Shown piece after piece: positions 1 to 64,000 of a DNA stretch of 64,000 nucleotides. A program made the translations under genes and the position numbers. Positions within the stretch are counted from its first letter, which is position 1. The number at the start of each line of letters is the position of its first letter. The notes beneath the pieces were generated by a model. That model searched no databases. It saw only the letters and a list, made by a program, of their open reading frames with translations, and was not told where the DNA came from. Source of the DNA: Gemmatimonadota bacterium (GTDB lineage: Bacteria > Latescibacterota > UBA2968); contig VXRD01000003.1 of assembly GCA_009838845.1 (NCBI GenBank), positions 1 to 64,000 on the forward strand, read 5' to 3'.

Positions 1-1
1 A

Positions 2-1588
2 CATACGAGTTCTGTGGCTTCTGTGGCGTTTTCCCCGGATGGCAGCACATTAGCCGGTGGGAGTAGAGACGGGACAATTCGATTGTGGGATGCTGCTACC
101 GGAGGACATAAGGCGATCCTTACAGATCATACATCACGGGTTTATGCTATTGCATTTTCTCCGGATGGTGGCACGCTTGCCAGTGGGAGTAGAGACGGGA
201 CAGTTCGATTGTGGGATGCTGCCACCGGGCAACTCAAGCGGACACTTGAGACGCAGGAGATTTATGTCTATTCCCTGGCGTTTTCTCCGGATGGCGACAT
301 ATTTGTTTGTGGGACTGAAACCGGGGTTGTCCTATTGTGGGATGCTGTTACCTGGCAACGCAAGAAGCTATTTGATGAGCGTACAACGAGGTTTAGTTCC
401 GTGGCGTTCGTAGCTTTTTCCCCAGATGGTGGCACGCTTGCCAGTGGGAGTGATGACGGGGCCGTTCGGTTGTGGGATGTTGTCTCTGGACAACTCAAGC
501 GGACACTTAACCATTGGAGTTCTATCAATTCTGTGGCGTTTTCTCCGGATGGTGGCACGCTTGCCAGTGGAGATTGGGGTAGTACGATTCGAGTGTGGGA
601 TGTTCTTACCGGCCAACTCACAGAGACACTTGGCGACGTGCCTATAGGCGGGAATGAGATACCTTTTCGTTCCGTGGCATTTTCCCCGGATGGCAGCACA
701 TTAGCCAGTGGAAGTAATGACGGCATGGTACAGTTGTGGGATGCCGTTACCTGGCAACACAGGGCGACTCGTAGATGGCCGATGTCGGCGATTAGATCGG
801 TAGCGTTTTCGCCAGATGGAAGTAGGCTTGCCAGTGGAAGCGGAAGTGGCGCAATTCGGTTTCTGGATGTTACCACTGGCCGAGATACGGCGACCCCTAT
901 ATGGTTTCCGTCAGGGGTTAATTCGGTGGCGTTTTCCCCGGATGGTAGCACGGTTGCCGGTGGGCATGAAGACGGGACAGTACAGTTGTGGGATGTTGTC
1001 ACCGGACAATTCAAAAAGACTCTTACAGGGCATGAGGACGATGTCAATGCTGTGGCGTTTTCACCAGATGGTGGCCTGCTTGCCAGTGGAAGTGATGACC
1101 TGATGATTCGGTTGTGGGATGTTGTCACCGGTGAGAACAAAAAGGTCCTTCAACATGTTACTTCTGTTCGTGCCGTAGCGTTTTCCCCGGATGGTAACAC
1201 TCTTGCTGTTGGAGGTAATGAAGTAAAGATTCGGTTGTGGGATGTTGTCACTGGTCAACTTATAACAACTCTTGAGGGACATAGCGGTGGTATCAGTTCC
1301 CTGATGTTTTCCCCAGATGGTAGCACGCTTGCCAGTGGAAGTTGGGACCATACAGTTCTGCTGTGGAATATGTTACTGTACATTACACCTCAACCCTCTG
1401 TTCTCGATTTTGATGGCGATAGTGCTGTTGGTTTTGCCGATTTTTTGCTTTTTGTGTCACAGTTCGGGGTCAGTGAGGATGACGAGGGATATGAAGCGCA
1501 GTTTGATCTGGATGGGGATGGGACAATTGGATTCGGAGATTTTCTGATTTTTGCTAATGCTTTTGGCAAAGCCGTATCATCAAATTGA
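2..1588 (+). CDS. WD40 beta-propeller protein with C-terminal dockerin-like module, 5' partial
   Basis: The frame is open to the first base of the window, so the true start lies upstream. The visible part has about 11 WD40 repeats of roughly 42 residues, each with a FSPDG core and an RLWD-type end; the known role of such repeats is a protein-binding propeller. The last 65 residues hold two EF-hand-like motifs (DFDGD..VGFADFLLF and DLDGDGTIGFGDFLIF) separated by a short linker. They resemble dockerin-type calcium-binding modules, and the same module occurs at the N terminus of the YWTD protein at 16894-18102. An extracellular or surface location is inferred, since no N terminus is visible. The partner is unknown. 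Confidence 0.85.
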   Translation, partial: HTSSVASVAFSPDGSTLAGGSRDGTIRLWDAATGGHKAILTDHTSRVYAIAFSPDGGTLASGSRDGTVRLWDAATGQLKRTLETQEIYVYSLAFSPDGDIFVCGTETGVVLLWDAVTWQRKKLFDERTTRFSSVAFVAFSPDGGTLASGSDDGAVRLWDVVSGQLKRTLNHWSSINSVAFSPDGGTLASGDWGSTIRVWDVLTGQLTETLGDVPIGGNEIPFRSVAFSPDGSTLASGSNDGMVQLWDAVTWQHRATRRWPMSAIRSVAFSPDGSRLASGSGSGAIRFLDVTTGRDTATPIWFPSGVNSVAFSPDGSTVAGGHEDGTVQLWDVVTGQFKKTLTGHEDDVNAVAFSPDGGLLASGSDDLMIRLWDVVTGENKKVLQHVTSVRAVAFSPDGNTLAVGGNEVKIRLWDVVTGQLITTLEGHSGGISSLMFSPDGSTLASGSWDHTVLLWNMLLYITPQPSVLDFDGDSAVGFADFLLFVSQFGVSEDDEGYEAQFDLDGDGTIGFGDFLIFANAFGKAVSSN

Positions 1589-1678
1589 CAATGTTAAAAG
1601 ATATATTGGCTAATTGCGAACGGCCTGAAAATGGATCTACTCGTAACTGGTATGAATAAAGATTGAGGGGGTACTTTT

Positions 1679-2722
1679 ATGAGAATAGTGTATAAGGAGA
1701 ATATCTTGAAACCAATCGTTTTTATCATCGCAGCCCTTTTGTTCAACGCGATAGTCCCCACCCTCGCACACGCAGCCATACTCTTGCATGGGTCACGTGT
1801 CAATGCCAATACGCTTGTTCGAGACGCTTATGTACATGTCACCTATGGCGACCGCAGTGGTGAGCAGAAAGTCGTGAAGGGATGGATTGATACGATTGGT
1901 GACAGCACGTTCACCATTCGCAGCGGAGGCACTAAAAACAGAACGGTCATCGCCTACGACAGCGTTATTGCCGTGATTATGAGCGATGAATCAACCGTCC
2001 CCGTAAAGCAGATGAATGACGTGAATCGGTTTCTTCAACAAAGCCCTGTTGTTGCATACTTACAGGGGTCACGTGTCAATGCCAATACGCTTGTTCGAGA
2101 TGCTTATGTGCAAGTTACCTATAGCGACCGCAGTGGTAAGCAGAAAGTTGTGAAGGGATGGGTTGGTGTGATTGACGACAGCACGTTTACTATTGGTAGC
2201 AGAGACATTAGAAATAGAACGGTTATCGCCTACGACAACGTCATAAGCCTTGTCACAGTCATTGCAAAACCTACTCCCATTGTAACACCTGCTTCAGGTA
2301 TCACACACCTCATAGGGATGATGGACCCCAGCGGTCGGATCACCATAAAGGCGGCTGGTGGGTTTGTGGTAGGCATCCCTTTAGCACGCCTGGGTTTGGA
2401 TACAGGATCCAGTTATAGCAAGAAGTTAATAGGTTTTATGGCTGGCTATACACTCGGCGTGGCGGTCGGTGTGAGCATGTTGGATCCTTATGATCAGTTT
2501 ACGAGTTCGTTTGTAGGCTCTTTTATAGGAGCCAGCGCAGGTATGGGACTGATCCCTGTTGATGTTGGTTTAGCGGCAATGGCTGTTGTAATTTTTCCAA
2601 TTACAGGTGCGGTAATCGGCTCTGAGTTGTCGCGCAGACCGCCCGAAGCGAGCTATTTTTCTGTGGGTCTCGCGCCCGACCGTGACGGAAATTTATCAGC
2701 GGTTGCTACGTTGCGGTTTTAA
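1679..2722 (+). CDS. exported protein with two tandem small beta-domains and a glycine-zipper C terminus
   Basis: No named family is recognised. It has a signal peptide ending PTLAHA, then two copies of a domain of about 75 residues beginning GSRVNANTLVRDAYV, with a KGW(I/V) core and a VIAYD(S/N)VI strand. These look like SH3/LSm-like barrels by strand pattern (inference). Residues from about 210 on are Gly/Ala-rich hydrophobic segments of glycine-zipper type. The end, SVGLAPDRDGNLSAVATLRF, finishes in Phe like an outer-membrane strand. It is a paralogue of the genes at 6619 and 8324. The ATG at 1679 follows GAGGGGG. A TTG at 1706 with a better AAGGAG site would start directly at the signal peptide, giving 338 residues. 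Confidence 0.75.
   Translation: MRIVYKENILKPIVFIIAALLFNAIVPTLAHAAILLHGSRVNANTLVRDAYVHVTYGDRSGEQKVVKGWIDTIGDSTFTIRSGGTKNRTVIAYDSVIAVIMSDESTVPVKQMNDVNRFLQQSPVVAYLQGSRVNANTLVRDAYVQVTYSDRSGKQKVVKGWVGVIDDSTFTIGSRDIRNRTVIAYDNVISLVTVIAKPTPIVTPASGITHLIGMMDPSGRITIKAAGGFVVGIPLARLGLDTGSSYSKKLIGFMAGYTLGVAVGVSMLDPYDQFTSSFVGSFIGASAGMGLIPVDVGLAAMAVVIFPITGAVIGSELSRRPPEASYFSVGLAPDRDGNLSAVATLRF
1879..2032 (+). repeat. 154-bp coding block nearly identical to 8521-8674
   Basis: This block aligns without gaps to 8521-8674 with 8 differences, about 95 percent identity by hand count. It encodes the second half of the repeated beta-domain and the helix that follows (QMNDVNRF). The flanking parts of the two genes are far more divergent, which suggests recent duplication or gene conversion limited to this block. 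Confidence 0.85.
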
Positions 2723-2773
2723 ATGGCTCCCAAAATCTGCTCAGACAGATGAGGTGGTTTAAGAATAAATCCA

Positions 2774-2846
2774 CAAAAAAAGCGACCATTGAGTCGCCCA
2801 AAATAATATCTCCATATCTCGCACTTTATCCGCGATGATCAATTCC
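2774..2846 (-). pseudogene. remnant of a DUF4160/DUF2442 module with an orphan terminator
   Basis: Read on the minus strand there is a hairpin GCGAC...GTCGC followed by seven T (2775-2797), the same arrangement as the terminator behind the intact DUF2442 gene at 7714-7739. The matching flank TATCTCGCACTTTA follows. The sequence then jumps to a 15-base match (2832-2846) with the interior of the DUF2442 gene (7967-7981), in the frame encoding ELIIAD. Most of the gene is missing, so this is read as a deleted copy. No intact gene on the minus strand would use this terminator. Confidence 0.6.
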
Positions 2847-2888
2847 TCCCGTTATTTCTACCTGAAGGTGAACACACAGGAGACCCCC

Positions 2889-4643
2889 GTGAAAAGTTTT
2901 CTCAAAAGCACCGTTCTATTCGCGCTATTTGGCCTGATGGCCTGTGGAGGAAACAGCAAAGATACACTGGGACCAGGGGATTTGGACGAGATAACAGCGG
3001 GCACAATGGGTATTTGCTACAGAACCCCACAGGTGCGCGATGCCATCCTGGCTATGCTATCCGACATCGATAATTGTGCCCTGGTCACAGAGACGCATTT
3101 ATCCTCAATCACGCGTCTGGATCTGAATGACCAGGGAATCACCGATTTGCGGAGAGCCGACTTCTATGGCCTGGACAACTTGCCAGGGCTATCTCTTTCC
3201 TTTAATTCTTTAAGCACTCTAAAAGAAGGCGTGTTCGCCGGTTTATCCAGTTTGAAAAGTTTAGATCTTAGCTTCAATAGTCTGCACACCCTACCAGCCG
3301 GTGTGTTTTCTGGCCTGGATAGCTTGCGATGGTTAGGTCTTGACTACAACTCTTTAAGCACCTTGCCAGCCAGTGTGTTTTCTGGCCTGGATAGCTTGCG
3401 AGTTCTCAGACTTGGCAGCAATGATCTAAACACGCTACCAGAAGGCGTGTTCTCGGGCCTGTCCAAACTGGGGGAACTGGAGTTGCAAAACAACGCTCTG
3501 AATACCCTACCAACTGGTGTGTTTTTGGGCCTGGATAGCTTACGAGTTCTCAATCTGGAAAATAATGCTCTAAACACATTATCAGAGGGCGTGTTCTCAC
3601 ATCTGGACAACTTGCAAAAGATAGACCTTAGTTTCAAGGACCTGCAAACACTACCCCAAAATGTGTTCTCAGATATGCCGACCAATTTGCAAACATTAAG
3701 GCTGCACACGACCGGTCTCCACACGCTACCAGAGGGTGTGTTCTCCAGCTTGAATAACTTGCAATTCTTATCTCTTTATTCTAACGGTTTAAACACACTG
3801 CCAGAGGGCGTGTTCACCGGTTTATCCAGCTTGAAAAGCCTATCTTTTTCCAGCACTTTTTTGCAAACCCTGCCAGAGGGCGTGTTCTCACATCTGGACA
3901 ACTTGAAATACCTATCTCTTCATTCTCACGATCTGTTGAGTACCCTGCCAGAGGGCATATTCTCAGACCTGGACAACTTGCAAAGGATAGACCTTTTTTT
4001 CAACGATCAGCTAAGTACACTACCAGAGGGCTTGTTTGCCGGCTTATCCAACTTGCAGGATCTAAATATTACTTCTAATGATCTGCTCAGCACACTACCA
4101 GAGGGCTTGTTTGCCGACTTATCCAACTTGCAATGGCTAAATCTTTCTGGTAATGATCTGCTGAGTACACTGCCAGAGGATATATTTTGGGACCTGTCCA
4201 GCTTGCGAACGCTACAACTTTACGACAATAATCTAAGCAGGCTACCCGAAGGGATATTCTCTGGCTTGTCCAGGCTGAAGTTACTATGGCTTCATTGGAA
4301 CCCCGGAGCTCCCTTTACTCTGACAATAGAGTTGGAACGCACAGACAATATGGACAATAATGCACAGGGACCCGCTACCATTGTAGTCAAAGTTGCCGAG
4401 GGGGCACCGTTCGATATGACCGTCAGTCTGTCGGCACAGGGCGGCACCTTGTCGGCCAATACAGCTACGATTGTAGCGGGTGAGATTAAAAGCGAACCTG
4501 TTATGGTACCGCCAGGTGAGGGTAATTCGGTCACAGTGCGTCTGGGTCCAGCACCTGCACTGCCACAATTTTTGAACCACGCTGGTATCCAGACCGCCGT
4601 GGGAGATTCGCTCATTCTATTTGGACAAGCGGCATCGAGATAG
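2889..4643 (+). CDS. leucine-rich-repeat lipoprotein with C-terminal Ig-like domain
   Basis: The protein is 584 residues from a GTG at 2889, preceded by CAGGAG. This start gives a lipoprotein signal MKSFLKSTVLFALFGLMACGG with lipobox LMAC; the longer frame from 2835 adds an unlikely extension. After a linker with two cysteines come about 16 leucine-rich repeats of 24-25 residues with the pattern LxxLxLxxNxLxTLPEGVFSGL. The last 110 residues form a beta-rich Ig-like segment (VSLSAQGGTLS). The role is probably binding of proteins or glycans at the cell surface, inferred from the fold. It sits among exported proteins and overlaps the edge of a degraded DUF2442 module. Confidence 0.85.
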   Translation: MKSFLKSTVLFALFGLMACGGNSKDTLGPGDLDEITAGTMGICYRTPQVRDAILAMLSDIDNCALVTETHLSSITRLDLNDQGITDLRRADFYGLDNLPGLSLSFNSLSTLKEGVFAGLSSLKSLDLSFNSLHTLPAGVFSGLDSLRWLGLDYNSLSTLPASVFSGLDSLRVLRLGSNDLNTLPEGVFSGLSKLGELELQNNALNTLPTGVFLGLDSLRVLNLENNALNTLSEGVFSHLDNLQKIDLSFKDLQTLPQNVFSDMPTNLQTLRLHTTGLHTLPEGVFSSLNNLQFLSLYSNGLNTLPEGVFTGLSSLKSLSFSSTFLQTLPEGVFSHLDNLKYLSLHSHDLLSTLPEGIFSDLDNLQRIDLFFNDQLSTLPEGLFAGLSNLQDLNITSNDLLSTLPEGLFADLSNLQWLNLSGNDLLSTLPEDIFWDLSSLRTLQLYDNNLSRLPEGIFSGLSRLKLLWLHWNPGAPFTLTIELERTDNMDNNAQGPATIVVKVAEGAPFDMTVSLSAQGGTLSANTATIVAGEIKSEPVMVPPGEGNSVTVRLGPAPALPQFLNHAGIQTAVGDSLILFGQAASR

Positions 4644-4677
4644 CGGTGGTGTTTACGTATTTCAACAGGAGGAATTT

Positions 4678-5478
4678 ATGGCGCGAATAGCGGCAATCGT
4701 TCTGGTCCTGGGCCTGTGTATGCCAGAGACCTTATTGGCCTGGGTGACCTTTGAAGCCGATGAAATTGATAGCAGCACGGTTAAACCTGGTGCCTATGTC
4801 GAGATTATCTATGGGAGGGGGGAGCGAGACCCGGTGTCAGAGGAGTGGGAGAGACTGGATACGGCAAGGGGATATATTCAAGCTATTGATACAGAGACTC
4901 TGACTATTGGCGAACGATTTTGGAAGAAGGTAATTGCATTAGAGCATATTCAAAAGCTGATCATTGCAACGTCTGCTCAGGAGGAAAAAAGAAAGTCATC
5001 CTTCGAACTCGGGGCAGACCTTCTATCCGTCGAATTCCAGACTGGTCAGTACGCTTCCACGACACTTATCAATATGGGAGGTGGTCTGGTAAGAACATCT
5101 CCGTCCATCTATATGTCCAGTTTCTTTTTTAACAAATTGGCTTTTGACCTGGGACTGGGGCTTACCTCCTGGTCCTATGACGGGGGGAACAATACCTCAT
5201 GGATGACGCGCAGTGGATTCACTTACTTTCCTCAAGGAGCAGCTTCGAACTCTGTTTACGTCAGGTCTGTCTTGGCGACATTGAGTACGGATAATTCCAG
5301 CACTCAATTTGGTGCGGGAGGAGGTCTTGGATATCGCCACGTTTTCCAGAACAGGATGGCTGTGAGGTTGGAGACATCGTATATACGATGGTTCAGGGCA
5401 AAAGAGAACCATATCGCGGTTCGTTTGAGCTTTGGTGTTGTTCTCGGAAGCAAGGGTGCTTTCCCGGAGCCTGAATGA
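4678..5478 (+). CDS. exported protein: one small beta-domain followed by a predicted outer-membrane barrel
   Basis: The protein is 266 residues, from an ATG preceded by a strong AGGAGG at 4667-4672. It has a signal peptide MARIAAIVLVLGLCMPETLLA. Residues 25-95 (KPGAYVEIIYG, ARGYIQAID, VIALEHIQKLIIA) follow the same strand order as the domain in the genes at 1679, 6619 and 8324, so they are probably distant relatives. The rest alternates polar and hydrophobic residues with many aromatic and Gly residues, as in a small outer-membrane barrel. A decayed copy of its signal-peptide DNA lies before the gene at 6619. The function is unknown. Confidence 0.7.
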   Translation: MARIAAIVLVLGLCMPETLLAWVTFEADEIDSSTVKPGAYVEIIYGRGERDPVSEEWERLDTARGYIQAIDTETLTIGERFWKKVIALEHIQKLIIATSAQEEKRKSSFELGADLLSVEFQTGQYASTTLINMGGGLVRTSPSIYMSSFFFNKLAFDLGLGLTSWSYDGGNNTSWMTRSGFTYFPQGAASNSVYVRSVLATLSTDNSSTQFGAGGGLGYRHVFQNRMAVRLETSYIRWFRAKENHIAVRLSFGVVLGSKGAFPEPE

Positions 5479-5558
5479 GACAACGAGGGACATATCGTCT
5501 TATCGATAGCGTTTCATTCTCGATTTTTTAAAAGGCCAATCGCGAAAGGTGAATGATT

Positions 5559-6527
5559 ATGAGACGATATACGCTAATTGGGTTATGCACGCTGATTGGG
5601 TTGATGTCAGATGAGGGATTTGCCCAGGAGTATGTCAGGAGAACGGGGTTCATTTTTCTGCAGTTTCCCACCAGTGCTCGCACGATGGCTTTGGGTGAGG
5701 CGGGCGTAGGGTTGATCGGAAGCGGGCAGGCTATTCTGTACAATCCAGCAGGACTGGCTTTTATGGAAGGGCGGGAAGCGTATTTTACGTATGTAGATTG
5801 GATTTTTAGTACCAAGCACTATGTGGCTGGCGTTTCAGCAAATGTGCCGCGTATAGGGACATTTGGGTTGTCTGTTGTGAATCACGATATCGGTCCTGTC
5901 AGATTTGAGAATACCACGCAAGAAACCAGCAAGTATGCCATTTCAGTGGCTTATGGGGGCATGATTACCGACCGGATTGCGGTGGGGACCACCCTCAAGC
6001 TGATCCATGAGAGTTATTCCTGGGAGGATCACAAGCAAAATGTCTTTGCCGTTGATTTGGGCACGTATTTTGCCACGGGATTGCGGAATACGGTGATCGC
6101 GATGGGTGTGGAGAACTTGAGCACGAGCGGGTTAGGCGAGCCAGAGCAAGGGGGACTCCCAAAAAATATGCGGATGGGAGTGCTCATTGATGTGGTTGCT
6201 CTGACGGATGTTGGTCCCTTGCCTCATAATCTGGACCTGGTCGTGGATGTGAATAATCCAAATGATTCTGAGGATGGTTTCTACACAGATATAGGTATCG
6301 AATATACATATATGTACCAGACCGCTATAGGCGATATGTTGGGATTTTCACTACGAGCAGGACATCAAAAAAGGCCCCGAAGCCTAATAGATCCCAACAC
6401 TCTGGGTATTGGCGTGCTGTTTAAGACCCATGGTATAGGCTTAAAGGTGGATTACACAAGCAAGTCCTTTGGCGCCCTTTTCGATGATGAACGGGTGCAT
6501 ATTCTCAGCGTTGCTTTCAATTTTTAG
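5559..6527 (+). CDS. PorV/PorQ-like outer-membrane protein
   Basis: The protein is 322 residues with a signal peptide ending GFAQ. It then has the typical start of this FadL-like barrel family: FLQFPTSARTMALGEAGVG, and LYNPAGLAF shortly after. In Bacteroidetes, PorV acts in type IX secretion as a shuttle for cargo; whether this homologue does so here is not known, because no other secretion gene is nearby. It ends LSVAFNF, an aromatic-terminated last strand. ATG 5559 is chosen over 5553 because the AAAGGT site at 5545-5550 then has normal spacing. Confidence 0.75.
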   Translation: MRRYTLIGLCTLIGLMSDEGFAQEYVRRTGFIFLQFPTSARTMALGEAGVGLIGSGQAILYNPAGLAFMEGREAYFTYVDWIFSTKHYVAGVSANVPRIGTFGLSVVNHDIGPVRFENTTQETSKYAISVAYGGMITDRIAVGTTLKLIHESYSWEDHKQNVFAVDLGTYFATGLRNTVIAMGVENLSTSGLGEPEQGGLPKNMRMGVLIDVVALTDVGPLPHNLDLVVDVNNPNDSEDGFYTDIGIEYTYMYQTAIGDMLGFSLRAGHQKRPRSLIDPNTLGIGVLFKTHGIGLKVDYTSKSFGALFDDERVHILSVAFNF

Positions 6528-6554
6528 AGTGCGGTTCACTGATTCGGTCAGGAG

Positions 6555-6600
6555 ATGGATAGCCACAGTCGTTTTGATTCTGGGCAGGTGTATGCCAAAA
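6555..6600 (+). pseudogene. decayed duplicate of the 4678 gene's ribosome site and signal-peptide DNA
   Basis: The stretch from CAGGAG to GTGTATGCCA matches 4666-4721 at most positions: TAGC, TCGTT, CTGGG and GTGTATGCCA are shared, with small deletions that break the frame. It lies directly upstream of the gene at 6619 and is no longer a start for it. It points to a past tandem duplication of the exported-protein genes, with the new gene placed behind the old signal sequence. Confidence 0.5.
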
Positions 6601-6618
6601 ATTCTGAAGGATAAATTT

Positions 6619-7692
6619 ATGAAAAAATTAACCGTAGTCTTTGTTATTACAAATCTCCTGCTCAACGCGATGGCTCCCACGCTCGCGCACGCAGCCACAT
6701 ATCTGCAAGGCACACAGGTCAATGCCAATACGTTGGTCCAAGATGCCTACGTTGCAGTCACATATTACGATAGCAAAGGCAAACAGAAATTGGATAAGGG
6801 GTGGATTGATGCGGTTGATGAAACTTCGTTTACAATTCGCAGTGGACACTGGACCAAGAAAAACATTGCATACGCCAAAGTGCTGTCCGTGATTATGAGC
6901 GAAGAATCAACCACGCTAAAGCAGATGAATGAGGTGAATCGGTTTATTGGAGAGAGAAAAAAAGAGGAAGAGTTGAAGGCCATCACGATCATGTCACGCG
7001 GGCAGATTGATCCTGCAAAGATTACGAAGAGATGGTATGCCCATGTCATCTACATTAGAAAAAAGATAAAAAAAACAGCAACTGGAAAGATTATCCATAA
7101 GGACTCAGACCGTATTGTAATCCAAAATAGGGAGGAGTTCTGGAAAAGCTGGAAAATAGCATACAGCGAGATTGATAGACTCGCTATTGCGAAACATCAA
7201 CGAGATATTGAAGGATGGATGGTTATGCAATTGCTCCATGAGGGAAATGCCAAAGTGCGTGCCCGCGTTCCTTCAATTCAAAAGCAATGGATGATTGGCA
7301 AGGTTGAAAAAATGACGCAAGACACACTCGTTGTCCGTGGAGAACTTGCACTTTATGGACGTAAGGTGCCTCTTTCTTCAATTTCCGATTTTGAAGTGAA
7401 CATTGGACAGCATAGAAACACGGGGAAAGGCTCTATATTCGGTTTGGCTCTCGGTCTTGCTATCCTTGCTCCAGTTGCGATAGCAGACGCGAGAGATGAG
7501 GACGAATGGCAAAGATTTGCCACAATCGTGACCGCGACGTTTATATCTCTACCTATTTGGGTTCTCTCCACTATCATTGGTGCTACAATAAAATCCGACA
7601 AATGGATCGAGGTGTCGCCCCAGAGTCTCAACCTGAGCCTCACACCTACATCCACAAAAGGGCTTCGCGCCGCACTCACGTTTAATTTTTAA
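6619..7692 (+). CDS. exported protein with three diverged small beta-domains
   Basis: The protein is 357 residues from ATG 6619, which follows GAAGGA and gives the signal peptide MKKLTVVFVITNLLLNAMAP ending LAHA. Domain 1 (residues 27-105) is close to that of the genes at 1679 and 8324 (NANTLVQDAYVAVTYYDSKG). Two more diverged copies follow, one around KITKRWYAHVIYI to IAYSEIDRLAI and one around WMIGKVEKMTQDTLVV to VPLSSISDFEV. A hydrophobic Gly/Ala segment (residues 275-335) and a last strand ALTFNF end the protein. No enzyme motif is visible. The family function is unknown; a periplasmic or outer-membrane scaffold is a guess. Confidence 0.75.
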   Translation: MKKLTVVFVITNLLLNAMAPTLAHAATYLQGTQVNANTLVQDAYVAVTYYDSKGKQKLDKGWIDAVDETSFTIRSGHWTKKNIAYAKVLSVIMSEESTTLKQMNEVNRFIGERKKEEELKAITIMSRGQIDPAKITKRWYAHVIYIRKKIKKTATGKIIHKDSDRIVIQNREEFWKSWKIAYSEIDRLAIAKHQRDIEGWMVMQLLHEGNAKVRARVPSIQKQWMIGKVEKMTQDTLVVRGELALYGRKVPLSSISDFEVNIGQHRNTGKGSIFGLALGLAILAPVAIADARDEDEWQRFATIVTATFISLPIWVLSTIIGATIKSDKWIEVSPQSLNLSLTPTSTKGLRAALTFNF

Positions 7693-7713
7693 TTGAGGTT
7701 GGCGAAAAATAAA

Positions 7714-7739
7714 TAAAAAAAGCGACTCTGATAGTCGCC
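7714..7739 (-). terminator. rho-independent terminator after the DUF4160/DUF2442 pair
   Basis: On the minus strand GCGACT, a 5-base loop and AGTCGC are followed by seven T. It lies about 30 bases beyond the DUF2442 stop codon, so it should end that transcript. Confidence 0.75.
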
Positions 7740-7767
7740 TAAGAATAATGCCTTCGTATCTCGCACT

Positions 7768-8034
7768 TTACACACGCTGTTTGGCGGGTCGTGCGGGTGC
7801 GCCCATCAACATGCCTTCTGCACTGATGTCTTCGTCAATATCCGGCCAGTGAACACCCTGACCATCGCCGATAAATTCATAGTTTTCACGCTGAGCAGGC
7901 GTTGCGTCTGCAAGTCGCCAGGACCAGACGAGCGGTACACTGATTGTCCGACCATCCACCAAATCAGCGATGATCAATTCCCCAGTGATCCTGATGGCTT
8001 TGATGCGAGGTTCAGTATTATTCGCAGTGTTCAC
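7768..8034 (-). CDS. DUF2442-domain protein
   Basis: The protein is 88 residues. The pattern IKAIRITGELIIADLVDGRT, then SVPLVWSWRLADATPAQR and a GQGVHWPDIDEDIS motif is that of DUF2442. Members usually sit beside a DUF4160 gene, as here, and the pair is thought to be a toxin-antitoxin-like module; the biochemical role is not established. The start is a GTG with GGAGG seven bases upstream, inside the last codons of the DUF4160 gene (17-base overlap), so translation is probably coupled. A deleted copy of this gene's DNA is found at 2774-2846. Confidence 0.85.
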   Translation of the reverse strand: MNTANNTEPRIKAIRITGELIIADLVDGRTISVPLVWSWRLADATPAQRENYEFIGDGQGVHWPDIDEDISAEGMLMGAPARPAKQRV

Positions 8035-8254
8035 GCCATGCCTCCAAAATTATCACGTAGTTCGATTGGATTAACCGCCGAATCTCACTCAATTCATGAG
8101 GAGAGAACCCGTAATTTTTGCATAATGCAATGGGTTCGAGCCAATATTTGCATGTTCTTCTGTCTCGTCTCACATGCACATGCCGAGGTTCATGACAGTC
8201 AAAACTATAAAAGAAAAATCGATATGGCCCCTGTATGTTGCTGACCCTTGGCAT
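8018..8254 (-). CDS. DUF4160-domain protein
   Basis: The protein is 78 residues. The opening MPRVSNIQGPYRFFFYS and the HEPRHVHVRRDRR motif are characteristic of DUF4160, a small family seen next to DUF2442 in presumed toxin-antitoxin modules. The start has GGAGG upstream. It is the first gene of a two-gene minus-strand operon between two + strand exported-protein genes, which is typical of an inserted accessory module. Which of the two proteins would be the toxin cannot be told from sequence alone. Confidence 0.85.
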   Translation of the reverse strand: MPRVSNIQGPYRFFFYSFDCHEPRHVHVRRDRRTCKYWLEPIALCKNYGFSPHELSEIRRLIQSNYVIILEAWREHCE

Positions 8255-8323
8255 TATGCCCTCCAGCTTGAATTAGATTACTCAATATTCAAGGTTATAT
8301 CAACAAAAAAATAGGAGAATCTC

Positions 8324-9139
8324 ATGTACACAGAGCACAATGTTCGTCAAACCATCGCCATCCTGGTCACTACAGCCCTCCTGCTCATCGCGATGGCTCC
8401 CACACTTGCCCACGCAGCCACATATCTACAAGGCACTGAGGTCAATACCAACACGTTGGTCCAAGATGCCTACGTTGCAGTCACCTATTACGACAGCAAA
8501 GGCAAACAGAAATTGGCGAAGGGATGGATTGATGCGATTGGCGATAGCACGTTTACCATTCGCAGCGGAGGCATTAGAAACAGAACGGTCATCGCCTACG
8601 ACAGCGTTATCGCCGTGATTATGAGCGATGAATCAACCGTCCCTGTAAAGCAGATGAATGACGTGAATCGGTTTATTAGAGAAAACAATAAAGAAGAAAT
8701 TTTGAAACAGCCCGATAAAAAAAATAGCAATAAATGGTCGGCTGGCTTTTTTGGCGGTGTTCTTTTAGGAGCAACGGGAGGGCTTATTGGATTCACAGTT
8801 GCAGAAGACTGCCCAGAAGATGGAGATTTTTGTGGTCCGGGTTTTGCTGCTGTTTCCTTGGGCTATATAGGTTACGTAATCGGCGTGCCTATAGGTGTGA
8901 GCATAGTGTCATCTGATCCCATACCGCCAATGTTAGGTAGTGGAATGGGAGTCGTAGCAGGCTGGTCAATGACTACTACGCTCTCCGATAAGCTCTGGCC
9001 CTCGGTGCTGATCTGTCCATTAATTGGAGCGGTGATGATGTCCGAGTTGTCAGATGCCTTTAAAGTTCGCCGTTTTTCTGTGGGACTGGCACCTAATTCG
9101 GATGGAAGATTATCAGCGATTGCTACGTTTCGGTTTTAG
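8324..9139 (+). CDS. exported protein with one small beta-domain and a glycine-zipper C terminus
   Basis: The protein is 271 residues and starts at ATG 8324 after AGGAG. It has a signal peptide ending PTLAHA, one copy of the repeated beta-domain (residues 32-115), then Gly-rich hydrophobic segments with GxxxG patterns (residues 130-245, for example FFGGVLLGATGGLIG) and the end RRFSVGLAPNSDGRLSAIAT plus FRF. It is the closest paralogue of the gene at 1679, sharing about 95 percent identity over 154 bases. Two cysteines (CPEDGDFC) could form a disulfide in the periplasm. The function is unknown. Confidence 0.75.
   Translation: MYTEHNVRQTIAILVTTALLLIAMAPTLAHAATYLQGTEVNTNTLVQDAYVAVTYYDSKGKQKLAKGWIDAIGDSTFTIRSGGIRNRTVIAYDSVIAVIMSDESTVPVKQMNDVNRFIRENNKEEILKQPDKKNSNKWSAGFFGGVLLGATGGLIGFTVAEDCPEDGDFCGPGFAAVSLGYIGYVIGVPIGVSIVSSDPIPPMLGSGMGVVAGWSMTTTLSDKLWPSVLICPLIGAVMMSELSDAFKVRRFSVGLAPNSDGRLSAIATFRF
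8521..8674 (+). repeat. 154-bp coding block nearly identical to 1879-2032
   Basis: Partner of the block at 1879-2032, with 8 differences in 154 ungapped positions by hand count. See that entry for the interpretation as duplication or gene conversion. Confidence 0.85.
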
Positions 9140-9378
9140 ATAGCTGTCGTTCAGATGTAAATCAGCGGGTCTATGCCGTCAATGCCATCTCTGTCTATGA
9201 CGGATTGCTGAACATCCGCAAGATTATTTCCCGTATTGCCGGATTCATTAAAATAAATTAGATACATTGGAGTCTCACGTTTCACATACGCTGTTTTGCT
9301 TGTTCGATTACTTGTTCGGTAGCTTGTTCGGTTTCCTTCCTGAGCGACTGCAAGAACCTGAATCGTTACTAATTTTTT
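9140..9378. other. intergenic region with a short gene-end remnant
   Basis: No complete gene is seen. On the minus strand about 9282-9365 reads as an open stretch ending in EQVIEQAKQRM and a stop, without a start codon. Its plus-strand DNA (TCTCACG..TTCACATACGCTGTTTTGC) loosely resembles the 3' end of the DUF2442 gene (around 7760-7790). It may be another relic of that kind of module; the evidence is weak. Confidence 0.3.
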
Positions 9379-10146
9379 TTAGTTCCCAGAATCCAACACC
9401 CGGAATCCATACCGCTGAAAGACCGTAGCCGCTGTGTCTGATTGAAAAAAGTGCATGGCGGCTTCGACTGTTGGTGTGCGTCGTCCTTTTACGATGGCGA
9501 TTGGATAGACAATGGGTGTGTGCAATAGGGAGTCGGGAAGTGTGGCAATGACTGCGACGCCATCGCTGATTGTCGCATCTGTGGCATAGACAATGCCGGC
9601 GGCACATTCTCCGCGGGCGACCAGTGTGAGTGCGCCGCGTACGTCCATTGTCGGGGCGATGCGGTTTTTGAGCAATGTCCACCAGCCCAATTTTTTCAGG
9701 GCTTCTACAGTGTAGATACCCGCAGGCACGTGAGATGGGTCGCCCAGGGCTAATTGTCCATCGAATGCGCTGGGGAAGTCAAAGTCTGCGTGGGGTTCGA
9801 CAGAGAATTTTTCATTTTTGGGGGAGATAATTACGAGGGCGTTGCCCAGTAGATCGATTCGGGTATCGGGTTCGATCAATTTTTCCGTTGCCAAAAAATC
9901 CATCCATTTTACATTAGCTGAAAAATATATATCCGCAGGCGCTCCCTGGGCTATCTGTTTGGCGAGGATCGAAGAGCTGGCAAAAGACATTCGCAACGAT
10001 ATGCCCTGTTTTTCTGCGGTTTTGGAGAGGTCTTGCAGTGCGCTTGTCAGGCTGGCTGCAGCATATACGGTGACGGGTTCGGCAAGGGTGATTCCGCGCG
10101 TTGAGAAACAGGTTGCGATGAAGATGTAGATGAATAGTTTTTTCAT
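9379..10146 (-). CDS. modA: molybdate ABC transporter substrate-binding protein
   Basis: The protein is 255 residues with a signal peptide (MKKLFIYIFIATCFS...), then the family's opening VTVYAAASLTSALQDL, the SSILAKQIAQGAPADIYFSA segment and VPAGIYTVEALKKLGWW. ModA binds molybdate or tungstate in the periplasm and passes it to ModBC. No modB or modC gene is in the window, so the permease must be elsewhere or this is an orphan binding protein. The gene is divergent from the SGNH hydrolase with only 17 bases between start codons, so its promoter would have to lie inside the neighbour. Confidence 0.9.
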   Translation of the reverse strand: MKKLFIYIFIATCFSTRGITLAEPVTVYAAASLTSALQDLSKTAEKQGISLRMSFASSSILAKQIAQGAPADIYFSANVKWMDFLATEKLIEPDTRIDLLGNALVIISPKNEKFSVEPHADFDFPSAFDGQLALGDPSHVPAGIYTVEALKKLGWWTLLKNRIAPTMDVRGALTLVARGECAAGIVYATDATISDGVAVIATLPDSLLHTPIVYPIAIVKGRRTPTVEAAMHFFQSDTAATVFQRYGFRVLDSGN

Positions 10147-10163
10147 GGGATAAGGAGAATAGT

Positions 10164-10811
10164 ATGTCCGATTTTTGGGTTCAAGATAGCGAGACGATGT
10201 TGTTGATTGGCGATAGTATTACGGATTGTGGTCGGCGTGCGGCTGAGGCACCGCTGGGCAGTGGATATGTGCGGGCGTTTACTGAGATTGTGACGGCACA
10301 GTTTCCCGAGCGAAAGATCGCGTATATCAATAAGGGTATTGGCGGTAATCGCGTGACGCATTTGCACGAGCGCTGGCGAGAAGACGTGATTGATCACGCG
10401 CCGGATAAGTTGTCGATTAAGATCGGGATCAACGATTTGCACAGCGTTTTGCGACAGGCGGAGGATGCGGTTCCGCCCGCGCGATTTGAAGAATTGTACG
10501 ATGCTATTCTGGATACGACACAACGGGAGATTGGGTGTCCAATTGTGCTGATTACACCTTTTTATATTTCGACAGATACATCCGGGGAGACGTTCCAGAG
10601 CGAGGTTATGGCGTTGATTCCGGAGTATATCGACATTGTGGAGAAGATGAGCGAGAAGTACGGGACAAAGCTGTTGCGGTTGCACGATCTTTTCCAGACG
10701 CATTTGAAATATAGAGATTCAGAGACTTTCTGTCCAGAGCCTGTGCATCCCAATCGGACAGGACATTTTATCATTGCGGATGCGTTGTTTAAGATGCTTT
10801 GTGAAGGGTGA
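10164..10811 (+). CDS. SGNH/GDSL-family hydrolase
   Basis: The protein is 215 residues. Block I is LLIGDSITDCG with the nucleophile Ser18; the Gly of block II is in NKGIGGNRV, the Asn of block III in KIGINDLH, and the catalytic Asp/His pair in HPNRTGH. It has no signal peptide, so it acts in the cytoplasm, probably as an esterase or acyl-ester hydrolase on sugar or other carbohydrate esters (family knowledge; the substrate is unknown). ATG 10164 follows AAGGAG. It is 47 bases upstream of a Gfo/Idh/MocA gene and may be co-transcribed with it. Confidence 0.85.
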   Translation: MSDFWVQDSETMLLIGDSITDCGRRAAEAPLGSGYVRAFTEIVTAQFPERKIAYINKGIGGNRVTHLHERWREDVIDHAPDKLSIKIGINDLHSVLRQAEDAVPPARFEELYDAILDTTQREIGCPIVLITPFYISTDTSGETFQSEVMALIPEYIDIVEKMSEKYGTKLLRLHDLFQTHLKYRDSETFCPEPVHPNRTGHFIIADALFKMLCEG

Positions 10812-10857
10812 GACTGGGGGCATACCATGTCGGCTTTCTTCAATTGGAGGCATATCA

Positions 10858-11943
10858 ATGGACAAGCTCAAAATTGCACATATCGGCACGGGGAATCGAG
10901 GGGCAAATGTGTATCTTCCGCTCATTGCTAAATTGAAGGACGATCTTGAACTGGTCGCTGTTTGCGATGTAAGCGAAGATTCTGTCAAGGCGCAGGGCGC
11001 AAAGTATAGCGTTGCTGCATACACAGATACTGCTGAGATGCTGGAAAAAGAGAAGCCAGATATTTGCTCCATCGTTATTACCCCGAGCAATAATCATATC
11101 CCGGGGCTGTTGTGCTCTGAACATGGCGTGAGTTACTGCACTGAGACGCCGATCGACACAGACCTCGGCTGGGCGGATGAGATGATTGAGTCCGCAAAGC
11201 AGCACGGGACGAAGATTGAGGTCAATGAAAACTATTATCGCGTGCCATCGGAACGGATTAAACGTGAGATGATTCTGGCGGGTGTATTCGGCAAGATCAA
11301 TGTTGCCTACAACGAGTTTCGCGGACACGGGTATCACGGGGTCGGCTTGATTCGCAGTTACGTCGGTTTTGATAACGAACCCCTGCGCGTGTTCGGTTTG
11401 CGAAAGAGCTTCGCAGTGCAGGAGCATGTCTGGCGGCAAGGTCAGCCGACACGCGACTCAGAGGATTGGCAGCAAGGCGTTATCGAATTTGTCGATGGCG
11501 CGGTCGGGGTATTCCATTTCAGCAGTTTGTCTTACGGTTCGCCGCTTCGGGGTTTTAATGGCACGAAGTTCTACGCCGAGCGTGGGATGTGCTTCCGCGA
11601 TGAAGCGGTCATTCTAAACGATACCGCCGATGAGCAACGCAAAATCACGATTGCCCGCAAAACCAACGATGTCAATGGATTTGAGACCCTCGCCGCTCTC
11701 GTGGCGGATACAACGCCGGAGGTGGTGTGGGAAAATCCGTTGCAAAATTATCCGCTCAGTGATGGCGAAATTACCGTCGCATCAGAATTGATGAGTATCG
11801 CAAATGCCGTTCGCAACGATACCGAGCCAGAATATGGGGCTTATAATGGTCGCAAGGACCGGGAGATTGACGTGGCGATGGCGAGATCGTGGGCAAACGA
11901 TGGTGAACCTGTGACGTTCCCATTCGAATACGAGAGGCGATGA
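10858..11943 (+). CDS. Gfo/Idh/MocA-family oxidoreductase
   Basis: The protein is 361 residues from ATG 10858 with TTGGAGG upstream; the longer frame from 10774 is not needed. The N-terminal Rossmann fold has KIAHIGTGNRGANV and then LVAVCDV. The family's EKP motif is replaced by CTETPID (residues about 93-99), so the usual lysine is not present at that place. The family oxidises or reduces sugars and sugar-like substrates with NAD(P). The neighbours (SGNH hydrolase, sulfatase, isomerases) suggest carbohydrate breakdown. The substrate is unknown. Confidence 0.8.
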   Translation: MDKLKIAHIGTGNRGANVYLPLIAKLKDDLELVAVCDVSEDSVKAQGAKYSVAAYTDTAEMLEKEKPDICSIVITPSNNHIPGLLCSEHGVSYCTETPIDTDLGWADEMIESAKQHGTKIEVNENYYRVPSERIKREMILAGVFGKINVAYNEFRGHGYHGVGLIRSYVGFDNEPLRVFGLRKSFAVQEHVWRQGQPTRDSEDWQQGVIEFVDGAVGVFHFSSLSYGSPLRGFNGTKFYAERGMCFRDEAVILNDTADEQRKITIARKTNDVNGFETLAALVADTTPEVVWENPLQNYPLSDGEITVASELMSIANAVRNDTEPEYGAYNGRKDREIDVAMARSWANDGEPVTFPFEYERR

Positions 11944-11950
11944 AGTCAGC

Positions 11951-13255
11951 TTACGTCTTTAACCTTTTCAGCCGTTCTGCTGCTTCGCTCAGGCTGTCGA
12001 GGGTGCGGCAGAAGGCAAAGCGCAAGTATCGGTCGCCTTCACTGCCCGTTGCGTAGAAGTTGTCGCCGGGTACGGGGGTGACACCGATTTCCCGGGTCAT
12101 GTACATGGCAGCGTCGGTTGCGTTCATGTCGCATAAGGTGGGGACGGAGCGGTAATCGGCAAAGAGGTAGTAGGAGCCGTCGGGGGGGGTGATTTTGAAT
12201 CCGGTGGATTGGAGTGCGTTGAGGAGCAGGTTGCGTTTTTGTAAGAATGGTTTGTGCATATTTTTGAAGATGGCGTCGGGCAATTGCAACAGGTGCTCGG
12301 CGCCTTTTTGCAATGGGGTGGGAGCCTGGACGACGAGGGTGTCGTGAACCGCGCGAATCCTCGGGGTGTGTTGTTCGGGCGATATGACCCAGCCGACGCG
12401 CCAGCCGCTGGCGTTGGCGGTTTTGGTGATGGCGTTGATGACAATGGTGCGCCCGGCCATGCCGGCGAGTGTTGCAGGGCAGATGTGGACGCTATCGCCG
12501 TAGAGGATGTGTTCGTAGATTTCGTCGGTGATTAAAAATAGGTCGTGTTTGGAGCAGAGGTCTGCAATGAAGGCGAGTTCTGTTTCGGAGAATACTTTGC
12601 CCGTGGGGTTGTGTGGCGTGTTGAGGATGAGTGCGCGCGCGCGTTTTGCCGCGGCGATCCATTCGTCTTTGTCGAGCACCCAGCCATCGCTTTTTTCGCG
12701 CAGGGTGACATATTCGCAGCGCAGCCCGAACAGGCTGGCCTGGTTGGGATACATTTCGTGAAAGGGTTGTAAGACGATGACGCTGTCGCCGGGATTGCAC
12801 AGGGCGCGAAGTGTTGAGGAGAGGCCTTCGGTTGCGCCTGCGGTGACGGTGATTTGCGTTTCGGGGTTGGGACGAAAGGCGTAGAATCGCCGGGTGTAGT
12901 CTGCGATGGCTTCCCGCAGTTCAGGCAATCCGTAGGGAAAGGAGTACTGGTTGTAGCGGTCGTGCTGGGGTTGGAGGATGGCGCAGAGGTCTTTGAGGGA
13001 ATGGTTGAGGTGGTCGTTGCCCGCGTTGCGCACGAGGAGGTCGCAGAGGGTGAGCGCGTGCAATTGCTCGGCACCTTCATCTGAGCCACCCAGTATGGCG
13101 GCGATGCCCGCCCAGGCGAGGTCGTAGAGTACGGGTTCGTCTGTGATCCCCTGAGAGAGGTTCAAGGCATTGTGTTCAAGGGATAGACGGGTCATGCGCC
13201 GGATGACGGATTCTTGTGGGGAAGAATCTCTTATCCCAGCAATTTCTGTTCCCAT
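11951..13255 (-). CDS. class I/II pyridoxal-phosphate aminotransferase
   Basis: The protein is 434 residues. Fold type I features include TVTAGATEGLSSTLRALCNP (cofactor phosphate loop), LNTPHNPTGKVF, ITDEIYEHILYG and the Schiff-base lysine in NAITKTANASGWRVGW, with the substrate Arg in RYLRFAF. It resembles kynurenine or methionine aminotransferase-type enzymes. It lies 25 bases inside the end of the sulfatase gene, so the two are translated from one message. An extra region of about 40 residues (GGSDEGAEQLHALTLC and after) precedes the usual YSFPYGLPELREAIA motif. Confidence 0.85.
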   Translation of the reverse strand: MGTEIAGIRDSSPQESVIRRMTRLSLEHNALNLSQGITDEPVLYDLAWAGIAAILGGSDEGAEQLHALTLCDLLVRNAGNDHLNHSLKDLCAILQPQHDRYNQYSFPYGLPELREAIADYTRRFYAFRPNPETQITVTAGATEGLSSTLRALCNPGDSVIVLQPFHEMYPNQASLFGLRCEYVTLREKSDGWVLDKDEWIAAAKRARALILNTPHNPTGKVFSETELAFIADLCSKHDLFLITDEIYEHILYGDSVHICPATLAGMAGRTIVINAITKTANASGWRVGWVISPEQHTPRIRAVHDTLVVQAPTPLQKGAEHLLQLPDAIFKNMHKPFLQKRNLLLNALQSTGFKITPPDGSYYLFADYRSVPTLCDMNATDAAMYMTREIGVTPVPGDNFYATGSEGDRYLRFAFCRTLDSLSEAAERLKRLKT

Positions 13256-14592
13256 GTTTTTATGTATTCTTCGGGCGATAGTTGACTGTCCGGCGCGCTT
13301 CGATGTTTGTCGTACATGTCTTCTGCTTGTGCTGCGATGACCTCTGGATCTTCGGGGATTTCGCCCTGGTCGCCGTATGTTTCGATCCAGTTGTCGAGGC
13401 GCGAGCGCAGGTCGTTGAGCGCGTTTTGATGGTCTGGCGATTCTGCGAGGTTTTCGACTTCGTGGGGGTCGGCTTGCAGGTCGTAGAGTTCTTCGTAAGG
13501 GCGATAGGGTGCGAGGAATTTTGCCTGTGCTTCGGTGAGTTTGTCTTCTTTGCCAAGTAGGGGAAGGAGTGTCCAGAGGGGGTATTGCTGGTATTTGTAG
13601 CGGTTGAATTGCATGTAGGGGCGGTCGGGATGATAGTTGCGTATGTATTTGTAGTTTTTTGTGCGTACGCAGCGGATGCGATCTACTGTGCCGTCACATC
13701 GGTCGCGTGCTGAGTAGATTTCGCTGCGGGATTTTGCATCGGGACCGAGGAAGATGTTGCCTTCCATTTCCGGGGGGACTTCTAAACCCGCGAGCGAGAG
13801 CGCGGTGGGTGCAAGGTCTATGCCGCTGACGAGTTCGTCGCTTACGACGCCTGCGTCGATGTGCCCGGGCCAGCGCACAATGCAGGGTATGCGAATGCCA
13901 CCGTCGTACAGGAATTGTTTGTCGCGGATATGCGCGCGTCCGTGATCGGCGATGAGGAAGACGATGGTGTTGTCGGCTACGCCTTCGTCTTCGAGGCGCT
14001 GGAGCACCTGGCCGACTTTGTGGTCGAAGACCTGGACGCTTTCGAGATACATGGCCCAGTCTTTTCTGATGAGGGGATGATCGGGATAATAAGGCGGAAT
14101 TTCTACGGCGTCGGGATCAACGGGGTTTTGCGGGTCGGGTGTGAAGTTGCGATGGGTGTCGGTGATGTTGTTCTGGGCGTAAAAGGGCTGGCCCTCTGCG
14201 CGTTGGGTCCAGTCTATGCCATCAAAGACGCCATTCCGCTGGAAGTTGAAGTCGGTTTTACCGGATTTATCAAAGGGCGGTCCCGGGCTGTTGCAGGTGT
14301 AATATCCCGCATCGCGGAAATAGTCGGTGATGAGGCGAATGTGTTCGGGCAATGGGGTGTCGCGCTTGCTGCGGTGATTGTGCGCGCCAAAGCTGGTTTG
14401 ATATCGACCAGTGATGATGGCCGATCTGCTCGGAGAACACACCGGGCAGGTGACAAATGCATTTGTAAATAGCGTGCCTTCCGATGCGAGTTTGTCGATG
14501 TTGGGCGTTTGCACTGCTGGTGTGCCATAGCAGGCGAGGTCGGGATAGAGGTCTTCGCCATAGATCCAGAGGATGTTGGGTTTAATGGGCAT
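13231..14592 (-). CDS. type I sulfatase
   Basis: The protein is 453 residues. The formylglycine motif CSPSR is at residues 52-56 and needs a modifying enzyme not seen in this window. Metal-site elements are ILWIYGEDLY (N terminus) and LIADHGRAH. The C terminus has ELYDLQADPHEVENLA, typical for the family. There is no clear signal peptide, so a cytoplasmic location is possible. The substrate is unknown; the overall form resembles enzymes acting on sulfated glycans. It overlaps the aminotransferase downstream and has a GTAGGGGC-type repeat just upstream. Confidence 0.85.
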   Translation of the reverse strand: MPIKPNILWIYGEDLYPDLACYGTPAVQTPNIDKLASEGTLFTNAFVTCPVCSPSRSAIITGRYQTSFGAHNHRSKRDTPLPEHIRLITDYFRDAGYYTCNSPGPPFDKSGKTDFNFQRNGVFDGIDWTQRAEGQPFYAQNNITDTHRNFTPDPQNPVDPDAVEIPPYYPDHPLIRKDWAMYLESVQVFDHKVGQVLQRLEDEGVADNTIVFLIADHGRAHIRDKQFLYDGGIRIPCIVRWPGHIDAGVVSDELVSGIDLAPTALSLAGLEVPPEMEGNIFLGPDAKSRSEIYSARDRCDGTVDRIRCVRTKNYKYIRNYHPDRPYMQFNRYKYQQYPLWTLLPLLGKEDKLTEAQAKFLAPYRPYEELYDLQADPHEVENLAESPDHQNALNDLRSRLDNWIETYGDQGEIPEDPEVIAAQAEDMYDKHRSAPDSQLSPEEYIKTWEQKLLG

Positions 14593-14612
14593 GGTAAAAA
14601 ATCCATTCGTTT

Positions 14613-14637
14613 GTAGGGGCAGGTCTTGTGCCTGCCC
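14613..14637. repeat. GTAGGGGC-type palindromic repeat, copy 1
   Basis: TGTAGG leads into GGGCAGG, a 7-base loop and CCTGCCC (14617-14637). Two more copies with the same leader and a different stem are at 21703-21729 and 62933-62960. The leader is constant and the stem bases covary, as in REP-like elements. Confidence 0.75.
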
Positions 14638-14650
14638 GTTGGATGGTTGG

Positions 14651-14719
14651 TCTGATTCGCTGATGAACTGGTCTGGGAAACGACCAGTTGTACCCCGTTC
14701 TGTCTATTCGTCTTTATCG
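14651..14719. repeat. octamer-array element E1 (short form)
   Basis: One arm GATTCGCTGAT, a perfect 8-base hairpin AACTGGTC/GACCAGTT (14666-14689), and an opposite arm TGTCTATTCGTCTTTAT. It abuts the stop codon of the sugar isomerase gene at 14714. On the other strand its core ACAGAACGGGGTACAACTGG resembles 15595-15613 in element E2. Confidence 0.6.
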
Positions 14720-15517
14720 CGCGCCGCACGCTTGCAAGGATGCCTGCATGTGTCCGCGAGTTTCCGCACCGATGATGCAACATTGTTCTAGGCTGTGTCC
14801 CTGTGCTTTTGTGCCGATGACTTCGAGATTGACGGGTCCGTCGTAACCGTTTTCGTGCAGGACGCGGATATAGCCGACGAGGTCGATGTCGCCGCGGCCA
14901 TTGGCCTGGTTTTCGGGGGCGCCGGGTCCGCGTTCGCGGCCTTTGCAGTCGCGGATGTGGACGTGTTTGACGCGCGAGACGACGGCTGCGATGGCTTCTA
15001 CTGGATTTTCGTTTGCGCGGTGGATGTGTGAGGGGTCCATGTCAATGCCAAAGGCGGGGGATGAGATGGCTTCCATCACGCGCAGGGTGGTTGGGGTGTT
15101 GTAGATGGCTGCGCCCACATGGGCTTTGACGCAGAGGGTTACGCCGTATTTTTCGGCTCTGTTGGCGAGGTTGCCGAGGGAGTCGATGCTTTGTTGGAAA
15201 GTTTCTTCGTCGTCTGATTTTCCACCCGGACCGCAATTGACGACGGGGATGCCGGCTTCGTTTGCAGCTTGAAATGCTTTTTCCATGGTGTCGGGATCTT
15301 GTCTGGGTTGTTCCATGGCGAGGAGTTCGAGGCCGTATTCACGTCCCAGGCGTCTGGCTTCCCGGGCTGTTTCGCGCCAGTTGTCGAGGACGAGGTGCTG
15401 GCTCATGCCGCTAATTGCCGCGACTTCTATGCCGTCGTATCCGGCCATGGCAGTGTACTTAAAAGCGGTTTCCATGTCCCATGCGCCAAAGAGAACAGAG
15501 TTGAGTCCGAGTTTCAT
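14714..15517 (-). CDS. sugar phosphate isomerase/epimerase-like TIM barrel
   Basis: The protein is 267 residues from ATG 15517, which has AGGAGG just upstream; the longer frame adds 8 residues without support. It has AP-endonuclease-2-like TIM-barrel features: MKLGLNSVLFG, GYDGIEVAAISG, LCVKAHVGAA, FGIDMDPSHIHRANENP, VKHVHIRDCKG and LEVIGT. The Glu, Asp and His residues in these segments bind a divalent metal in the family. It probably isomerises or epimerises a sugar or inositol derivative. The neighbouring sulfatase and dehydrogenase support a carbohydrate role. Confidence 0.8.
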   Translation of the reverse strand: MKLGLNSVLFGAWDMETAFKYTAMAGYDGIEVAAISGMSQHLVLDNWRETAREARRLGREYGLELLAMEQPRQDPDTMEKAFQAANEAGIPVVNCGPGGKSDDEETFQQSIDSLGNLANRAEKYGVTLCVKAHVGAAIYNTPTTLRVMEAISSPAFGIDMDPSHIHRANENPVEAIAAVVSRVKHVHIRDCKGRERGPGAPENQANGRGDIDLVGYIRVLHENGYDGPVNLEVIGTKAQGHSLEQCCIIGAETRGHMQASLQACGAR

Positions 15518-15546
15518 GTTTCCTCCTGTAAGGGGTTTCAAAATAC

Positions 15547-15640
15547 GCGAATCGACGAATCAACGAATCGACGAATCAACGAATCAACGAATCAACAGAA
15601 TAGTGTACAACTGGTTAGTGAACGGGTCTGGAGATTCTGT
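15547..15640. repeat. octamer-array element E2
   Basis: Six units of CGAATCAA or CGAATCGA in perfect 8-base register (about 15549-15596), then an inverted pair ACAGAAT (15595-15601) / ATTCTGT (15634-15640) around a 32-base centre. It lies between the dehydrogenase stop (15650) and the isomerase start (15517). Related elements are at 14651, 28732 and 58866. Confidence 0.75.
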
Positions 15641-15649
15641 AACTGATTA

Positions 15650-16702
15650 TTATGATTGCATCGCCGGTAAATCTGTGCGCGATCCTCGCACGTCTATCGC
15701 TTCTCTGGAGAGCCGTGCGTGGGGCGATTCGCCATTTAAGATTCGCTCGAAATCATCGCCGATTACTTCGGCGACTTGTAAGTTCGCATCTCGTGTGCGT
15801 CCGGCAATGTGGGGGGTGTGGACGACATTGACACGGTTTCGCAATAGATCGTCTGTAGGCACCGGCTCGTTGTCATATACGTCAAATGCACCGGCGAGTT
15901 CGTTGGTGATAATGCGCTCCCGCAATGCGTCCATATCGACGGCGTGTGCGCGCGTGGTTATGACGATCAGGCTGCCTTTGCGCAATCGATAAATGCGTTC
16001 CCGCGATAGGATTTTTCTGGCAGATGGTGTTGGTGGTATGGTGACGACGATTATCTCGCATTCATCTACGAGGGTGTCCATTTCCACGCCTTCTACGCCG
16101 AGTTCATCCAACCGCGATTTTGGAATAAATGGGTCGTAACCGAGGACGCGCGATCCGAGGGCGTTGCACCACATTGCCATCCTCCCGCCGATTTGTCCCA
16201 GTCCCATGACGCCGACGGTTTTGGTTCCCAATGTGCCGTTGACGAAATCTGGATTGTCGCAAAATTGCACGTATTCAAAATTCCACAGGCGTTCTCCCGA
16301 TGCCATGCGTTTGTGCCATTGCGGTATCATGCGCAGGGCGTTTAATGTCAGGGCGAGCGTGATTTCTGCGACAGATGCCGCCCATGCACGCGTGCCATCA
16401 ATGATGGGGATGTCGCGTTCAAACAGGCCATCGACTGGAAGAGAGCGATGGCCCCAATTATCCAGCACACCTCCCACGGCTTTTAATTCGGGTGCGCGTG
16501 CCAAACACGCTTCTGTTAGCTGTCCGCCGAATAGCGCGATGGCGGATATATGCGATAAATCCGTCAATTCCGAAAGTGGTATGCCGCGTTCTACCTGTAC
16601 TACGCGCACTTCATCTATTTCATTTAGCCGCGCCATCAGTGCCTCTGGCACAAACGGCCATGACCGTTCCAGGTTTTCCGTCCGAGCAAACAGAATCGCC
16701 AT
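15650..16702 (-). CDS. D-isomer-specific 2-hydroxyacid dehydrogenase
   Basis: The protein is 350 residues. The NAD-binding fold has TVGVMGLGQIGGRMAMW. The catalytic Arg is in ITTRAHAVD and the catalytic His in HTPHIAGRT. The usual catalytic Glu motif DVFExEP reads DVYDNEP, so an Asp stands where Glu is expected. The family reduces 2-keto acids or oxidises D-2-hydroxyacids with NAD(H), for example phosphoglycerate or glyoxylate. It starts at an ATG after AAAGGA. The substrate cannot be told. Element E2 lies just behind its stop codon. Confidence 0.85.
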   Translation of the reverse strand: MAILFARTENLERSWPFVPEALMARLNEIDEVRVVQVERGIPLSELTDLSHISAIALFGGQLTEACLARAPELKAVGGVLDNWGHRSLPVDGLFERDIPIIDGTRAWAASVAEITLALTLNALRMIPQWHKRMASGERLWNFEYVQFCDNPDFVNGTLGTKTVGVMGLGQIGGRMAMWCNALGSRVLGYDPFIPKSRLDELGVEGVEMDTLVDECEIIVVTIPPTPSARKILSRERIYRLRKGSLIVITTRAHAVDMDALRERIITNELAGAFDVYDNEPVPTDDLLRNRVNVVHTPHIAGRTRDANLQVAEVIGDDFERILNGESPHARLSREAIDVRGSRTDLPAMQS

Positions 16703-16893
16703 TATCCATCCTTTCTTAAAAATAACGTTCTTATTGTTCTTTTACATGAACGGCAAGATAATGCGTCTTGTCTGGACAAACAAGAACCAAAAAATGCGAA
16801 TGCATTGTGGGAAGGGAAGGTTTTGAGGGAAGGGGTAAGGTGAGACGGCAAACGGGTTCGCCCTGTGCTGGACGAACCCGCGGTTTTCATAGC

Positions 16894-18102
16894 CTACGGC
16901 GCGAGCATCAGAGCGATGCCATGTGGGTTAACCAATCCAGAGGTGACGAGAGCTTCGGGACTGGAGCCGTCGAGATTGGCACGCCAGATTTTACCGTTAT
17001 CGACGTTACCGGTGCCAGCATCTATCCAGTACATCTTTGGGGGATCGCTTGTCAGGTCCAGAGCAATATCGCGCGGAGCGGTAGCCGGACCGCCGAGTGA
17101 CTGTCCACCGAATGTTCTGGTGTTGAGGATATCTTCTGGTTCAGTACCATCTAAATTGGCACGCCGGATTCTATCTCTGACGATGTCTGTCCAGTACATT
17201 TTTCCCGCAGCTACATCCAGTGCAATGCCTCTTGGAACCCGCAAGAAGTTTTGGAAGGTGAGGAGGGTTTCGACGTTGGAGCCATCGAGGTTGGCGCGCT
17301 GGATTTTATCGTCCTGAAGTGGGTTGGGGGCACCCGTGCCGGAGTCTGTCCAGTACATTTTGCCTCCGGCCACATCCAGGGCGATGCCCTGTGGATTAAC
17401 CAATCCAGAGGTGACGAGGGCTTCGGGACTGGATCCGTCGAGGTTGGCGCGCTGGATTTTACCATTATCGACATTGGCCCTGCCAGCATCTACCCAGTAC
17501 ATCTTTGGGGGGTCGCTTGTCAGGTCCAGGGCAATGTCGCGCGGGGTGGTGGCCGGGCCGGGAAGTGACTGCCCGCCGATTGTTCTGGTATCTATGACCA
17601 GTTCTATGTCAGAACCATCGAAGTTGGCACGCCGAATGCTATCTGTGACGGAGTCCGTCCAGTACATTTTTCCCGCGGCTACATCCAGAGCAATGCCCCT
17701 TGGAAGTCGCAACGCGTTGTCGTAGGTGAGGAGGGCTTCAACGTTGGAGCCATCGAGGTTGGCGCTCTGGATTTTATCATCCTGTAGAGGGTTGGAGCCA
17801 CCCGTGCCGGAGTCTGTCCAGTATATCTTGCCCATAGCCTTAGGCACTTCTTTGCCAAAGCTCCCGGCGAATATCAGAAAGTCGCCAAATCCGACCTCGC
17901 CGTCGCCATCCAGATCGAATCGGACTTCATACCTCTCATCGCCCTGACGAGCCCCGAACTTGCCGGCAAAGAGCAAGAAGTCGGTAAAATCGACCTCGCC
18001 ACTCGCATCAAAGTCCGGATTACCTGATTGTGATCCAATCCTGGCCTGAAGCGGTTGAGTCAGAAGACCGATGGAGAGGGTTGCAAGTATTAATAGACGC
18101 AT
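16894..18102 (-). CDS. secreted dockerin-like plus YWTD-repeat propeller, C terminus cut short
   Basis: The protein is 402 residues with a signal peptide ending LQARIG. Residues 28-85 are two EF-hand-like motifs with GEVDFTDFLLF and DLDGDGEVGFGDFLIF. The rest is LDL-receptor-type YWTD repeats (KMYWTDS, KIQRANLDGSSPEALVTSG, GIALDVAGGKM) in two large modules of about 125 residues that are near copies at DNA level. The second module stops inside its last motif: GIALMLAP then stop, where the first has GIALDVAGG. A one-base loss after GCTCTG explains the change. An extracellular binding role is inferred. The ribosome site AAGGAGG is strong. Confidence 0.8.
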   Translation of the reverse strand: MRLLILATLSIGLLTQPLQARIGSQSGNPDFDASGEVDFTDFLLFAGKFGARQGDERYEVRFDLDGDGEVGFGDFLIFAGSFGKEVPKAMGKIYWTDSGTGGSNPLQDDKIQSANLDGSNVEALLTYDNALRLPRGIALDVAAGKMYWTDSVTDSIRRANFDGSDIELVIDTRTIGGQSLPGPATTPRDIALDLTSDPPKMYWVDAGRANVDNGKIQRANLDGSSPEALVTSGLVNPQGIALDVAGGKMYWTDSGTGAPNPLQDDKIQRANLDGSNVETLLTFQNFLRVPRGIALDVAAGKMYWTDIVRDRIRRANLDGTEPEDILNTRTFGGQSLGGPATAPRDIALDLTSDPPKMYWIDAGTGNVDNGKIWRANLDGSSPEALVTSGLVNPHGIALMLAP

Positions 18103-18258
18103 GTTTTCCTCCTTATTGTGGGGGTTTAAGCATTTTTATTAGCCCTTATAAGGCATGATAACATGAGAGACATGGATTTGCCAAATAAAAATAGTCATGA
18201 TGCCCGAACGTGAGAAGTTGTGTTAAAATCTCCGTGTGTCTGGCTGTACATAAATTTT

Positions 18259-18286
18259 TTGACTTATGCGTTCTGTATGTTATCAT
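18259..18286 (+). promoter_or_regulatory. sigma70-type promoter before the SDR gene
   Basis: TTGACT (18259-18264), a 16-base spacer and TATCAT (18281-18286) match the sigma70 consensus at 5 of 6 in each box. The start codon at 18326 would have a leader of about 33 bases. Confidence 0.5.
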
Positions 18287-18325
18287 GCGTCAGACATAAA
18301 CCACAACCCATCAGGAGATTTGACT

Positions 18326-19078
18326 ATGAGTAGCAAAGTTGCAATCATCACTGGCGCGGGCAGCGGGATTGGCAAACACACGACCCTTGCCTTTTTGGAT
18401 GCGGGATATTCAGTTGCTCTGGCAGGACGACGCGAAGATCCCTTGAGAGCTACGGTGAGTGAAGCGGGCGTAGATGATTCAAAAACGCTTGTTGTGCCGA
18501 CAGATGTTGGCGATCCAGCGTCTGTGGAAAATCTTTTTGCGCGGACAAAAGAGAAATTTGGACGCCTGGATGTGCTTTTCAATAATGCGGGTGTGGGCGC
18601 ACCTGGTGTCAATCTCGAGGATTTGACTTTTGAGCAATGGCAAACGGTTGTCAATACCAATTTAACGGGTGTCTTTTTGTGTATTCAGGAGGCATTTAAA
18701 ATTATGAAAGACCAGACGCCCCGGGGCGGGAGGATCATCAATAATGGGTCGATATCGGCGCATGTTCCCCGTCCAAATTCTGCGCCTTATACATCGACCA
18801 AACACGCGGTGTCCGGTCTGACAAAATCCGCTTCGCTCGATGGGCGCAAATACGATATCGCTTGCGGACAGATCGATATTGGCAATGCAGCGACCGATAT
18901 GACCGAGCGCATGAAAAGAGGGGTTCCGCAAGCCAATGGATCTACTCTGGTAGAGCCTACGATGGATGTCAGGGGCGTCGCGCAAGCCGTGCTCAATATG
19001 GCGAGCCTTCCGTTAGATGCAAATGTTCAGTTTATGACGATTATGGCGACTAAGATGCCTTATATCGGTCGCGGTTAA
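18326..19078 (+). CDS. short-chain dehydrogenase/reductase
   Basis: The protein is 250 residues from ATG 18326 after CAGGAG. It has the cofactor motif TGAGSGIG (residues 9-16), NNAGVGAPG, and the catalytic Ser/Tyr/Lys set in NNGSISAH and PYTSTKHA. The family carries out NAD(P)-dependent oxidation or reduction of alcohols, sugars or steroids. The gene stands alone, with its own promoter candidate and a terminator directly after the stop. The substrate is not known. Confidence 0.88.
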
Positions 19079-19110
19079 AAAAAAGACCGGACGCTTTGTC
19101 CGGTCTTTTT
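19079..19110. terminator. bidirectional rho-independent terminator
   Basis: AGACCGGAC, a 5-base loop and GTCCGGTCT are flanked by A on the left and T on the right. It sits between convergent stops (19078 and 19133) and can serve both strands. Confidence 0.9.
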
Positions 19111-19132
19111 AGTTGATACTATGGGAGAGGGG

Positions 19133-21619
19133 TTACATCCCCAGCATGTATGAGACTTTTATGAGAACGGCCCGGTTTCTTTCGCTCCATTCGCGCAGGA
19201 CATCCCGGTCATCCAGGTTGTGATCGTAAGTGACGTCAAAGCCCTGATCATAGACAAAGTAAATATCGCTGCCGGGGCGGAAACGGTAATTCAGCAATAC
19301 GTTTACACTCGCCTGTTCGCGGTCATTATTCCACTGGGCGAATAGTTTGACATAAAAGTCCGTGGAAAATGAATAGATCAAGCGGTTGCTCAATACCTGA
19401 ATATTGAAGTTGCCCTGGGGTAAGCGCAGCCAGTTGACTTCGTAATCTGTTTCAATAGAAAGTTTTCCAGAAGGCGTGAAGGTATTTTCGAGTGAAAGTT
19501 TATATCGCTTGCCCGTGTAATAGTTGCCGATCTCAATATCGAACTCGGGGCGGACTTTCCGCGAGCGACTCGGATAGGGGCCGGTTCTGAATTTTGTAAA
19601 ATTGTATGTGCCGTGTGGGATAATTATATCTGGTCGTTTTTTCGATGGCTTGAACGTGCGCTCGACCACGTCGTGCGTTCGCGCAAATTCTACCCGATAC
19701 CAGTCTCCGGCATTGAACCGCGTATAAGTAGATACCTGCAAATCCCAGAATTTGATTTTATTTATTGGGTCACTGGGATCTGTAAAGAGCCGAAACCTCG
19801 GTCCAGTGGAAATATAGCGAATGAGATTCGTATTGGCAGGTATTCGCGCTCTGAATTGTGCCTCGTATCGCCTGAGTCTCTTCAATCCTGCGCGGCGGTT
19901 GACAAATCCGGCTTTGGGTAGAAAATGCTCTCCGATATCGACGTATTTTAGGGTGCTGGAATAAACACCCCCCGAATAGGTGCCCTGTAAAAATCCCGCA
20001 TCCCCTGTCTGGGCGTTTTCAGCAGAATCCCAGGTTTGTGCGTAAAATCCCTGGAAATTGAGGGCATTGGATGGCGAAAAACTGAAATCAAGCCCTGCAG
20101 CGCGGTTGTATTGATCCCAACCCGCGCCTGGAATAGGGGTTTGTTTGTTCACAATAATTGCACCGATATTTGATCGTCCCAGCACATCGTGCTTCAGGCG
20201 CAAGACCGAAAAATTGCTGCGCTGAACAAATGTATCATCCTGAAGCGTTTTGGAATCCGTCAACACATTCAATGCGCCAATGCTCGTCTTGCCGGCTTTG
20301 CCCGCCAGTTTGCTGCCCAGGAGAATGGGTACGGGTTCCCCAGATTCCAGGCCGATTCGGCGGCTGTAAAACAAAATCGTAGGAGGTCGGCTGTCCCCAC
20401 CGCGTCTCGTGGCGGCTTCTCCAAAGTCAAAGAGGGTGGATCCCTCCAGGAAGAATTCTCGCTTTTCGGGAAAGAATTGTGAGAATTGCGTCAGGTTTAC
20501 TTCCTCCTGGTCCCCTTCAACCTGGGCAAAATCGGTATTATAAGACAGATCCAGTATCATATTGGGCGTTAAGCCGTATCGCACATCCACACCCGATTCA
20601 AAAGAGGTTTGAGCAGATGGGTCTTCTGCCTGCAAATCTTTTACAGCACCGGGCAATACATAGGGTTTGATCTGAAATACGCGGCGGGTTTTTAAGGATT
20701 TTAGTCCCCTGAGTTCTGCGAGGTCTGTGGTGCGATAGCGCTGCGTTGGTGATGTCGATCTTTGTCCGATCATCAGTGCTGTCGATTCGGTTTTGCGGGC
20801 AATAAATCGCGCCAGGTTAATGCCCCATACCGCATCATCTTCGTCCTTAAATCTCAGTTGATCAAATGGTATCGCCACCTCAACCGACCACCCTTTATCG
20901 TCCCGGTGGCCTTTGGCTTCCCAGATACAATCCCAATCGTCGTTGTAGGTGCGGCCTTCCCGCGATAGGAGCAGATCGCGCTTTGCGCCCAGAGAGTTGA
21001 CGAAGAAGAATGCGCCGGTCTGACGGTCGTTATAAGTGTCCAGAAGAATTTGTACATTGTCATCGCCCCACAATTGCGAATCGCGCCGCATGTTATTTGC
21101 CACGATTTTGTTTGGCTCGGAATCAAAACATTCAAATCCGAAATAGATTTTTCTCTGGTCGTAAATAATACGGGCTGTTGTGCGTTCGGTGCTCGGTACC
21201 CAGTAGCCCGGATCGCGCTGGACAAAGCCCTCGATGGGTTTTGCATTTTGCCACGCAGGGTCGTCCAAACGCCCGTCCATTTTGGGACCTTCATCCACGC
21301 GGGTGGCATAAACAGCGCGCGGTGCATCGTCAGAAGTCTGTGTGGTGACAACGCGAATGCGATCCGATACCTTTACGGGTGAGCCGTTTTCTTCGACTAC
21401 GCGAGCTACGAGCACATTGTCGTCGAGTTTTTTGATGACCTGAAGCGTTGACCCATTGTCCATCTGCAATTGGCTTCCCAGGGATGCCGCCCCGTTGAGT
21501 CCAGATACATAAGCGAGATCGCCCGTGATTTCTTTGACAATACCGGCTGTGTCATCACTATTAGCCGATGGCGCGCAAATCGCTATACAGAAAAGCCCAA
21601 GCAAGCACGCTCTGATCAT
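19133..21619 (-). CDS. DUF5916 outer-membrane protein with a CBM9-like domain
   Basis: The protein is 828 residues with a signal peptide MIRACLLGLFCIAICAPSANS. Residues about 30-90 form a small beta-domain. Next is a carbohydrate-binding family 9-like domain (KMDGRLDDPAWQNAKPI, IYFGFECFDSEP, DDNVQILLDTY). The remaining 600 residues have the DUF5916 pattern, with FPEKREFFLEGS and SRRIGLE, and finish as a large barrel. The role is likely binding or uptake of glycans or glycan-linked material at the outer membrane, inferred from the domain family. It is far from its operon neighbours, with 211 bases upstream that hold an inverted repeat. Confidence 0.85.
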   Translation of the reverse strand: MIRACLLGLFCIAICAPSANSDDTAGIVKEITGDLAYVSGLNGAASLGSQLQMDNGSTLQVIKKLDDNVLVARVVEENGSPVKVSDRIRVVTTQTSDDAPRAVYATRVDEGPKMDGRLDDPAWQNAKPIEGFVQRDPGYWVPSTERTTARIIYDQRKIYFGFECFDSEPNKIVANNMRRDSQLWGDDNVQILLDTYNDRQTGAFFFVNSLGAKRDLLLSREGRTYNDDWDCIWEAKGHRDDKGWSVEVAIPFDQLRFKDEDDAVWGINLARFIARKTESTALMIGQRSTSPTQRYRTTDLAELRGLKSLKTRRVFQIKPYVLPGAVKDLQAEDPSAQTSFESGVDVRYGLTPNMILDLSYNTDFAQVEGDQEEVNLTQFSQFFPEKREFFLEGSTLFDFGEAATRRGGDSRPPTILFYSRRIGLESGEPVPILLGSKLAGKAGKTSIGALNVLTDSKTLQDDTFVQRSNFSVLRLKHDVLGRSNIGAIIVNKQTPIPGAGWDQYNRAAGLDFSFSPSNALNFQGFYAQTWDSAENAQTGDAGFLQGTYSGGVYSSTLKYVDIGEHFLPKAGFVNRRAGLKRLRRYEAQFRARIPANTNLIRYISTGPRFRLFTDPSDPINKIKFWDLQVSTYTRFNAGDWYRVEFARTHDVVERTFKPSKKRPDIIIPHGTYNFTKFRTGPYPSRSRKVRPEFDIEIGNYYTGKRYKLSLENTFTPSGKLSIETDYEVNWLRLPQGNFNIQVLSNRLIYSFSTDFYVKLFAQWNNDREQASVNVLLNYRFRPGSDIYFVYDQGFDVTYDHNLDDRDVLREWSERNRAVLIKVSYMLGM

Positions 21620-21702
21620 ATTTTTGCTCCTGGATAGTGTTAGGAGTCGGTGATCGGTATTTATTACTCAATGCTTCGCTACGGGGATAGGAATAGAGGT
21701 AT

Positions 21703-21729
21703 GTAGGGGCGGTGCCCCCGTGCCCGCCC
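21703..21729. repeat. GTAGGGGC-type palindromic repeat, copy 2
   Basis: TGTAGG followed by GGGCGG...CCGCCC. It has the same leader as the copies at 14613 and 62933 with a different stem. Confidence 0.7.
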
Positions 21730-21749
21730 GTGTTGAAGCATCTGGCCCC

Positions 21750-21765
21750 AAGTAAGAACTTACTT
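21750..21765. promoter_or_regulatory. perfect inverted repeat upstream of the DUF5916 gene
   Basis: AAGTAAG-AA-CTTACTT is a perfect 7+7 palindrome, followed by another TACTTA. On the minus strand a TATAAG box lies right beside it, about 140 bases before the DUF5916 start codon. The size and place suit a repressor site, but no regulator gene is near. Weak evidence. Confidence 0.3.
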
Positions 21766-21830
21766 ACTTATACATAATGTAATAAAAAATAAAAATTCCG
21801 CATCTTTTTTTGTAGAGGCGTAAGGAGGAT

Positions 21831-23273
21831 TCAGTACATATTGTCTTTTGTCGTGATCGGACACCACCGGGCGTTAAATAAGGTGTGGAATAATATATCT
21901 CGTGCAGCAGGTGTGCCGATCCGCTGCAATACATAAGTAGCGTAAAAACGGTTGTAGCGATTTTCGTCTTCGAGCATTGTCGCCAGCGATTCAACTGCAA
22001 TATCGCCCGATTCTCCAAATTTTGCGAGGGTGAGGGCTGCGTTGCGGCGCACGCGATAGTCTTCATCGCCAAGTGCCTGTGTCAGGTTGGAGAGTAGTTC
22101 TGGGGAGAAATCGCCGATTGCGCCCAGTGCTTCGATCACATTGCGGCGCACCCACCAGTGATTGTCTTTTATCGCCGTTCTTAAAACGGGTGCAGCAACA
22201 ACGGCGTTTGATCCGATATGTCCCAATACATTGGCAGCGACCGCTCGTATCCACCAGTGATTGTCTGATAATGTTTCTGTGAGGGCGGCGACTGCGGGTT
22301 CTCCTATGGTTGCGAGGGATAGAGCCGCGCATCCGCTCGTGGGATTTGTTCCATGGGCATTGTCCGGTGTTTTTGCTTCTGTTTCCTCAATTGTTGCCAG
22401 TGTTTCTTCTCGCATGGCGGCGATGAGTTCAGGTACGGCTTCTTCGCCAAATTCAGCGAGTTTATACGCCGCGTCCAATCGTTCACATTCCGGTCCATTC
22501 TGTAAGTCTTGAATCAAGTTTTTCAGATTGCGCTGTCGCGTGTCGCGTTCTTTTTGCGTGTTTCCGCACATCCAGTTCCATACGTCCTGTGAAATAGCTG
22601 GATGCCGATCTTCAATGCCGGGGGACCACGCGCGACTCTGGTGATCCCAGGTGGGTTTTTGCGGTTCCTGTGTGCGCGCAAATTGGAATTTCAGCATGTA
22701 TCGTTTTTTGGTACTTATATTTTCGGTTGCGCGGTGCCAGGAATCGAAGTGGATTAGAGCTACGGTGCCCGCAGGTCCACAAAATGCGCGGGCTTTTTCT
22801 TTTGTTTGTACGGGATCTACATCGCTGATGGTTTTGTATATTTGCATGCCGGGCAATACGCCCGAAGGTCCCATATCCTCAGTTGTGTCCTGTGGAAAAT
22901 AAAAAGCGAGCAGCCAGTAGAATCTCGGGTGCCGCAAATTGTGATCATATACATAACAGTCTTTATGCCATCGCTGTCCGTTTCGTCCCGGGGGATTCAG
23001 GTGACAATGTCGATGGGGGTTCAAGATGTATCCCGGTCCGAGTAAGCTGGTCAGTGCTCCTTTCACATTGGGGTGTTCAAACACCTGCCCGATCTGCGGT
23101 ATCCGGGGCAATATGTTATTGCCGGGGTTGCCCTCTTTTTCAAAGACGGCCTCGATCTGATCGTAGATATTTGCGTGGAATGAGGGCGGATAATCCGCGT
23201 GGACTGTCATGCATCCATCCACGATAAATCGCTGTACCTTTTCATCATTCAATAACTGCATTGGATCAGCCAT
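21831..23273 (-). CDS. phytanoyl-CoA dioxygenase-family protein fused to HEAT repeats
   Basis: The protein is 480 residues. Residues 1-245 are a PhyH-type Fe(II)/2-oxoglutarate dioxygenase with the metal motif HKD in GQRWHKDCY and the distal His in FDSWHRATE, plus Arg in KKRYMLKF. Residues about 265-480 are HEAT-like repeats (for example VPELIAAMREE, AVAALTETLSDNHWWIRAVA, DEDYRVRRNAALTLAKFGES). The HEAT part normally binds proteins, so a substrate-binding or scaffolding role is inferred. The start ATG has AAGGAGG upstream. It begins a run of minus-strand oxidoreductase and isomerase genes. Confidence 0.85.
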   Translation of the reverse strand: MADPMQLLNDEKVQRFIVDGCMTVHADYPPSFHANIYDQIEAVFEKEGNPGNNILPRIPQIGQVFEHPNVKGALTSLLGPGYILNPHRHCHLNPPGRNGQRWHKDCYVYDHNLRHPRFYWLLAFYFPQDTTEDMGPSGVLPGMQIYKTISDVDPVQTKEKARAFCGPAGTVALIHFDSWHRATENISTKKRYMLKFQFARTQEPQKPTWDHQSRAWSPGIEDRHPAISQDVWNWMCGNTQKERDTRQRNLKNLIQDLQNGPECERLDAAYKLAEFGEEAVPELIAAMREETLATIEETEAKTPDNAHGTNPTSGCAALSLATIGEPAVAALTETLSDNHWWIRAVAANVLGHIGSNAVVAAPVLRTAIKDNHWWVRRNVIEALGAIGDFSPELLSNLTQALGDEDYRVRRNAALTLAKFGESGDIAVESLATMLEDENRYNRFYATYVLQRIGTPAARDILFHTLFNARWCPITTKDNMY

Positions 23274-23282
23274 GGGGCCTCC

Positions 23283-24143
23283 TTAGCTAAAAATTTCCAC
23301 AAATTTCGCAACGCTCGCCCTGAATCCGTCTTCAAAAGTGCCGCCTTCGGGGCGATAGACGCTTTCGTAAGAGATTGCGCCCGCATACCCGTCGCGTTTG
23401 AGCGCGTTTGCAATGGGTTCCAGGTATGGCGCGACATCGCCTTCGCCCAGGGGATAGAATCCAACGGTGGCACGCGCAATATCGGCTTTTGCGTCTTTGA
23501 TGTGAATATGGCCGATATAATCGCGAATTTCATTGTAGGCATCGGGGAAGGGGATATCCGTACAGTACATTGTGTTGGGAATATCCCATAGGAGTTTGAG
23601 GTGGGAGCTACCCAATTCGTCGATCAACTTTCGCGCCAGAAAGCCCGATGTTATCATGGCATTATTACCCGTTTCAACGACGAGTGTCACGCCTTCTTCT
23701 TCGGCTATTTGGACGGGTACAGCCATCAGTTTCACCAGTTTGTCCCAAGCACCAGCGGTGACAATCCAATCTTCTGCGCCGTTGTACCCAAATAGGATCA
23801 TTTCTTTTTTGCAACTCATGATTCTGACAATATTTGTCCCGAGGGTTTTGGCAAGGGCAATGCACCGCCGCAATCCCGATACATGGTCCTCAAATGTGGT
23901 ATCTCCTATCTCGGTCTGCAATACGGGCAAGCCGCCAAAGTTGTGCCGCGAGATGCACGAGACTTCCATGTCGTGCTGATCCAGTAGTGCCTTTATGCGC
24001 GCCACTTGCCCGGCGTCGTGATCTCCCACTTCTCGATCCCATACAAACTGGAGTTCTGGATATCTCAGGCCATATTCCGCCATGACATTCAATGCGTGTT
24101 CAAAATCTCTGCTGATTCCATCTGTAATTACACCGAGTTTCAC
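23283..24143 (-). CDS. sugar phosphate isomerase/epimerase-like TIM barrel
   Basis: The protein is 286 residues from a GTG at 24143 with GGAG upstream; a TTG at 24155 is possible. Family segments: VKLGVITDGISRDFEHAL, LVVETGNNA (metal-binding Glu), LLWDIPNTMYC, GHIHIKDAK and AISYESVYRPEG. It probably isomerises a keto sugar or cyclitol. It lies directly after the PhyH-HEAT gene and before a 3-hydroxyisobutyrate-dehydrogenase-like gene, so one operon is likely. Confidence 0.8.
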   Translation of the reverse strand: MKLGVITDGISRDFEHALNVMAEYGLRYPELQFVWDREVGDHDAGQVARIKALLDQHDMEVSCISRHNFGGLPVLQTEIGDTTFEDHVSGLRRCIALAKTLGTNIVRIMSCKKEMILFGYNGAEDWIVTAGAWDKLVKLMAVPVQIAEEEGVTLVVETGNNAMITSGFLARKLIDELGSSHLKLLWDIPNTMYCTDIPFPDAYNEIRDYIGHIHIKDAKADIARATVGFYPLGEGDVAPYLEPIANALKRDGYAGAISYESVYRPEGGTFEDGFRASVAKFVEIFS

Positions 24144-24162
24144 TGTAAGCTCCAATCTCGTC

Positions 24163-25047
24163 TTACCGTTTTTTCACTTCAATATCCAGCATGTTTTCAA
24201 AAATTTTGATGATGGCCCAGTTCGCTTCTTCGGGGTTTACGCTGATGCCCGCTTGAAACCACTCTGCAGCCGATGAGAGCGTGAACAGTGGCACGCCACA
24301 TTCTCGTCCCAGTGTTTTTGCGATTCCGAGGTCTTTGTACATTGTGCCAATGCGGCTTTGGCCCGCAAAATTTCGTTCCAGGATGTTTTGCGTTGTGTCC
24401 CGAAATAAGAAGCTGCCGACCACGCTCGTGTTGATGACTTCGTAGAGGGTCTCGGCTTTTACACCGGCTTTTACGCCCAGTGCCAGGGTTTCGAAGATGC
24501 CCGCATAGGTTACACCTGTCAAGACGGCCAGACACGCTTTCACGGTTTGTCCGACTCCGATTTCTTCGCCGACGTGGTAGATATTTTCTCCGACTGCGTT
24601 GAGAACTTCTGTCGCGTCCTCAAAAACATTCCGCTGTGCTGCTACCATCATTGTCAGTGTGCCAGCCGCTGCGCCGGGTGCGCCACCGCTTACCGGGGCG
24701 TCTATGACGCGAATGTCTCTCTCTTTTAAGGATTGCGCGATTTCGACCAATTCCGATCGCAATATGGTTGCGGTACAGATAAATGTCGATCCCGGTTTCA
24801 TGCCGTCCAACAAGCCATTGTTTAAGATTGCTTTAATTTGATTGCCGTTCATGACCATGACGAACACGAAGTCTGTGCGTTCGCCTACTTCGCCTACATT
24901 TTTGGCTGCATAAGCTCCCCGCTCGACAAATGGTTCCAATTGTTCGGGGCGCAAATCATACACGACAAGCTCATGGCCGTTCTTCAAGATGTTCGCCGCC
25001 ATCCCACTGCCCATATCTCCGACACCGATTAGCCCAACACGCGCCAT
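24163..25047 (-). CDS. NAD(P)-dependent 3-hydroxyisobutyrate dehydrogenase-family protein
   Basis: The protein is 294 residues from ATG 25047 with AAAGGA upstream; the longer frame adds 14 residues. It has the nucleotide motif VGLIGVGDMGSGMA, substrate motif DAPVSGGAPGAAAGTL and the catalytic Lys in GQTVKACLAV. The usual NN after the Lys is replaced by LA, so substrate preference may differ. The family oxidises beta-hydroxyacids such as 3-hydroxyisobutyrate, tartronate semialdehyde and others. Confidence 0.85.
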   Translation of the reverse strand: MARVGLIGVGDMGSGMAANILKNGHELVVYDLRPEQLEPFVERGAYAAKNVGEVGERTDFVFVMVMNGNQIKAILNNGLLDGMKPGSTFICTATILRSELVEIAQSLKERDIRVIDAPVSGGAPGAAAGTLTMMVAAQRNVFEDATEVLNAVGENIYHVGEEIGVGQTVKACLAVLTGVTYAGIFETLALGVKAGVKAETLYEVINTSVVGSFLFRDTTQNILERNFAGQSRIGTMYKDLGIAKTLGRECGVPLFTLSSAAEWFQAGISVNPEEANWAIIKIFENMLDIEVKKR

Positions 25048-25137
25048 TTTTTTTCCTTTCGCATTTAAATTTAGTTTGCTAATTAACAATAAACTACGAA
25101 ACGCTATTGGTCAAACTTACACTACAGGAGGTTTACA

Positions 25138-26016
25138 ATGGACAATATATATCTGAGATGGTGGGGGTGTGGTGCTTTCGACATTCTCTCTGAGGATGTC
25201 AATATCGCCATTGATCCGTATCTTTTCGGTGATAATCTAAAAGAGGCTGAACCTATTTACGATTATATTTTTATTAGCCACGAACATTTTGATCATTGTC
25301 ACCCCAAAACCCTGACGAAATTGTGTCGGGGAGATCGCTTTAAAAAACTCTTTGTCAATATCGGTTGTATGACGCCAAATGAACCTGTTGACGAAAATTA
25401 TGGCGACGCGGCTTTTTCTCGGGATTTGCCCATTAGCAAGCATATACCCGAAGAAAAAATCCAGGTGCTCTTTCCCAAATATCGCACCGATGACATGCGC
25501 ATTTTTCCCGGTCCCTTTTCGTGCGACCTGGGCGCTGTGCGGGTAGAAGCTGTTGAAAGTGGTGAAAATGCGCGGCCCGATTTACCCACCTGTGGTTATT
25601 TAATCACATATATCGAGAAAGATATCTCGTTCTATCACACCGGGGATCTTCACGCGACCTACCCTGCGCTCGGCAATCTGAAGGGCCGTGTGGATTATCT
25701 CATCCACATGAAAACGGGGCTGAAGAACTGGTCTGTGTTTTCAAGTCTTCTCGATCTCGTGCAGCCCCGATTTTTGATTCCAACCCATTATCGAACAGAT
25801 CGCAAAACCGATCCTGTTCCCGAAGGACATTGGCCTCCCGATGTTACGGATGCGAATGCTTTTATCGAGAGCATCCGCGAGCACGCTGGCGACCGAACCC
25901 AAATTTTGCCTTTCACTGCTGGCGTTCAGTACGAGATTGAATTGCCCGAAAAAAAAGTTGTGTGGGCGTGGGATTGGCACAATACATGGACTGTGCCCCC
26001 GTGGCGAGAGGGATAG
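25138..26016 (+). CDS. metallo-beta-lactamase-fold hydrolase
   Basis: The protein is 292 residues. It starts at ATG 25138 after AGGAGG. It has the metal-binding motif HEHFDHCHP in IFISHEHFDHCHP (residues about 48-56), a later DLHATYP and the end segment with HNTWTVP. The fold hydrolyses varied esters, lactones and nucleotides; the substrate is unknown. It stands alone on the + strand between minus-strand blocks. Confidence 0.85.
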   Translation: MDNIYLRWWGCGAFDILSEDVNIAIDPYLFGDNLKEAEPIYDYIFISHEHFDHCHPKTLTKLCRGDRFKKLFVNIGCMTPNEPVDENYGDAAFSRDLPISKHIPEEKIQVLFPKYRTDDMRIFPGPFSCDLGAVRVEAVESGENARPDLPTCGYLITYIEKDISFYHTGDLHATYPALGNLKGRVDYLIHMKTGLKNWSVFSSLLDLVQPRFLIPTHYRTDRKTDPVPEGHWPPDVTDANAFIESIREHAGDRTQILPFTAGVQYEIELPEKKVVWAWDWHNTWTVPPWREG

Positions 26017-26026
26017 ATCCCTGTTT

Positions 26027-26791
26027 TTATTCAGGGTCTTTCAACTGATATGCAATCGCGTAAAATGCCATTGAGTTACCCGTGCGATTTGGCTCGCTCC
26101 GATGCCAGGTGTAATTTGTGAAGAAGAGGCCGTCACCCGGTTTCATTTTGACCAGGACTTCATCGGAGTAATCGATCTGATCCAGGGGGATGCGGTGGCG
26201 CTTAAAGGGTTCATAGGTTTCTTCGCCATTCACACGGGATTTTCTGAACATCGGCGGGTCGTCGTAATAAGATTCGTGTGGCACGAGTTTCCAGCCGATA
26301 TGGCTGCGCGGCATGACCGATAATGCGATGGCGTTTTTTCCCACTTCTTGCATCGGGATCCAGCAATTGCACCCCAATTCGGGATCGATTTTCCAGTACC
26401 ACGAGTCCTGGTGAAAATAACTGCATCCACCTTGCTCAGTGTCAATCCATCCGTGTTTAACCCCTATCTGATCTGTGAAGAGTTCCACATCGCCTCCCAA
26501 AACTCCCGCCATCGCATTTGCCATATTGCAGTGTTCTGCGACTTTAGCAAATACTGCTTCTTCCAGGCCCGGACGTTGAATGCCCTTGGGCACTGGATCG
26601 CCTGATGTGGCGCGGTATATTTCGGGATTGAGGACTTGAAATCTGCCCTTTTGCCAATCTGGCGGATGATCTACTATTTTCCGTACTCGCGCCCAGGCGT
26701 TCGCCATGAGTTCGGCGGGGATCAATCCCTCCACATGGCAGTATCCCTCTTCTCGATACTGTTGGATATGTTGTTCGGTGACTGTGCTCAT
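26027..26791 (-). CDS. phytanoyl-CoA dioxygenase-family protein
   Basis: The protein is 254 residues with the HxD motif in CSYFHQDSWYW, the distal His in TWHRSEPN and the Arg in PNRTGNSMAFYAIAY. It is an Fe(II)/2-oxoglutarate-dependent oxygenase of the PhyH family; in environmental bacteria these act on many small molecules. The start ATG follows AAAGGA. Twelve bases separate it from the next PhyH gene, so the two form a pair. Confidence 0.9.
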   Translation of the reverse strand: MSTVTEQHIQQYREEGYCHVEGLIPAELMANAWARVRKIVDHPPDWQKGRFQVLNPEIYRATSGDPVPKGIQRPGLEEAVFAKVAEHCNMANAMAGVLGGDVELFTDQIGVKHGWIDTEQGGCSYFHQDSWYWKIDPELGCNCWIPMQEVGKNAIALSVMPRSHIGWKLVPHESYYDDPPMFRKSRVNGEETYEPFKRHRIPLDQIDYSDEVLVKMKPGDGLFFTNYTWHRSEPNRTGNSMAFYAIAYQLKDPE

Positions 26792-26802
26792 TCTTTTTCC
26801 TT

Positions 26803-27603
26803 TCAGTCGCTTATCCAGTGTCGGAACAGGGGTTTTGCGTTTTCTGGCAATTCCTCGTAAACCTGGCGGGGTACAGGTTCCTGATCGTTGTCGGTCAAGC
26901 CGGTTTCATCCACCATCATTTTGCGCTCTTCAGACCCGGGCATCAATACGCGCGTGTTCAACCACCAGGGGGCATAGCGAACGACAACGGATACCCGGTC
27001 CTCTTGCGATTGATTGGGGGCGGTTGCGTGCCATATCCGACTGTCCAGCACGAGGACACTTCCCGCCGGACCCGTTGCATTCATCTCGGTTGAATAAGGT
27101 TCGAGCGGATCTACATCTATATTTCCGGTTGGATTATTCGACCATCGGTGGCTGCCCGGCACGATCAATGTGCCGCCATTCTCATGGGTAAAGGGAGATA
27201 ACATCCACAGGGTTGTGATATGCATTACCGCATCTGGATAAGGTGCAAGCACATGCGCGGCGTTGATCTGATTGAACGGCCAGTCTGCATGCCATCTGCC
27301 CCGTGGGTTGTCTCGGCGGTTGATGGTCGCTGAGACATAAGACACTTTGACAAAGGAGCCAAAAAGAGCTTCGAGGATAGCCATCAGCCTTGCGTCTGCG
27401 AGATAGGGCGCGAGGGATTGGTCATAGCGTATAAATCCCGGCACGTGTCCGATGCCCTCTTTTGCGGCCTTTGCTCTGCCGTGTATCCCGGTCGAATGCC
27501 ATACGTGATCGCGTATGGCATCTATCTCATTTTCCGGGATTACGCCTTCTATTACGGTCCAGCCATCTCTGCGGATTCGGTTTAGATCGGTATTTAAACT
27601 CAT
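26803..27603 (-). CDS. phytanoyl-CoA dioxygenase-family protein
   Basis: The protein is 266 residues with HxD in GRWHADWPFN, the distal His in RIWHATAPN and the Arg in QEDRVSVVVRYAPWW. It belongs to the same family as its neighbour at 26027 but is only distantly similar, so it probably has a different substrate. The gene lies 15 bases after the alcohol dehydrogenase on the same strand. Confidence 0.9.
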   Translation of the reverse strand: MSLNTDLNRIRRDGWTVIEGVIPENEIDAIRDHVWHSTGIHGRAKAAKEGIGHVPGFIRYDQSLAPYLADARLMAILEALFGSFVKVSYVSATINRRDNPRGRWHADWPFNQINAAHVLAPYPDAVMHITTLWMLSPFTHENGGTLIVPGSHRWSNNPTGNIDVDPLEPYSTEMNATGPAGSVLVLDSRIWHATAPNQSQEDRVSVVVRYAPWWLNTRVLMPGSEERKMMVDETGLTDNDQEPVPRQVYEELPENAKPLFRHWISD

Positions 27604-27618
27604 AGCGCATCCATTTGG

Positions 27619-28710
27619 TTATATGTCAAATATGATGATCTGCCGGGCGACTTCACCTGCGATCAGAGCCTTAAACGCATCGTCAATATCATCTAAGGAT
27701 ATATTGTGTGAAATCATTTCGTCGATCTTGAGATTGCCCATGAGATACATATCCACATACCGCGGCATATCCACGCGAAAGCGATTGGACCCCATGCTCG
27801 ATCCCTGAATTTTGCGCTCGCGCAAAAAGTTGTGTCCTGTAAGTTCAATTTTAACGCCCTGGGGAATCATGCCAATTATCGTGGCGGTGCCGCCTTCTTC
27901 GAGCATATAAAAACACTGTTCCGCAGTCTGTTTTAAGCCGACGGCTTCAAAAGAGTACGCCACGCCTTTTCCGCCGGTCAGATCCATAATTTGCTCAACG
28001 GGGTCGCCATCATTGGCATTGACCAGGTCTGTCGCGCCCAATTCTCGGGCCAGTTGCAGTTTGGAAGAGACGGTATCTACTGCAATAATACGCCCTGCAC
28101 CGCCTATTCGCGCACCCTGTACAGCACTCAGGCCAATGCCACCGCATCCGACAACGGCTACTGTGCTGCCAGCCTCTACTTTGGCGGTGTTGAGCGCAGC
28201 GCCAACGCCGGTTGTCACACCGCATCCGATCAGGGCTGCTTTGTCCAGTGGCATGTCTTCGCGGACTTTGCATACCGCATTTTCGTGTACCAATAGCTGT
28301 TCTGCATAAGAGGCGAGGTTTGCAAATTGGAAGAACGCTTGATTATCCTGGGATAGGCGCGGTTTATCTGTCTCTTTGCGCTGTGTCGATTCCCTATCTT
28401 CACATAGATTTGGACGTCCGGTGGTGCAGTAGCGACAATGTCCGCAAAAAACCGATAGACAGGTGATTACGTGGTCGCCGGGTTTTACATAGGTCACGTC
28501 TGGCCCGACCGCCTCTATAATGCCCGCTGATTCGTGGCCGAGCACGGCAGGTAGCTCGCAGGTATAAAGTCCTTGCTGATAATGAACATCGCTGTGACAG
28601 ACTCCTGCGGCGGCGGTACGAATCAATACTTCGCGCCCGATTGGATCGGCAATTTCGACATCTTCTACACTTATTGGCTGATGTGCTTCGCGCAAAACAG
28701 CGGCTTTCAT
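27619..28710 (-). CDS. zinc-dependent alcohol dehydrogenase
   Basis: The protein is 363 residues. Catalytic zinc ligands are in GVCHSDVH and GHESAG. Structural-zinc cysteines are in CGHCRYCTTGRPNLC. The Rossmann motif is VGCGGIGLSAVQG with Asp after IIAVD, suggesting NAD. It is of the long-chain class III-like type. The start ATG follows AGGAGG. It lies directly before two PhyH genes, so it may oxidise an alcohol made by them (inference). Element E3 lies right upstream. Confidence 0.9.
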   Translation of the reverse strand: MKAAVLREAHQPISVEDVEIADPIGREVLIRTAAAGVCHSDVHYQQGLYTCELPAVLGHESAGIIEAVGPDVTYVKPGDHVITCLSVFCGHCRYCTTGRPNLCEDRESTQRKETDKPRLSQDNQAFFQFANLASYAEQLLVHENAVCKVREDMPLDKAALIGCGVTTGVGAALNTAKVEAGSTVAVVGCGGIGLSAVQGARIGGAGRIIAVDTVSSKLQLARELGATDLVNANDGDPVEQIMDLTGGKGVAYSFEAVGLKQTAEQCFYMLEEGGTATIIGMIPQGVKIELTGHNFLRERKIQGSSMGSNRFRVDMPRYVDMYLMGNLKIDEMISHNISLDDIDDAFKALIAGEVARQIIIFDI

Positions 28711-28731
28711 TGTGGACCTCCTGTTATGAAT

Positions 28732-28836
28732 GCGAATCTACGAATCAGCGAATCTACGAATCTACGACAGAGTTTGTAATAATTTTGGGTGGTGGAGCGG
28801 GGTTCGTCTATTCGTCTATTCGTCTATTCGTCTATC
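28732..28836. repeat. octamer-array element E3
   Basis: Left arm: CGAATCTA, CGAATCAG, CGAATCTA and CGAATCTA, beginning at 28733. Then about 37 bases of centre with GGGTGGTGGAGCGGGG. Right arm: TTCGTCTA repeated four times (28803-28834). The whole unit is an inverted form of element E4 at 58866 with a matching centre. The stop codon of the gene at 28832 lies in the last unit. Confidence 0.8.
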
Positions 28837-30352
28837 GACCTTCTTCTTCCCAGCGGCGAATCACAATTTTGGGATCGAAATAGGTGTTGTTCGGATAAAA
28901 ATCGGGCAGCGATGAGCGATCCCCCTGTCTCGCACCTTCCAGATGCAATAGTGCGAGTGGTAGCGCGGTATCGATATTCGTTTCGCCTTCCCGACTATCT
29001 GAGACAATCAGGCCATTCACCTGATATTGCCGCAGCAATTGTTCTCCGAGAGAGGTGGCGGACTGCAATAGCGCATTATCGCCTGTTGCCGAGTGGAGTT
29101 CCAATAAACCGAATAACGCGCAGGCGTCGTTTTGTCCTTTGTTTACCCACGCTTCATCACTTGCAGGCGAACCGCCAGATCCAAAATCCACAGGCGCGTT
29201 TAAGTCGCCCCAGCCCATCCCCTGGGCTGTGGAAAAGGCTATTTCTCGAAAACGATCAATGCCGGTCAGATGGTATGCCCGCGCGTAAGATAAGAACATC
29301 AGGCCATTTGCAGGGACTTTTCTCAGCTTTGTGGGCGGACAATAGCCGATTGCTTCATTGCTATTTTCTGGATAGAGGCGGGTGCCGTCATTGATTGCGG
29401 GATAAAAGCTGTGGTCGTTGATATTGTAACAGTGGGTTGCCAGGGCTTCTAAATCCGCGGTTACTACATCGAGAAATGCTTTGCCCTTTTCATTGCCCAG
29501 GACCTCCGCAGCATTGAGAAAGGTGACGGCGGCTCGTCCGTATCGAACCTGGACCACGTTATTGGTGATAACTGTTACTTCGTTAACATCTGTCCGCTCG
29601 CTAAACGGTGATTTGAATGACTCTCGCACCCGACAGGGATCTCGATGATTAAACTGATACCCCGCTAATCCCGTCTCGGGATGCCGGATTTGATCATATC
29701 GGGAAAGTAGATGGTTTGCCCATCTCAAAGGTGTTTCATCGCCTGAGAGCGCGTGTAGTATTGCCCCGCTCAGGATTAAATCGCTTCCCGTGTTGACAAA
29801 GGAAAGCGCGGTGTTCTCCACTATTGGCAATGGGCCTCCTTCAAATTCTGCATCCCACTTTTCACGCCACGCTTCGTAAATTCCGTGTCGGTTAAAGAGC
29901 AAGGTGGACCATTCCCAGATATGCGCGTGCCAGACCGCTTTGACAAAGCGGCGCATGCGTTCGGGATGAACTTTATATAGGTACGCATAATGCGGATAGA
30001 CGCATTTCATTTCGTGATTGCCCAGCACTGGCGCATCTGTCAACAGATCGTAGCTGGTATGGCCGCCCCAGTAGAATAGGTCAGATTCTATATCGTGAAT
30101 TTTATCCAGCGCATAGCCAATCCATTCATCTGCCCGTTTGTGGTATTTGTCCTGCGCGGTCAACGTTCCCAATGCATCCAGTGCCCGCAAAAAATTCTGC
30201 TGACACGCGAGATTGGAAAGCATATTTCCTTCCCAGATCAGCGGCTGCGAGGTCGATAGGTCGAGGCCGTCTGCCAGCATTGCACTGTTTTTGTGTGTGC
30301 AACGCGCAAATACTTCCTGTACGTGTTTATCTACCGCATCGATAAATCCCAT
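28832..30352 (-). CDS. all-helical (alpha/alpha)-barrel-like protein, possibly glycoside hydrolase or lyase
   Basis: The protein is 506 residues. No family is recognised with certainty. It is rich in aromatic residues and helices, with segments such as FYWGGHTSYDLLTDAP, LGNHEMKCVYPHYAYLY, AVWHAHIWEW and FNRHGIYEAW. These resemble (alpha/alpha)6 toroid carbohydrate enzymes, where conserved acidic, His and Trp residues line the cleft. There is no signal peptide. The start follows AAGGAGG. A function in oligosaccharide breakdown is inferred from the neighbours. The stop codon lies inside element E3. Confidence 0.6.
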   Translation of the reverse strand: MGFIDAVDKHVQEVFARCTHKNSAMLADGLDLSTSQPLIWEGNMLSNLACQQNFLRALDALGTLTAQDKYHKRADEWIGYALDKIHDIESDLFYWGGHTSYDLLTDAPVLGNHEMKCVYPHYAYLYKVHPERMRRFVKAVWHAHIWEWSTLLFNRHGIYEAWREKWDAEFEGGPLPIVENTALSFVNTGSDLILSGAILHALSGDETPLRWANHLLSRYDQIRHPETGLAGYQFNHRDPCRVRESFKSPFSERTDVNEVTVITNNVVQVRYGRAAVTFLNAAEVLGNEKGKAFLDVVTADLEALATHCYNINDHSFYPAINDGTRLYPENSNEAIGYCPPTKLRKVPANGLMFLSYARAYHLTGIDRFREIAFSTAQGMGWGDLNAPVDFGSGGSPASDEAWVNKGQNDACALFGLLELHSATGDNALLQSATSLGEQLLRQYQVNGLIVSDSREGETNIDTALPLALLHLEGARQGDRSSLPDFYPNNTYFDPKIVIRRWEEEGR

Positions 30353-30508
30353 GATTGCCCTCCTTGTCTTGATTCAAATAATTATAGCTCCAACAAACAA
30401 AATATCAAAGTGCTCTTACATCCGCTCAACAATCGACTTGACATTGCCGCCCACAGCAAGCATAAATACGTCTCACTTCTTAATTTACTAACTACTTTTG
30501 GAGGTCAT

Positions 30509-31459
30509 ATGTTAAAAGCCGGATTTATCGGAGCTGGGGGGCGCAGTCAGGGCGCGCATTATCCAAATGTCCATCGCCTGGAGCGTGATGTCGAGATGTG
30601 CGCGGTTTGCGAACTCGATGAAGAACGCCTGGATCAGGTTGCGAAAAAATACGAGTTTCCGCAAGTATATACAGATCACAAAAAGATGCTCGGCGAAGCC
30701 GATCTCGATATCATCTATTGCGTTATGAATGAAAAATGGATTTTGCAGACGGCTATTGATTGCATGAATGCGGGCAAACACATTTTTATTGAAAAGCCAC
30801 CTGGCGCCAATCTCGAAGAGACCGAGCAATTGCTCGAGGCGGCGGTGTCCAACAATGTGTTTGCTATGGTTGGGTTCCAGCGGCGCTATACCGCGGTTAC
30901 GCGCGAGGCCATGCGTGTCGTAGCAGAAAAAGGTCCCGTTTCATCTATTGTCACGACATTCAACAAGCAAATGCTCGGTGGCGATGGCAAAGAATTTACT
31001 TCTACTCTGTGGAATGACGTCTGCCATATTGTCGATCTCACGCGCTATATGGCCGGGAGTGAACCCGTGGAGGTGTCCGCCTATCAGGACAAATTTGGTG
31101 GGGAGAGCTATAATAATTACACGGCTCTCATACGTTTTGAGAATAACGCGGTCGGCACCATCCATGGCAATCGCGCTTCTGGTGGGCGCGTGTTGCGCTC
31201 TGAACTGCACGGTGTGGGTATTGGGTGTTATATGAAGATTCCCCAGGAGATCGAGATTCACGAAGACAATCAGGTGCGTACCCTGGGGGGATGGGAAGTT
31301 GATGGCGTGGAAGAGGATGATGTCGCCAGTTACGAGGGTGTTTTGACGATGCACCAGCATTTTGTCGATTGTATCAATAAAAACGAGGTGCCTCACAACG
31401 ACCTGCGAGATGTTATCCATTCCATCCGTCTGGTGGATCAGCTCGAAGCTAAGGAGTAA
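30509..31459 (+). CDS. Gfo/Idh/MocA-family oxidoreductase
   Basis: The protein is 316 residues from ATG 30509 after GGAGG; the longer frame from 30293 is not supported. It has KAGFIGAGGRSQGAH for the nucleotide, MCAVCELDEERL, and HIFIEKPPGANLEE, which carries the family's EKP motif. The middle has DVCHIVDLTRYM. It oxidises or reduces a sugar, inositol or related ring; the substrate is unknown. It converges with dusA, sharing 22 bases at the 3' ends. Confidence 0.85.
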   Translation: MLKAGFIGAGGRSQGAHYPNVHRLERDVEMCAVCELDEERLDQVAKKYEFPQVYTDHKKMLGEADLDIIYCVMNEKWILQTAIDCMNAGKHIFIEKPPGANLEETEQLLEAAVSNNVFAMVGFQRRYTAVTREAMRVVAEKGPVSSIVTTFNKQMLGGDGKEFTSTLWNDVCHIVDLTRYMAGSEPVEVSAYQDKFGGESYNNYTALIRFENNAVGTIHGNRASGGRVLRSELHGVGIGCYMKIPQEIEIHEDNQVRTLGGWEVDGVEEDDVASYEGVLTMHQHFVDCINKNEVPHNDLRDVIHSIRLVDQLEAKE

Positions 31460-32442
31460 ATGTGCTCGGGTGAGTCAACCAGTTCGCCCGCGGCCTCCAA
31501 TACCTCAATCCCAGCATCCTTTTTGTACGCATTTTCGCTGATATATCGCCGCCAGGCTTTTGCACCCGGCATGCCGGCAAATAGCCCTATGAGATGTCGT
31601 GCTATATGGTGCAAGCGCGTACCGCGTTCGAGTTGGTCGGAGACATAGGGCAGATACGCGTGCAGGATTTCGTGTCGAGATGGTATTGGGCGTGTTTCGC
31701 CAAAGAATCGATGGTCGGCATCGGATAGAAAATAGGGGTTTGAGTAGGCTTCCCGCCCGACCATCACGCCATCGACACGCGCCAGATGCGCGGCGGCTTC
31801 GTCGAGCGATGTAATTCCCCCGTTGATTACGATATCCAGATCTGGAAAGTCGCGTTTGATGCGATAGACGATGTCGTAAGATAATGGGGGAATTTCTCTG
31901 TTTTCTTTGGGACTCAGGCCCTGAAGCCATGCTTTGCGCGCGTGAAACGCAAAGATACGGCATCCCGATTCGGCAACGGTCTGGACAAAATGCACCAGTT
32001 CCTGGTAAGAATCGCGATTGTCAACGCCGATTCGCGTTTTCACGGTTACGGGAATATTCACCGCGTCGCGCATTGCGCCTACACCATCGCGCACCCGTTC
32101 GGGTTCTTTCATCAAGTACGCTCCAAAAAGCCCCGATTGCACGCGGTCGCTCGGGCATCCCACATTCAGATTGATCTCATCATATCCCCAGTCTTCACCC
32201 ACTTTGGCGCACTGTGCGAGGTCAGCGGGGTCGCTTCCGCCCAATTGCAGGGCTATGGGGTGTTCAATCGGATCAAATCCCAATAAACGCGTGCGGTCGC
32301 CGTGTATGATTGCGCCGGTGGCAACCATTTCGGTGTATAGCAAAACCCGTTTGGTGATCAGGCGCAGAAAATACCGCTCGTGCCGGTCTGTACAATCCAT
32401 CATGGGCGCGATTGAAAATCGCCTGCTGTTTCCAATAGCCAT
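31438..32442 (-). CDS. dusA: tRNA-dihydrouridine synthase A
   Basis: The protein is 334 residues from ATG 32442 (MAIGNSRRFSIAPMMD). The longer frame would run through a terminator hairpin and is rejected. It has the FMN-dependent Dus features: FSIAPMMDCTDRHERYF, IALQLGGSDP, INLNVGCPSDRVQ with the catalytic Cys, VTVKTRIGVD and VDGVMVGREAY. It reduces uridines in the D-loop of tRNA. No strong ribosome site is seen. The leader between the terminator and the ATG is only about 12 bases, so the transcript may be nearly leaderless. Confidence 0.9.
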   Translation of the reverse strand: MAIGNSRRFSIAPMMDCTDRHERYFLRLITKRVLLYTEMVATGAIIHGDRTRLLGFDPIEHPIALQLGGSDPADLAQCAKVGEDWGYDEINLNVGCPSDRVQSGLFGAYLMKEPERVRDGVGAMRDAVNIPVTVKTRIGVDNRDSYQELVHFVQTVAESGCRIFAFHARKAWLQGLSPKENREIPPLSYDIVYRIKRDFPDLDIVINGGITSLDEAAAHLARVDGVMVGREAYSNPYFLSDADHRFFGETRPIPSRHEILHAYLPYVSDQLERGTRLHHIARHLIGLFAGMPGAKAWRRYISENAYKKDAGIEVLEAAGELVDSPEHIYSLASS

Positions 32443-32453
32443 ATAAAAACTCA

Positions 32454-32492
32454 ACAAAAAAACGAGTCGATTACATGGGCAACCGACTCGTT
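32454..32492 (-). terminator. rho-independent terminator after the 2-hydroxyacid dehydrogenase gene
   Basis: On the minus strand AACGAGTCG, a 14-base loop and CGACTCGTT are followed by seven T. It lies about 20 bases behind the dehydrogenase stop and just before dusA. Confidence 0.8.
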
Positions 32493-32513
32493 TTGGATTA
32501 ATACCAGTGTTTA

Positions 32514-33659
32514 TCACGCATAGGCGGAAAGCCCGACTTCACTTGCATTGACAATACTGGGGGCTGCCTGTGGGGGATTGTCGCCGAGGAAGGGCAACAC
32601 ACCGTCCGGATCTTGCCAGGCGCCATAGCCATTCAGAACACCAGCAACATTTGAGGCCGCCAAAATGGCCATTCCCGAACGAGTCCATATTGTCGCCGAT
32701 GCAATATGCGGTACAATGACCACATTGGGCAACTCTTTAAGCCCGGGTTTCATCAGGGGTTCGTCTTCAAATACATCGAGGCCGACTTTGAAATCGGGAT
32801 GGGTTTGGCAGTGTGCGACCAGTGCGACTTCGTCGATGACCGGGCCTCGGCTGGCGTTGATGAGTATCGCATTGTCCTTCATCAGTGCAAGACGCTCGGT
32901 GTTCATCAAGTGGAAGGTGGTGTCATCCAGTAGTGGATGTAAGCTGACCACATCGGCAACTCTCAACACGTCTTCGACCGAGTCCAAACGCCGACAGGTT
33001 ATGGGTTCATCGCCTTGAGCTTTTAAGAATTCGCCATAAGCCGCGATATAATTTTCCATGTATTCATTGGGGTACGGGTCAAAATAAACCACGTTCATCT
33101 TGAACCCTTCGGACATCATTTTGGCATAAGCACAGCCGATGCGACCAGCGCCAATTACGCCGACTGTTTTTCCGGTCATCAATTCGCCCAAATAAAGCGT
33201 AGGCAACCAGCCGTGATATTTTTCGGCGCGCATAAAAGCGTCGGCTTCGATTACCCGACGCGCTGCTGAAAAGGTGAGGGAGACGGCCATTTCCGCGGTG
33301 GTCTCGGTCAATACACCCGGCGTATTGCCCACCGGTATGCCGTATTTTGTCGCTACGCCAACATCTACATTATTGTATCCCACGGCATAGTTGGAATACG
33401 CTTTGCCTCCCGCATTCTTGAGGGCGGTAAACAGTTCTTCACCCCACTTTTCCGTCAATTGTCCGATTACGCCATCGCATTGATCGCCGATTTTGTCTTT
33501 GATTTCTTCGACACTCAAAATTTCTGTGGATGTGCCAATCTCTACGCGGCAATCAGCAGCGGTGAGTATCTCAAGCCAGCGGTCGCCGGGCAATTCTTTG
33601 GTTACGACTACGCGCTTGCTGCCCGATTCGTTGTGTGTTCTCCAGTCATTGGTGCTCAA
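32514..33659 (-). CDS. D-2-hydroxyacid dehydrogenase, hydroxypyruvate reductase type
   Basis: The protein is 381 residues and starts at a TTG with AAGGAGG seven bases upstream. It has NYAVGYNNVDV, GVLTETTAEMAVSL, TVGVIGAGRIGCAYAKMM, the catalytic Arg in NASRGPVIDE, Glu in DVFEDEP and His in VPHIASAT. These segments are strikingly close to plant peroxisomal hydroxypyruvate reductase HPR1, which reduces hydroxypyruvate to glycerate with NADH. That function is likely but not proven. It sits in an island with other dehydrogenases. Confidence 0.85.
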   Translation of the reverse strand: MSTNDWRTHNESGSKRVVVTKELPGDRWLEILTAADCRVEIGTSTEILSVEEIKDKIGDQCDGVIGQLTEKWGEELFTALKNAGGKAYSNYAVGYNNVDVGVATKYGIPVGNTPGVLTETTAEMAVSLTFSAARRVIEADAFMRAEKYHGWLPTLYLGELMTGKTVGVIGAGRIGCAYAKMMSEGFKMNVVYFDPYPNEYMENYIAAYGEFLKAQGDEPITCRRLDSVEDVLRVADVVSLHPLLDDTTFHLMNTERLALMKDNAILINASRGPVIDEVALVAHCQTHPDFKVGLDVFEDEPLMKPGLKELPNVVIVPHIASATIWTRSGMAILAASNVAGVLNGYGAWQDPDGVLPFLGDNPPQAAPSIVNASEVGLSAYA

Positions 33660-33780
33660 AATACATCCTCCTTAAATTATGCGTTTTATTCAGAAAATTG
33701 CGAATGCGAAATATAACTAATCAAAGCGTTTGTTTCAAGTAATTCTCGCTGTACGGAAAAATGAAACGCGAGGTTTTGAT

Positions 33781-33814
33781 TGTCATTGCGGCATGGTTTT
33801 AGCCGCAATCCAGA
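33781..33814. repeat. 34-bp palindromic repeat, copy 1
   Basis: TTGCGGC, ATGGTTTTA, GCCGCAA within TGTC...TCCAGA. It is identical for 34 bases to 62821-62854. Related hairpins with the same outer bases are at 33824-33864 and 35880-35904. Confidence 0.85.
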
Positions 33815-33823
33815 GGTTGTAAT

Positions 33824-33864
33824 TGTAGCATGGCCCCTGCTTAAGGCATGCTTTAGCCGCTACA
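33824..33864. repeat. related palindrome TGTAGC...GCTACA
   Basis: TGTAGC and GCTACA form the outer stem and an inner GCATGC is present. It lies 10 bases from the 34-bp palindrome and shares its ATG...TTTAGCC core. Confidence 0.6.
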
Positions 33865-33908
33865 CACAGCATAACGCCAGTAATCCAGTCTATTAGATAA
33901 AACAAATA

Positions 33909-35831
33909 CTACGACTTGCCCAGTCGAGTGGCCTCAGTCTGTACAGCCTCCGAGGCACTTTTTACTTTTTCAACGAAGGGTTTCATCGTCGCTTCCATCT
34001 TTTTTTGTAACTCTTCGAGAGTTTCGGCCAACTTTTGGAAACATTGATATCTACGATCAGCAACTTCAATCCGAATCTGTTCTATATCAGCACGCCATTG
34101 GGCTTCTCGCTCTCGGCGGTGTTCTTCGTGGGCGTGAATCAACTCACGGATATTGGGTGTCGCACCATCAACGGCCAATAGTAGCTGCAGGAAAGAGGTA
34201 GCACGGTCTCCCACCAGCTTTTGCGATTGTACATTTTGTAAGATAGATTCTGCTTGTTGCCTCAGGAGGCTGGATAGCTTTTCGAGGTGCAGGATAGACT
34301 GCTGAAGCAAAACAGTGGATTCATCGGGCCAGAGTATTTTCTTCCAAGAGGGTATATTGTTTAGTTGGGCTTGTGCGCTGGCGATGTGCGCTGACAGGTC
34401 ACTGAGGGCAGCGTCCAGAAGTTCTCTCGCTTGTGCAGGTTCGAGCGCGTATTCATCTCTACGCTCTTGGATTAAAGCATTTTGTTGTTGCTGGAGTTTG
34501 TGTTTGCGACTTTCTACGGTTTGGGCGAGGCTTTTTTCTTCGCTTTCTACCGTACGTTCATACTGTTTCTCGGCTTCTGCTTGTGCGACAGTAGCCTTCT
34601 CCTTCGCTTTGCCCTGTATCTCTTCGTACATTTGTAGCGCGTCTTGGAAAGGTTTCTCTTTGACGGCATTACTGGCCTTACGACCCCCTATGGCACCTCC
34701 AATGCCACCCAATAAAGCTCCGATGGCCGTGCCAACGCCCGGAAATATAGCAGAGCCAATAGTAGCCCCAAGCGCAGCCCCAGCGGCTCCGCCACCCCCT
34801 GTCCCCGCTACGTCCAACCCAAAATTCTTCATGGCATTAGCTACATCAGTATCGTGATTTTTTAAAAGTTTGATTTCTCGGAAACCGGAAAGAGCTGCTG
34901 TGATAAATGGGATGCCTCCCACATCTACATTCTCCAGAAGTGCATCGCTTACCCCTTCGGCATGCTCCAGCATATCAGCATGCGACAAGGCGTTATCCAC
35001 CAGGACGATATTCTCTTCCCCTAATTCCACCACTTCGTTGAGTTGTTCGAGAGAACCGGCTGCGTCAAGATGAATCGCATTGTCGGGTATTCCAGCCATG
35101 TCTCCGGGTACGATAACAGGGATATCGGGATACGTTTCAAAATGATCGGCGAGGGAACTGAAATCGCTAACGGTTTTGATATTGACGGCATGTTCTCCGT
35201 TCAATATTAGATCATATCCCGGTTGGTTAGACAGACCAGGCATCTCTACCTGCATGCCTAACTCCTCCAGATGCTGACCAACAATGGGTTCAGCTAAATG
35301 GCCCATTAGCTTGTTTAAGGCTCCTTCCGGAAGTGCTTCACCTATCTCGGCTGAATCCCAACTCGAAAGATAATTACGCAAGTCGCCGATCGAGTCGAGT
35401 TGATCTCCGGCAAGTTGTCCCATCGCCGTGTACACATGTTCGTCTATTTCCAGCAGATTCTCAAGGGGCTCCTTACCTAACCAGGCACCCTGCACAGCCG
35501 CAGTAATTGCAGCATAGGGATCTTGAGGCTGTTTAACGGTGAAGTTGGGTATGGATGGTGGAGGCGTAGCGGAGTTTGGAAGAGAAGAAGGGGGTAAATC
35601 ATTCGGTTCATTGATGTCAGAATCCGAAGAAGAGGCAGAATCCTGGTCTTCTAATTGAGATTTGGATTGGCCAAATCGCTCAACCAGTACCAAAGCCCCG
35701 AGGTCGCGTGGTGTACGCACAGATTGTGCCTGGTCGCTTACGTCCTTTTTCAGGAAATATTTCCGTCCTACTACTATGCCACCAACGATTGCCAATGAAC
35801 CTAATGAATATAAGACTAAGACGATTTCCAT
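33909..35831 (-). CDS. membrane-anchored protein with a possible nuclease-like core, glycine zipper and coiled coil
   Basis: The protein is 640 residues. No family is recognised with certainty. Residues 5-26 form one membrane segment. Residues 65-100 are Ser/Pro-rich linker. Residues 180-260 contain a segment LEELGMQVEMPGL, PGYDLILNGE, then AVNIKT (D207, K219), which could be a PD-(D/E)xK-like core. Residues 342-383 are strongly glycine-zipper-like (GGGGAAGAALGATIG, GALLGGIGGAIGG). From 395 on is a long coiled coil with two helical blocks. It is the first of a group that includes small toxin-antitoxin genes and a TerB-DnaJ protein. A membrane-linked stress or defence role is an inference. Confidence 0.65.
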   Translation of the reverse strand: MEIVLVLYSLGSLAIVGGIVVGRKYFLKKDVSDQAQSVRTPRDLGALVLVERFGQSKSQLEDQDSASSSDSDINEPNDLPPSSLPNSATPPPSIPNFTVKQPQDPYAAITAAVQGAWLGKEPLENLLEIDEHVYTAMGQLAGDQLDSIGDLRNYLSSWDSAEIGEALPEGALNKLMGHLAEPIVGQHLEELGMQVEMPGLSNQPGYDLILNGEHAVNIKTVSDFSSLADHFETYPDIPVIVPGDMAGIPDNAIHLDAAGSLEQLNEVVELGEENIVLVDNALSHADMLEHAEGVSDALLENVDVGGIPFITAALSGFREIKLLKNHDTDVANAMKNFGLDVAGTGGGGAAGAALGATIGSAIFPGVGTAIGALLGGIGGAIGGRKASNAVKEKPFQDALQMYEEIQGKAKEKATVAQAEAEKQYERTVESEEKSLAQTVESRKHKLQQQQNALIQERRDEYALEPAQARELLDAALSDLSAHIASAQAQLNNIPSWKKILWPDESTVLLQQSILHLEKLSSLLRQQAESILQNVQSQKLVGDRATSFLQLLLAVDGATPNIRELIHAHEEHRREREAQWRADIEQIRIEVADRRYQCFQKLAETLEELQKKMEATMKPFVEKVKSASEAVQTEATRLGKS

Positions 35832-35879
35832 GATATCTTCTCTATTTATACAAAAATGACAATTGCCATTCCTGTCGTC

Positions 35880-35904
35880 ACGCCTGCATGTCTTAAGCAG
35901 GCGT
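35880..35904. repeat. palindrome of the 33781 family
   Basis: ACGCCTGC, ATGTCTTAA, GCAGGCGT. The outer bases TGTCGTC and TCCAAGA match the 34-bp repeat TGTCATT...TCCAGA, with a different stem. Confidence 0.65.
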
Positions 35905-35927
35905 CCAAGATGGGGGTACTTTTAGCT

Positions 35928-36119
35928 CTAAGGATATTCGGATATATCGGACACACTACGGTGGTTGACCATAATTAGTTCAGGTGCCGTATCCAGCATG
36001 ATTTCTTCAAATTCATCGAGAGTGGCGGCCTCAATATGTAAGCCTTCAATATCGCTTTCCGTATAGAAGACCTGTGCCTCATTATCCCAGACAGCCTTTA
36101 CGGTAAAAGTGCGCTTCAT
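35928..36119 (-). CDS. DUF1902-domain protein, HicB-like small antitoxin family
   Basis: The protein is 63 residues. The pattern TFTVKAVWDNEAQVFYTES, GLHIEAATLDEFEEIM and PELIMVN is that of DUF1902. It has an ATG after GAGAGG. It resembles the fold of HicB-like antitoxins, but no HicA partner is next to it, so it may be an orphan. Confidence 0.7.
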   Translation of the reverse strand: MKRTFTVKAVWDNEAQVFYTESDIEGLHIEAATLDEFEEIMLDTAPELIMVNHRSVSDISEYP

Positions 36120-36165
36120 ATCATTGCCTCTCTACACAATATGTCGCGGGACGTGTTGGTCTAAT

Positions 36166-36537
36166 TCAAGTTCCTTCCGTGAGGGGATCTAACACGTTGA
36201 GTTCACTGATCCAAAGAAAATCCTGAACATTATGTGTCACCAATATGCGATCATGGACGATGGCAGTAGCCGCGACGATCGCATCTCCTAAACTCATACG
36301 ACGCTGTTGGCGCAAACTAACTGCCCGGTGCATGACTGTATCTGACAAAGGCAGTATTTCAGTTTTTTGAAAAAACTGTTCCAAATTTTGCCGTTCATCT
36401 TCCTCCAATTTGTGATACCCAAGTACCTCAATATAGCTCACCACCGAGACAGATGGGGTAATCTCATCAATAAACTGCCGCAAATCGGTATGATGCGGTT
36501 GCGCGGCATAGATAATTATATTGCTGTCAATCAGCAT
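36166..36537 (-). CDS. PIN-domain ribonuclease toxin (VapC-like)
   Basis: The protein is 123 residues. Acidic PIN residues: D4 (MLIDSNIIIYAA), E37 (VVSYIEVLGY) and D89 in MSLGDAIVAATA, with a later THNVQDF. PIN proteins of this type cut tRNA or rRNA and are kept inactive by a small partner. The ATG lies 11 bases inside the end of the antitoxin gene, so the two are co-translated. Confidence 0.8.
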   Translation of the reverse strand: MLIDSNIIIYAAQPHHTDLRQFIDEITPSVSVVSYIEVLGYHKLEEDERQNLEQFFQKTEILPLSDTVMHRAVSLRQQRRMSLGDAIVAATAIVHDRILVTHNVQDFLWISELNVLDPLTEGT

Positions 36538-36796
36538 CGGTATCTCGATAGGGCAACGGGCGGTCTTTGCGTTGCTCGCGTTGCCATGCGACCGGATCTT
36601 CTATGTCGGCGAAAGTACCTTTTTCAGCCAAAGTTGCAAGCAATTCTCCTGCTGTTTTCTCTTTGGCTTGAGATAGTTCCTGTTTCGCTTTGTCCAGGAT
36701 AATAATATCAACCGAAATCGGTTCGGCGGTTTCTGGAGACCCGTCGAGCCATTCAACGTGGTCATCGCGCAGGATGGCTTTGTAAGTGCGCCGCAT
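36527..36796 (-). CDS. antitoxin partner of the PIN toxin
   Basis: The protein is 89 residues from ATG 36796 after TTAGGAG. It has an N-terminal MRRTYKAILRDDHVEWLDGS, a short beta-strand segment like those of small AbrB/VapB-type antitoxins, and a charged C-terminal helix. No family name is certain. It overlaps the PIN gene by 11 bases, which is typical of this kind of module. Confidence 0.65.
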   Translation of the reverse strand: MRRTYKAILRDDHVEWLDGSPETAEPISVDIIILDKAKQELSQAKEKTAGELLATLAEKGTFADIEDPVAWQREQRKDRPLPYRDTDAD

Positions 36797-36873
36797 GTTT
36801 TCTCCTAAAAATATTGAGATTCTGTTAGCTATGCTTGCCGTGTATTGGAGCATAGTTTTGGAGCGAGAGTCCC

Positions 36874-37830
36874 TTATTTGCGATGTTCAGTTATGATTTC
36901 ATAAGCGTTTTGTATCTCTTGGAATTTTTCTTTTGCAAACTTGTGAAAATCCGGTGCGAGATCCTTCGAGGATATTCGGTCTGGGTGATATTGCAATGAT
37001 AATTCGCGATAGTGTCGTTTCAATTCGTCATCGGAAACCAAAGGGTCGCAACCCAAGACCGCATAGTATTTTTCAATGTCAGGCAGCATTTCTTCCAATG
37101 CCTGAGTCACAAAGTCTGACGATAATCCAAATGCGGTGGCCGCATCATTGAGGGATTGCTCTTCTGCCGCGTGCAACGTGCCATCAGCGGCAGCTATTTT
37201 CACGAGACGATATAGTATGCCTTTACGATGCTCAATGTCTTCTACATATTGTGCAAATTCGGCGGCAATTTCCTTAAATGGGACTTCCGTTGTCTTGGCT
37301 TCATTTAAAAATTCAATAGCCATTTTCTGAGTATCTTGGTCGAATTCTTCTTCGACCATAATAGCCTTAATCGCGTTAACCTCATCTTCAGATACGTGCA
37401 AGTCGGTCTTTGCTATCTTACCAAACATTAAAAATATCGTTCTAAAGATGGCGTTCCGTTTTTCCTCCTCATCCAACGCCTGAGCAGCTTGATTTTGCGC
37501 CTCCCTTTCCTGAAGCATCTGTAGGAATTCATGAGGTGTCGGCACACCTGCTGCTTTGGGAAATATTGTTTCCCCTCCGAAGATACCACTTTCAAGGATG
37601 TAAACAGAGCCATCTTCTTGCACGGTAAGCGTGACGGTCTTAGTACCAAAAGTGCCTTGTTTTTCTAGTTTGGCCTCAAAAGTCTCGCGTTTCATTACGG
37701 TGTAGCCATCGGCGTTAATATATTTATGCATCGCGGCTTGAAGTGTCGGATAGACTGGGTCCCCTGATAACTGATCCAGAATAGCCAATGCAACCTTACC
37801 AATCTCACCTAAGGTGCTCCAAAAACTCAC
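36874..37830 (-). CDS. TerB and DnaJ domain protein (DjlA-like)
   Basis: The protein is 318 residues and begins with GTG after AGGAGG. Residues 125-245 are a TerB-like helical domain (FRTIFLMFGKIAKTDLHVSE, LVKIAAADGTLHAAEE). Residues 254-318 are a J domain with the HPD motif in LQYHPDRIS (residues 282-284). The order TerB-DnaJ is that of DjlA, a Hsp70 co-chaperone, but here a beta-rich region (residues 30-100) replaces the usual membrane anchor. It lies in an accessory region, 78 bases upstream of the antitoxin gene, and may be a chaperone partner there. Confidence 0.85.
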   Translation of the reverse strand: MSFWSTLGEIGKVALAILDQLSGDPVYPTLQAAMHKYINADGYTVMKRETFEAKLEKQGTFGTKTVTLTVQEDGSVYILESGIFGGETIFPKAAGVPTPHEFLQMLQEREAQNQAAQALDEEEKRNAIFRTIFLMFGKIAKTDLHVSEDEVNAIKAIMVEEEFDQDTQKMAIEFLNEAKTTEVPFKEIAAEFAQYVEDIEHRKGILYRLVKIAAADGTLHAAEEQSLNDAATAFGLSSDFVTQALEEMLPDIEKYYAVLGCDPLVSDDELKRHYRELSLQYHPDRISSKDLAPDFHKFAKEKFQEIQNAYEIITEHRK

Positions 37831-37883
37831 TATGGCCTCCTATTTATCCCGTTTTTAATAGAGGCAAATCTTGTGTACATTTT

Positions 37884-40800
37884 TTAAGCGTTTTCGACCA
37901 CAGGCTCGATATCGAGGACCTCGCGGTCGAGTTTGGGGGGTGTTCCTTTGCCATTGAGCCAGTAGTTCGCCATTTCTCTGGCGGCGGCCATCTTGGGCCA
38001 GATTACCTCGCGGTAGCCCCGTACGTCGTCGGGCAGGCGCAGGACTTTCACATAAATATCGTATCGCTCTGTATTGTCAAAATCAAAATTATCTACCAGA
38101 TCGATATACCAGTCTCGATAGTTTTTTTCCTCGCGGTGCCAGGCGGGAAGCCTGCGTAAAAAGCGCGCCCGCTTCATGATATTGAGCATCCAGTCGCGGG
38201 TTTGAATATCGAATCTGATGTCCAGTCCCAGGACGGTGAAATGCGGCCGGGTTAAATGCCTGTAAGAAATTCGGTCGCCGCGACCGGGATCGACATCGTA
38301 ACGCGCGCGATCGCGGCGGTACTTTTCTTCGCTTGTCAATAGATGAGCCACATAGATTTCATCTTTATAGGCCATCACGCGGGCGAGAAAGCGCACCGCA
38401 GCATCGGTTGCGCGATACTGATATTGGACATTATCGCGGTCGTAAATCCCTTTTACGCGGACGACATAAGACTGCGCGTATTCGATACCGCCCCATTGAA
38501 TGAGGTCGTAAACGCCGAGGGCAAATTGCAATTTTGTCGCGTCGGAAAGTAACCAGTCTGCGACTGTCTCCGAGAGGGTGCGATAGGTTTTGGCCAATTT
38601 TTCGCCTCGCGTTTTGGCCAGAATTTCCGCTTTGTCGTCGATGAGGCCCCTGTATGTGGTTACGAGTTTGGGTTTGAAAAATGCATCGGGATCCAACGCG
38701 GCTTTGCGCCCCATCTCAAATGCTTTGAGATTGGCTTCGAGTTCATTCGATTTGATATTTTGCTTCATCGCCCACCGGATATTTTCCAGTGTTAGGGGCA
38801 ATGCGCCCCGTTGAAATGCCGCGCCCAGCAAGATGCTATTGGCATAGATTTTATTGCCCAGGTATCGTTCGGAGATTTCGCCGAGGTCCATCCCAAAATA
38901 CGTGTCGGCGTTGGTATAACGCCGCAAGATATTCTCCAGATGGTCTGTATCAAAATCATCTCGTCCAATCATCGACAAAATGGTCTCGCGCTTGCCAGTT
39001 TCCACAACGGCTGTGGTGCGCTGTGGGCTGCCCACGCGGCCGGTTCCATTCGGATCTAACCCGCGCACGGCCTCCAGAATATCCAATCCCAACAGCAAGT
39101 CTGCATGTCCGTAGGGCGTCAATTGTGAAATCACCCGCTCGTCTTTGGTGAAGCTGACGTGCGAATACACGCCGCCGTTGCGAATAGCCAGTCCTTTTTT
39201 GTTGGTAAATCGCACGGTATATCCCTGTTTCGCGCCTGCAACGGAGATAATCGCAGAAATGGTATTGATGCCCATGCCGCCTACGCCAGCTACATACGCG
39301 TACCAGGCCGTATCGAAGTCGCGGCATTCGGGCTCGGGAATATTCGATAGATCGATTGATTCGGTTTGCACCTCGGGCGCGCGCGATCGGTGAACGGTCA
39401 GGCGTTCAAACGAGGGACACGTTTTATCGCCATTTGCAACTTCGACCTTTGTACACGCTCCGTCGGCAACGCACAAAGATAGATCGGTCGCGACTTTTGG
39501 ACCGTGGAGGGTTTCTTCTACGGTCAAGCCGCTGCATCCGGTTGCTTGCGTGCATTCCAGACAATATTCGCAGACTTCTGGCGTGATGTTGATGTGGGTT
39601 TCTTCCGACAGAAATCCCTTTTCCCGAACGGTCTGTATCTGCTCTGCGCGCACGCGACGGTGATATGTGATGCCGCATTCTTTGTCGGCAATGACTATTT
39701 TGACGCCGTCTTTTAGAAGTGCCTGTTCCAGGATATCGCGATACGCCTCCCGATTTTCTGGATTCATGCGGGCGACCATCACCGGGCCATTTGTACCGCC
39801 ACCCAAACCGCACACGACCTGTTCAATATCCTGAGCAAAGGTCGGGCGTCCCATCAGGTCAATATCTACCCCCGGCGTGGGCTGATGCCCCGTCATTGCC
39901 GTGGTCTTATTGTCTAAAATGACATAGGTAATATCTTGCCCGTGTTTGATCGAATCGGAAATCGCCGCCATTCCACTGTGGAAAAATGTCGAATCGCCCA
40001 TGAATACGAGTTGTTTGTTGTCGATAAAAGGATCGATACCCGCACCCGTGCCACCGCCGAGTCCCATTCCCGATAAATTGTGCATCAGCCGGTTAAATGG
40101 CTCGTATTTCAACAGAGAATAACATCCGATATCTCCGTGGAAAATCAGATCCATTGGATCTGTGCCGTGCTTGCGCTGCATATAATCGCCATCTTGGAAA
40201 TCGTCGATCATCTTGTCCAGCACACTGGCCGAATCGCGGTGCGGACAGCCCGGACAAAACGAGGGTGTGCGAACCGATGCGCTCAGGTCAAATGTTTCTG
40301 TCTGAGCCATCAAGGCGACAATAGTATCAATGCGCTCGGCATCTACGGGTACTGTGGGGTCGTCGAGCGATTTCAACACTGGAGCCAGCACATTGAGCGC
40401 GATACTGGGATTCAGGCCACAACTGTCGGGGAAACCTGATCCATTGGGAAAGCGTTTGCCCCATATCCGGAAGGCTTTTGTTTTTCCTGCCTGATACAGG
40501 TTTTGTAAAGCGGCGCCAATTTGTTCTTCCAGAAAACCGCGTTTTTCTTCCACCACGTAAATTTCATCGACCAGGTCCGCAAATTCGCGCAAGATCTCCG
40601 AATCAATCGGATACGTAATCCCGTATTTCAAAATGGGTATGCTACCCCCCAACCCAACCATATTGAGCGCGTGTTCCAAATAACAATAGGCCAAACTGCT
40701 GGTGACAAAGCCGATTCGCTTTTTGCCAGAGTCTGGCCGATATAAAATTCGATTCAACTCGTATTCTTTTGCGAGGGTGAGCAGCTTTGGAAAACGCTGC

Positions 40801-41489
40801 TCGAGGACCTCCTTTTCTTTTACCACTGTATGTGGCGGGATAATCACGCGATCATCTGGGGAAATCGTCAGCGGGTCCAGACGGATGGGATTGTTAAATG
40901 TTTTTTCGGGAAACCGGTTTGCGTGTACTTCGACCGTGCCCCCGCCATCTGCCTGATTGGACGTCACGAGGTAGGCGATATAGAGCCGGGTCTTTTCCGA
41001 TAACTCAAAGGCGACTTTGATCCAGTCTTTCATTTCCTGAAAGGTGCTGGGTTCGAACAAGGGCATGTACAGATGTTTGGCGATAAAGCGAGAATCAGCA
41101 GGCACTTGTGTGCCCTCAGACCACGTATCATCGCCAAATACGGCAACCGCAGCAGCACCTTCGCCCGTTCCGGCCATATTGCCCAGTGCCAGCGCGTCTG
41201 AAGCGACGTGCACGCCCACGCTTTTCATGACTGCGATGGCGCGAATAGATTCCATCTGCGCCCCATTGAGACGCGCTGCTCCCAGGGCTTCGTTGTTGGC
41301 AATTTGCACCATTACGCCTTTTTCCATCAACAACTCGCGGATGCGCTCTGCTGCATCAAATACTTCTGCCACAGGCGATCCGGGATATCCCGTCATCAAC
41401 CCCATGCCGCCTTCGAGGCAACCTTTGACGATGAGTTCATTGCCCGTAAAAATGCCCGTGCCCTTTTCAAATGTAAATCGAGGATCCAT
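37884..41489 (-). CDS. indolepyruvate:ferredoxin oxidoreductase, alpha and beta fused
   Basis: The protein is 1201 residues from ATG 41489 after AAAGGA; a preceding TTG is less likely. The N part (residues 1-390) has the pyruvate-oxidoreductase fold: LVKGCLEGGMGLMTGYPGSP is close to IorA. TPP-binding segments follow: GDIGCYSLL, GGGTGAGIDPF, GDSTFFHSG and VILDNKTTAMTGHQ. Cysteine groups (FCPGCPHR, VCEYCLECTQATGC) bind Fe-S clusters. From about residue 725 is the gamma-type domain (VAGVGGMGINTISAIISVAG), followed by a long tail. It oxidises aryl-pyruvates or other 2-oxoacids to acyl-CoA while reducing ferredoxin. Confidence 0.85.
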   Translation of the reverse strand: MDPRFTFEKGTGIFTGNELIVKGCLEGGMGLMTGYPGSPVAEVFDAAERIRELLMEKGVMVQIANNEALGAARLNGAQMESIRAIAVMKSVGVHVASDALALGNMAGTGEGAAAVAVFGDDTWSEGTQVPADSRFIAKHLYMPLFEPSTFQEMKDWIKVAFELSEKTRLYIAYLVTSNQADGGGTVEVHANRFPEKTFNNPIRLDPLTISPDDRVIIPPHTVVKEKEVLEQRFPKLLTLAKEYELNRILYRPDSGKKRIGFVTSSLAYCYLEHALNMVGLGGSIPILKYGITYPIDSEILREFADLVDEIYVVEEKRGFLEEQIGAALQNLYQAGKTKAFRIWGKRFPNGSGFPDSCGLNPSIALNVLAPVLKSLDDPTVPVDAERIDTIVALMAQTETFDLSASVRTPSFCPGCPHRDSASVLDKMIDDFQDGDYMQRKHGTDPMDLIFHGDIGCYSLLKYEPFNRLMHNLSGMGLGGGTGAGIDPFIDNKQLVFMGDSTFFHSGMAAISDSIKHGQDITYVILDNKTTAMTGHQPTPGVDIDLMGRPTFAQDIEQVVCGLGGGTNGPVMVARMNPENREAYRDILEQALLKDGVKIVIADKECGITYHRRVRAEQIQTVREKGFLSEETHINITPEVCEYCLECTQATGCSGLTVEETLHGPKVATDLSLCVADGACTKVEVANGDKTCPSFERLTVHRSRAPEVQTESIDLSNIPEPECRDFDTAWYAYVAGVGGMGINTISAIISVAGAKQGYTVRFTNKKGLAIRNGGVYSHVSFTKDERVISQLTPYGHADLLLGLDILEAVRGLDPNGTGRVGSPQRTTAVVETGKRETILSMIGRDDFDTDHLENILRRYTNADTYFGMDLGEISERYLGNKIYANSILLGAAFQRGALPLTLENIRWAMKQNIKSNELEANLKAFEMGRKAALDPDAFFKPKLVTTYRGLIDDKAEILAKTRGEKLAKTYRTLSETVADWLLSDATKLQFALGVYDLIQWGGIEYAQSYVVRVKGIYDRDNVQYQYRATDAAVRFLARVMAYKDEIYVAHLLTSEEKYRRDRARYDVDPGRGDRISYRHLTRPHFTVLGLDIRFDIQTRDWMLNIMKRARFLRRLPAWHREEKNYRDWYIDLVDNFDFDNTERYDIYVKVLRLPDDVRGYREVIWPKMAAAREMANYWLNGKGTPPKLDREVLDIEPVVENA

Positions 41490-41519
41490 CAATATCCTTT
41501 ACGCAATGCGATATATCCG

Positions 41520-42404
41520 CTAAATCGAATCGAACCAACTTCTGTCCACTTCTACGACCTCAACCCTCTTTGTCTTCACGCTCACGCCGAGTTTGAGATC
41601 TTTCATTTTTTCCATCAGCAATTCGCCATCAATCAAGTCTATCGGCGGCGCACCATCCCGCGTGGCTTCTCGTTGCGCGCCCCTCGTGAAGCTGCCTGTA
41701 GTTAGGATCAACCCCTTATCTGCACGGCCTTGCATTGCGCCGCGGAAATCTCTGACCACACTCGCGCTCACACTCTCTTTGTAGCGCTTACACTGAAACA
41801 GTACAGGAAAACTAATAAGCCCCGCAAGACGGATTATTCCATGCCCGTCAATTCCACCATCGCCCGATTTCCCCGTCACCTCAACCTCAATAAAGCCCGA
41901 TTCTCGCAATAGCCTTTGGCATAATCGCTCAAATGCGTCGGGAGAAATGTTTCGGAGGATATCCAGCAAATCTTCACGCCAGGTAGCAGTTTCATTTGCG
42001 AAATCCTCGGCTGAGATTTTGATTTCTTGTGGTAGGACGCCTTCGTCGGTATTGGCTTGCTTGCCAGCTTGATTCTGTTGAATAACCTTTCTAACTTCTC
42101 CATGATCAACATTCTGAGTTTTACTTCCCTTAGCAGTAAGAGACCATATACCTCTCTCTGAATTATTGATCAAACCGTACTTTTTGAGGGCGGTTCTCGC
42201 CCAGCCTAATCTGTATTCCAGTTCTGTCTGGCTTCCCCTCCCATGCGGAACTTGGGCAATACAAGAAGACAGTTCCATCTGTTTAATTACTTGATTGGTG
42301 ATTTCTCTAATAGAAGCACTGCCCCCAAGAGCATGGAGCGCAGTAAGTGTCGGATTTAGTAGATCGTTAAAGGTTGGAACGTCTGGATTGAAATTGTCAG
42401 CCAT
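41520..42404 (-). CDS. mrr: Mrr-type restriction endonuclease
   Basis: The protein is 294 residues. Residues 10-95 are a winged-helix Mrr_N-like domain (DLLNPTLTALHALGG, ELEYRLGWARTALKKYGLI). Residues 160-260 are the Mrr catalytic domain, PD-(D/E)xK type, with ESGFIEVEVTGKSGDGGIDG and the FQCKRYKE motif holding the catalytic Asp, Gln and Lys. It cleaves methylated foreign DNA or acts as a stress nuclease. No methylase gene is next to it. It neighbours a PIN/antitoxin pair, as in defence regions. Confidence 0.85.
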   Translation of the reverse strand: MADNFNPDVPTFNDLLNPTLTALHALGGSASIREITNQVIKQMELSSCIAQVPHGRGSQTELEYRLGWARTALKKYGLINNSERGIWSLTAKGSKTQNVDHGEVRKVIQQNQAGKQANTDEGVLPQEIKISAEDFANETATWREDLLDILRNISPDAFERLCQRLLRESGFIEVEVTGKSGDGGIDGHGIIRLAGLISFPVLFQCKRYKESVSASVVRDFRGAMQGRADKGLILTTGSFTRGAQREATRDGAPPIDLIDGELLMEKMKDLKLGVSVKTKRVEVVEVDRSWFDSI

Positions 42405-42487
42405 TACAAAATCTCATAAAATTTGTTTTAAAGCGTGGTTGCAATTCATTCTAAAATGTTTATGAATAGATTGCGTGTTACTTGTGT

Positions 42488-42868
42488 TTATGCCTCTATG
42501 ATAGACACGTCGTACTGCATGATTTGAGAGTCTCTGGTAATGAGTATAAGTTTTTCGACTTGGGCCTGGGCAACCAGTATTCGATCAAAGGGGTCTCGGT
42601 GATATAATGGAAGATGGCCTGCCTGTTCTCCATGAAAGAAAGTCACAGGAAGATGCGTGAAGCCTGCCTCCTCAACCATGGCACCTAAGCTATTAGGACC
42701 TTTAAGCTTACCCAGAGAGGATTTGATAGCAATCTCCAAACCACTAATAGCACTAACAAAAACCTCATTCTCCGAGTTGGTAATAGCCTCGTAGGCATAT
42801 CGCTTTAATTTCTCGGACTCTGCAAACCACCAAATGAGGGCATGCGTATCAAGCAAAAGACGTTGCAT
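42488..42868 (-). CDS. PIN-domain toxin (VapC-like)
   Basis: The protein is 126 residues with LLLDTHALIWWF (D7), VSAISGLEIAIKSSLGKL (acidic E), and HRDPFDRILVAQA (D). The layout is the Phd/PIN type. Ribonuclease activity against tRNA is expected from the family. The ATG shares its first base with the stop of the antitoxin gene (TAATG). Confidence 0.88.
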   Translation of the reverse strand: MQRLLLDTHALIWWFAESEKLKRYAYEAITNSENEVFVSAISGLEIAIKSSLGKLKGPNSLGAMVEEAGFTHLPVTFFHGEQAGHLPLYHRDPFDRILVAQAQVEKLILITRDSQIMQYDVSIIEA

Positions 42869-43116
42869 TACTCCTCGGGAAATAAAGTGCTATTGTAGAA
42901 CGAATCAATCACTTCCTCGGATGTTTCGTCGAAGTCATGGGCAATCCAAATTTGTCCTTTCAGCAAGTCGGGTTTTCGCACTTTCTTAGAACCGCGATAC
43001 TGCACCAAATTCAAATATGGTTTGCCAGCCTTGGTTATTACGACCTCCTCGCCCTGCCAAGCCAGTTCTCCCAGCCGCGCAAGTTGGGATTTTGCTTCCT
43101 GTATATTCATCTGCAT
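42868..43116 (-). CDS. Phd/YefM-family antitoxin
   Basis: The protein is 82 residues. NIQEAKSQLARLGELAWQGE and EEVVITKAGKPYLNLVQY form the DNA-binding Phd fold; the C-terminal part would bind the toxin. AGGAGG precedes the start. It is translationally coupled to the PIN toxin. Confidence 0.88.
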   Translation of the reverse strand: MQMNIQEAKSQLARLGELAWQGEEVVITKAGKPYLNLVQYRGSKKVRKPDLLKGQIWIAHDFDETSEEVIDSFYNSTLFPEE

Positions 43117-43180
43117 TGAAAGGCCTCCTGTTAGGACTTTTTGCTCTGCCTAAACTTTAGTCACCGAAGGTTAGTACATT

Positions 43181-44554
43181 TTAAAATGCTGTGTCTTGCC
43201 AATTGGGATTGTAGAGTTCACCCGACATGGTCGAATGCACCAGTTCGTAAACGCCGGTTCCGCGGCGATCGAAAAATATAAAAATATATCGTCCCGACTT
43301 TTCGTAAGTCCAGGTATCTATGGCTTTTCCTATTGCAGCCGATGTGGTATAGTCGCGCTCGCTGGGCGGCCCGTATTTGATATAAACACGCCCTTTGTCT
43401 GTCTCTGATCCCCGCTTTCCCGGCTGCGATGTAAACGTATCATCGGAGTATTTCATGCGATTTATATGGTCTCGAAGCCGTTCATTTAAGGGCGTCTTTG
43501 GAGTCGGATCCAGTTTTTTCCAAAATGTCCGGAGGAATTTCATTTTTGAATCCTGTGTTGGCAAAGATTCGTAAAGACCGAGATCTTTTTCAGACGCAAT
43601 GTGATGAATGGTTTGAAAATATCGCAATTGTTCCTGTTGTGCCTCCGTCAATTGTGGATTTTCATTTTCATCTGAAATGAGAAAGACTTTGCGTTTATGT
43701 CGCACATGTTCGCGCGTGCTGCGGTCAAATAACTCGATTTGCAAATCGTACGCGCCGCCAGATAGTCCTTCTGTTTCCAGAACGTCTGTTTTTACCACGC
43801 TTTCGCCGGGCTTAATCAGTCGCTTTGCCGGATACGATTTGACAACGACATCGGCGGTGTCGAGCACACTGTATCCCAAAACAAATGAATCATTGGGACT
43901 GTTGGGCATGACCTTGAAGTTGTAAACCTCAAAGTAGATCTGTATTGGTTTACCCACGCGGAAGAAGCGCGTTGTATTGGGGACGACGTGCCATCCATTT
44001 TTGACAAAGCGCCCGGCAGATTCGGCTTTTTTCAATTCCGAAGCGAATACCACATCGCTTACGACCAACTCAGTACCCTCAAAACGGCGCACGCGCATAT
44101 TCCCTTCACAAATGCCTGAAATATCTCCGTAAATATCTTCGGCTGTCAGCGTCATTTTGTAGGGACCGGGCGCAATATCAACGGCGATGATATCGCGCAC
44201 CAGCGCGCCATTTTGTTTCAATTCTCGGATATTTACTACCGAAACATTTCGCGTCCACAACTCTTGCACTGTGGGATTTCCCGCGGAGTCTTGCAGAGAA
44301 AGTTCAAAGTCAATTTGGGATACGTATTTGCCTTCTTCGGGTACAAACTGCAATTGTCGCGCATCTATTAATGTATAGACTTCCAGACGCGTGAGGTTTT
44401 GAGGTCCTCGAAATGCAGCGGTTTCGGCAAAAACGCGCAATTCGCCCTTTGAGCGCAAAGGCATATCCCGATATACTGGTGCACCCTCTTGCCCATATGC
44501 CGTTGTCCAGAAACAGGCGGCGACTATCGCAACATACCATTTTATGAGACGCAT
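43181..44554 (-). CDS. GWxTD-domain protein
   Basis: The protein is 457 residues from ATG 44554 after GGAGG. It has a signal peptide ending TTAYGQ. The C-terminal part is the GWxTD domain (residues 330-455), with DSKMKFLRTFWKKLDPTP, RVYIKYGPPSERDY, TWTYEKSGRYIFIFFDRRG and the end NPNWQDTAF. The domain is a marker of the FCB bacteria; its role is unknown. A beta-sandwich region lies in front. It may be a periplasmic or outer-membrane component. Confidence 0.85.
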   Translation of the reverse strand: MRLIKWYVAIVAACFWTTAYGQEGAPVYRDMPLRSKGELRVFAETAAFRGPQNLTRLEVYTLIDARQLQFVPEEGKYVSQIDFELSLQDSAGNPTVQELWTRNVSVVNIRELKQNGALVRDIIAVDIAPGPYKMTLTAEDIYGDISGICEGNMRVRRFEGTELVVSDVVFASELKKAESAGRFVKNGWHVVPNTTRFFRVGKPIQIYFEVYNFKVMPNSPNDSFVLGYSVLDTADVVVKSYPAKRLIKPGESVVKTDVLETEGLSGGAYDLQIELFDRSTREHVRHKRKVFLISDENENPQLTEAQQEQLRYFQTIHHIASEKDLGLYESLPTQDSKMKFLRTFWKKLDPTPKTPLNERLRDHINRMKYSDDTFTSQPGKRGSETDKGRVYIKYGPPSERDYTTSAAIGKAIDTWTYEKSGRYIFIFFDRRGTGVYELVHSTMSGELYNPNWQDTAF

Positions 44555-44642
44555 GACGATCCTCCAGGTGTTATAGACCACAATTCCCCGGCTGGTATTG
44601 TAAGAACAGTATAAAAAGTTGAGAAAATGGAATCAAGCGTTA

Positions 44643-45527
44643 TCAAGCCACTTGATCTGCGGCGTGGTAGGAACTGCGCACCAGTGGGCCGGATTCGACA
44701 TGCCGAAAACCCAGTGTGAGCGCGAATTGTTTGAGCTCCAAAAATTCATCGGGATGGTAAAAGCGCGCCACAGGAACGTGTTGAGCAGACGGTTGCAGAT
44801 ATTGGCCTATTGTGAGAATATCTGTTTTGCAATCTGCGATATCTCGTGTCGTCTGGCGCACTTCGGCCGGGGTTTCGCCCGCGCCGACCATAATACCCGA
44901 TTTTGTAGGCATATTGCGCCCCATTGCTTTAGCCCGTTTCAAAAGTGCCAGCGACCTGTCGTACTTTGCCTGGGGACGCATGGTTTTATACAGGCGCGGT
45001 ACGGTTTCGACATTGTGGTTTAAGATATCGGGTGCTGCTTCTATGACTATGTGCAATGCCCGCCAATTGCCCTGAAAATCCGGGATTAAGACTTCGACCT
45101 TTGTGTGTCTGCACAACCGCCGAATCGCATATATCGTTTCGGCAAAGATGCGTGCGCCCCCGTCTGGGAGTTCATCGCGGTTGACCGATGTGACCACTGC
45201 ATGCCGCAATCCCATTGTCTGCACGGCTTCGGCGACCCGTTCGGGTTCTTCGGTATCAAGGCCCTCTGGACGACCGGTTTTTACCGCGCAAAATCCACAA
45301 CTCCGCGTACACACATCTCCCAAAATCATAAATGTCGCCGTGCCCGAGTTCCAGCATTCGCCGATATTGGGACAGCGCGCACTTTCGCACACTGTGTGGA
45401 GATTTAACCCGCGCATCAAGTTTTTCAACGCGCGGTATCCCTCACTGCCCGGGGCTGGTACGCGAAACCATTCGGGCAGTCGCCTTCGGCGCACGGGAGG
45501 TGTTTCAATGTCCATCAAGCCATTCAT
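44643..45527 (-). CDS. lipA: lipoyl synthase
   Basis: The protein is 294 residues. It has the auxiliary cluster [12 protein letters not shown] and the radical-SAM motif [10 protein letters not shown], with the late RSSY motif ([10 protein letters not shown]). It inserts sulfur into octanoyl groups on lipoyl proteins, using its auxiliary Fe-S cluster as donor. The ATG overlaps the miaB stop by 4 bases (ATGA), so it is coupled to the Fe-S operon. Lipoate synthase depends on Fe-S supply, which fits the neighbours. Confidence 0.95.
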
Positions 45528-46903
45528 TGCACCCTCCGCCCGGTCAGTGTGCGCAAGGTCGTCTGGGTAATCTCGACATTGGTCAGCGCGTTGTCTGCGA
45601 CGCCCTCACGGGGAAATACGACTGTCTTAAAACCATCGGATTTTCCCACGGCGAACCCCTCGCCTTTGCGGGCATTTCCCTGTACTAAAACCTCGAGCGT
45701 ACGACCAATATAAGTCGCATTGATTTCTTCAGAAATGCGATTTTGTTGTGCTATAATGGTTTCGAGTCTTTTTACCTTTTCCTCTTCTGGTACCGTATCG
45801 GGCATCTCGCGGAAAGCGACTGTGCCTTTTCGAGCAGAATACTTAAACATAAACGCGGAATCATAACGCACCTGCGCCATTAATTCCAGCGTAGCTTCAA
45901 AGTCGGTTTGGGTTTCACCGGAAAAACCGGCGATAATATCTGTACTCAAACACAGATCTGGCATCGCGCTGCGCAAATCATCTACCAGGGCGAGGTAATC
46001 TTCGACCGTATAGCTGCGTTTCATCGCTTTTAGAACGCGGTTTGACCCCGATTGCACAGGCAAATGAATAAAGCGACAAATTTTCTTTTCACGCGCCATT
46101 ATTTCAATGAATTTTTCAGAGAAATCACTCGGATGGGGCGAGGTAAAGCGAATGCGGTCAATGCCGTCTATGCGCGCAATCATCGAAAGCAGATCGACAA
46201 AATCACAGGTGCCATCGCGATAAGAATTGACGGTTTGGCCCAATAAGGTGACTTCTCGAAAACCCGCATCGGCGGCGGCACGAGCCTGTCTGACAATTTC
46301 GCGCGCTGGCACACTGCGCTCTCTGCCGCGCACGTAGGGCACGATGCAGAATGTGCAAAACTTATCGCATCCGCGCATAATGGTAATCCAGGCATTGCTG
46401 CCCTCTTCGCGCAAGGGATTGATGTCCATATAATATTCGCCGCGATCCAAACGCACATCCAGAGCGGAATCGCCACGCGCTTCGGCGATGAGTTCGGGTA
46501 GTCGCCGATATGAATCTGGCCCCACGACGAGATCGACGTAGGGGGCGTCGTTCATCAGGGATTCTGAAACGTGCTTGGCCATGCACCCCGATACCCCCAT
46601 AATCAGGTCTGGACGCCGATACTTCAGCTTGCGCAATTGCCCCAATCTGCCCCTTATTCGCTCTTCGGCGTGTTCGCGTATCGCGCAGGTGTTCAGCACA
46701 ATGACATCGGCATCTTCTGGGCGATGAGCAGAGGTATAGCCCGATTGCTTCAAAATGCCCTGCATCAGTTCTGTATCCGATACATTCATCTGGCAACCGT
46801 ACGTCTCGATAAAAACCTTTTGCCCAGACATGGGCGCGACAGGTATATCGGGCTCGGTTTGTACGGCGCGACCGTCTAATTCGATATTGAGCAATGCGCT
46901 CAC
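45524..46903 (-). CDS. miaB: tRNA 2-methylthioadenosine synthase
   Basis: The protein is 459 residues. It has [28 protein letters not shown] and [10 protein letters not shown] for the N-terminal MTTase domain, and [19 protein letters not shown] for the radical-SAM cluster. The C-terminal TRAM domain is in [20 protein letters not shown]. It adds a methylthio group to modified adenosine-37 of tRNA. The start is GTG, overlapping the queG stop by 4 bases. Confidence 0.95.
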
Positions 46904-48027
46904 GTTCGTTTCCTTTTTATTTTGTTTCTTGCCAAACGCATCTCTTCAATTACTTCTGCATCGCGTTCACACAATAGTGCTTTATCAAGTGCCCGTCTCG
47001 CCCGCGCACCCCCAATTTTGCCCAGTGCCCAGGCCGCGTGTTGTCGCACGAGTGGCTCATCATCTTTCAGGGCATTTGCCAGGGCGGGAACTTCAGATTT
47101 GCTTCCCACATTGCCCAGTGCTATGGCAACATTTCGCAATAATCCACGCCGTTTGGCGCGTTTGATCGGGCTGTTTTTGAATCGCTTTGAAAAAGCCTCT
47201 TGATCCATGTGGAGCAAGTCGGTTAGCGCGGGCGCATTCAAACCCTCGCGCGCTTGAAAAGCATTTTCAGAGGTTGGTTTTGCGTGTTTGAGATTCCAGG
47301 GGCATACTTCCTGACAGATATCACATCCAAAGACCCAGTTGTCTATATCCGATCTCAAATCCCGCGGAATAGCGCCTTTCAATTCAATGGTCAAATAGGA
47401 AATACACCGCCGCGAATCCACGACATAAGGTTCTGGAATGGCATCTGTTGGACACGCGTCCAGGCACTGCGTACAGGTGCCGCAGTGATCGAGTTGCGGG
47501 CGATCAACTTTGAGATCGAGATTTAGAATAATCTCGCCCAAAAAAAACCAGGAACCGCGACCCTTGTCAATCAAGCAGGTGTGTTTCCCAAACCAGCCCA
47601 GCCCGGCTCGAGCGGCGAAATCGCGCTCCAAAACAGGTCCGGTATCGACATAGACCCGCCCCTCAGCAGAGGGTTCGATTTGCTGAATTTCAGATAGGAG
47701 TTGTAGCAAGCGGTCTTTCATGACGGTGTGATAATCATCGCCACGCGCATAGCGCGCAATCTGCCCTTTGGGCTCACCGCCATTATCAGACCCATCGGAA
47801 CGGGGCTGATAATTGAGACCCACGCACAGTACTGATTTGGCGTCTGGAAATATCTGGCGAATATTTGAACGCCGATCCAGATTGCGAGCCAAATACCCCA
47901 TTTCCCCCGCGTAGCCCATTCCCAACCACTTTTGATAAAATGCCCAGTGTTGCGGGGGATCTACGGATGCAATCCCCACGGGATCAAATCCCAAACGCCG
48001 CGCCGCGTTCTTAATCCGGTGGGTCAT
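46900..48027 (-). CDS. queG: epoxyqueuosine reductase
   Basis: The protein is 375 residues from ATG 48027 after GGAG. It has two 4Fe-4S motifs: CGTCTQCLDACPTDAI and GCDICQEVCPWN. Its C-terminal region has HEAT-like helices (NVGSKSEVPALANALKDD). It reduces epoxyqueuosine to queuosine in tRNA with cobalamin and Fe-S clusters. It is 54 bases downstream of the IscU-like gene. Confidence 0.93.
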   Translation of the reverse strand: MTHRIKNAARRLGFDPVGIASVDPPQHWAFYQKWLGMGYAGEMGYLARNLDRRSNIRQIFPDAKSVLCVGLNYQPRSDGSDNGGEPKGQIARYARGDDYHTVMKDRLLQLLSEIQQIEPSAEGRVYVDTGPVLERDFAARAGLGWFGKHTCLIDKGRGSWFFLGEIILNLDLKVDRPQLDHCGTCTQCLDACPTDAIPEPYVVDSRRCISYLTIELKGAIPRDLRSDIDNWVFGCDICQEVCPWNLKHAKPTSENAFQAREGLNAPALTDLLHMDQEAFSKRFKNSPIKRAKRRGLLRNVAIALGNVGSKSEVPALANALKDDEPLVRQHAAWALGKIGGARARRALDKALLCERDAEVIEEMRLARNKIKRKRT

Positions 48028-48081
48028 GCAGGCACTCCAAAAATAGAGGGCAGGACACAACAATGCCCTGCCCCGTGATTC

Positions 48082-48456
48082 TCAGGTCTGACGAGCCAGT
48101 TTGCCAAGTGCGTTGTGAACCGCATCTACCGCCAGATCAGCGGCGTGTTTTCGCGTGGGGGGCAAGCCGCCAAGCGCGGTCTCGATATCACCGCGAGCGA
48201 TTTTGCACGCTTGAATGGGCGTTTTGCCAACCACCCATTCCGTGAGCACAGATCCCGAAGCAATGGTCGCAGCACATCCCTGTGCGCGGAAGAGCGCGCG
48301 ATCAATAACGCCGTCTTTGATGGCAAGATGCAGGGATAGGGTCGTCCCCGAAGCGGGATTTTCTGCAAATCCAGTCGCATCGGGGGTGTCCAATGCGCCG
48401 ACATTTTTGGGATGTTCAAAATGATCCCGTAAGATCGTGGAGTAACCGTCAGACAT
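48082..48456 (-). CDS. degenerate IscU/NifU-type Fe-S scaffold
   Basis: The protein is 124 residues; MSDGYSTILRDHFEHPKNVG matches the usual start of IscU. The fold signature ALFRAQGCAATIASGSVLTEWVVGKT is intact. Two of three conserved cluster Cys are lost: the NPxCGD site reads NPASGTT and the final KxHC site reads RKHAAD. Only Cys in QGCAA is kept. It may bind another metal or act as a helper. The chosen start is ATG 48456; a GTG 12 bases earlier would overlap rny. Confidence 0.75.
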   Translation of the reverse strand: MSDGYSTILRDHFEHPKNVGALDTPDATGFAENPASGTTLSLHLAIKDGVIDRALFRAQGCAATIASGSVLTEWVVGKTPIQACKIARGDIETALGGLPPTRKHAADLAVDAVHNALGKLARQT

Positions 48457-48460
48457 GGAA

Positions 48461-50149
48461 TTACGCACCGGCCCGTGCAGAAGTTCCCGAGCGATAATTG
48501 CTATTGCGACCGCGTCGTCCGTAGCGTCGTCCCCGGCTGCGCGAGATGCGTTTGCCAGAGCGACCAGCCCAATCTGTGGCGATTATTTGTCTAATCACCG
48601 TGATCTGAATCTCGCCTGGATAGGTCATTTCCTCGCGAATGCGCTCAGCAATTGCAAAGGATAGATCTTTGGCCTGTTCGTCGTTCACACGCCCGGCATT
48701 GACCAGCACGCGCACTTCGCGACCAGCATTGATGGCATATGCATCGCGCACGCCATCGAAAGATTGCGCCACCTCCTCTAAATCGCGCACCCGTTTGATA
48801 TACCCTTCGGCATCGTCGCGACGAGCACCGGGCCGCGATGAAGAAATTGCATCGGCTGCTTTGACCAAAAACGAAAGCGGGGTAGAAGCCTCTGCCTCGC
48901 CGTGGTGATAAAAAATACCGTTGATAACCTCCTGGCCCTCGCCGTATTTGCCGGCCAGGTGCGCGCCAATGTCGGTGTGTTTGCCCTCGAGTTCCTGGTC
49001 CACGGCTTTGCCAATATCGTGCAACATCCCACATCGCCGCGCGAGTTTTTCATCCATGCCCAATTCTGCTGCCATTGCACCGGCCAGAAAAGCCACTTCT
49101 TTGGAATGCCCCAAAACGCTTTGCCCATAACTCGTGCGATATTTGAGCTTTCCGATTAGTTTGACCAGTTCTGGATGCACGGACTCAATGCCCAATTCGC
49201 GCACTGCCCGACGGCCTTCTTCAGCAATGAGCGAATAGATCTTTTTTTCGCAATTGGCAACAACCGCTTCAACGCGGCTTGGATTGATCCGACCATCGCG
49301 CACCAATTGCTCCATAGACAAACGCGCCACATCGCGCTTAACCGGATCAAAGCTGGATAAGACAACCGCCTCGGGTGTATCGTTTACAATAACTTTTACA
49401 CCTGTGGCAGCTTCAAAAGCAATGATATTGCGCCCCTCTTTGCCGACGATGCGTCCCTTGATATGATCATCGGGCAATGTGACAACCGATATGGATGACT
49501 GTACGGTTTGATCTGTGGAACAGCGTTCTATTGCCTGTGCCAGAATTTTCTTGGCTTCGCGGTCGGCTCGTTCCCTGGCGTGATCGATAATTTCTCGGCC
49601 GATATTTGCGGCTGTCTGACGCAGTGAATTTCGGATGTTTTCGAGTAGCATCTCGCGGGCGCGGTCGGCATTCATGCCCGAAATACGCTCCAATTGCGCC
49701 CGTTGCTGATCGAGAATATCGGTCAGTTCCAGTTCTCGTTTCTCCAAACGTACGGCTTTTTGATTTCCTTCTTGTTCCCGCCGGGTTAAGGTCTTTTCTC
49801 GCTGACTTGCAACTTCGGCCTGTTTTGCCAGGCGAGTCTCTTGTTCGTGAAATTCGTCATTTCGACGGTCTAAAGAACGCTGTTTTTGATCAAAAGACTT
49901 TTCAATTTCGGCCTTTTCTTCATACCAGCTATTTTTAATTTCTAAAAAAGCAGCCTTGCGATCTCGGTCTTCCTTTTTTGCGAGTTGGGTTGCGTGTTTC
50001 TCTGCCTGCTGTTCAATATCTCGCATCTTTCGATCTCTAATGCGGGTGCCAACAAACCACCCGATTCCAAACGTAATAAGGGCAATGGCGACTGCCAGAT
50101 AGATGATACTGTTAGCTGCCATTGAAGCTCCCTGAAGTAGCATGTCCAT
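48461..50149 (-). CDS. rny: ribonuclease Y
   Basis: The protein is 562 residues with an N-terminal membrane segment (SIIYLAVAIALITFGIGWFV), a long coiled coil, a KH domain (HIKGRIVGKEGRNIIAFEAA) and an HD domain (CGMLHDIGKAVDQE). It is a membrane-bound endoribonuclease that starts mRNA decay. The C-terminal 33 residues are Arg/Gly-rich (SRSRGRRYGRRGRNSNYRS), beyond the usual end, and may bind RNA. The start ATG follows AGGAGG. Confidence 0.93.
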   Translation of the reverse strand: MDMLLQGASMAANSIIYLAVAIALITFGIGWFVGTRIRDRKMRDIEQQAEKHATQLAKKEDRDRKAAFLEIKNSWYEEKAEIEKSFDQKQRSLDRRNDEFHEQETRLAKQAEVASQREKTLTRREQEGNQKAVRLEKRELELTDILDQQRAQLERISGMNADRAREMLLENIRNSLRQTAANIGREIIDHARERADREAKKILAQAIERCSTDQTVQSSISVVTLPDDHIKGRIVGKEGRNIIAFEAATGVKVIVNDTPEAVVLSSFDPVKRDVARLSMEQLVRDGRINPSRVEAVVANCEKKIYSLIAEEGRRAVRELGIESVHPELVKLIGKLKYRTSYGQSVLGHSKEVAFLAGAMAAELGMDEKLARRCGMLHDIGKAVDQELEGKHTDIGAHLAGKYGEGQEVINGIFYHHGEAEASTPLSFLVKAADAISSSRPGARRDDAEGYIKRVRDLEEVAQSFDGVRDAYAINAGREVRVLVNAGRVNDEQAKDLSFAIAERIREEMTYPGEIQITVIRQIIATDWAGRSGKRISRSRGRRYGRRGRNSNYRSGTSARAGA

Positions 50150-50424
50150 TGGAGCCTCCTGTCAAAATTCAAATCCGGTTTTATATCCATAGCGCAGGTG
50201 CGTTTGAAGATGTCTCTCTGCACAAACTGCGCCGATGCGTTATACGCATCGCAAATAAGAAAAAGCAGATAAAAAATAGGGGTCATGCGTTTTTGTTCCT
50301 CAGAAGCTGACTTAAAGCGATAAAGGGGTTATGTCGTGAACCCAAATATTTTAAGAGACCCAAAAGGGAGGAATCGCGAGACGACCCCTCCCTTCTGCAC
50401 ATGGGCTTTTCTACAAAGCGACGT
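50150..50424. other. intergenic region upstream of rny with stem-loops
   Basis: No gene is seen. On the minus strand there are a perfect palindrome GATGCGT-TAT-ACGCATC (about 50231-50247) and a long stem with GCGCAG...CTGCGC (50192-50228). It may be a structured RNA or leader of rny. A terminator for the Fe-S carrier gene lies at 50362-50394. Confidence 0.3.
50362..50394 (-). terminator. terminator after the A-type carrier gene
   Basis: On the minus strand AAGGGAGG, a 15-base loop and CCTCCCTT are followed by a short T run. It lies 31 bases behind the stop codon at 50425. Confidence 0.6.
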
Positions 50425-50751
50425 TCAAACGTTAAACGATTCCCCACATCCACACTGATTTTTGGCATTGGGATTGTTGAACCGAAACCCCGTTCCCATC
50501 AAGCCATCGTCGTAGTCCAGTTCCGTGCCTGTCAAAAAGAGCGCGCTTTTCATATCGACAAAAACCCGAACGCCATAGGCTTCGATCACGCTGTCATCTG
50601 TGCGGGCTGTCTCGTCGAAATCGAGCTGATATTGAAGGCCAGAACATCCGCCACCGATCACTTTCAGGCGCAAACCGTGATCTTCGGGACGTCCGTCTCG
50701 GTCCATGAGCTCTTTGATTTTGCCCGCTGCGGTTTCTGTGACGCAGACCAT
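50425..50751 (-). CDS. A-type Fe-S carrier (IscA/ErpA family)
   Basis: The protein is 108 residues. It has the Cys of GGGCSGLQY and the CxC pair CGCGESF at the end, plus FVDMKSALFLTGTELDYDD. It receives Fe-S clusters and hands them to apo-proteins such as LipA. The start follows GGAGG. It is next to the peroxiredoxin and sodB genes, giving a small oxidative-stress group. Confidence 0.92.
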   Translation of the reverse strand: MVCVTETAAGKIKELMDRDGRPEDHGLRLKVIGGGCSGLQYQLDFDETARTDDSVIEAYGVRVFVDMKSALFLTGTELDYDDGLMGTGFRFNNPNAKNQCGCGESFNV

Positions 50752-50763
50752 ATAATGCCTCCA

Positions 50764-51243
50764 TTAACTCAACGCTTGCAGACACGCTTTGATCGCATCA
50801 AAATCGGGCAACTCGGTTGGATCGTCGGACACAGAAGCAAAGCGCACCACACCGCTTTTATCTACGACAAAAGCAGAACGCTTTGCCACGCCCTTAAATC
50901 CAATCAGGTCTTCGAATTGCGATCCATAAGCCGCGCTGACTTCTTTGTTGAAATCGCTGAGCAGGGGAATGGTAATACCTTCTTTCTCTGCCCATGCTTC
51001 CTGGGCAAAGGGACTATCTACACTGATGCCCAAAACCTGTGCATCGAGTGCGTCGTAATCGGCTAAACCAGCACTGACCGAACACATTTCATCGGTGCAG
51101 ACGCCGGTATAAGCGAGTGGAAAAAACAAAATTACGACGTTTTTTTCGTCTCTGTAATCGCTCAGAGAAATATCGTTCATATCATCACCAGATTTTGATT
51201 TCAACGTAAAATCTGGTGCCTGGTCACCTACAGTAATACCCAT
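50764..51243 (-). CDS. peroxiredoxin (AhpC/TSA, AhpE-like)
   Basis: The protein is 159 residues. Its active site is PLAYTGVCTDEMCSV with the peroxidatic Cys, and the resolving Cys may be the second one of this stretch. It reduces hydroperoxides in the cytoplasm. The start ATG follows AAAGGA. It is placed between sodB and the A-type carrier. Confidence 0.9.
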   Translation of the reverse strand: MGITVGDQAPDFTLKSKSGDDMNDISLSDYRDEKNVVILFFPLAYTGVCTDEMCSVSAGLADYDALDAQVLGISVDSPFAQEAWAEKEGITIPLLSDFNKEVSAAYGSQFEDLIGFKGVAKRSAFVVDKSGVVRFASVSDDPTELPDFDAIKACLQALS

Positions 51244-51264
51244 TTCTCATATCCTTTGGAAAAC

Positions 51265-51873
51265 TTATAGCGCAGCTTCGTAACGGCGGTTGACTTCGTC
51301 CCAGTTAATTGTATTGGTCCAGGCTTCAATATAATCGGGACGCAAATTCTGATACTTGAGATAATAAGCGTGCTCCCACACATCGAGGCCGAGAATGGGC
51401 GTTCCGTCACCTGTCATGATCGGATTATCTTGATTGGCAGTGCTCAAAATATCGAGTTTGCCGTCTTTGACCACAAGCCAGGCCCATCCACTTCCAAAGC
51501 GCGTTGTCGCAGCGGTGACAAATTGTTCCTTTGCAGCTTCCATGCTGCCCAAATCGGCGACAATAGCGCTGGCGACTGCACCTCCTGGTTCGCCGCCATT
51601 GGGACTCATAATTGTCCAGAACAAACTGTGGTTGGCATGGCCGCCGCCGTTGTTTTGAACAGCCGTGCGGATATCTTCTGGCACACTGGCCAGATTGGTG
51701 ATCAAACTCTCAATAGACTGATTTGCCAGGTCATCGTGTCCCTCAAGCGCGGCATTGAGGTTGGTCACGTAGGCATTGTGATGCCTGGAATGGTGAATTT
51801 CCATCGTCCGCGCGTCAATGTGTGGCTCGAGTGCATCATAAGCATAGGGCAAGTCGGGCAATTCGTATGCCAT
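51265..51873 (-). CDS. sodB: Fe/Mn superoxide dismutase
   Basis: The protein is 202 residues. Metal ligands are in [24 protein letters not shown] and [14 protein letters not shown]. It removes superoxide in the cytoplasm. Fe or Mn preference cannot be told from sequence alone. A good promoter is present at 51924-51952, and AAGGAG precedes the ATG. It probably starts the peroxiredoxin and A-type carrier message. Confidence 0.93.
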
Positions 51874-51923
51874 TTTGAAACTCCTTGTTTAAAGATGAAT
51901 AGCGTTACTGAGTCGGAAATCAA

Positions 51924-51952
51924 AATATAATGAACTCCCATAAGGGCGTCAA
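51924..51952 (-). promoter_or_regulatory. sigma70-type promoter before sodB
   Basis: TTGACG, a 17-base spacer and TATATT on the minus strand match the consensus at 5 of 6 in each box. The leader to ATG 51873 is about 44 bases. Confidence 0.6.
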
Positions 51953-52021
51953 GTCCTTATACAAGTTGTTTATTTTATATAACACAAATACTTACAATAA
52001 GTTGATATATATCTGGAAAAA

Positions 52022-52876
52022 TCATTTGACGCGAATAAGCGCGTTGTCTATCAGGCGTGCATTGCCGAAGCGCACAGCTACGGCGAGCAAAATGGAATCT
52101 TTTAGCTCTGCAACGGGCGTGAGGTCTTTTGCATCGACGGCTTCGATATAGTCAATTTTTGCACTGCGCTGTGGTTCAATGACATCGCGCATGGCTTCGA
52201 TGACCTTTTGGGCACGCCTTTCGCCCCGATCGATCATTTTTTGCCCCACCATCAATGCGCGGTAAAGCGCGGGGGCTTCTCGCCGTTCTTCAGCGCTCAA
52301 ATACGCATTTCTCGAACTCATCGCCAATCCGTCTGCTTCGCGCACTGTGGGGGCCATCTGTATCTCCACATCCAGGTTGAGATCGCGCACCAGGCGTTGA
52401 ATGACGATTGTTTGCTGCGCGTCTTTTTGTCCGAAAACAGCTACATGGGGTTTTACGGCTGTAAATAGTTTGGTGACGATTGTTGTCACACCTTCAAAAT
52501 GTCCCGGACGACTTGCACCACAAAGCCTTTCGGTCAGCTTTGCCACGCGCACCGATGTCGCAAAATCTCCGGGATATATTTCTTTTTCCTCGGGCAGGTA
52601 TGCGAGACGCACGCCGTGCTGGTCGATCAGTTCCAGGTCCCGATCAATGTCTCTTGGATAGGCTGCAAGATCTTCGGCGGGGCCAAATTGCAGCGGGTTG
52701 ACAAAAATGCTCACCACAACCCGATCTGTCACTTTTAATGCCTGGCGCACGAGGCTGAGATGGCCTTCGTGTAGATATCCCATTGTGGGTACAAGCCCGA
52801 TGCGCAGGCCCGCCTGTCGGATACGGTCCGCTGCGCGGTGCATTTCGCGGACGGTTTTTATAATTTTTACGGCCAT
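52022..52876 (-). CDS. panC: pantothenate synthetase
   Basis: The protein is 284 residues with VPTMGYLHEGHLSLV, FVNPLQFGPAEDLAAYPRD and MSSRNAYLS. It joins pantoate and beta-alanine using ATP. The ATG overlaps the panB stop (TAATG). There is no panD in the window. Confidence 0.95.
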   Translation of the reverse strand: MAVKIIKTVREMHRAADRIRQAGLRIGLVPTMGYLHEGHLSLVRQALKVTDRVVVSIFVNPLQFGPAEDLAAYPRDIDRDLELIDQHGVRLAYLPEEKEIYPGDFATSVRVAKLTERLCGASRPGHFEGVTTIVTKLFTAVKPHVAVFGQKDAQQTIVIQRLVRDLNLDVEIQMAPTVREADGLAMSSRNAYLSAEERREAPALYRALMVGQKMIDRGERRAQKVIEAMRDVIEPQRSAKIDYIEAVDAKDLTPVAELKDSILLAVAVRFGNARLIDNALIRVK

Positions 52877-53709
52877 TATGTGTCTATTTGCGCTCTAAAT
52901 CGGCGCAGTTCCGCGCTTTTTATCTTAAAACGGTGTCTGTCTTCTGGAAATCGACGCGACTTGATATCTGCGACATAGTCTGCAAATGCCTGATGCATCA
53001 CACTTTTGAGGTCTGTGTATGTTTTGACAAACCGATAATGGCTTTTGTAAACACCCAGCATGTCGTGTGCAACCAGCACCTGTCCATCGCATACGCGCCC
53101 GGCGCCTATTCCAATGGTTGGCATGGACAACCGTTTGGTCACGACTTCGGCAATGCGCTCGGGCACACATTCTAAAACCACGGCCAGTGCGCCGGCAGAC
53201 GCCAGTGCATCGGCATCTTTCAGGACATCAAGTGCTTCTTCGGCGCGATCGCCAAACACAGGACGTTTACCCGTGCGCGTTTGAGGCGTATAGCCAACGT
53301 GCCCAACCACGGGAATGCCCTCGGCGGCGAGCGCCTCGACCTGGGGCGTTATATTGCGCCCCCCCTCGAGTTTAACCACTTCGGTGCCAGCGGAAACCAA
53401 TTGTCGCGCATTTTCTATTGTTTGCTCCGGCGTTTCGTAAGCTCGATAGGGCAAATCCGCCATCAACAGAGCACTCACGACTCCGCGCCGCACTGCGCGC
53501 GTGTGGTGGAGCATATCATCCATTGTCACCTGCTGTGGGTTTTTATATCCCAACACATTGACGCCTACCGAGTCTCCCACAAAAATGACATCGACACCAG
53601 CAGCATCCTGAAAAACAGCTGTGGGATGATCGTAACAGGTCAACATCGCAATGGGTTCGCCTCGTTGTTTCATCAGCGCGAGGGTTTCTGGTTTTACGCG
53701 CGATCCCAT
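52876..53709 (-). CDS. panB: 3-methyl-2-oxobutanoate hydroxymethyltransferase
   Basis: The protein is 277 residues with PIAMLTCYDHPTAVFQDAAG, VDVIFVGDSVGVNVLG, VKLEGG and VGHVGYTPQ. It makes ketopantoate from 2-oxoisovalerate, using methylene-tetrahydrofolate. Its position beside folK and folB fits the folate need. It is coupled to panC. Confidence 0.95.
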   Translation of the reverse strand: MGSRVKPETLALMKQRGEPIAMLTCYDHPTAVFQDAAGVDVIFVGDSVGVNVLGYKNPQQVTMDDMLHHTRAVRRGVVSALLMADLPYRAYETPEQTIENARQLVSAGTEVVKLEGGRNITPQVEALAAEGIPVVGHVGYTPQTRTGKRPVFGDRAEEALDVLKDADALASAGALAVVLECVPERIAEVVTKRLSMPTIGIGAGRVCDGQVLVAHDMLGVYKSHYRFVKTYTDLKSVMHQAFADYVADIKSRRFPEDRHRFKIKSAELRRFRAQIDT

Positions 53710-53712
53710 AGG

Positions 53713-54366
53713 TCAAGTCCGCCTCGTTTTGCCAGCTTCCATGTGCGCTGGTCGATAATAACGGGTTCCGGACGGAGGCGATTTAATTTGTGCCAATAAA
53801 TCCTCTAAGTGTTCCGGACGGTTTTCAAAATCGACCTCCGATACATTAACTGCGAGCAGCGGTGTTATCGAATAATGAAAGAAAAAATGGTTATAAGCTT
53901 CCAATAACTCCGAGATGTATTTTTTTGTTATCTCTCTTTCATATCCACGTTCATGGCGTCTTATACCCCGCATCAGATGATTGACTGTGGTTTGTAAATA
54001 AATCACCAGGTCTGGACGGGGAAGTTTTTCGCTCAGTGTTTCGGCCAGCCGCTCATAGAGCGCAAATTCCGTATCATTGAGTGTCACGTTGGCGTAGATG
54101 CGATCTTTTTCAAAAATAAAATTGCTGACCACGGCTTCTTCAAATAAATCCATCTGATGTAGTTCTTGTTGCTGTCGATAGCGGCTTAGCATAAAAAAGA
54201 CCTGGGTTTGAAAGCCATATTGATCGGGAGCCTCGTAGAACAAAGGCAAAAAGGGATTTTCTTCGGGTTCTTCGAGCATCAGGCGGGCATTTAGACGACG
54301 TCCCAGAAGGCGAGCCAAACGCCTTTTGCCCACACCTGTTACTCCTTCAATGGCTATATATCGCAA
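53713..54366 (-). CDS. deoxynucleoside kinase-family protein with changed P-loop
   Basis: The protein is 217 residues. The family is shown by the LxLLEEPEENPFLPLFYE segment, VVSNFIFEKDRIYANV and LVIYLQTTVNHLMRGIRRHERGYE. The P-loop reads EGVTGVGKRRLARLL, so Ser/Thr after Lys is Arg. This residue normally binds magnesium. Weak or altered activity is possible. It lies 4 bases before panB on the same strand. Confidence 0.82.
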   Translation of the reverse strand: MRYIAIEGVTGVGKRRLARLLGRRLNARLMLEEPEENPFLPLFYEAPDQYGFQTQVFFMLSRYRQQQELHQMDLFEEAVVSNFIFEKDRIYANVTLNDTEFALYERLAETLSEKLPRPDLVIYLQTTVNHLMRGIRRHERGYEREITKKYISELLEAYNHFFFHYSITPLLAVNVSEVDFENRPEHLEDLLAQIKSPPSGTRYYRPAHMEAGKTRRT

Positions 54367-54383
54367 TGCTAAATCCCTTGGCC

Positions 54384-54914
54384 TTATTTTTTCATGATCA
54401 AATTGAGACCTTCAATTTTTCGCACGGGCAAATCCCTGCCCAAAGCATGTGCTGAAGTGCCTTTATTCAGTGACTCGGTCAAAAATTGAATCGATTGACC
54501 CAGGACGGGGTGTTTGAGGTCGGGTTTGAGGTCGCAAAGCGGCACCAGGACAAATGCGCGCTCGTGTAAGTGTGGGTGTGGCACCTGCAAGCCCGGCTGG
54601 TTGATGATGGCATCGCCATAGAGTAAAATATCGAGGTCCAGTGTGCGCGGGCCCCATCGCGTCTCGCGCAGGCGACCAAATTTGCGCTCAATTGCCAGTA
54701 GGCAATTCAATAAACTTCGCGCAGAGAGACTGGTATGGACTTGCAGAACTGCATTGAGAAAATACGGCTGGTCAACGACACCTATCGGAGCGGTTTCATA
54801 GACAGCAGAGGCAGCGATAATGGCGATTTCGGGTTTTTCATTTAGGATACCCGTCGCGTCCTGAAGCGTTTTTTCTCGATCTCCCAAATTCGCGCCAATG
54901 CCAATGTAGATCAC
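54384..54914 (-). CDS. folK: hydroxymethyl-dihydropterin pyrophosphokinase
   Basis: The protein is 176 residues. It has IGIGANLGDREKTLQ, WGPRTLDLDILLYG and PHPHLHERAFVLVPL. It transfers pyrophosphate to the pterin for folate synthesis. Near the C terminus (NKGTSAHALG) it carries a 9-10 residue insert encoded by a 27-bp repeat also found in ygfZ. The start GTG overlaps the folB stop by 4 bases. Confidence 0.93.
   Translation of the reverse strand: MIYIGIGANLGDREKTLQDATGILNEKPEIAIIAASAVYETAPIGVVDQPYFLNAVLQVHTSLSARSLLNCLLAIERKFGRLRETRWGPRTLDLDILLYGDAIINQPGLQVPHPHLHERAFVLVPLCDLKPDLKHPVLGQSIQFLTESLNKGTSAHALGRDLPVRKIEGLNLIMKK
54445..54471. repeat. 27-bp palindromic insert inside folK
   Basis: GCATGTGCTGAAGTGCCTTT and seven more bases, identical to 55514-55540. 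The central CTGAA/TTCAG arms can pair. It encodes NKGTSAHA in a surface region of both proteins. Confidence 0.85.
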
Positions 54915-55270
54915 GTTTCACGTCTCACTTCAACTTCAACGCCATCGAAATTGACGGATACCGGTGGGTTGGGTTTGCGAACTCGCACGAGGAGTTTTGA
55001 CAATCCCAATTCCGACTGCAAAACGTCAGCGATGCGGTCCGCCAGGGCTTCGACAAGGCCGAACCTTTCCCCCGTCACAACTTGCTCGACTATTTTACAG
55101 ACGCGCGGATAATCTACGGACTGAGACGTATTATTGTGTGCAAATCCCCTGAAATCCCCATAGATTTCTACGTCAACTTCAAATTTTTGACCGAGTTTGG
55201 CCTCTTCTTCAAACAGTCCATGGTAGCCGTAAAAAGCCATATTTTTTATTCTCAGTACGTCATTTGTCAT
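54911..55270 (-). CDS. folB: dihydroneopterin aldolase
   Basis: The protein is 119 residues from ATG 55270; the long upstream extension is a shadow of ygfZ. It has VLRIKNMAFYGYHGLFEEEAK, GERFGLVEALADRIADVL and VRVRKPNPPVSVNFDGVEVE. It makes hydroxymethyl-dihydropterin and passes it to FolK. The ribosome site is weak. It follows ygfZ by 26 bases. Confidence 0.9.
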   Translation of the reverse strand: MTNDVLRIKNMAFYGYHGLFEEEAKLGQKFEVDVEIYGDFRGFAHNNTSQSVDYPRVCKIVEQVVTGERFGLVEALADRIADVLQSELGLSKLLVRVRKPNPPVSVNFDGVEVEVRRET

Positions 55271-55296
55271 GGTGCTAATATTTACAATTCCATGTG

Positions 55297-56313
55297 TTAA
55301 GTCAAGCGGTTTGCTGTAAATGGCAAGTTGACCACTTCGGCCTCTGATCCGTCGTCCAGTAGCACGCGCTGTCCTGCTTCGTGATAGCCCCGTCGGATGA
55401 TGGCAAGGGCGATTGCGCGATTGAAGTGGAGAGATTTCACACATGTCGTTACCCGTCCGACGGTTTTATCGTTGACTGTGATATTGCCACAAACAGGCGT
55501 ATTGCCGCTCAATGCATGTGCTGAAGTGCCTTTATTCAGTAACAAGCCGGTTAGGTAGCGGCGGGGGCGTCCTCGAAAGTGCATTTTGGCGATTACTTCT
55601 TGTCCAATGTAGCATCCCTTGTCAAAATCGACTGCGCGATTTAAACCAGCTTCGAGGGGCGCGACTGATTCATCTATCTCGGCGCCATAACGGGGGATGC
55701 CAGCTTCAACCCGCAATATTTTCTCCACTTGCCAGCCGATTGGCGTTCCTCCCGCTGTGACGAGTGCCCGCCGCAATGAATCGGCACGGTTTTGTGCAAT
55801 GCGGAGATCACAGCCCGGTTCACCCGTGTATGATCGCGCGGTGACCCAAATTGGGATGCCTTCAAATTTGCGTATAATCGTATGATGTTCGGGGAGGTCA
55901 GCCGGTATGCGCCCAACAACTCGACCGGCCAGCTCAAGGGCTGTGGGACCCTGTACCCCTAATATGGCCCAGGCGTCGGATTCGTCCGATAGTGCGACAT
56001 CATCGGCGATCAGATAGCGATCCAGGGTTTCCATCAACTTTGTCGCAAGTCCCGGTTCTGTTTCCATATAGATACAATCTTGTAAGCGGTGGACCCAAAC
56101 ATCTAATAGCGTTTGTCCTCGCGCCGATGTGACTGCAGCGTAATTGCCTTCATTTTCGGCGAGGGATTCAACGGTGTTGGTCACCATGCCGTGCAAAAAT
56201 CTCAGACAATCTGCGCCTTCTGCACGCACTTTGCCTCGCTTGCTGCGGTTGAATACTCCCGCGTTTTCTCGAACGGCACGGTACTGCGTTTCCACATTTC
56301 GATGCGATGACAT
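55297..56313 (-). CDS. ygfZ: YgfZ/GcvT-family folate-binding Fe-S protein
   Basis: The protein is 338 residues. The family signature KGCYIGQE is in DFDKGCYIGQEVIAKM, with FLHGMVTNTV and LGVQGPTALELAG earlier. It binds tetrahydrofolate and helps maintain certain Fe-S enzymes such as MiaB. A 27-bp insert encodes NKGTSAHAL in a loop between strands. It starts the folate cluster. Confidence 0.9.
   Translation of the reverse strand: MSSHRNVETQYRAVRENAGVFNRSKRGKVRAEGADCLRFLHGMVTNTVESLAENEGNYAAVTSARGQTLLDVWVHRLQDCIYMETEPGLATKLMETLDRYLIADDVALSDESDAWAILGVQGPTALELAGRVVGRIPADLPEHHTIIRKFEGIPIWVTARSYTGEPGCDLRIAQNRADSLRRALVTAGGTPIGWQVEKILRVEAGIPRYGAEIDESVAPLEAGLNRAVDFDKGCYIGQEVIAKMHFRGRPRRYLTGLLLNKGTSAHALSGNTPVCGNITVNDKTVGRVTTCVKSLHFNRAIALAIIRRGYHEAGQRVLLDDGSEAEVVNLPFTANRLT
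55514..55540. repeat. 27-bp palindromic insert inside ygfZ
   Basis: Identical over 27 bases to the insert in folK at 54445-54471, in the same frame and orientation relative to the gene. The length is a multiple of three, so the frame is kept. Confidence 0.85.
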
Positions 56314-56329
56314 ATATCTTATCCTCCTA

Positions 56330-56358
56330 TTGCCTAATTGTGGTAATATCTATATACT
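56330..56358 (+). promoter_or_regulatory. promoter candidate before the quinone oxidoreductase gene
   Basis: TTGCCT, a 17-base spacer and TATACT. The second box matches at 5 of 6; the first at 4 of 6. The start codon at 56413 would have a leader of about 48 bases. Confidence 0.45.
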
Positions 56359-56412
56359 TTGAAAACGCCGTTTTTGTCAAAGGATTCTTATTCTCATCAA
56401 AAGGAGATTCGC

Positions 56413-57381
56413 GTGAAAGCTATTCGCATATCGCAATACGGTGGTGCAGAAGTTTTGAGTTTTGAAGATATTGATGTCGCAGATCCAGGCGAGGGACAGG
56501 TGAGAATTACCATAGAAGCAGCGGGTGTCAATTTTATCGACACCTATCACCGAACGGGCCTTTATCCGCTGAATTTGCCGTTGACGCTGGGCCTGGAAGG
56601 TGCCGGCATCGTGCATGCGGTGGGCGCAGGGGTTTCGGATTTGACTGAGGGCGACCGCGTGGCCTGGAAAAGTGTGGAGGGGTCTTATGCCGAGCAAGTT
56701 GTCGCAGCCGCAGCCGAGGTGGTCAAAATTCCCTCAGATGTCGCTACTAAAACCGCAGCCGCGGTGATGTTGCAAGGGCTGACTTCGCATTATCTGGTCA
56801 ATAGCACCTATCCGATTCGAGAAGGCGATACCTGCCTCGTCCACGCAGCCGCAGGAGGCGTTGGTCTTTTGCTCGTACAGATGGCAAAAATGCGCGGGGC
56901 TCGGGTTATTGGCACCACATCTACAGAAGAAAAAGCGGCTCTGGCACGGGGCGCTGGTGCCGATGATATCGTTCTTTATACCGAACGGGATTTTGAAGCC
57001 GAAGTTCTGCGCCTCACAGATGGTCAGGGCGTCGAGGTTGTTTACGATTCCGTTGCCCAGGCCACCTGGGAGAAAAGCATCAATTGCCTCAAGCCGCGCG
57101 GTTATATGGTCTTTTTTGGCAATGCCAGCGGGCCGGTTCCGCCGATTGATCCCCTGCTTCTGTCGCAAAAAGGGTCTATTTATCTCACGCGCCCGACGCT
57201 CAATAGCTACACGCAGACCCGTGAAGAATATCTCCAGCGCACCAGCGAGGTTATGGGCTGGATTCAAGACGGCAGTCTAGATGTGCGTATTGGAGAAGAA
57301 CATCCTCTTGAAAATACGGCCGAAGCACATAAGCGCCTCGAAGGTCGGCAGACTACGGGGAAAGTGCTGTTGATTCCATAG
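56413..57381 (+). CDS. NADPH:quinone oxidoreductase-type zinc-free MDR protein
   Basis: The protein is 322 residues from a GTG at 56413 after AAGGAG. It has the MDR fold with VKAIRISQYGGAEVL, GVNFIDTYHRTGLYP and the nucleotide loop HAAAGGVGLLLVQMA, which has no zinc-binding Cys. It reduces quinones or alpha,beta-unsaturated carbonyls with NADPH. It is followed by a NUDIX gene 4 bases on. Confidence 0.88.
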   Translation: MKAIRISQYGGAEVLSFEDIDVADPGEGQVRITIEAAGVNFIDTYHRTGLYPLNLPLTLGLEGAGIVHAVGAGVSDLTEGDRVAWKSVEGSYAEQVVAAAAEVVKIPSDVATKTAAAVMLQGLTSHYLVNSTYPIREGDTCLVHAAAGGVGLLLVQMAKMRGARVIGTTSTEEKAALARGAGADDIVLYTERDFEAEVLRLTDGQGVEVVYDSVAQATWEKSINCLKPRGYMVFFGNASGPVPPIDPLLLSQKGSIYLTRPTLNSYTQTREEYLQRTSEVMGWIQDGSLDVRIGEEHPLENTAEAHKRLEGRQTTGKVLLIP

Positions 57382-57385
57382 TTGT

Positions 57386-57895
57386 ATGTGTATCGAGAAT
57401 CACACTACGCTGATACTACTCGTGAGAGCCTGCCCCTGCGGGGGTAAGCAGGGGGGCGATCCCATAACCCATGTTTTGCTCGGCTACAAAAAACGCGGTT
57501 TTGGCGTGGGGAAATACACGGGTATTGGTGGGAAAATTGAACCCGGGGAAACGGTGCGTGCAGCCGCTGTGCGCGAAATGCGTGAAGAAACAGGCGTTGT
57601 GATGTCGGTTCAGGATCTTGTGGATGCCGGGCATTTGACGTTTTATTTTCCCACCCGTCCCAAATGGAGTCTCACGACCCGTATTTTTATTGGGCGCAGG
57701 TGGCAGGGTGAGCCGACGGAAACAGGGGAAATACGCCCTGTGTGGTTTGAAATTGATCACCTGCCCTTTGATGCGATGTGGGATGATGCTACCTATTGGT
57801 ATCCCTATGTGTTGGCGCATAAGCGCGTCAGAGCGATATTTACATTTTCGACCGACTGCAAAACCGTCGCGACCAGTGAGATTGAGATGTGGTAA
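57386..57895 (+). CDS. NUDIX hydrolase (MTH1-like)
   Basis: The protein is 169 residues. The NUDIX box is in GGKIEPGETVRAAAVREM plus REETGV. The end WFEIDHLPFDAMWDDATYWY matches MTH1-type enzymes that clean oxidised dNTPs. An insert of about 10 residues (CPCGGKQGGDPI) separates the first two strands and is coded by a palindrome at 57432-57457. Confidence 0.88.
   Translation: MCIENHTTLILLVRACPCGGKQGGDPITHVLLGYKKRGFGVGKYTGIGGKIEPGETVRAAAVREMREETGVVMSVQDLVDAGHLTFYFPTRPKWSLTTRIFIGRRWQGEPTETGEIRPVWFEIDHLPFDAMWDDATYWYPYVLAHKRVRAIFTFSTDCKTVATSEIEMW
57432..57457. repeat. palindromic insert inside the NUDIX gene
   Basis: GCCCCTGC and GCAGGGGGGC form an 8-base stem around a short loop. It lies inside the reading frame where MTH1-like proteins have a short loop. 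It resembles GTAGGGGC-type repeats in base make-up. Confidence 0.55.
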
Positions 57896-57911
57896 GCTGT
57901 GTGTTTTTTAC

Positions 57912-57939
57912 TTGACTCTTGTGGCAGAATGGCTATATA
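57912..57939 (+). promoter_or_regulatory. sigma70-type promoter before the sigma factor gene
   Basis: TTGACT (5 of 6), a 16-base spacer and TATATA (4 of 6). The leader is about 57 bases to the TTG start at 58003. Confidence 0.5.
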
Positions 57940-58002
57940 TCAGGGCGTTTGATAAACGAAACTTAACAAACTCTTCACTTTCTCTTTAATGAGGTGATTG
58001 TT

Positions 58003-58854
58003 TTGACTACATCGGCTAAAAGTTTTTCCAAAGATGCATTGCATCACTATCTCGAAGATGTGGCTTCGTCTCAACCTCTATCTTCCGAAGAGGAAGTTGC
58101 GCTCGCTGTTCGCATTCGCAAAGGCGATCAGGAAGCACGGGCAAAACTCATTGAAGCCAATCTGCGCTTTGTGATTACAGTTGCCTACGAATATCAAAAT
58201 CAAGGCGTTCCGCTCGTGGATCTCATCAGCGCGGGAAACGTCGGTTTGATCACGGCGGCAGAGCGTTTTGACGAGACGAGGGGGTTTAAGTTTATCTCTT
58301 ATGCTGTTTGGTGGATTCGCCAATCTATTTTGCAAACACTGGCGGAACACGCCAGGGTCGTGCGCCTTCCGCTCAATCGCGTGGAATTGCTCAGACGCAT
58401 ATCTCGCTGTAGAAGTAGTCGGCAGCAAGAGACTTCGACGCGCACTGCGGAAGAAGAAATTGCCGAAGAATTGGATATTCCGGTAGAGCAGGTTACGGAT
58501 ATTCTCACCAGCGGACAGCGCACCTTGTCTCTCGATACGTCTCTTGGCGATGGGGAAAATAGCCTTCTTGAGATGATGCCCGACAATTCTCAAGAGTCGC
58601 CCGACGCAATGGCATTGAGAAATACCCTCAAAGCTGAAATCTCAAGTGCTTTGAGCACCCTTGATGAGCGCGAGCAAAAAGTGATCCGACTCTATTTTGG
58701 ATTGGGCGGCGGTGCGGAGATGACGCTCGAAGAAATTGGCAAGCAATTTCGCCTGACGCGCGAACGGATTCGGCAAATTAAAGAAAAAGCACTTCGAAAG
58801 TTGCGCCACCCCACGCGCGGGCGAAAGCTGATGCCCTATGCGGAAGATACGTGA
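58003..58854 (+). CDS. sigma70-family RNA polymerase sigma factor (RpoD/SigA-like)
   Basis: The protein is 283 residues from TTG 58003, which has GAGGTG six bases upstream; the GTG at 57994 is part of that site. Region 1.2 has DALHHYLEDVAS; region 2 has DLISAGNVGLITAAERFDE and KFISYAVWWIRQSI; region 4.2 has TRERIRQIKEKALRKLRHP. It lacks region 1.1, so it is probably a group 2 factor. Element E4 lies directly behind its stop. Confidence 0.92.
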   Translation: MTTSAKSFSKDALHHYLEDVASSQPLSSEEEVALAVRIRKGDQEARAKLIEANLRFVITVAYEYQNQGVPLVDLISAGNVGLITAAERFDETRGFKFISYAVWWIRQSILQTLAEHARVVRLPLNRVELLRRISRCRSSRQQETSTRTAEEEIAEELDIPVEQVTDILTSGQRTLSLDTSLGDGENSLLEMMPDNSQESPDAMALRNTLKAEISSALSTLDEREQKVIRLYFGLGGGAEMTLEEIGKQFRLTRERIRQIKEKALRKLRHPTRGRKLMPYAEDT

Positions 58855-58865
58855 AAAAAACAAAA

Positions 58866-58965
58866 GCGAATAGACGAATAGACGAATAGACGAATAGACG
58901 AACCCCACCCTACCACCCAAAGTTGCTAAAAACTATGTCGTTGATTCGCTGATTCGCCTATTGTG
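58866..58965. repeat. octamer-array element E4
   Basis: CGAATAGA repeated four times, CGAACCCC, a centre that includes CTACCACCCAAAGTTGC, then TTGATTCG and CTGATTCG. It is element E3 in the opposite orientation. It starts 12 bases after the stop of the sigma factor gene. Confidence 0.8.
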
Positions 58966-58967
58966 AT

Positions 58968-60344
58968 CTATCCAGATTTAGCGGGGTTTGCATTTCGTTG
59001 CAATTTTTCCACCCATTCTCGAAATCGCTGGCCGCGCTCTTCAAAATTGCGAAACTGGTCGTAACTCGCCGATGCTGGCGATAGCAATACCACATCGCCA
59101 GCTTGTGCGAGATCCGTTGCACAGCCCATCGCTTCTTCCAAATTTTCTACGCGGTGAATACTGGTTTTCCCTTTTGCAGTTGCCGCAATCGCATCCCCGG
59201 TTTCGCCCATCACAATCAGATGTGCGACCTTTTCCGCTATCACCACTCCCAAATCGTCAAATGCAATTCCCTTATCGTAGCCGCCAGCGATCAGCACGAT
59301 CGGTTTGTCAAATGCCATGAGTGCTGTCCGCGTGCGGTCGGGACTCGTGGCTATTGAATCGTTCACATAGAGAACGCCGTTGACTTTTGCTACTTGCTCC
59401 AATCTGTGCGGTACCCCCTGAAATGTCTGCAAGACCTCGGCGATGTTTTCTTCAGATACGCCGCTTATGACTGCTGCACCCGTAGCCGCCAGTGCGTTGG
59501 CGAGGTTGTGCCGACCACGCAAGGATATGGTATCGACAGAGCAGACGGTTCGCGTATCGCCACTGATAGCATGTTGAATTTTTCCTTCGCGGACAAATAC
59601 ATCCCCTTCGCCTTCAACGGCGAATACCACCCTCTGCCCGGCGCCCGTCCAACGAGATACTTCGGCATCTTCTCCGTTGACAATCGTCCAGTCGCCTTTT
59701 GTCTGGTGCATGACGATTTGTTGCTTGGCTTTTCGATACGCTTGTAGAGATCCGTGAACGTCGATGTGATTTGGCGCGAAGTTGGTTGTGACAGCGATGT
59801 GGGGGCTCCACGGCAGATCTCCCAATCGGTCGAGTTGAAAGCTCGATAATTCCAGTACGATGGGTACATCGGCGTGTAGCAGGTCCAACTCATCGAGTAA
59901 CGATCCCCCAATATTGCCGCCGATTTGCGTGCGTTTGTCTTTTTGTTTGAGCATTTCTCCTATGAGCGCAGTTGTCGTGGTTTTGCCACTGCTGCCCGTT
60001 ATGCCGATTATGGGCGCAGGACAGCGTTCGACAAATAGGCAGATTTCCGATGTGATGGGTACGCCCGCAGATTCTGCGATTTTCAAGTATCGCGATGACC
60101 GGGGTACCGCGGGATTGGCGACAATTAAATCTGTTTTCCGAAAATCCGTTTCCTTATGTCCCCCCAGTTTAAAGGCGATGGGTAATCCATTCAGGGCGCG
60201 TACTGAAGCGCGCAGGTCTTTTTCAGGGCGCAAGTCCGTCACTGTCACCACCGCGCCTTTGCGTACCAAAAAACGCACCGCTCCCACGCCCCCGCCAAAT
60301 AATCCCAATCCCATTACTGTGACGCGCTGGCCTTTTAGGTTCAC
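58968..60344 (-). CDS. murD: UDP-N-acetylmuramoylalanine--D-glutamate ligase
   Basis: The protein is 458 residues from GTG 60344 after TGGAG; the 75-residue upstream stretch is a shadow of moxR. It has VMGLGLFGGGVGAVRFL, GITGSSGKTTTTALIGEML, VLELSSFQLD and YVNDSIATSPDRT. It adds D-glutamate to the peptidoglycan precursor. Its neighbours are not other mur genes. Confidence 0.93.
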   Translation of the reverse strand: MNLKGQRVTVMGLGLFGGGVGAVRFLVRKGAVVTVTDLRPEKDLRASVRALNGLPIAFKLGGHKETDFRKTDLIVANPAVPRSSRYLKIAESAGVPITSEICLFVERCPAPIIGITGSSGKTTTTALIGEMLKQKDKRTQIGGNIGGSLLDELDLLHADVPIVLELSSFQLDRLGDLPWSPHIAVTTNFAPNHIDVHGSLQAYRKAKQQIVMHQTKGDWTIVNGEDAEVSRWTGAGQRVVFAVEGEGDVFVREGKIQHAISGDTRTVCSVDTISLRGRHNLANALAATGAAVISGVSEENIAEVLQTFQGVPHRLEQVAKVNGVLYVNDSIATSPDRTRTALMAFDKPIVLIAGGYDKGIAFDDLGVVIAEKVAHLIVMGETGDAIAATAKGKTSIHRVENLEEAMGCATDLAQAGDVVLLSPASASYDQFRNFEERGQRFREWVEKLQRNANPAKSG

Positions 60345-60364
60345 GGGAAGTCTCCAGGTGAGGG

Positions 60365-61351
60365 CTATTCCTCTAACAATTGATCGATGAGATCGACCGG
60401 GGTGATGCCTTCGGCTTCGGCGTTGAAATTCGTGACGAGGCGATGGCGCAAGACGGGTTTGGCGACAAAAGAGACGTCGTCTATAGAGGGTGCAAAGCGT
60501 CCGCTGAGTACGGCGCGCGCTTTGGCGCCCAGGATGAGGCATTGGGATGCGCGTGGGCCGGCGCCCCATCTGAGCATGTTGCCGATGGATGTGTCTGCAT
60601 TTTGAGGGCGGGTTTTGCGGACGAGATCCACTGCGTGATCTACGATGTGATCGGCTACTGGAACTTTGCGGATGAGTTGCTGGAGGTTGCGAATTTGTTC
60701 GGCGTTAATTACGGGCTGTACGTCGTGGGTTTGGGCACCTGTGGTGGCTTTGACAATGGCGCGTTCTTCTTCCTGGGTGGGATAATCGATCCACAGGTTA
60801 AATATGAAGCGGTCGAGTTGGGCTTCGGGCAGGGGATAGGTGCCTTCTTGTTCGATGGGATTTTGGGTGGCTAAGACAAAGAATGGTTCTTCGAGGCGAA
60901 AGGTTCCTCCCCCGGCGGTGACTTCGTGTTCTTGCATGGCCTGCAATAAGGCTGCCTGGGTTTTGGGCGGGGTGCGGTTGATTTCATCGGCCAGGATGAT
61001 GTTGGCAAATAAGGGACCTTTGACAAAGCGAAATGCTTTGTGTCCGGTGGTCTGGTCTTCTTCGAGGAGTTCTGTGCCCGTGATGTCTGAAGGCATGAGG
61101 TCGGGGGTAAATTGGATGCGGCTAAAAGACAGGTCAAGGGCGCGCGCGAGGGTGCTGATGAGGAGTGTTTTGGCAAGGCCGGGCACGCCTACGAGCAAAC
61201 AATGGCCCCCGCAGAGGAGGGCGATGAGTAGTTGATCGACGATTTCCCGCTGTCCAATAATGACTTTGCCAATTTCGGCGACGATCTGGTCATACGCGGT
61301 TTTTAATTGTTCAACTGCCTGGAGGTCTTCGTGAGGCGATGCTTCGGGCAT
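60365..61351 (-). CDS. MoxR-family AAA ATPase
   Basis: The protein is 328 residues from ATG 61351 after AAAGGA. Walker A is GVPGLAKT, Walker B is ILADEINRTPPKTQ and the sensor region has ATQNPIEQEGTYPLPEAQLD. It is a chaperone-type ATPase that usually works with VWA, DUF58 and TPR proteins; the TPR and DUF4159 genes next to it fit that type of operon. Confidence 0.92.
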   Translation of the reverse strand: MPEASPHEDLQAVEQLKTAYDQIVAEIGKVIIGQREIVDQLLIALLCGGHCLLVGVPGLAKTLLISTLARALDLSFSRIQFTPDLMPSDITGTELLEEDQTTGHKAFRFVKGPLFANIILADEINRTPPKTQAALLQAMQEHEVTAGGGTFRLEEPFFVLATQNPIEQEGTYPLPEAQLDRFIFNLWIDYPTQEEERAIVKATTGAQTHDVQPVINAEQIRNLQQLIRKVPVADHIVDHAVDLVRKTRPQNADTSIGNMLRWGAGPRASQCLILGAKARAVLSGRFAPSIDDVSFVAKPVLRHRLVTNFNAEAEGITPVDLIDQLLEE

Positions 61352-61364
61352 TTTGTTTCCTTTC

Positions 61365-62771
61365 TCAGGTTTTGCGTTTTTCTTTTTTCGCCGCCGGGAA
61401 GAGAATATTGTTGAGGATGAGGCGATAGCCAGGCGAATTTTTGTGCAGTGCGAGTTGCGTGGGCGGGTCGTTGACAAAGTGTTGATAGTCTTCCGGGTCG
61501 TGTCCCGCATAAAATGTGAATGTGCCCTTCCCGATGTTGCCGTGGATGTATTTGACGTGGTCGGTGCCGGGTATGTCGCCCATAATGGTGACGGATTTTT
61601 TGATGCGATTTTTGCGAAAGGCCGTTGTTTGGCCCAAAAAGCCGGGGACGATGGGTGTGTGGTTTTGCGTGAGCATAGTGGGCACGGGATCGTATTTTGC
61701 CGAGAATTCAAATAGTGAAAAGGCGTCGATATCGGCATTTTTGATCTGGCTCATTTCAATGGGCGACAGGTCGATGTCGCCGTGTTCGTATTCGAGGGGG
61801 TCCATAACGAGGTTGAAGTTTTCAAAGGCTACTGTGCGTGAAAAATCGAGTTTTTGACGCGCCTGTGGGTCTGCGGGGTCGCCGTCGTAAACGCTATCGA
61901 CGATGTCGATTCCTCGCGCGGCAAGGGCAATGTCAAAGGTATCGGTGGCCGAGCACATGGCAAAGAGAAATCCACCCTGTGCGACGTAGTTGTAAATGGC
62001 CTGTGCAACCGCGCCTTTGAGGTGGGAGACTTTGGCAAAACCCAATTTGCCAGCGAGGGCTTTGAATCCGGCCTGTTGTTGGCGGTACCAGAGGGTGTGG
62101 CCGTGGCTGCGATAAAATTTGCCGTATTGTCCCGTGAAGTCTTCGTGATGCAGGTGCAGCCAATCGAAGTTTTCGAGTTTGCCACTGAGGACTTCTTCGT
62201 CCCACAATGTGGTGTAGGGAATTTCCGCATACGTGAGCGCCAGTGTGACGGCGTCGTCCCAGGGCTGTTTGTTCGGGGGGGTATAGACCGCGATGCGAGG
62301 AGCTTTTTCAAGGCGCATGCGGTTCATGTTGCCGGATTCAATATCGGCGTAGATGCGCGTGGCCTGTGCGGCTGAGATGGCCTGGAAGGAGACGGCGCGT
62401 ATTCGGGCTTCGCGCGCGATGGTTTCGTGGTTGTCGATGAGGAAGGAACCGCCGCGATAGTTGAGCAACCACTCGACGGGATGACCCTGTTGCAATGCCC
62501 AATACGCAATGCCGTAGGCTTTGAGATGGTCTGTTTGCGATACGTCCATGGGGATGAGAATTTTGCCGACGTTCGCGCTTCCGCCACCAATCGCCGCTGG
62601 GGAGATGGATGGTGTTGTTAGAAAAAAAAGTAAGACGAGAAGTGAAAGGCGAGAAGCAACCACAGATAAACACGGATAGACACAGATAAAAGACGTGAGT
62701 CGAGCGATCTGGCTTCGTTGCGTTGTAGGCTTCGTATGTGCTGTAGTTACATTTTGTCGTTTTAATGTCAT
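61365..62771 (-). CDS. DUF4159-domain protein
   Basis: The protein is 468 residues from ATG 62771 after GGAAGCGGG; a start nearer the signal peptide is possible. The N-terminal part overlaps a 10-bp tandem repeat (62661-62690) that codes for part of the pre-signal region. From about residue 70 on is the DUF4159 fold, with FDWLHLHHEDFTGQYG, GGFLFAMCSATDTFD and PLEYEHGDIDL. The domain is found in MoxR operons; its role is unknown. The protein is probably exported. Confidence 0.85.
   Translation of the reverse strand: MTLKRQNVTTAHTKPTTQRSQIARLTSFICVYPCLSVVASRLSLLVLLFFLTTPSISPAAIGGGSANVGKILIPMDVSQTDHLKAYGIAYWALQQGHPVEWLLNYRGGSFLIDNHETIAREARIRAVSFQAISAAQATRIYADIESGNMNRMRLEKAPRIAVYTPPNKQPWDDAVTLALTYAEIPYTTLWDEEVLSGKLENFDWLHLHHEDFTGQYGKFYRSHGHTLWYRQQQAGFKALAGKLGFAKVSHLKGAVAQAIYNYVAQGGFLFAMCSATDTFDIALAARGIDIVDSVYDGDPADPQARQKLDFSRTVAFENFNLVMDPLEYEHGDIDLSPIEMSQIKNADIDAFSLFEFSAKYDPVPTMLTQNHTPIVPGFLGQTTAFRKNRIKKSVTIMGDIPGTDHVKYIHGNIGKGTFTFYAGHDPEDYQHFVNDPPTQLALHKNSPGYRLILNNILFPAAKKEKRKT
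62661..62690. repeat. 10-bp tandem repeat, three units
   Basis: CACAGATAAA, CACGGATAGA, CACAGATAAA. On the minus strand it lies in the coding region just before the DUF4159 signal peptide. It resembles the short ACACAGAT repeats widespread in environmental genomes. Confidence 0.7.
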
Positions 62772-62789
62772 CCCGCTTCCTTTGTTTTT
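62768..62789. repeat. 22-bp direct repeat, left copy
   Basis: TCATCCCGCTTCCTTTGTTT plus two T. It is identical to 63758-63779 in the same orientation, 990 bp apart. The two copies flank the higA segment. Confidence 0.85.
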
Positions 62790-62820
62790 CGGTTCTTCCT
62801 GAGACGATAGAAATAGCACT

Positions 62821-62854
62821 TGTCATTGCGGCATGGTTTTAGCCGCAATCCAGA
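62821..62854. repeat. 34-bp palindromic repeat, copy 2
   Basis: Identical over 34 bases to 33781-33814. Confidence 0.9.
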
Positions 62855-62932
62855 AGGTTTTGAGCCGCTGGCTGCTGGCTGCTGGGAATAGTAAAGGAGC
62901 CATTCCTTACGGCGATATTGTTAATCTGGTAT

Positions 62933-62960
62933 TTGTAGGGGCGACCCCCTGTGGTCGCCC
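62933..62960. repeat. GTAGGGGC-type palindromic repeat, copy 3
   Basis: TGTAGG followed by GGGCGACC, a 6-base loop and GGTCGCCC. Confidence 0.75.
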
Positions 62961-62981
62961 GCTGACTATGATTTGGGATAA

Positions 62982-63428
62982 TTAGATATTTCCCAGCAAC
63001 TGCCTCGCATCAACACCCACATGTTCTTCCAATAATTCACGAAATGCCGCCAGTACTGCCAGGACTTTACCACGGTCTTCGGGACTTTCGGAATAGAACA
63101 ACTCCGTGACTTGAGAAAGAGAAAGTTCGAGAAATGGAGAGTTAGATTGAGCGCGTTTTGCCTGGACGTAGTTTTCTGCCAGATGCCGCAACCGCGCATC
63201 TACGCCCAGAACAGGTTTTCGAGGCCCATCTTCTATATTTTGAACGATCTTATCCAGTTTTTGAAAAAAGGGTATAAGGGTCTCTACCACCTGTTCTGCC
63301 GCTTCTTTCCTATTCGTATCAAGATACCCCTTGTCAGTCAATTTACGATGAATGGACAGGGTGTTAATCGCTGATAGGAGTTCTTGGCTTTGTTGGAAAC
63401 TCTGAATAGCCAACCATTGTGTGCTCAT
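62982..63428 (-). CDS. small all-helical protein
   Basis: The protein is 148 residues. No family is recognised. It is predicted to be mostly helices (WLAIQSFQQSQELLSAINTL, AAEQVVETLIPFFQKLDKIV, LAVLAAFRELLEEHVG). It has no signal peptide and no Cys. The start has GAGGG upstream. It lies between higA and the 22-bp repeat, so it is part of the inserted segment. Confidence 0.65.
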   Translation of the reverse strand: MSTQWLAIQSFQQSQELLSAINTLSIHRKLTDKGYLDTNRKEAAEQVVETLIPFFQKLDKIVQNIEDGPRKPVLGVDARLRHLAENYVQAKRAQSNSPFLELSLSQVTELFYSESPEDRGKVLAVLAAFRELLEEHVGVDARQLLGNI

Positions 63429-63461
63429 CTGGATTTCCCTCTAAAATCACGCGAACTGTGG

Positions 63462-63761
63462 TTAAGTTATGTGGCTCAGGGTTGAGGCTGGGCGGATGCC
63501 TGCAGTAAGCCGCTGCTTTTCGCTGACCAGTTTGCGAAAGTTGTACTCGACCTGAAGTCCGTGCCAAAATTCGTCGGACTGGCCGAAGAAGGCACCAAAG
63601 CGGATTGACATGGCTGGCGTGATTGGACGTCGGGCGTGAACGATTTCGTTGATTGTCTGCGGTGTAATACCGATGGCGCAGGCCATGGCATTCTGTGAAA
63701 TCCCCATTGGCTTGAGGTAATCTTCCAGTAGAATTTCACCGGGGGTGATAGGTGTTTTCAT
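63462..63761 (-). CDS. higA: HigA-type antitoxin
   Basis: The protein is 99 residues with [40 protein letters not shown] and the HigA end [17 protein letters not shown]. It is an XRE-type helix-turn-helix. No HigB gene is next to it. The ATG overlaps the TPR stop (ATGA). Confidence 0.9.
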
Positions 63762-63779
63762 CCCGCTTCCTTTGTTTTT
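63758..63779. repeat. 22-bp direct repeat, right copy
   Basis: Identical to 62768-62789. It holds the stop codon of the TPR gene and the start of higA. Confidence 0.85.
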
Positions 63780-64000
63780 TCGAGGGTTTGGATTTTTTGT
63801 CGGAGGCTTCGCAGTCGCTCGCGTGCTATGTCGGCTTCGAGGCTTGTGGGATAGTTGACGAGCAGGGTTTCGTAGATTTTTTGCGCGTCGTAATATTGGC
63901 CGAGGTATTTGTCGTAGATCGCGCCCTGTGCGATGTGTGCGGCGGGGGAAAGTGGGCTATGGGGTTGTGTGGCGATGAGTTTGCGATAGGTCTGAAGGGC
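63758..64000 (-). CDS. TPR-repeat protein, 5' partial (C-terminal part only)
   Basis: Only 80 residues are visible; the frame runs off the window end. [20 protein letters not shown] and [20 protein letters not shown] form two TPR-like helices, followed by a charged coiled coil. It resembles BamD or YbgF-type TPR proteins and is probably part of the MoxR operon. Confidence 0.7.

Follow-up and report, generated by a model that had tools for sequence, protein, structure and literature searches.

Two identical 27-bp sequences in folK and ygfZ

Two unrelated genes in the 64,000-nucleotide stretch of DNA analysed here (the window) carry the same 27 bases in the same reading frame, which raises the question of whether the shared residues belong to the two proteins or whether the bases entered both genes as a unit. 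The host genes and the two copies are the following.

54384-54914, minus strand: folK (HPPK) host gene, with the insert beyond the C-terminal end of the Pfam HPPK domain (residues 3-131)
54445-54471, minus strand: 27-bp hairpin element in folK (LNKGTSAHA); empty site GAGT^CTTTGG in 8 congeners; covariance model R1, 40.9 bits
55297-56313, minus strand: ygfZ/gcvT-like host gene, with the insert close to where the C-terminal barrel domain begins (GCV_T_C, residues 252-332)
55514-55540, minus strand: identical copy of the 27-bp hairpin element in ygfZ (LNKGTSAHA); absent in 10 congeners; covariance model R1, 40.9 bits

The original prediction had held that the 27 bases are identical and lie in the same frame and orientation in the two genes. 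Their identity was confirmed on the plus strand; on the minus strand both copies read ACTGAATAAAGGCACTTCAGCACATGC, and both open reading frames translate this as LNKGTSAHA. The assignment of the hosts is based on PF01288 (139 bits) for folK and on PF01571 and PF08669 for the GcvT/YgfZ-like protein. By chance, 64 kb should hold about 5e-7 pairs of identical 27-mers, and a shuffle control gave no chance match.

The two copies are only 1.07 kb apart, and no further copy with their stem and loop was seen. The copies in IS256-type genes of one congener (G006) also share a single variant, and together with the proximity of the folK and ygfZ copies this hints at local spread.

Structure of the element

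The unit in folK and ygfZ can be written A-CTGAA-TAAAGGCAC-TTCAG-CACATGC, that is, a stem, a 9-nt loop and a tail. It had been described as a 27-bp palindrome, a description that proved too generous: only 5 bp pair (CTGAA with TTCAG; 6 bp in some subfamilies) and the 7-nt tail is unpaired, and a full palindrome was rejected. The 27-nt consensus of the family consists of a 6-nt arm, a 9-nt loop T-W-N4-C-R-Y, a complementary 6-nt arm and a tail RCANGC. The loop ends and the RCANGC tail are conserved, while the letters of the stem are almost free (ACTGAA, ACTGAC, ACTGGA, CCCGTA, CCCTGC and others).

Folding of a single copy gave a result no better than that of shuffled sequence; one copy alone does not show the pairing, which becomes evident only when many copies are compared. 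We searched with a pattern that fixed only ACTG and CAGCACANGC and allowed any spacing from 5 to 35. A spacing of 13 was dominant in the congeners, with 58 matches in 8 genomes by manual count, and 57 of these were complementary at the two stem positions left unfixed, one via a G-T pair; the same search found no spacing-13 class in the order-level outgroups. In a covariance model built from 36 copies, 97.8% of the cells were paired, and 20 cells had changed on both sides, compared with 5.9 in shuffles, none of 500 shuffles reaching as high a value. A broader model added wholly different stems (CCCGTA/TACGGG, CCCTGC/GCAGGG, CCTCGA/TCGAGG and CCTTGC/GCAAGG) with the loop ends and tail unchanged. 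Some of these different-stem copies were selected partly for their pairing; independent proof that the stem pairs therefore comes from the ACTG/CAGCACANGC spacing search and from a nested copy in ligA, described below.

Two length variants were observed. One apparently intergenic copy (L104, G008:C1:2322969-2322994) is 26 bp long with an 8-nt loop, and at another site (L116) the element has 27 bp in G006, compared with a 21-bp version in five genomes (L242-L246), perhaps a decayed copy.

The element family is restricted to one genus

Pattern searches of the source genome (G000) recovered six copies in which the stem is the same, plus copies whose stem differs but again matches, and the broad covariance model marked 70 places in this genome at E values up to 5. 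At E values up to 0.01, the model gave 9 to 86 matches per genome in 11 of 11 genomes of the Ca. Latescibacterota genus, and one match in total across 53 other genomes of the phylum; the sister genera gave matches at background level only. When 257 Gb from 85,000 species genomes were scanned, the ACTGAA class came from Ca. Latescibacterota records. One record is filed as Gemmatimonadota, with its match at the same position as in a congener (G010:C417), and seven scattered strays compare with about seven expected by chance. The element family is thus restricted to one genus. Two of the congener genomes are single contigs, which makes an artefact of short-read assembly very unlikely.

A viral vector was also considered and rejected: two scans of viral contigs returned four matches, and these look unrelated in their flanks and loops. 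We found no literature on such repeats in Latescibacterota.

Empty sites and insertion history

The original prediction had proposed that orthologues without the insert would tell an insertion from a part of the fold. The insert was missing from ygfZ in 10 of 10 congeners and from folK in all 8 with readable sequence, mostly at 85-91% identity; the cleanest empty site in ygfZ is TT^ATTGAG in G007 and G009. The opposite outcome, relatives sharing the residues in both genes, did not occur. Because every congener with readable orthologues lacks them, the folK and ygfZ copies are recent insertions. Ten further sites differ between species by 27 bp, namely those in or beside an M56 peptidase gene, the 3' flank of the RNase P RNA gene (rnpB), a PD-(D/E)XK protein gene, pcm, ligA, the locus L096, an ABC permease gene, a gene for an SCO1-like protein, an IS256-type transposase gene and a tRNA flank. 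At the rnpB site the gain is 28 bp rather than 27, with one extra T, and several other junctions are ambiguous by one base. Insertions occur in either orientation, and no clear target duplication was found at the presence/absence sites. In ligA of G001 another 27-bp element, with a different stem (CCCGA...TCGAG), has entered the first, and the resulting nested insert of 54 bp adds 18 codons and leaves the frame open.

Paralogous repeats within the source genome also provide empty sites. The window holds two copies of an octamer-flanked intergenic repeat that lack the hairpin, and the same repeat elsewhere in the source genome (L091, at G000:C22:28961, and L101) bears a 27-bp element at the corresponding point.

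28733-28835, plus strand: octamer-flanked intergenic repeat without hairpin; point 28783^28784, AAT^TTTGGG
58867-58960, minus strand: second copy of the octamer-flanked repeat without hairpin; point 58921^58922

On a tree built from these loci, one change is needed at the folK, ygfZ, M56 and SCO1 sites, and three to four changes are needed at the rnpB, pcm, ligA, PD-(D/E)XK and ABC sites. The tree is weakly supported, with three well-supported inner branches only, and the patchy sites would fit precise loss, exchange between species or repeated gain alike. Movement is read here from a comparison of species that are about 10-20% apart at these loci.

In-frame insertions in coding sequences

Ten insertions lie in intact reading frames; five of them read LNKxTSAxA and five, in the opposite orientation, ACAExxLFS. 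Of the six frames of the element, three contain stops. None of the ten insertions uses one of these three, and a copy whose frame includes TGA is in a transposase gene that is broken. Because stop-containing frames are never used in intact genes, insertion is probably blind to frame, with selection removing the rest. An insert in an open frame is tolerated and most likely translated as nine extra residues of no evident benefit. In LigA the insert occupies a part of the adenylation domain in which the E. coli enzyme (2owo) has seven residues fewer. Hairpins of this kind thus add short runs of residues to core proteins, DNA ligase among them.

Three explanations that do without insertion of a mobile element can be weighed against these results. 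That NKGTSAHA is part of both the FolK and YgfZ folds and arose by convergence has the in-frame reading alone in its favor; this is so improbable that we set it aside, for the empty sites in the congeners refute it and the same DNA occurs in non-coding sites and, as ACAExxLFS, in another frame and orientation in other genes. The hairpins within conserved genes would also suit a mini-intron or bypass element that is removed or skipped at the RNA or translation level, but the exclusive use of stop-free frames in intact genes is what would be expected if the inserts are translated, and we consider such removal very improbable. Slightly less remote, and still improbable, is the view that the inserts are ancestral and were lost by precise deletion rather than gained. 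The three to four changes required at the patchy sites do make some losses or exchange likely; the folK and ygfZ inserts, however, occur in one genome only and are lacking in its sister genome and the outgroup, and the paralogous empty copies and the nested insertion show gain. 

The repeat is very probably a non-autonomous, very small mobile hairpin element, a statement that leaves aside the enzyme concerned; its mobility is well supported by the 27-bp presence/absence at many orthologous sites, the compensatory changes in the stem, the nested insertion and the restriction to one genus.

Target sites and possible mechanism of movement

The flanks of 62 non-redundant sites read Y^TYTG, which is a preference and not a fixed sequence. 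Many copies lie within ATCCTG-type tandem repeats, and the element is also found in tandem-repeat elements of 7-8 bp, in other palindromes and within another copy of itself. One copy is situated 4 bp from the end of the RNase P RNA (rnpB), and another adjoins a tRNA gene.

In our reading the 27-nt hairpin is copied whole and enters Y^TYTG-like sites in both orientations, as a rule with no duplication of the target; the enzyme responsible would read the folded single strand plus the tail. Such reading is suggested because the stem letters are nearly free while the pairing and the tail are kept; these two features, the defined ends, the lack of duplication and the preferred target together fit a structure-reading enzyme acting on single strands. 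Read on the opposite strand, the order is target CARA, GCNTGY and hairpin. IS200/IS605 and REP elements have a similar order of target, guide and hairpin, and our first choice is therefore transposition in trans through single-strand DNA (HUH-type), at a likelihood somewhat short of even. It is also conceivable, at a likelihood somewhat short of even, that the element represents a previously undescribed class of mobile hairpins with free stem letters, in which an enzyme of this genus would move every strand of 27 nt whose 6-nt arm pairs with a second arm around a 9-nt loop and which ends in an RCANGC tail. If this is true, the class would rank with the smallest known units of DNA that spread, and essential proteins would have in it a natural means of gaining nine residues in frame.

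The search for the mover gave no candidate among the Y1 transposases. PF01797 was not detected in G003, G005, G007 and G008, of which G007 and G008 are single-contig genomes with dozens of copies each, and no element match was found near or within any Y1 locus. A RAYT or Y1 enzyme as the driver was rejected on these grounds, the inspected Y1 genes being IS200/IS605-like without nearby elements. A comparison of what the 11 species share and the sister genera lack offers a way to seek the mover.

An alternative route runs through RNA: an RNA copy of the hairpin would be reverse-transcribed at a new site, as an RNA-mediated small dispersed repeat. Conserved pairing suits RNA as well as it suits single-stranded DNA, the copies beside rnpB and the tRNA gene would be in keeping with an RNA intermediate, and the same holds for the failure to detect a Y1 gene in the two single-contig genomes. 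Fixed ends and a preferred target, on the other hand, are no less in line with a DNA endonuclease. Also against the RNA route is a weak strand bias between replichores in the two single-contig genomes (53 vs 28, p = 0.007), which, with boundaries set after sampling GC skew and copies that are not all independent, is suggestive only. We place the RNA route second, as somewhat less likely than HUH-type transposition, which is retained as the first choice.

Comparison with known small repeats

Small mobile hairpin repeats are a kind already known, found here in a new phylum. The small dispersed repeats of Nostoc punctiforme and its relatives are reportedly 21-27 nt long, with hairpins shared through compensatory change between families of unlike sequence; they are said to occur in 7-bp-type tandem repeats and minitransposons, to be nested in themselves and to be confined to a subgroup, and an origin by copying from RNA has reportedly been proposed for them. 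No enzyme is known to have been linked to the movement of such 21-27 nt elements since they were reported in cyanobacteria by Elhai et al. in 2008 (Genome Res. 18:1484; reference 43 in PMC3116915). By these features, our element resembles the Nostoc repeats in its 27-bp unit, compensatory stem, tandem-repeat context, nesting and clade restriction. It differs in that it belongs to another phylum, Ca. Latescibacterota, and in that our data include empty sites at orthologous loci as well as insertions that keep the frame of core genes. It provides what may be an independent case from a phylum other than the cyanobacteria, one for which empty sites, the structure, the target preference and genomes in a single contig are available.

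REP/REPIN elements, which are moved by TnpA-REP (RAYT) transposases, have a GTRG or CGTC tag 5' of the hairpin foot (PMC6006769, PMC3733652), and the order of target, tag and hairpin is known for both IS200/IS605 and REP elements (PMC6006769). Our element shares with the REP/REPIN type a short hairpin, a one-sided unpaired conserved tag, dispersed copies and this order. Unlike them, it has the tag GCNTGY in the copies seen, occurs mostly as single copies rather than inverted doublets, has no linked RAYT and is often intragenic; membership of the REP type fails because of the tag and the transposase. With the end hairpins of IS200/IS605 it may have in common hairpin recognition, the lack of a clear target duplication, with a gain of 27 bp at nearly all sites, and a short target on one side, here preferred rather than fixed; it differs in having only 27 nt and no internal gene, the Y1 genes of these genomes are not flanked by it, and comparison of its ends with autonomous IS200/IS605 in the genomes gave no model match within Y1 loci.

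The original prediction had likened the inserts to those of Rickettsia in an unrelated lineage. This was borne out as far as they are inserted, dispersed, in frame and in a lineage unrelated to Rickettsia; like the Rickettsia palindromic elements, they are found in frame in genes for conserved proteins and also beside the RNase P RNA gene. A Rickettsia-type element was nevertheless rejected: the Rickettsia elements have 105-146 bp and long stem-loops (PMC2229807), several times the size of our 27-bp element, which is not palindromic over its length and has many copies in intergenic repeats. Judged by these likenesses, the Nostoc small dispersed repeats and REP-type hairpins appear to be closer relatives in kind than the Rickettsia elements.

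Repeat-rich surroundings

The window contains octamer tandem arrays at 15548-15601, 28733-28835 and 58867-58902 (CGAATCAA, CGAATCTA and CGAATAGA), two of which flank the longer intergenic repeat that is an insertion host elsewhere. A second family of intergenic palindromes, ATCGCGGCATGG..TTTGAGCCGCGATCCAG (L320, L352, L355-L358 and L387), is frequent at these loci, often bears the element in its loop and is absent from the window. One contig of the source genome (C91, 77 kb) holds at least eleven elements between 23384 and 75724, far denser than elsewhere, and resembles a repeat-rich island. In four genomes a terminator-like hairpin has the element between its two arms, AAAAACCGCTC and GAGCGGTTTTTTT (L106 in G004, L117 in G002, L259 and L260).
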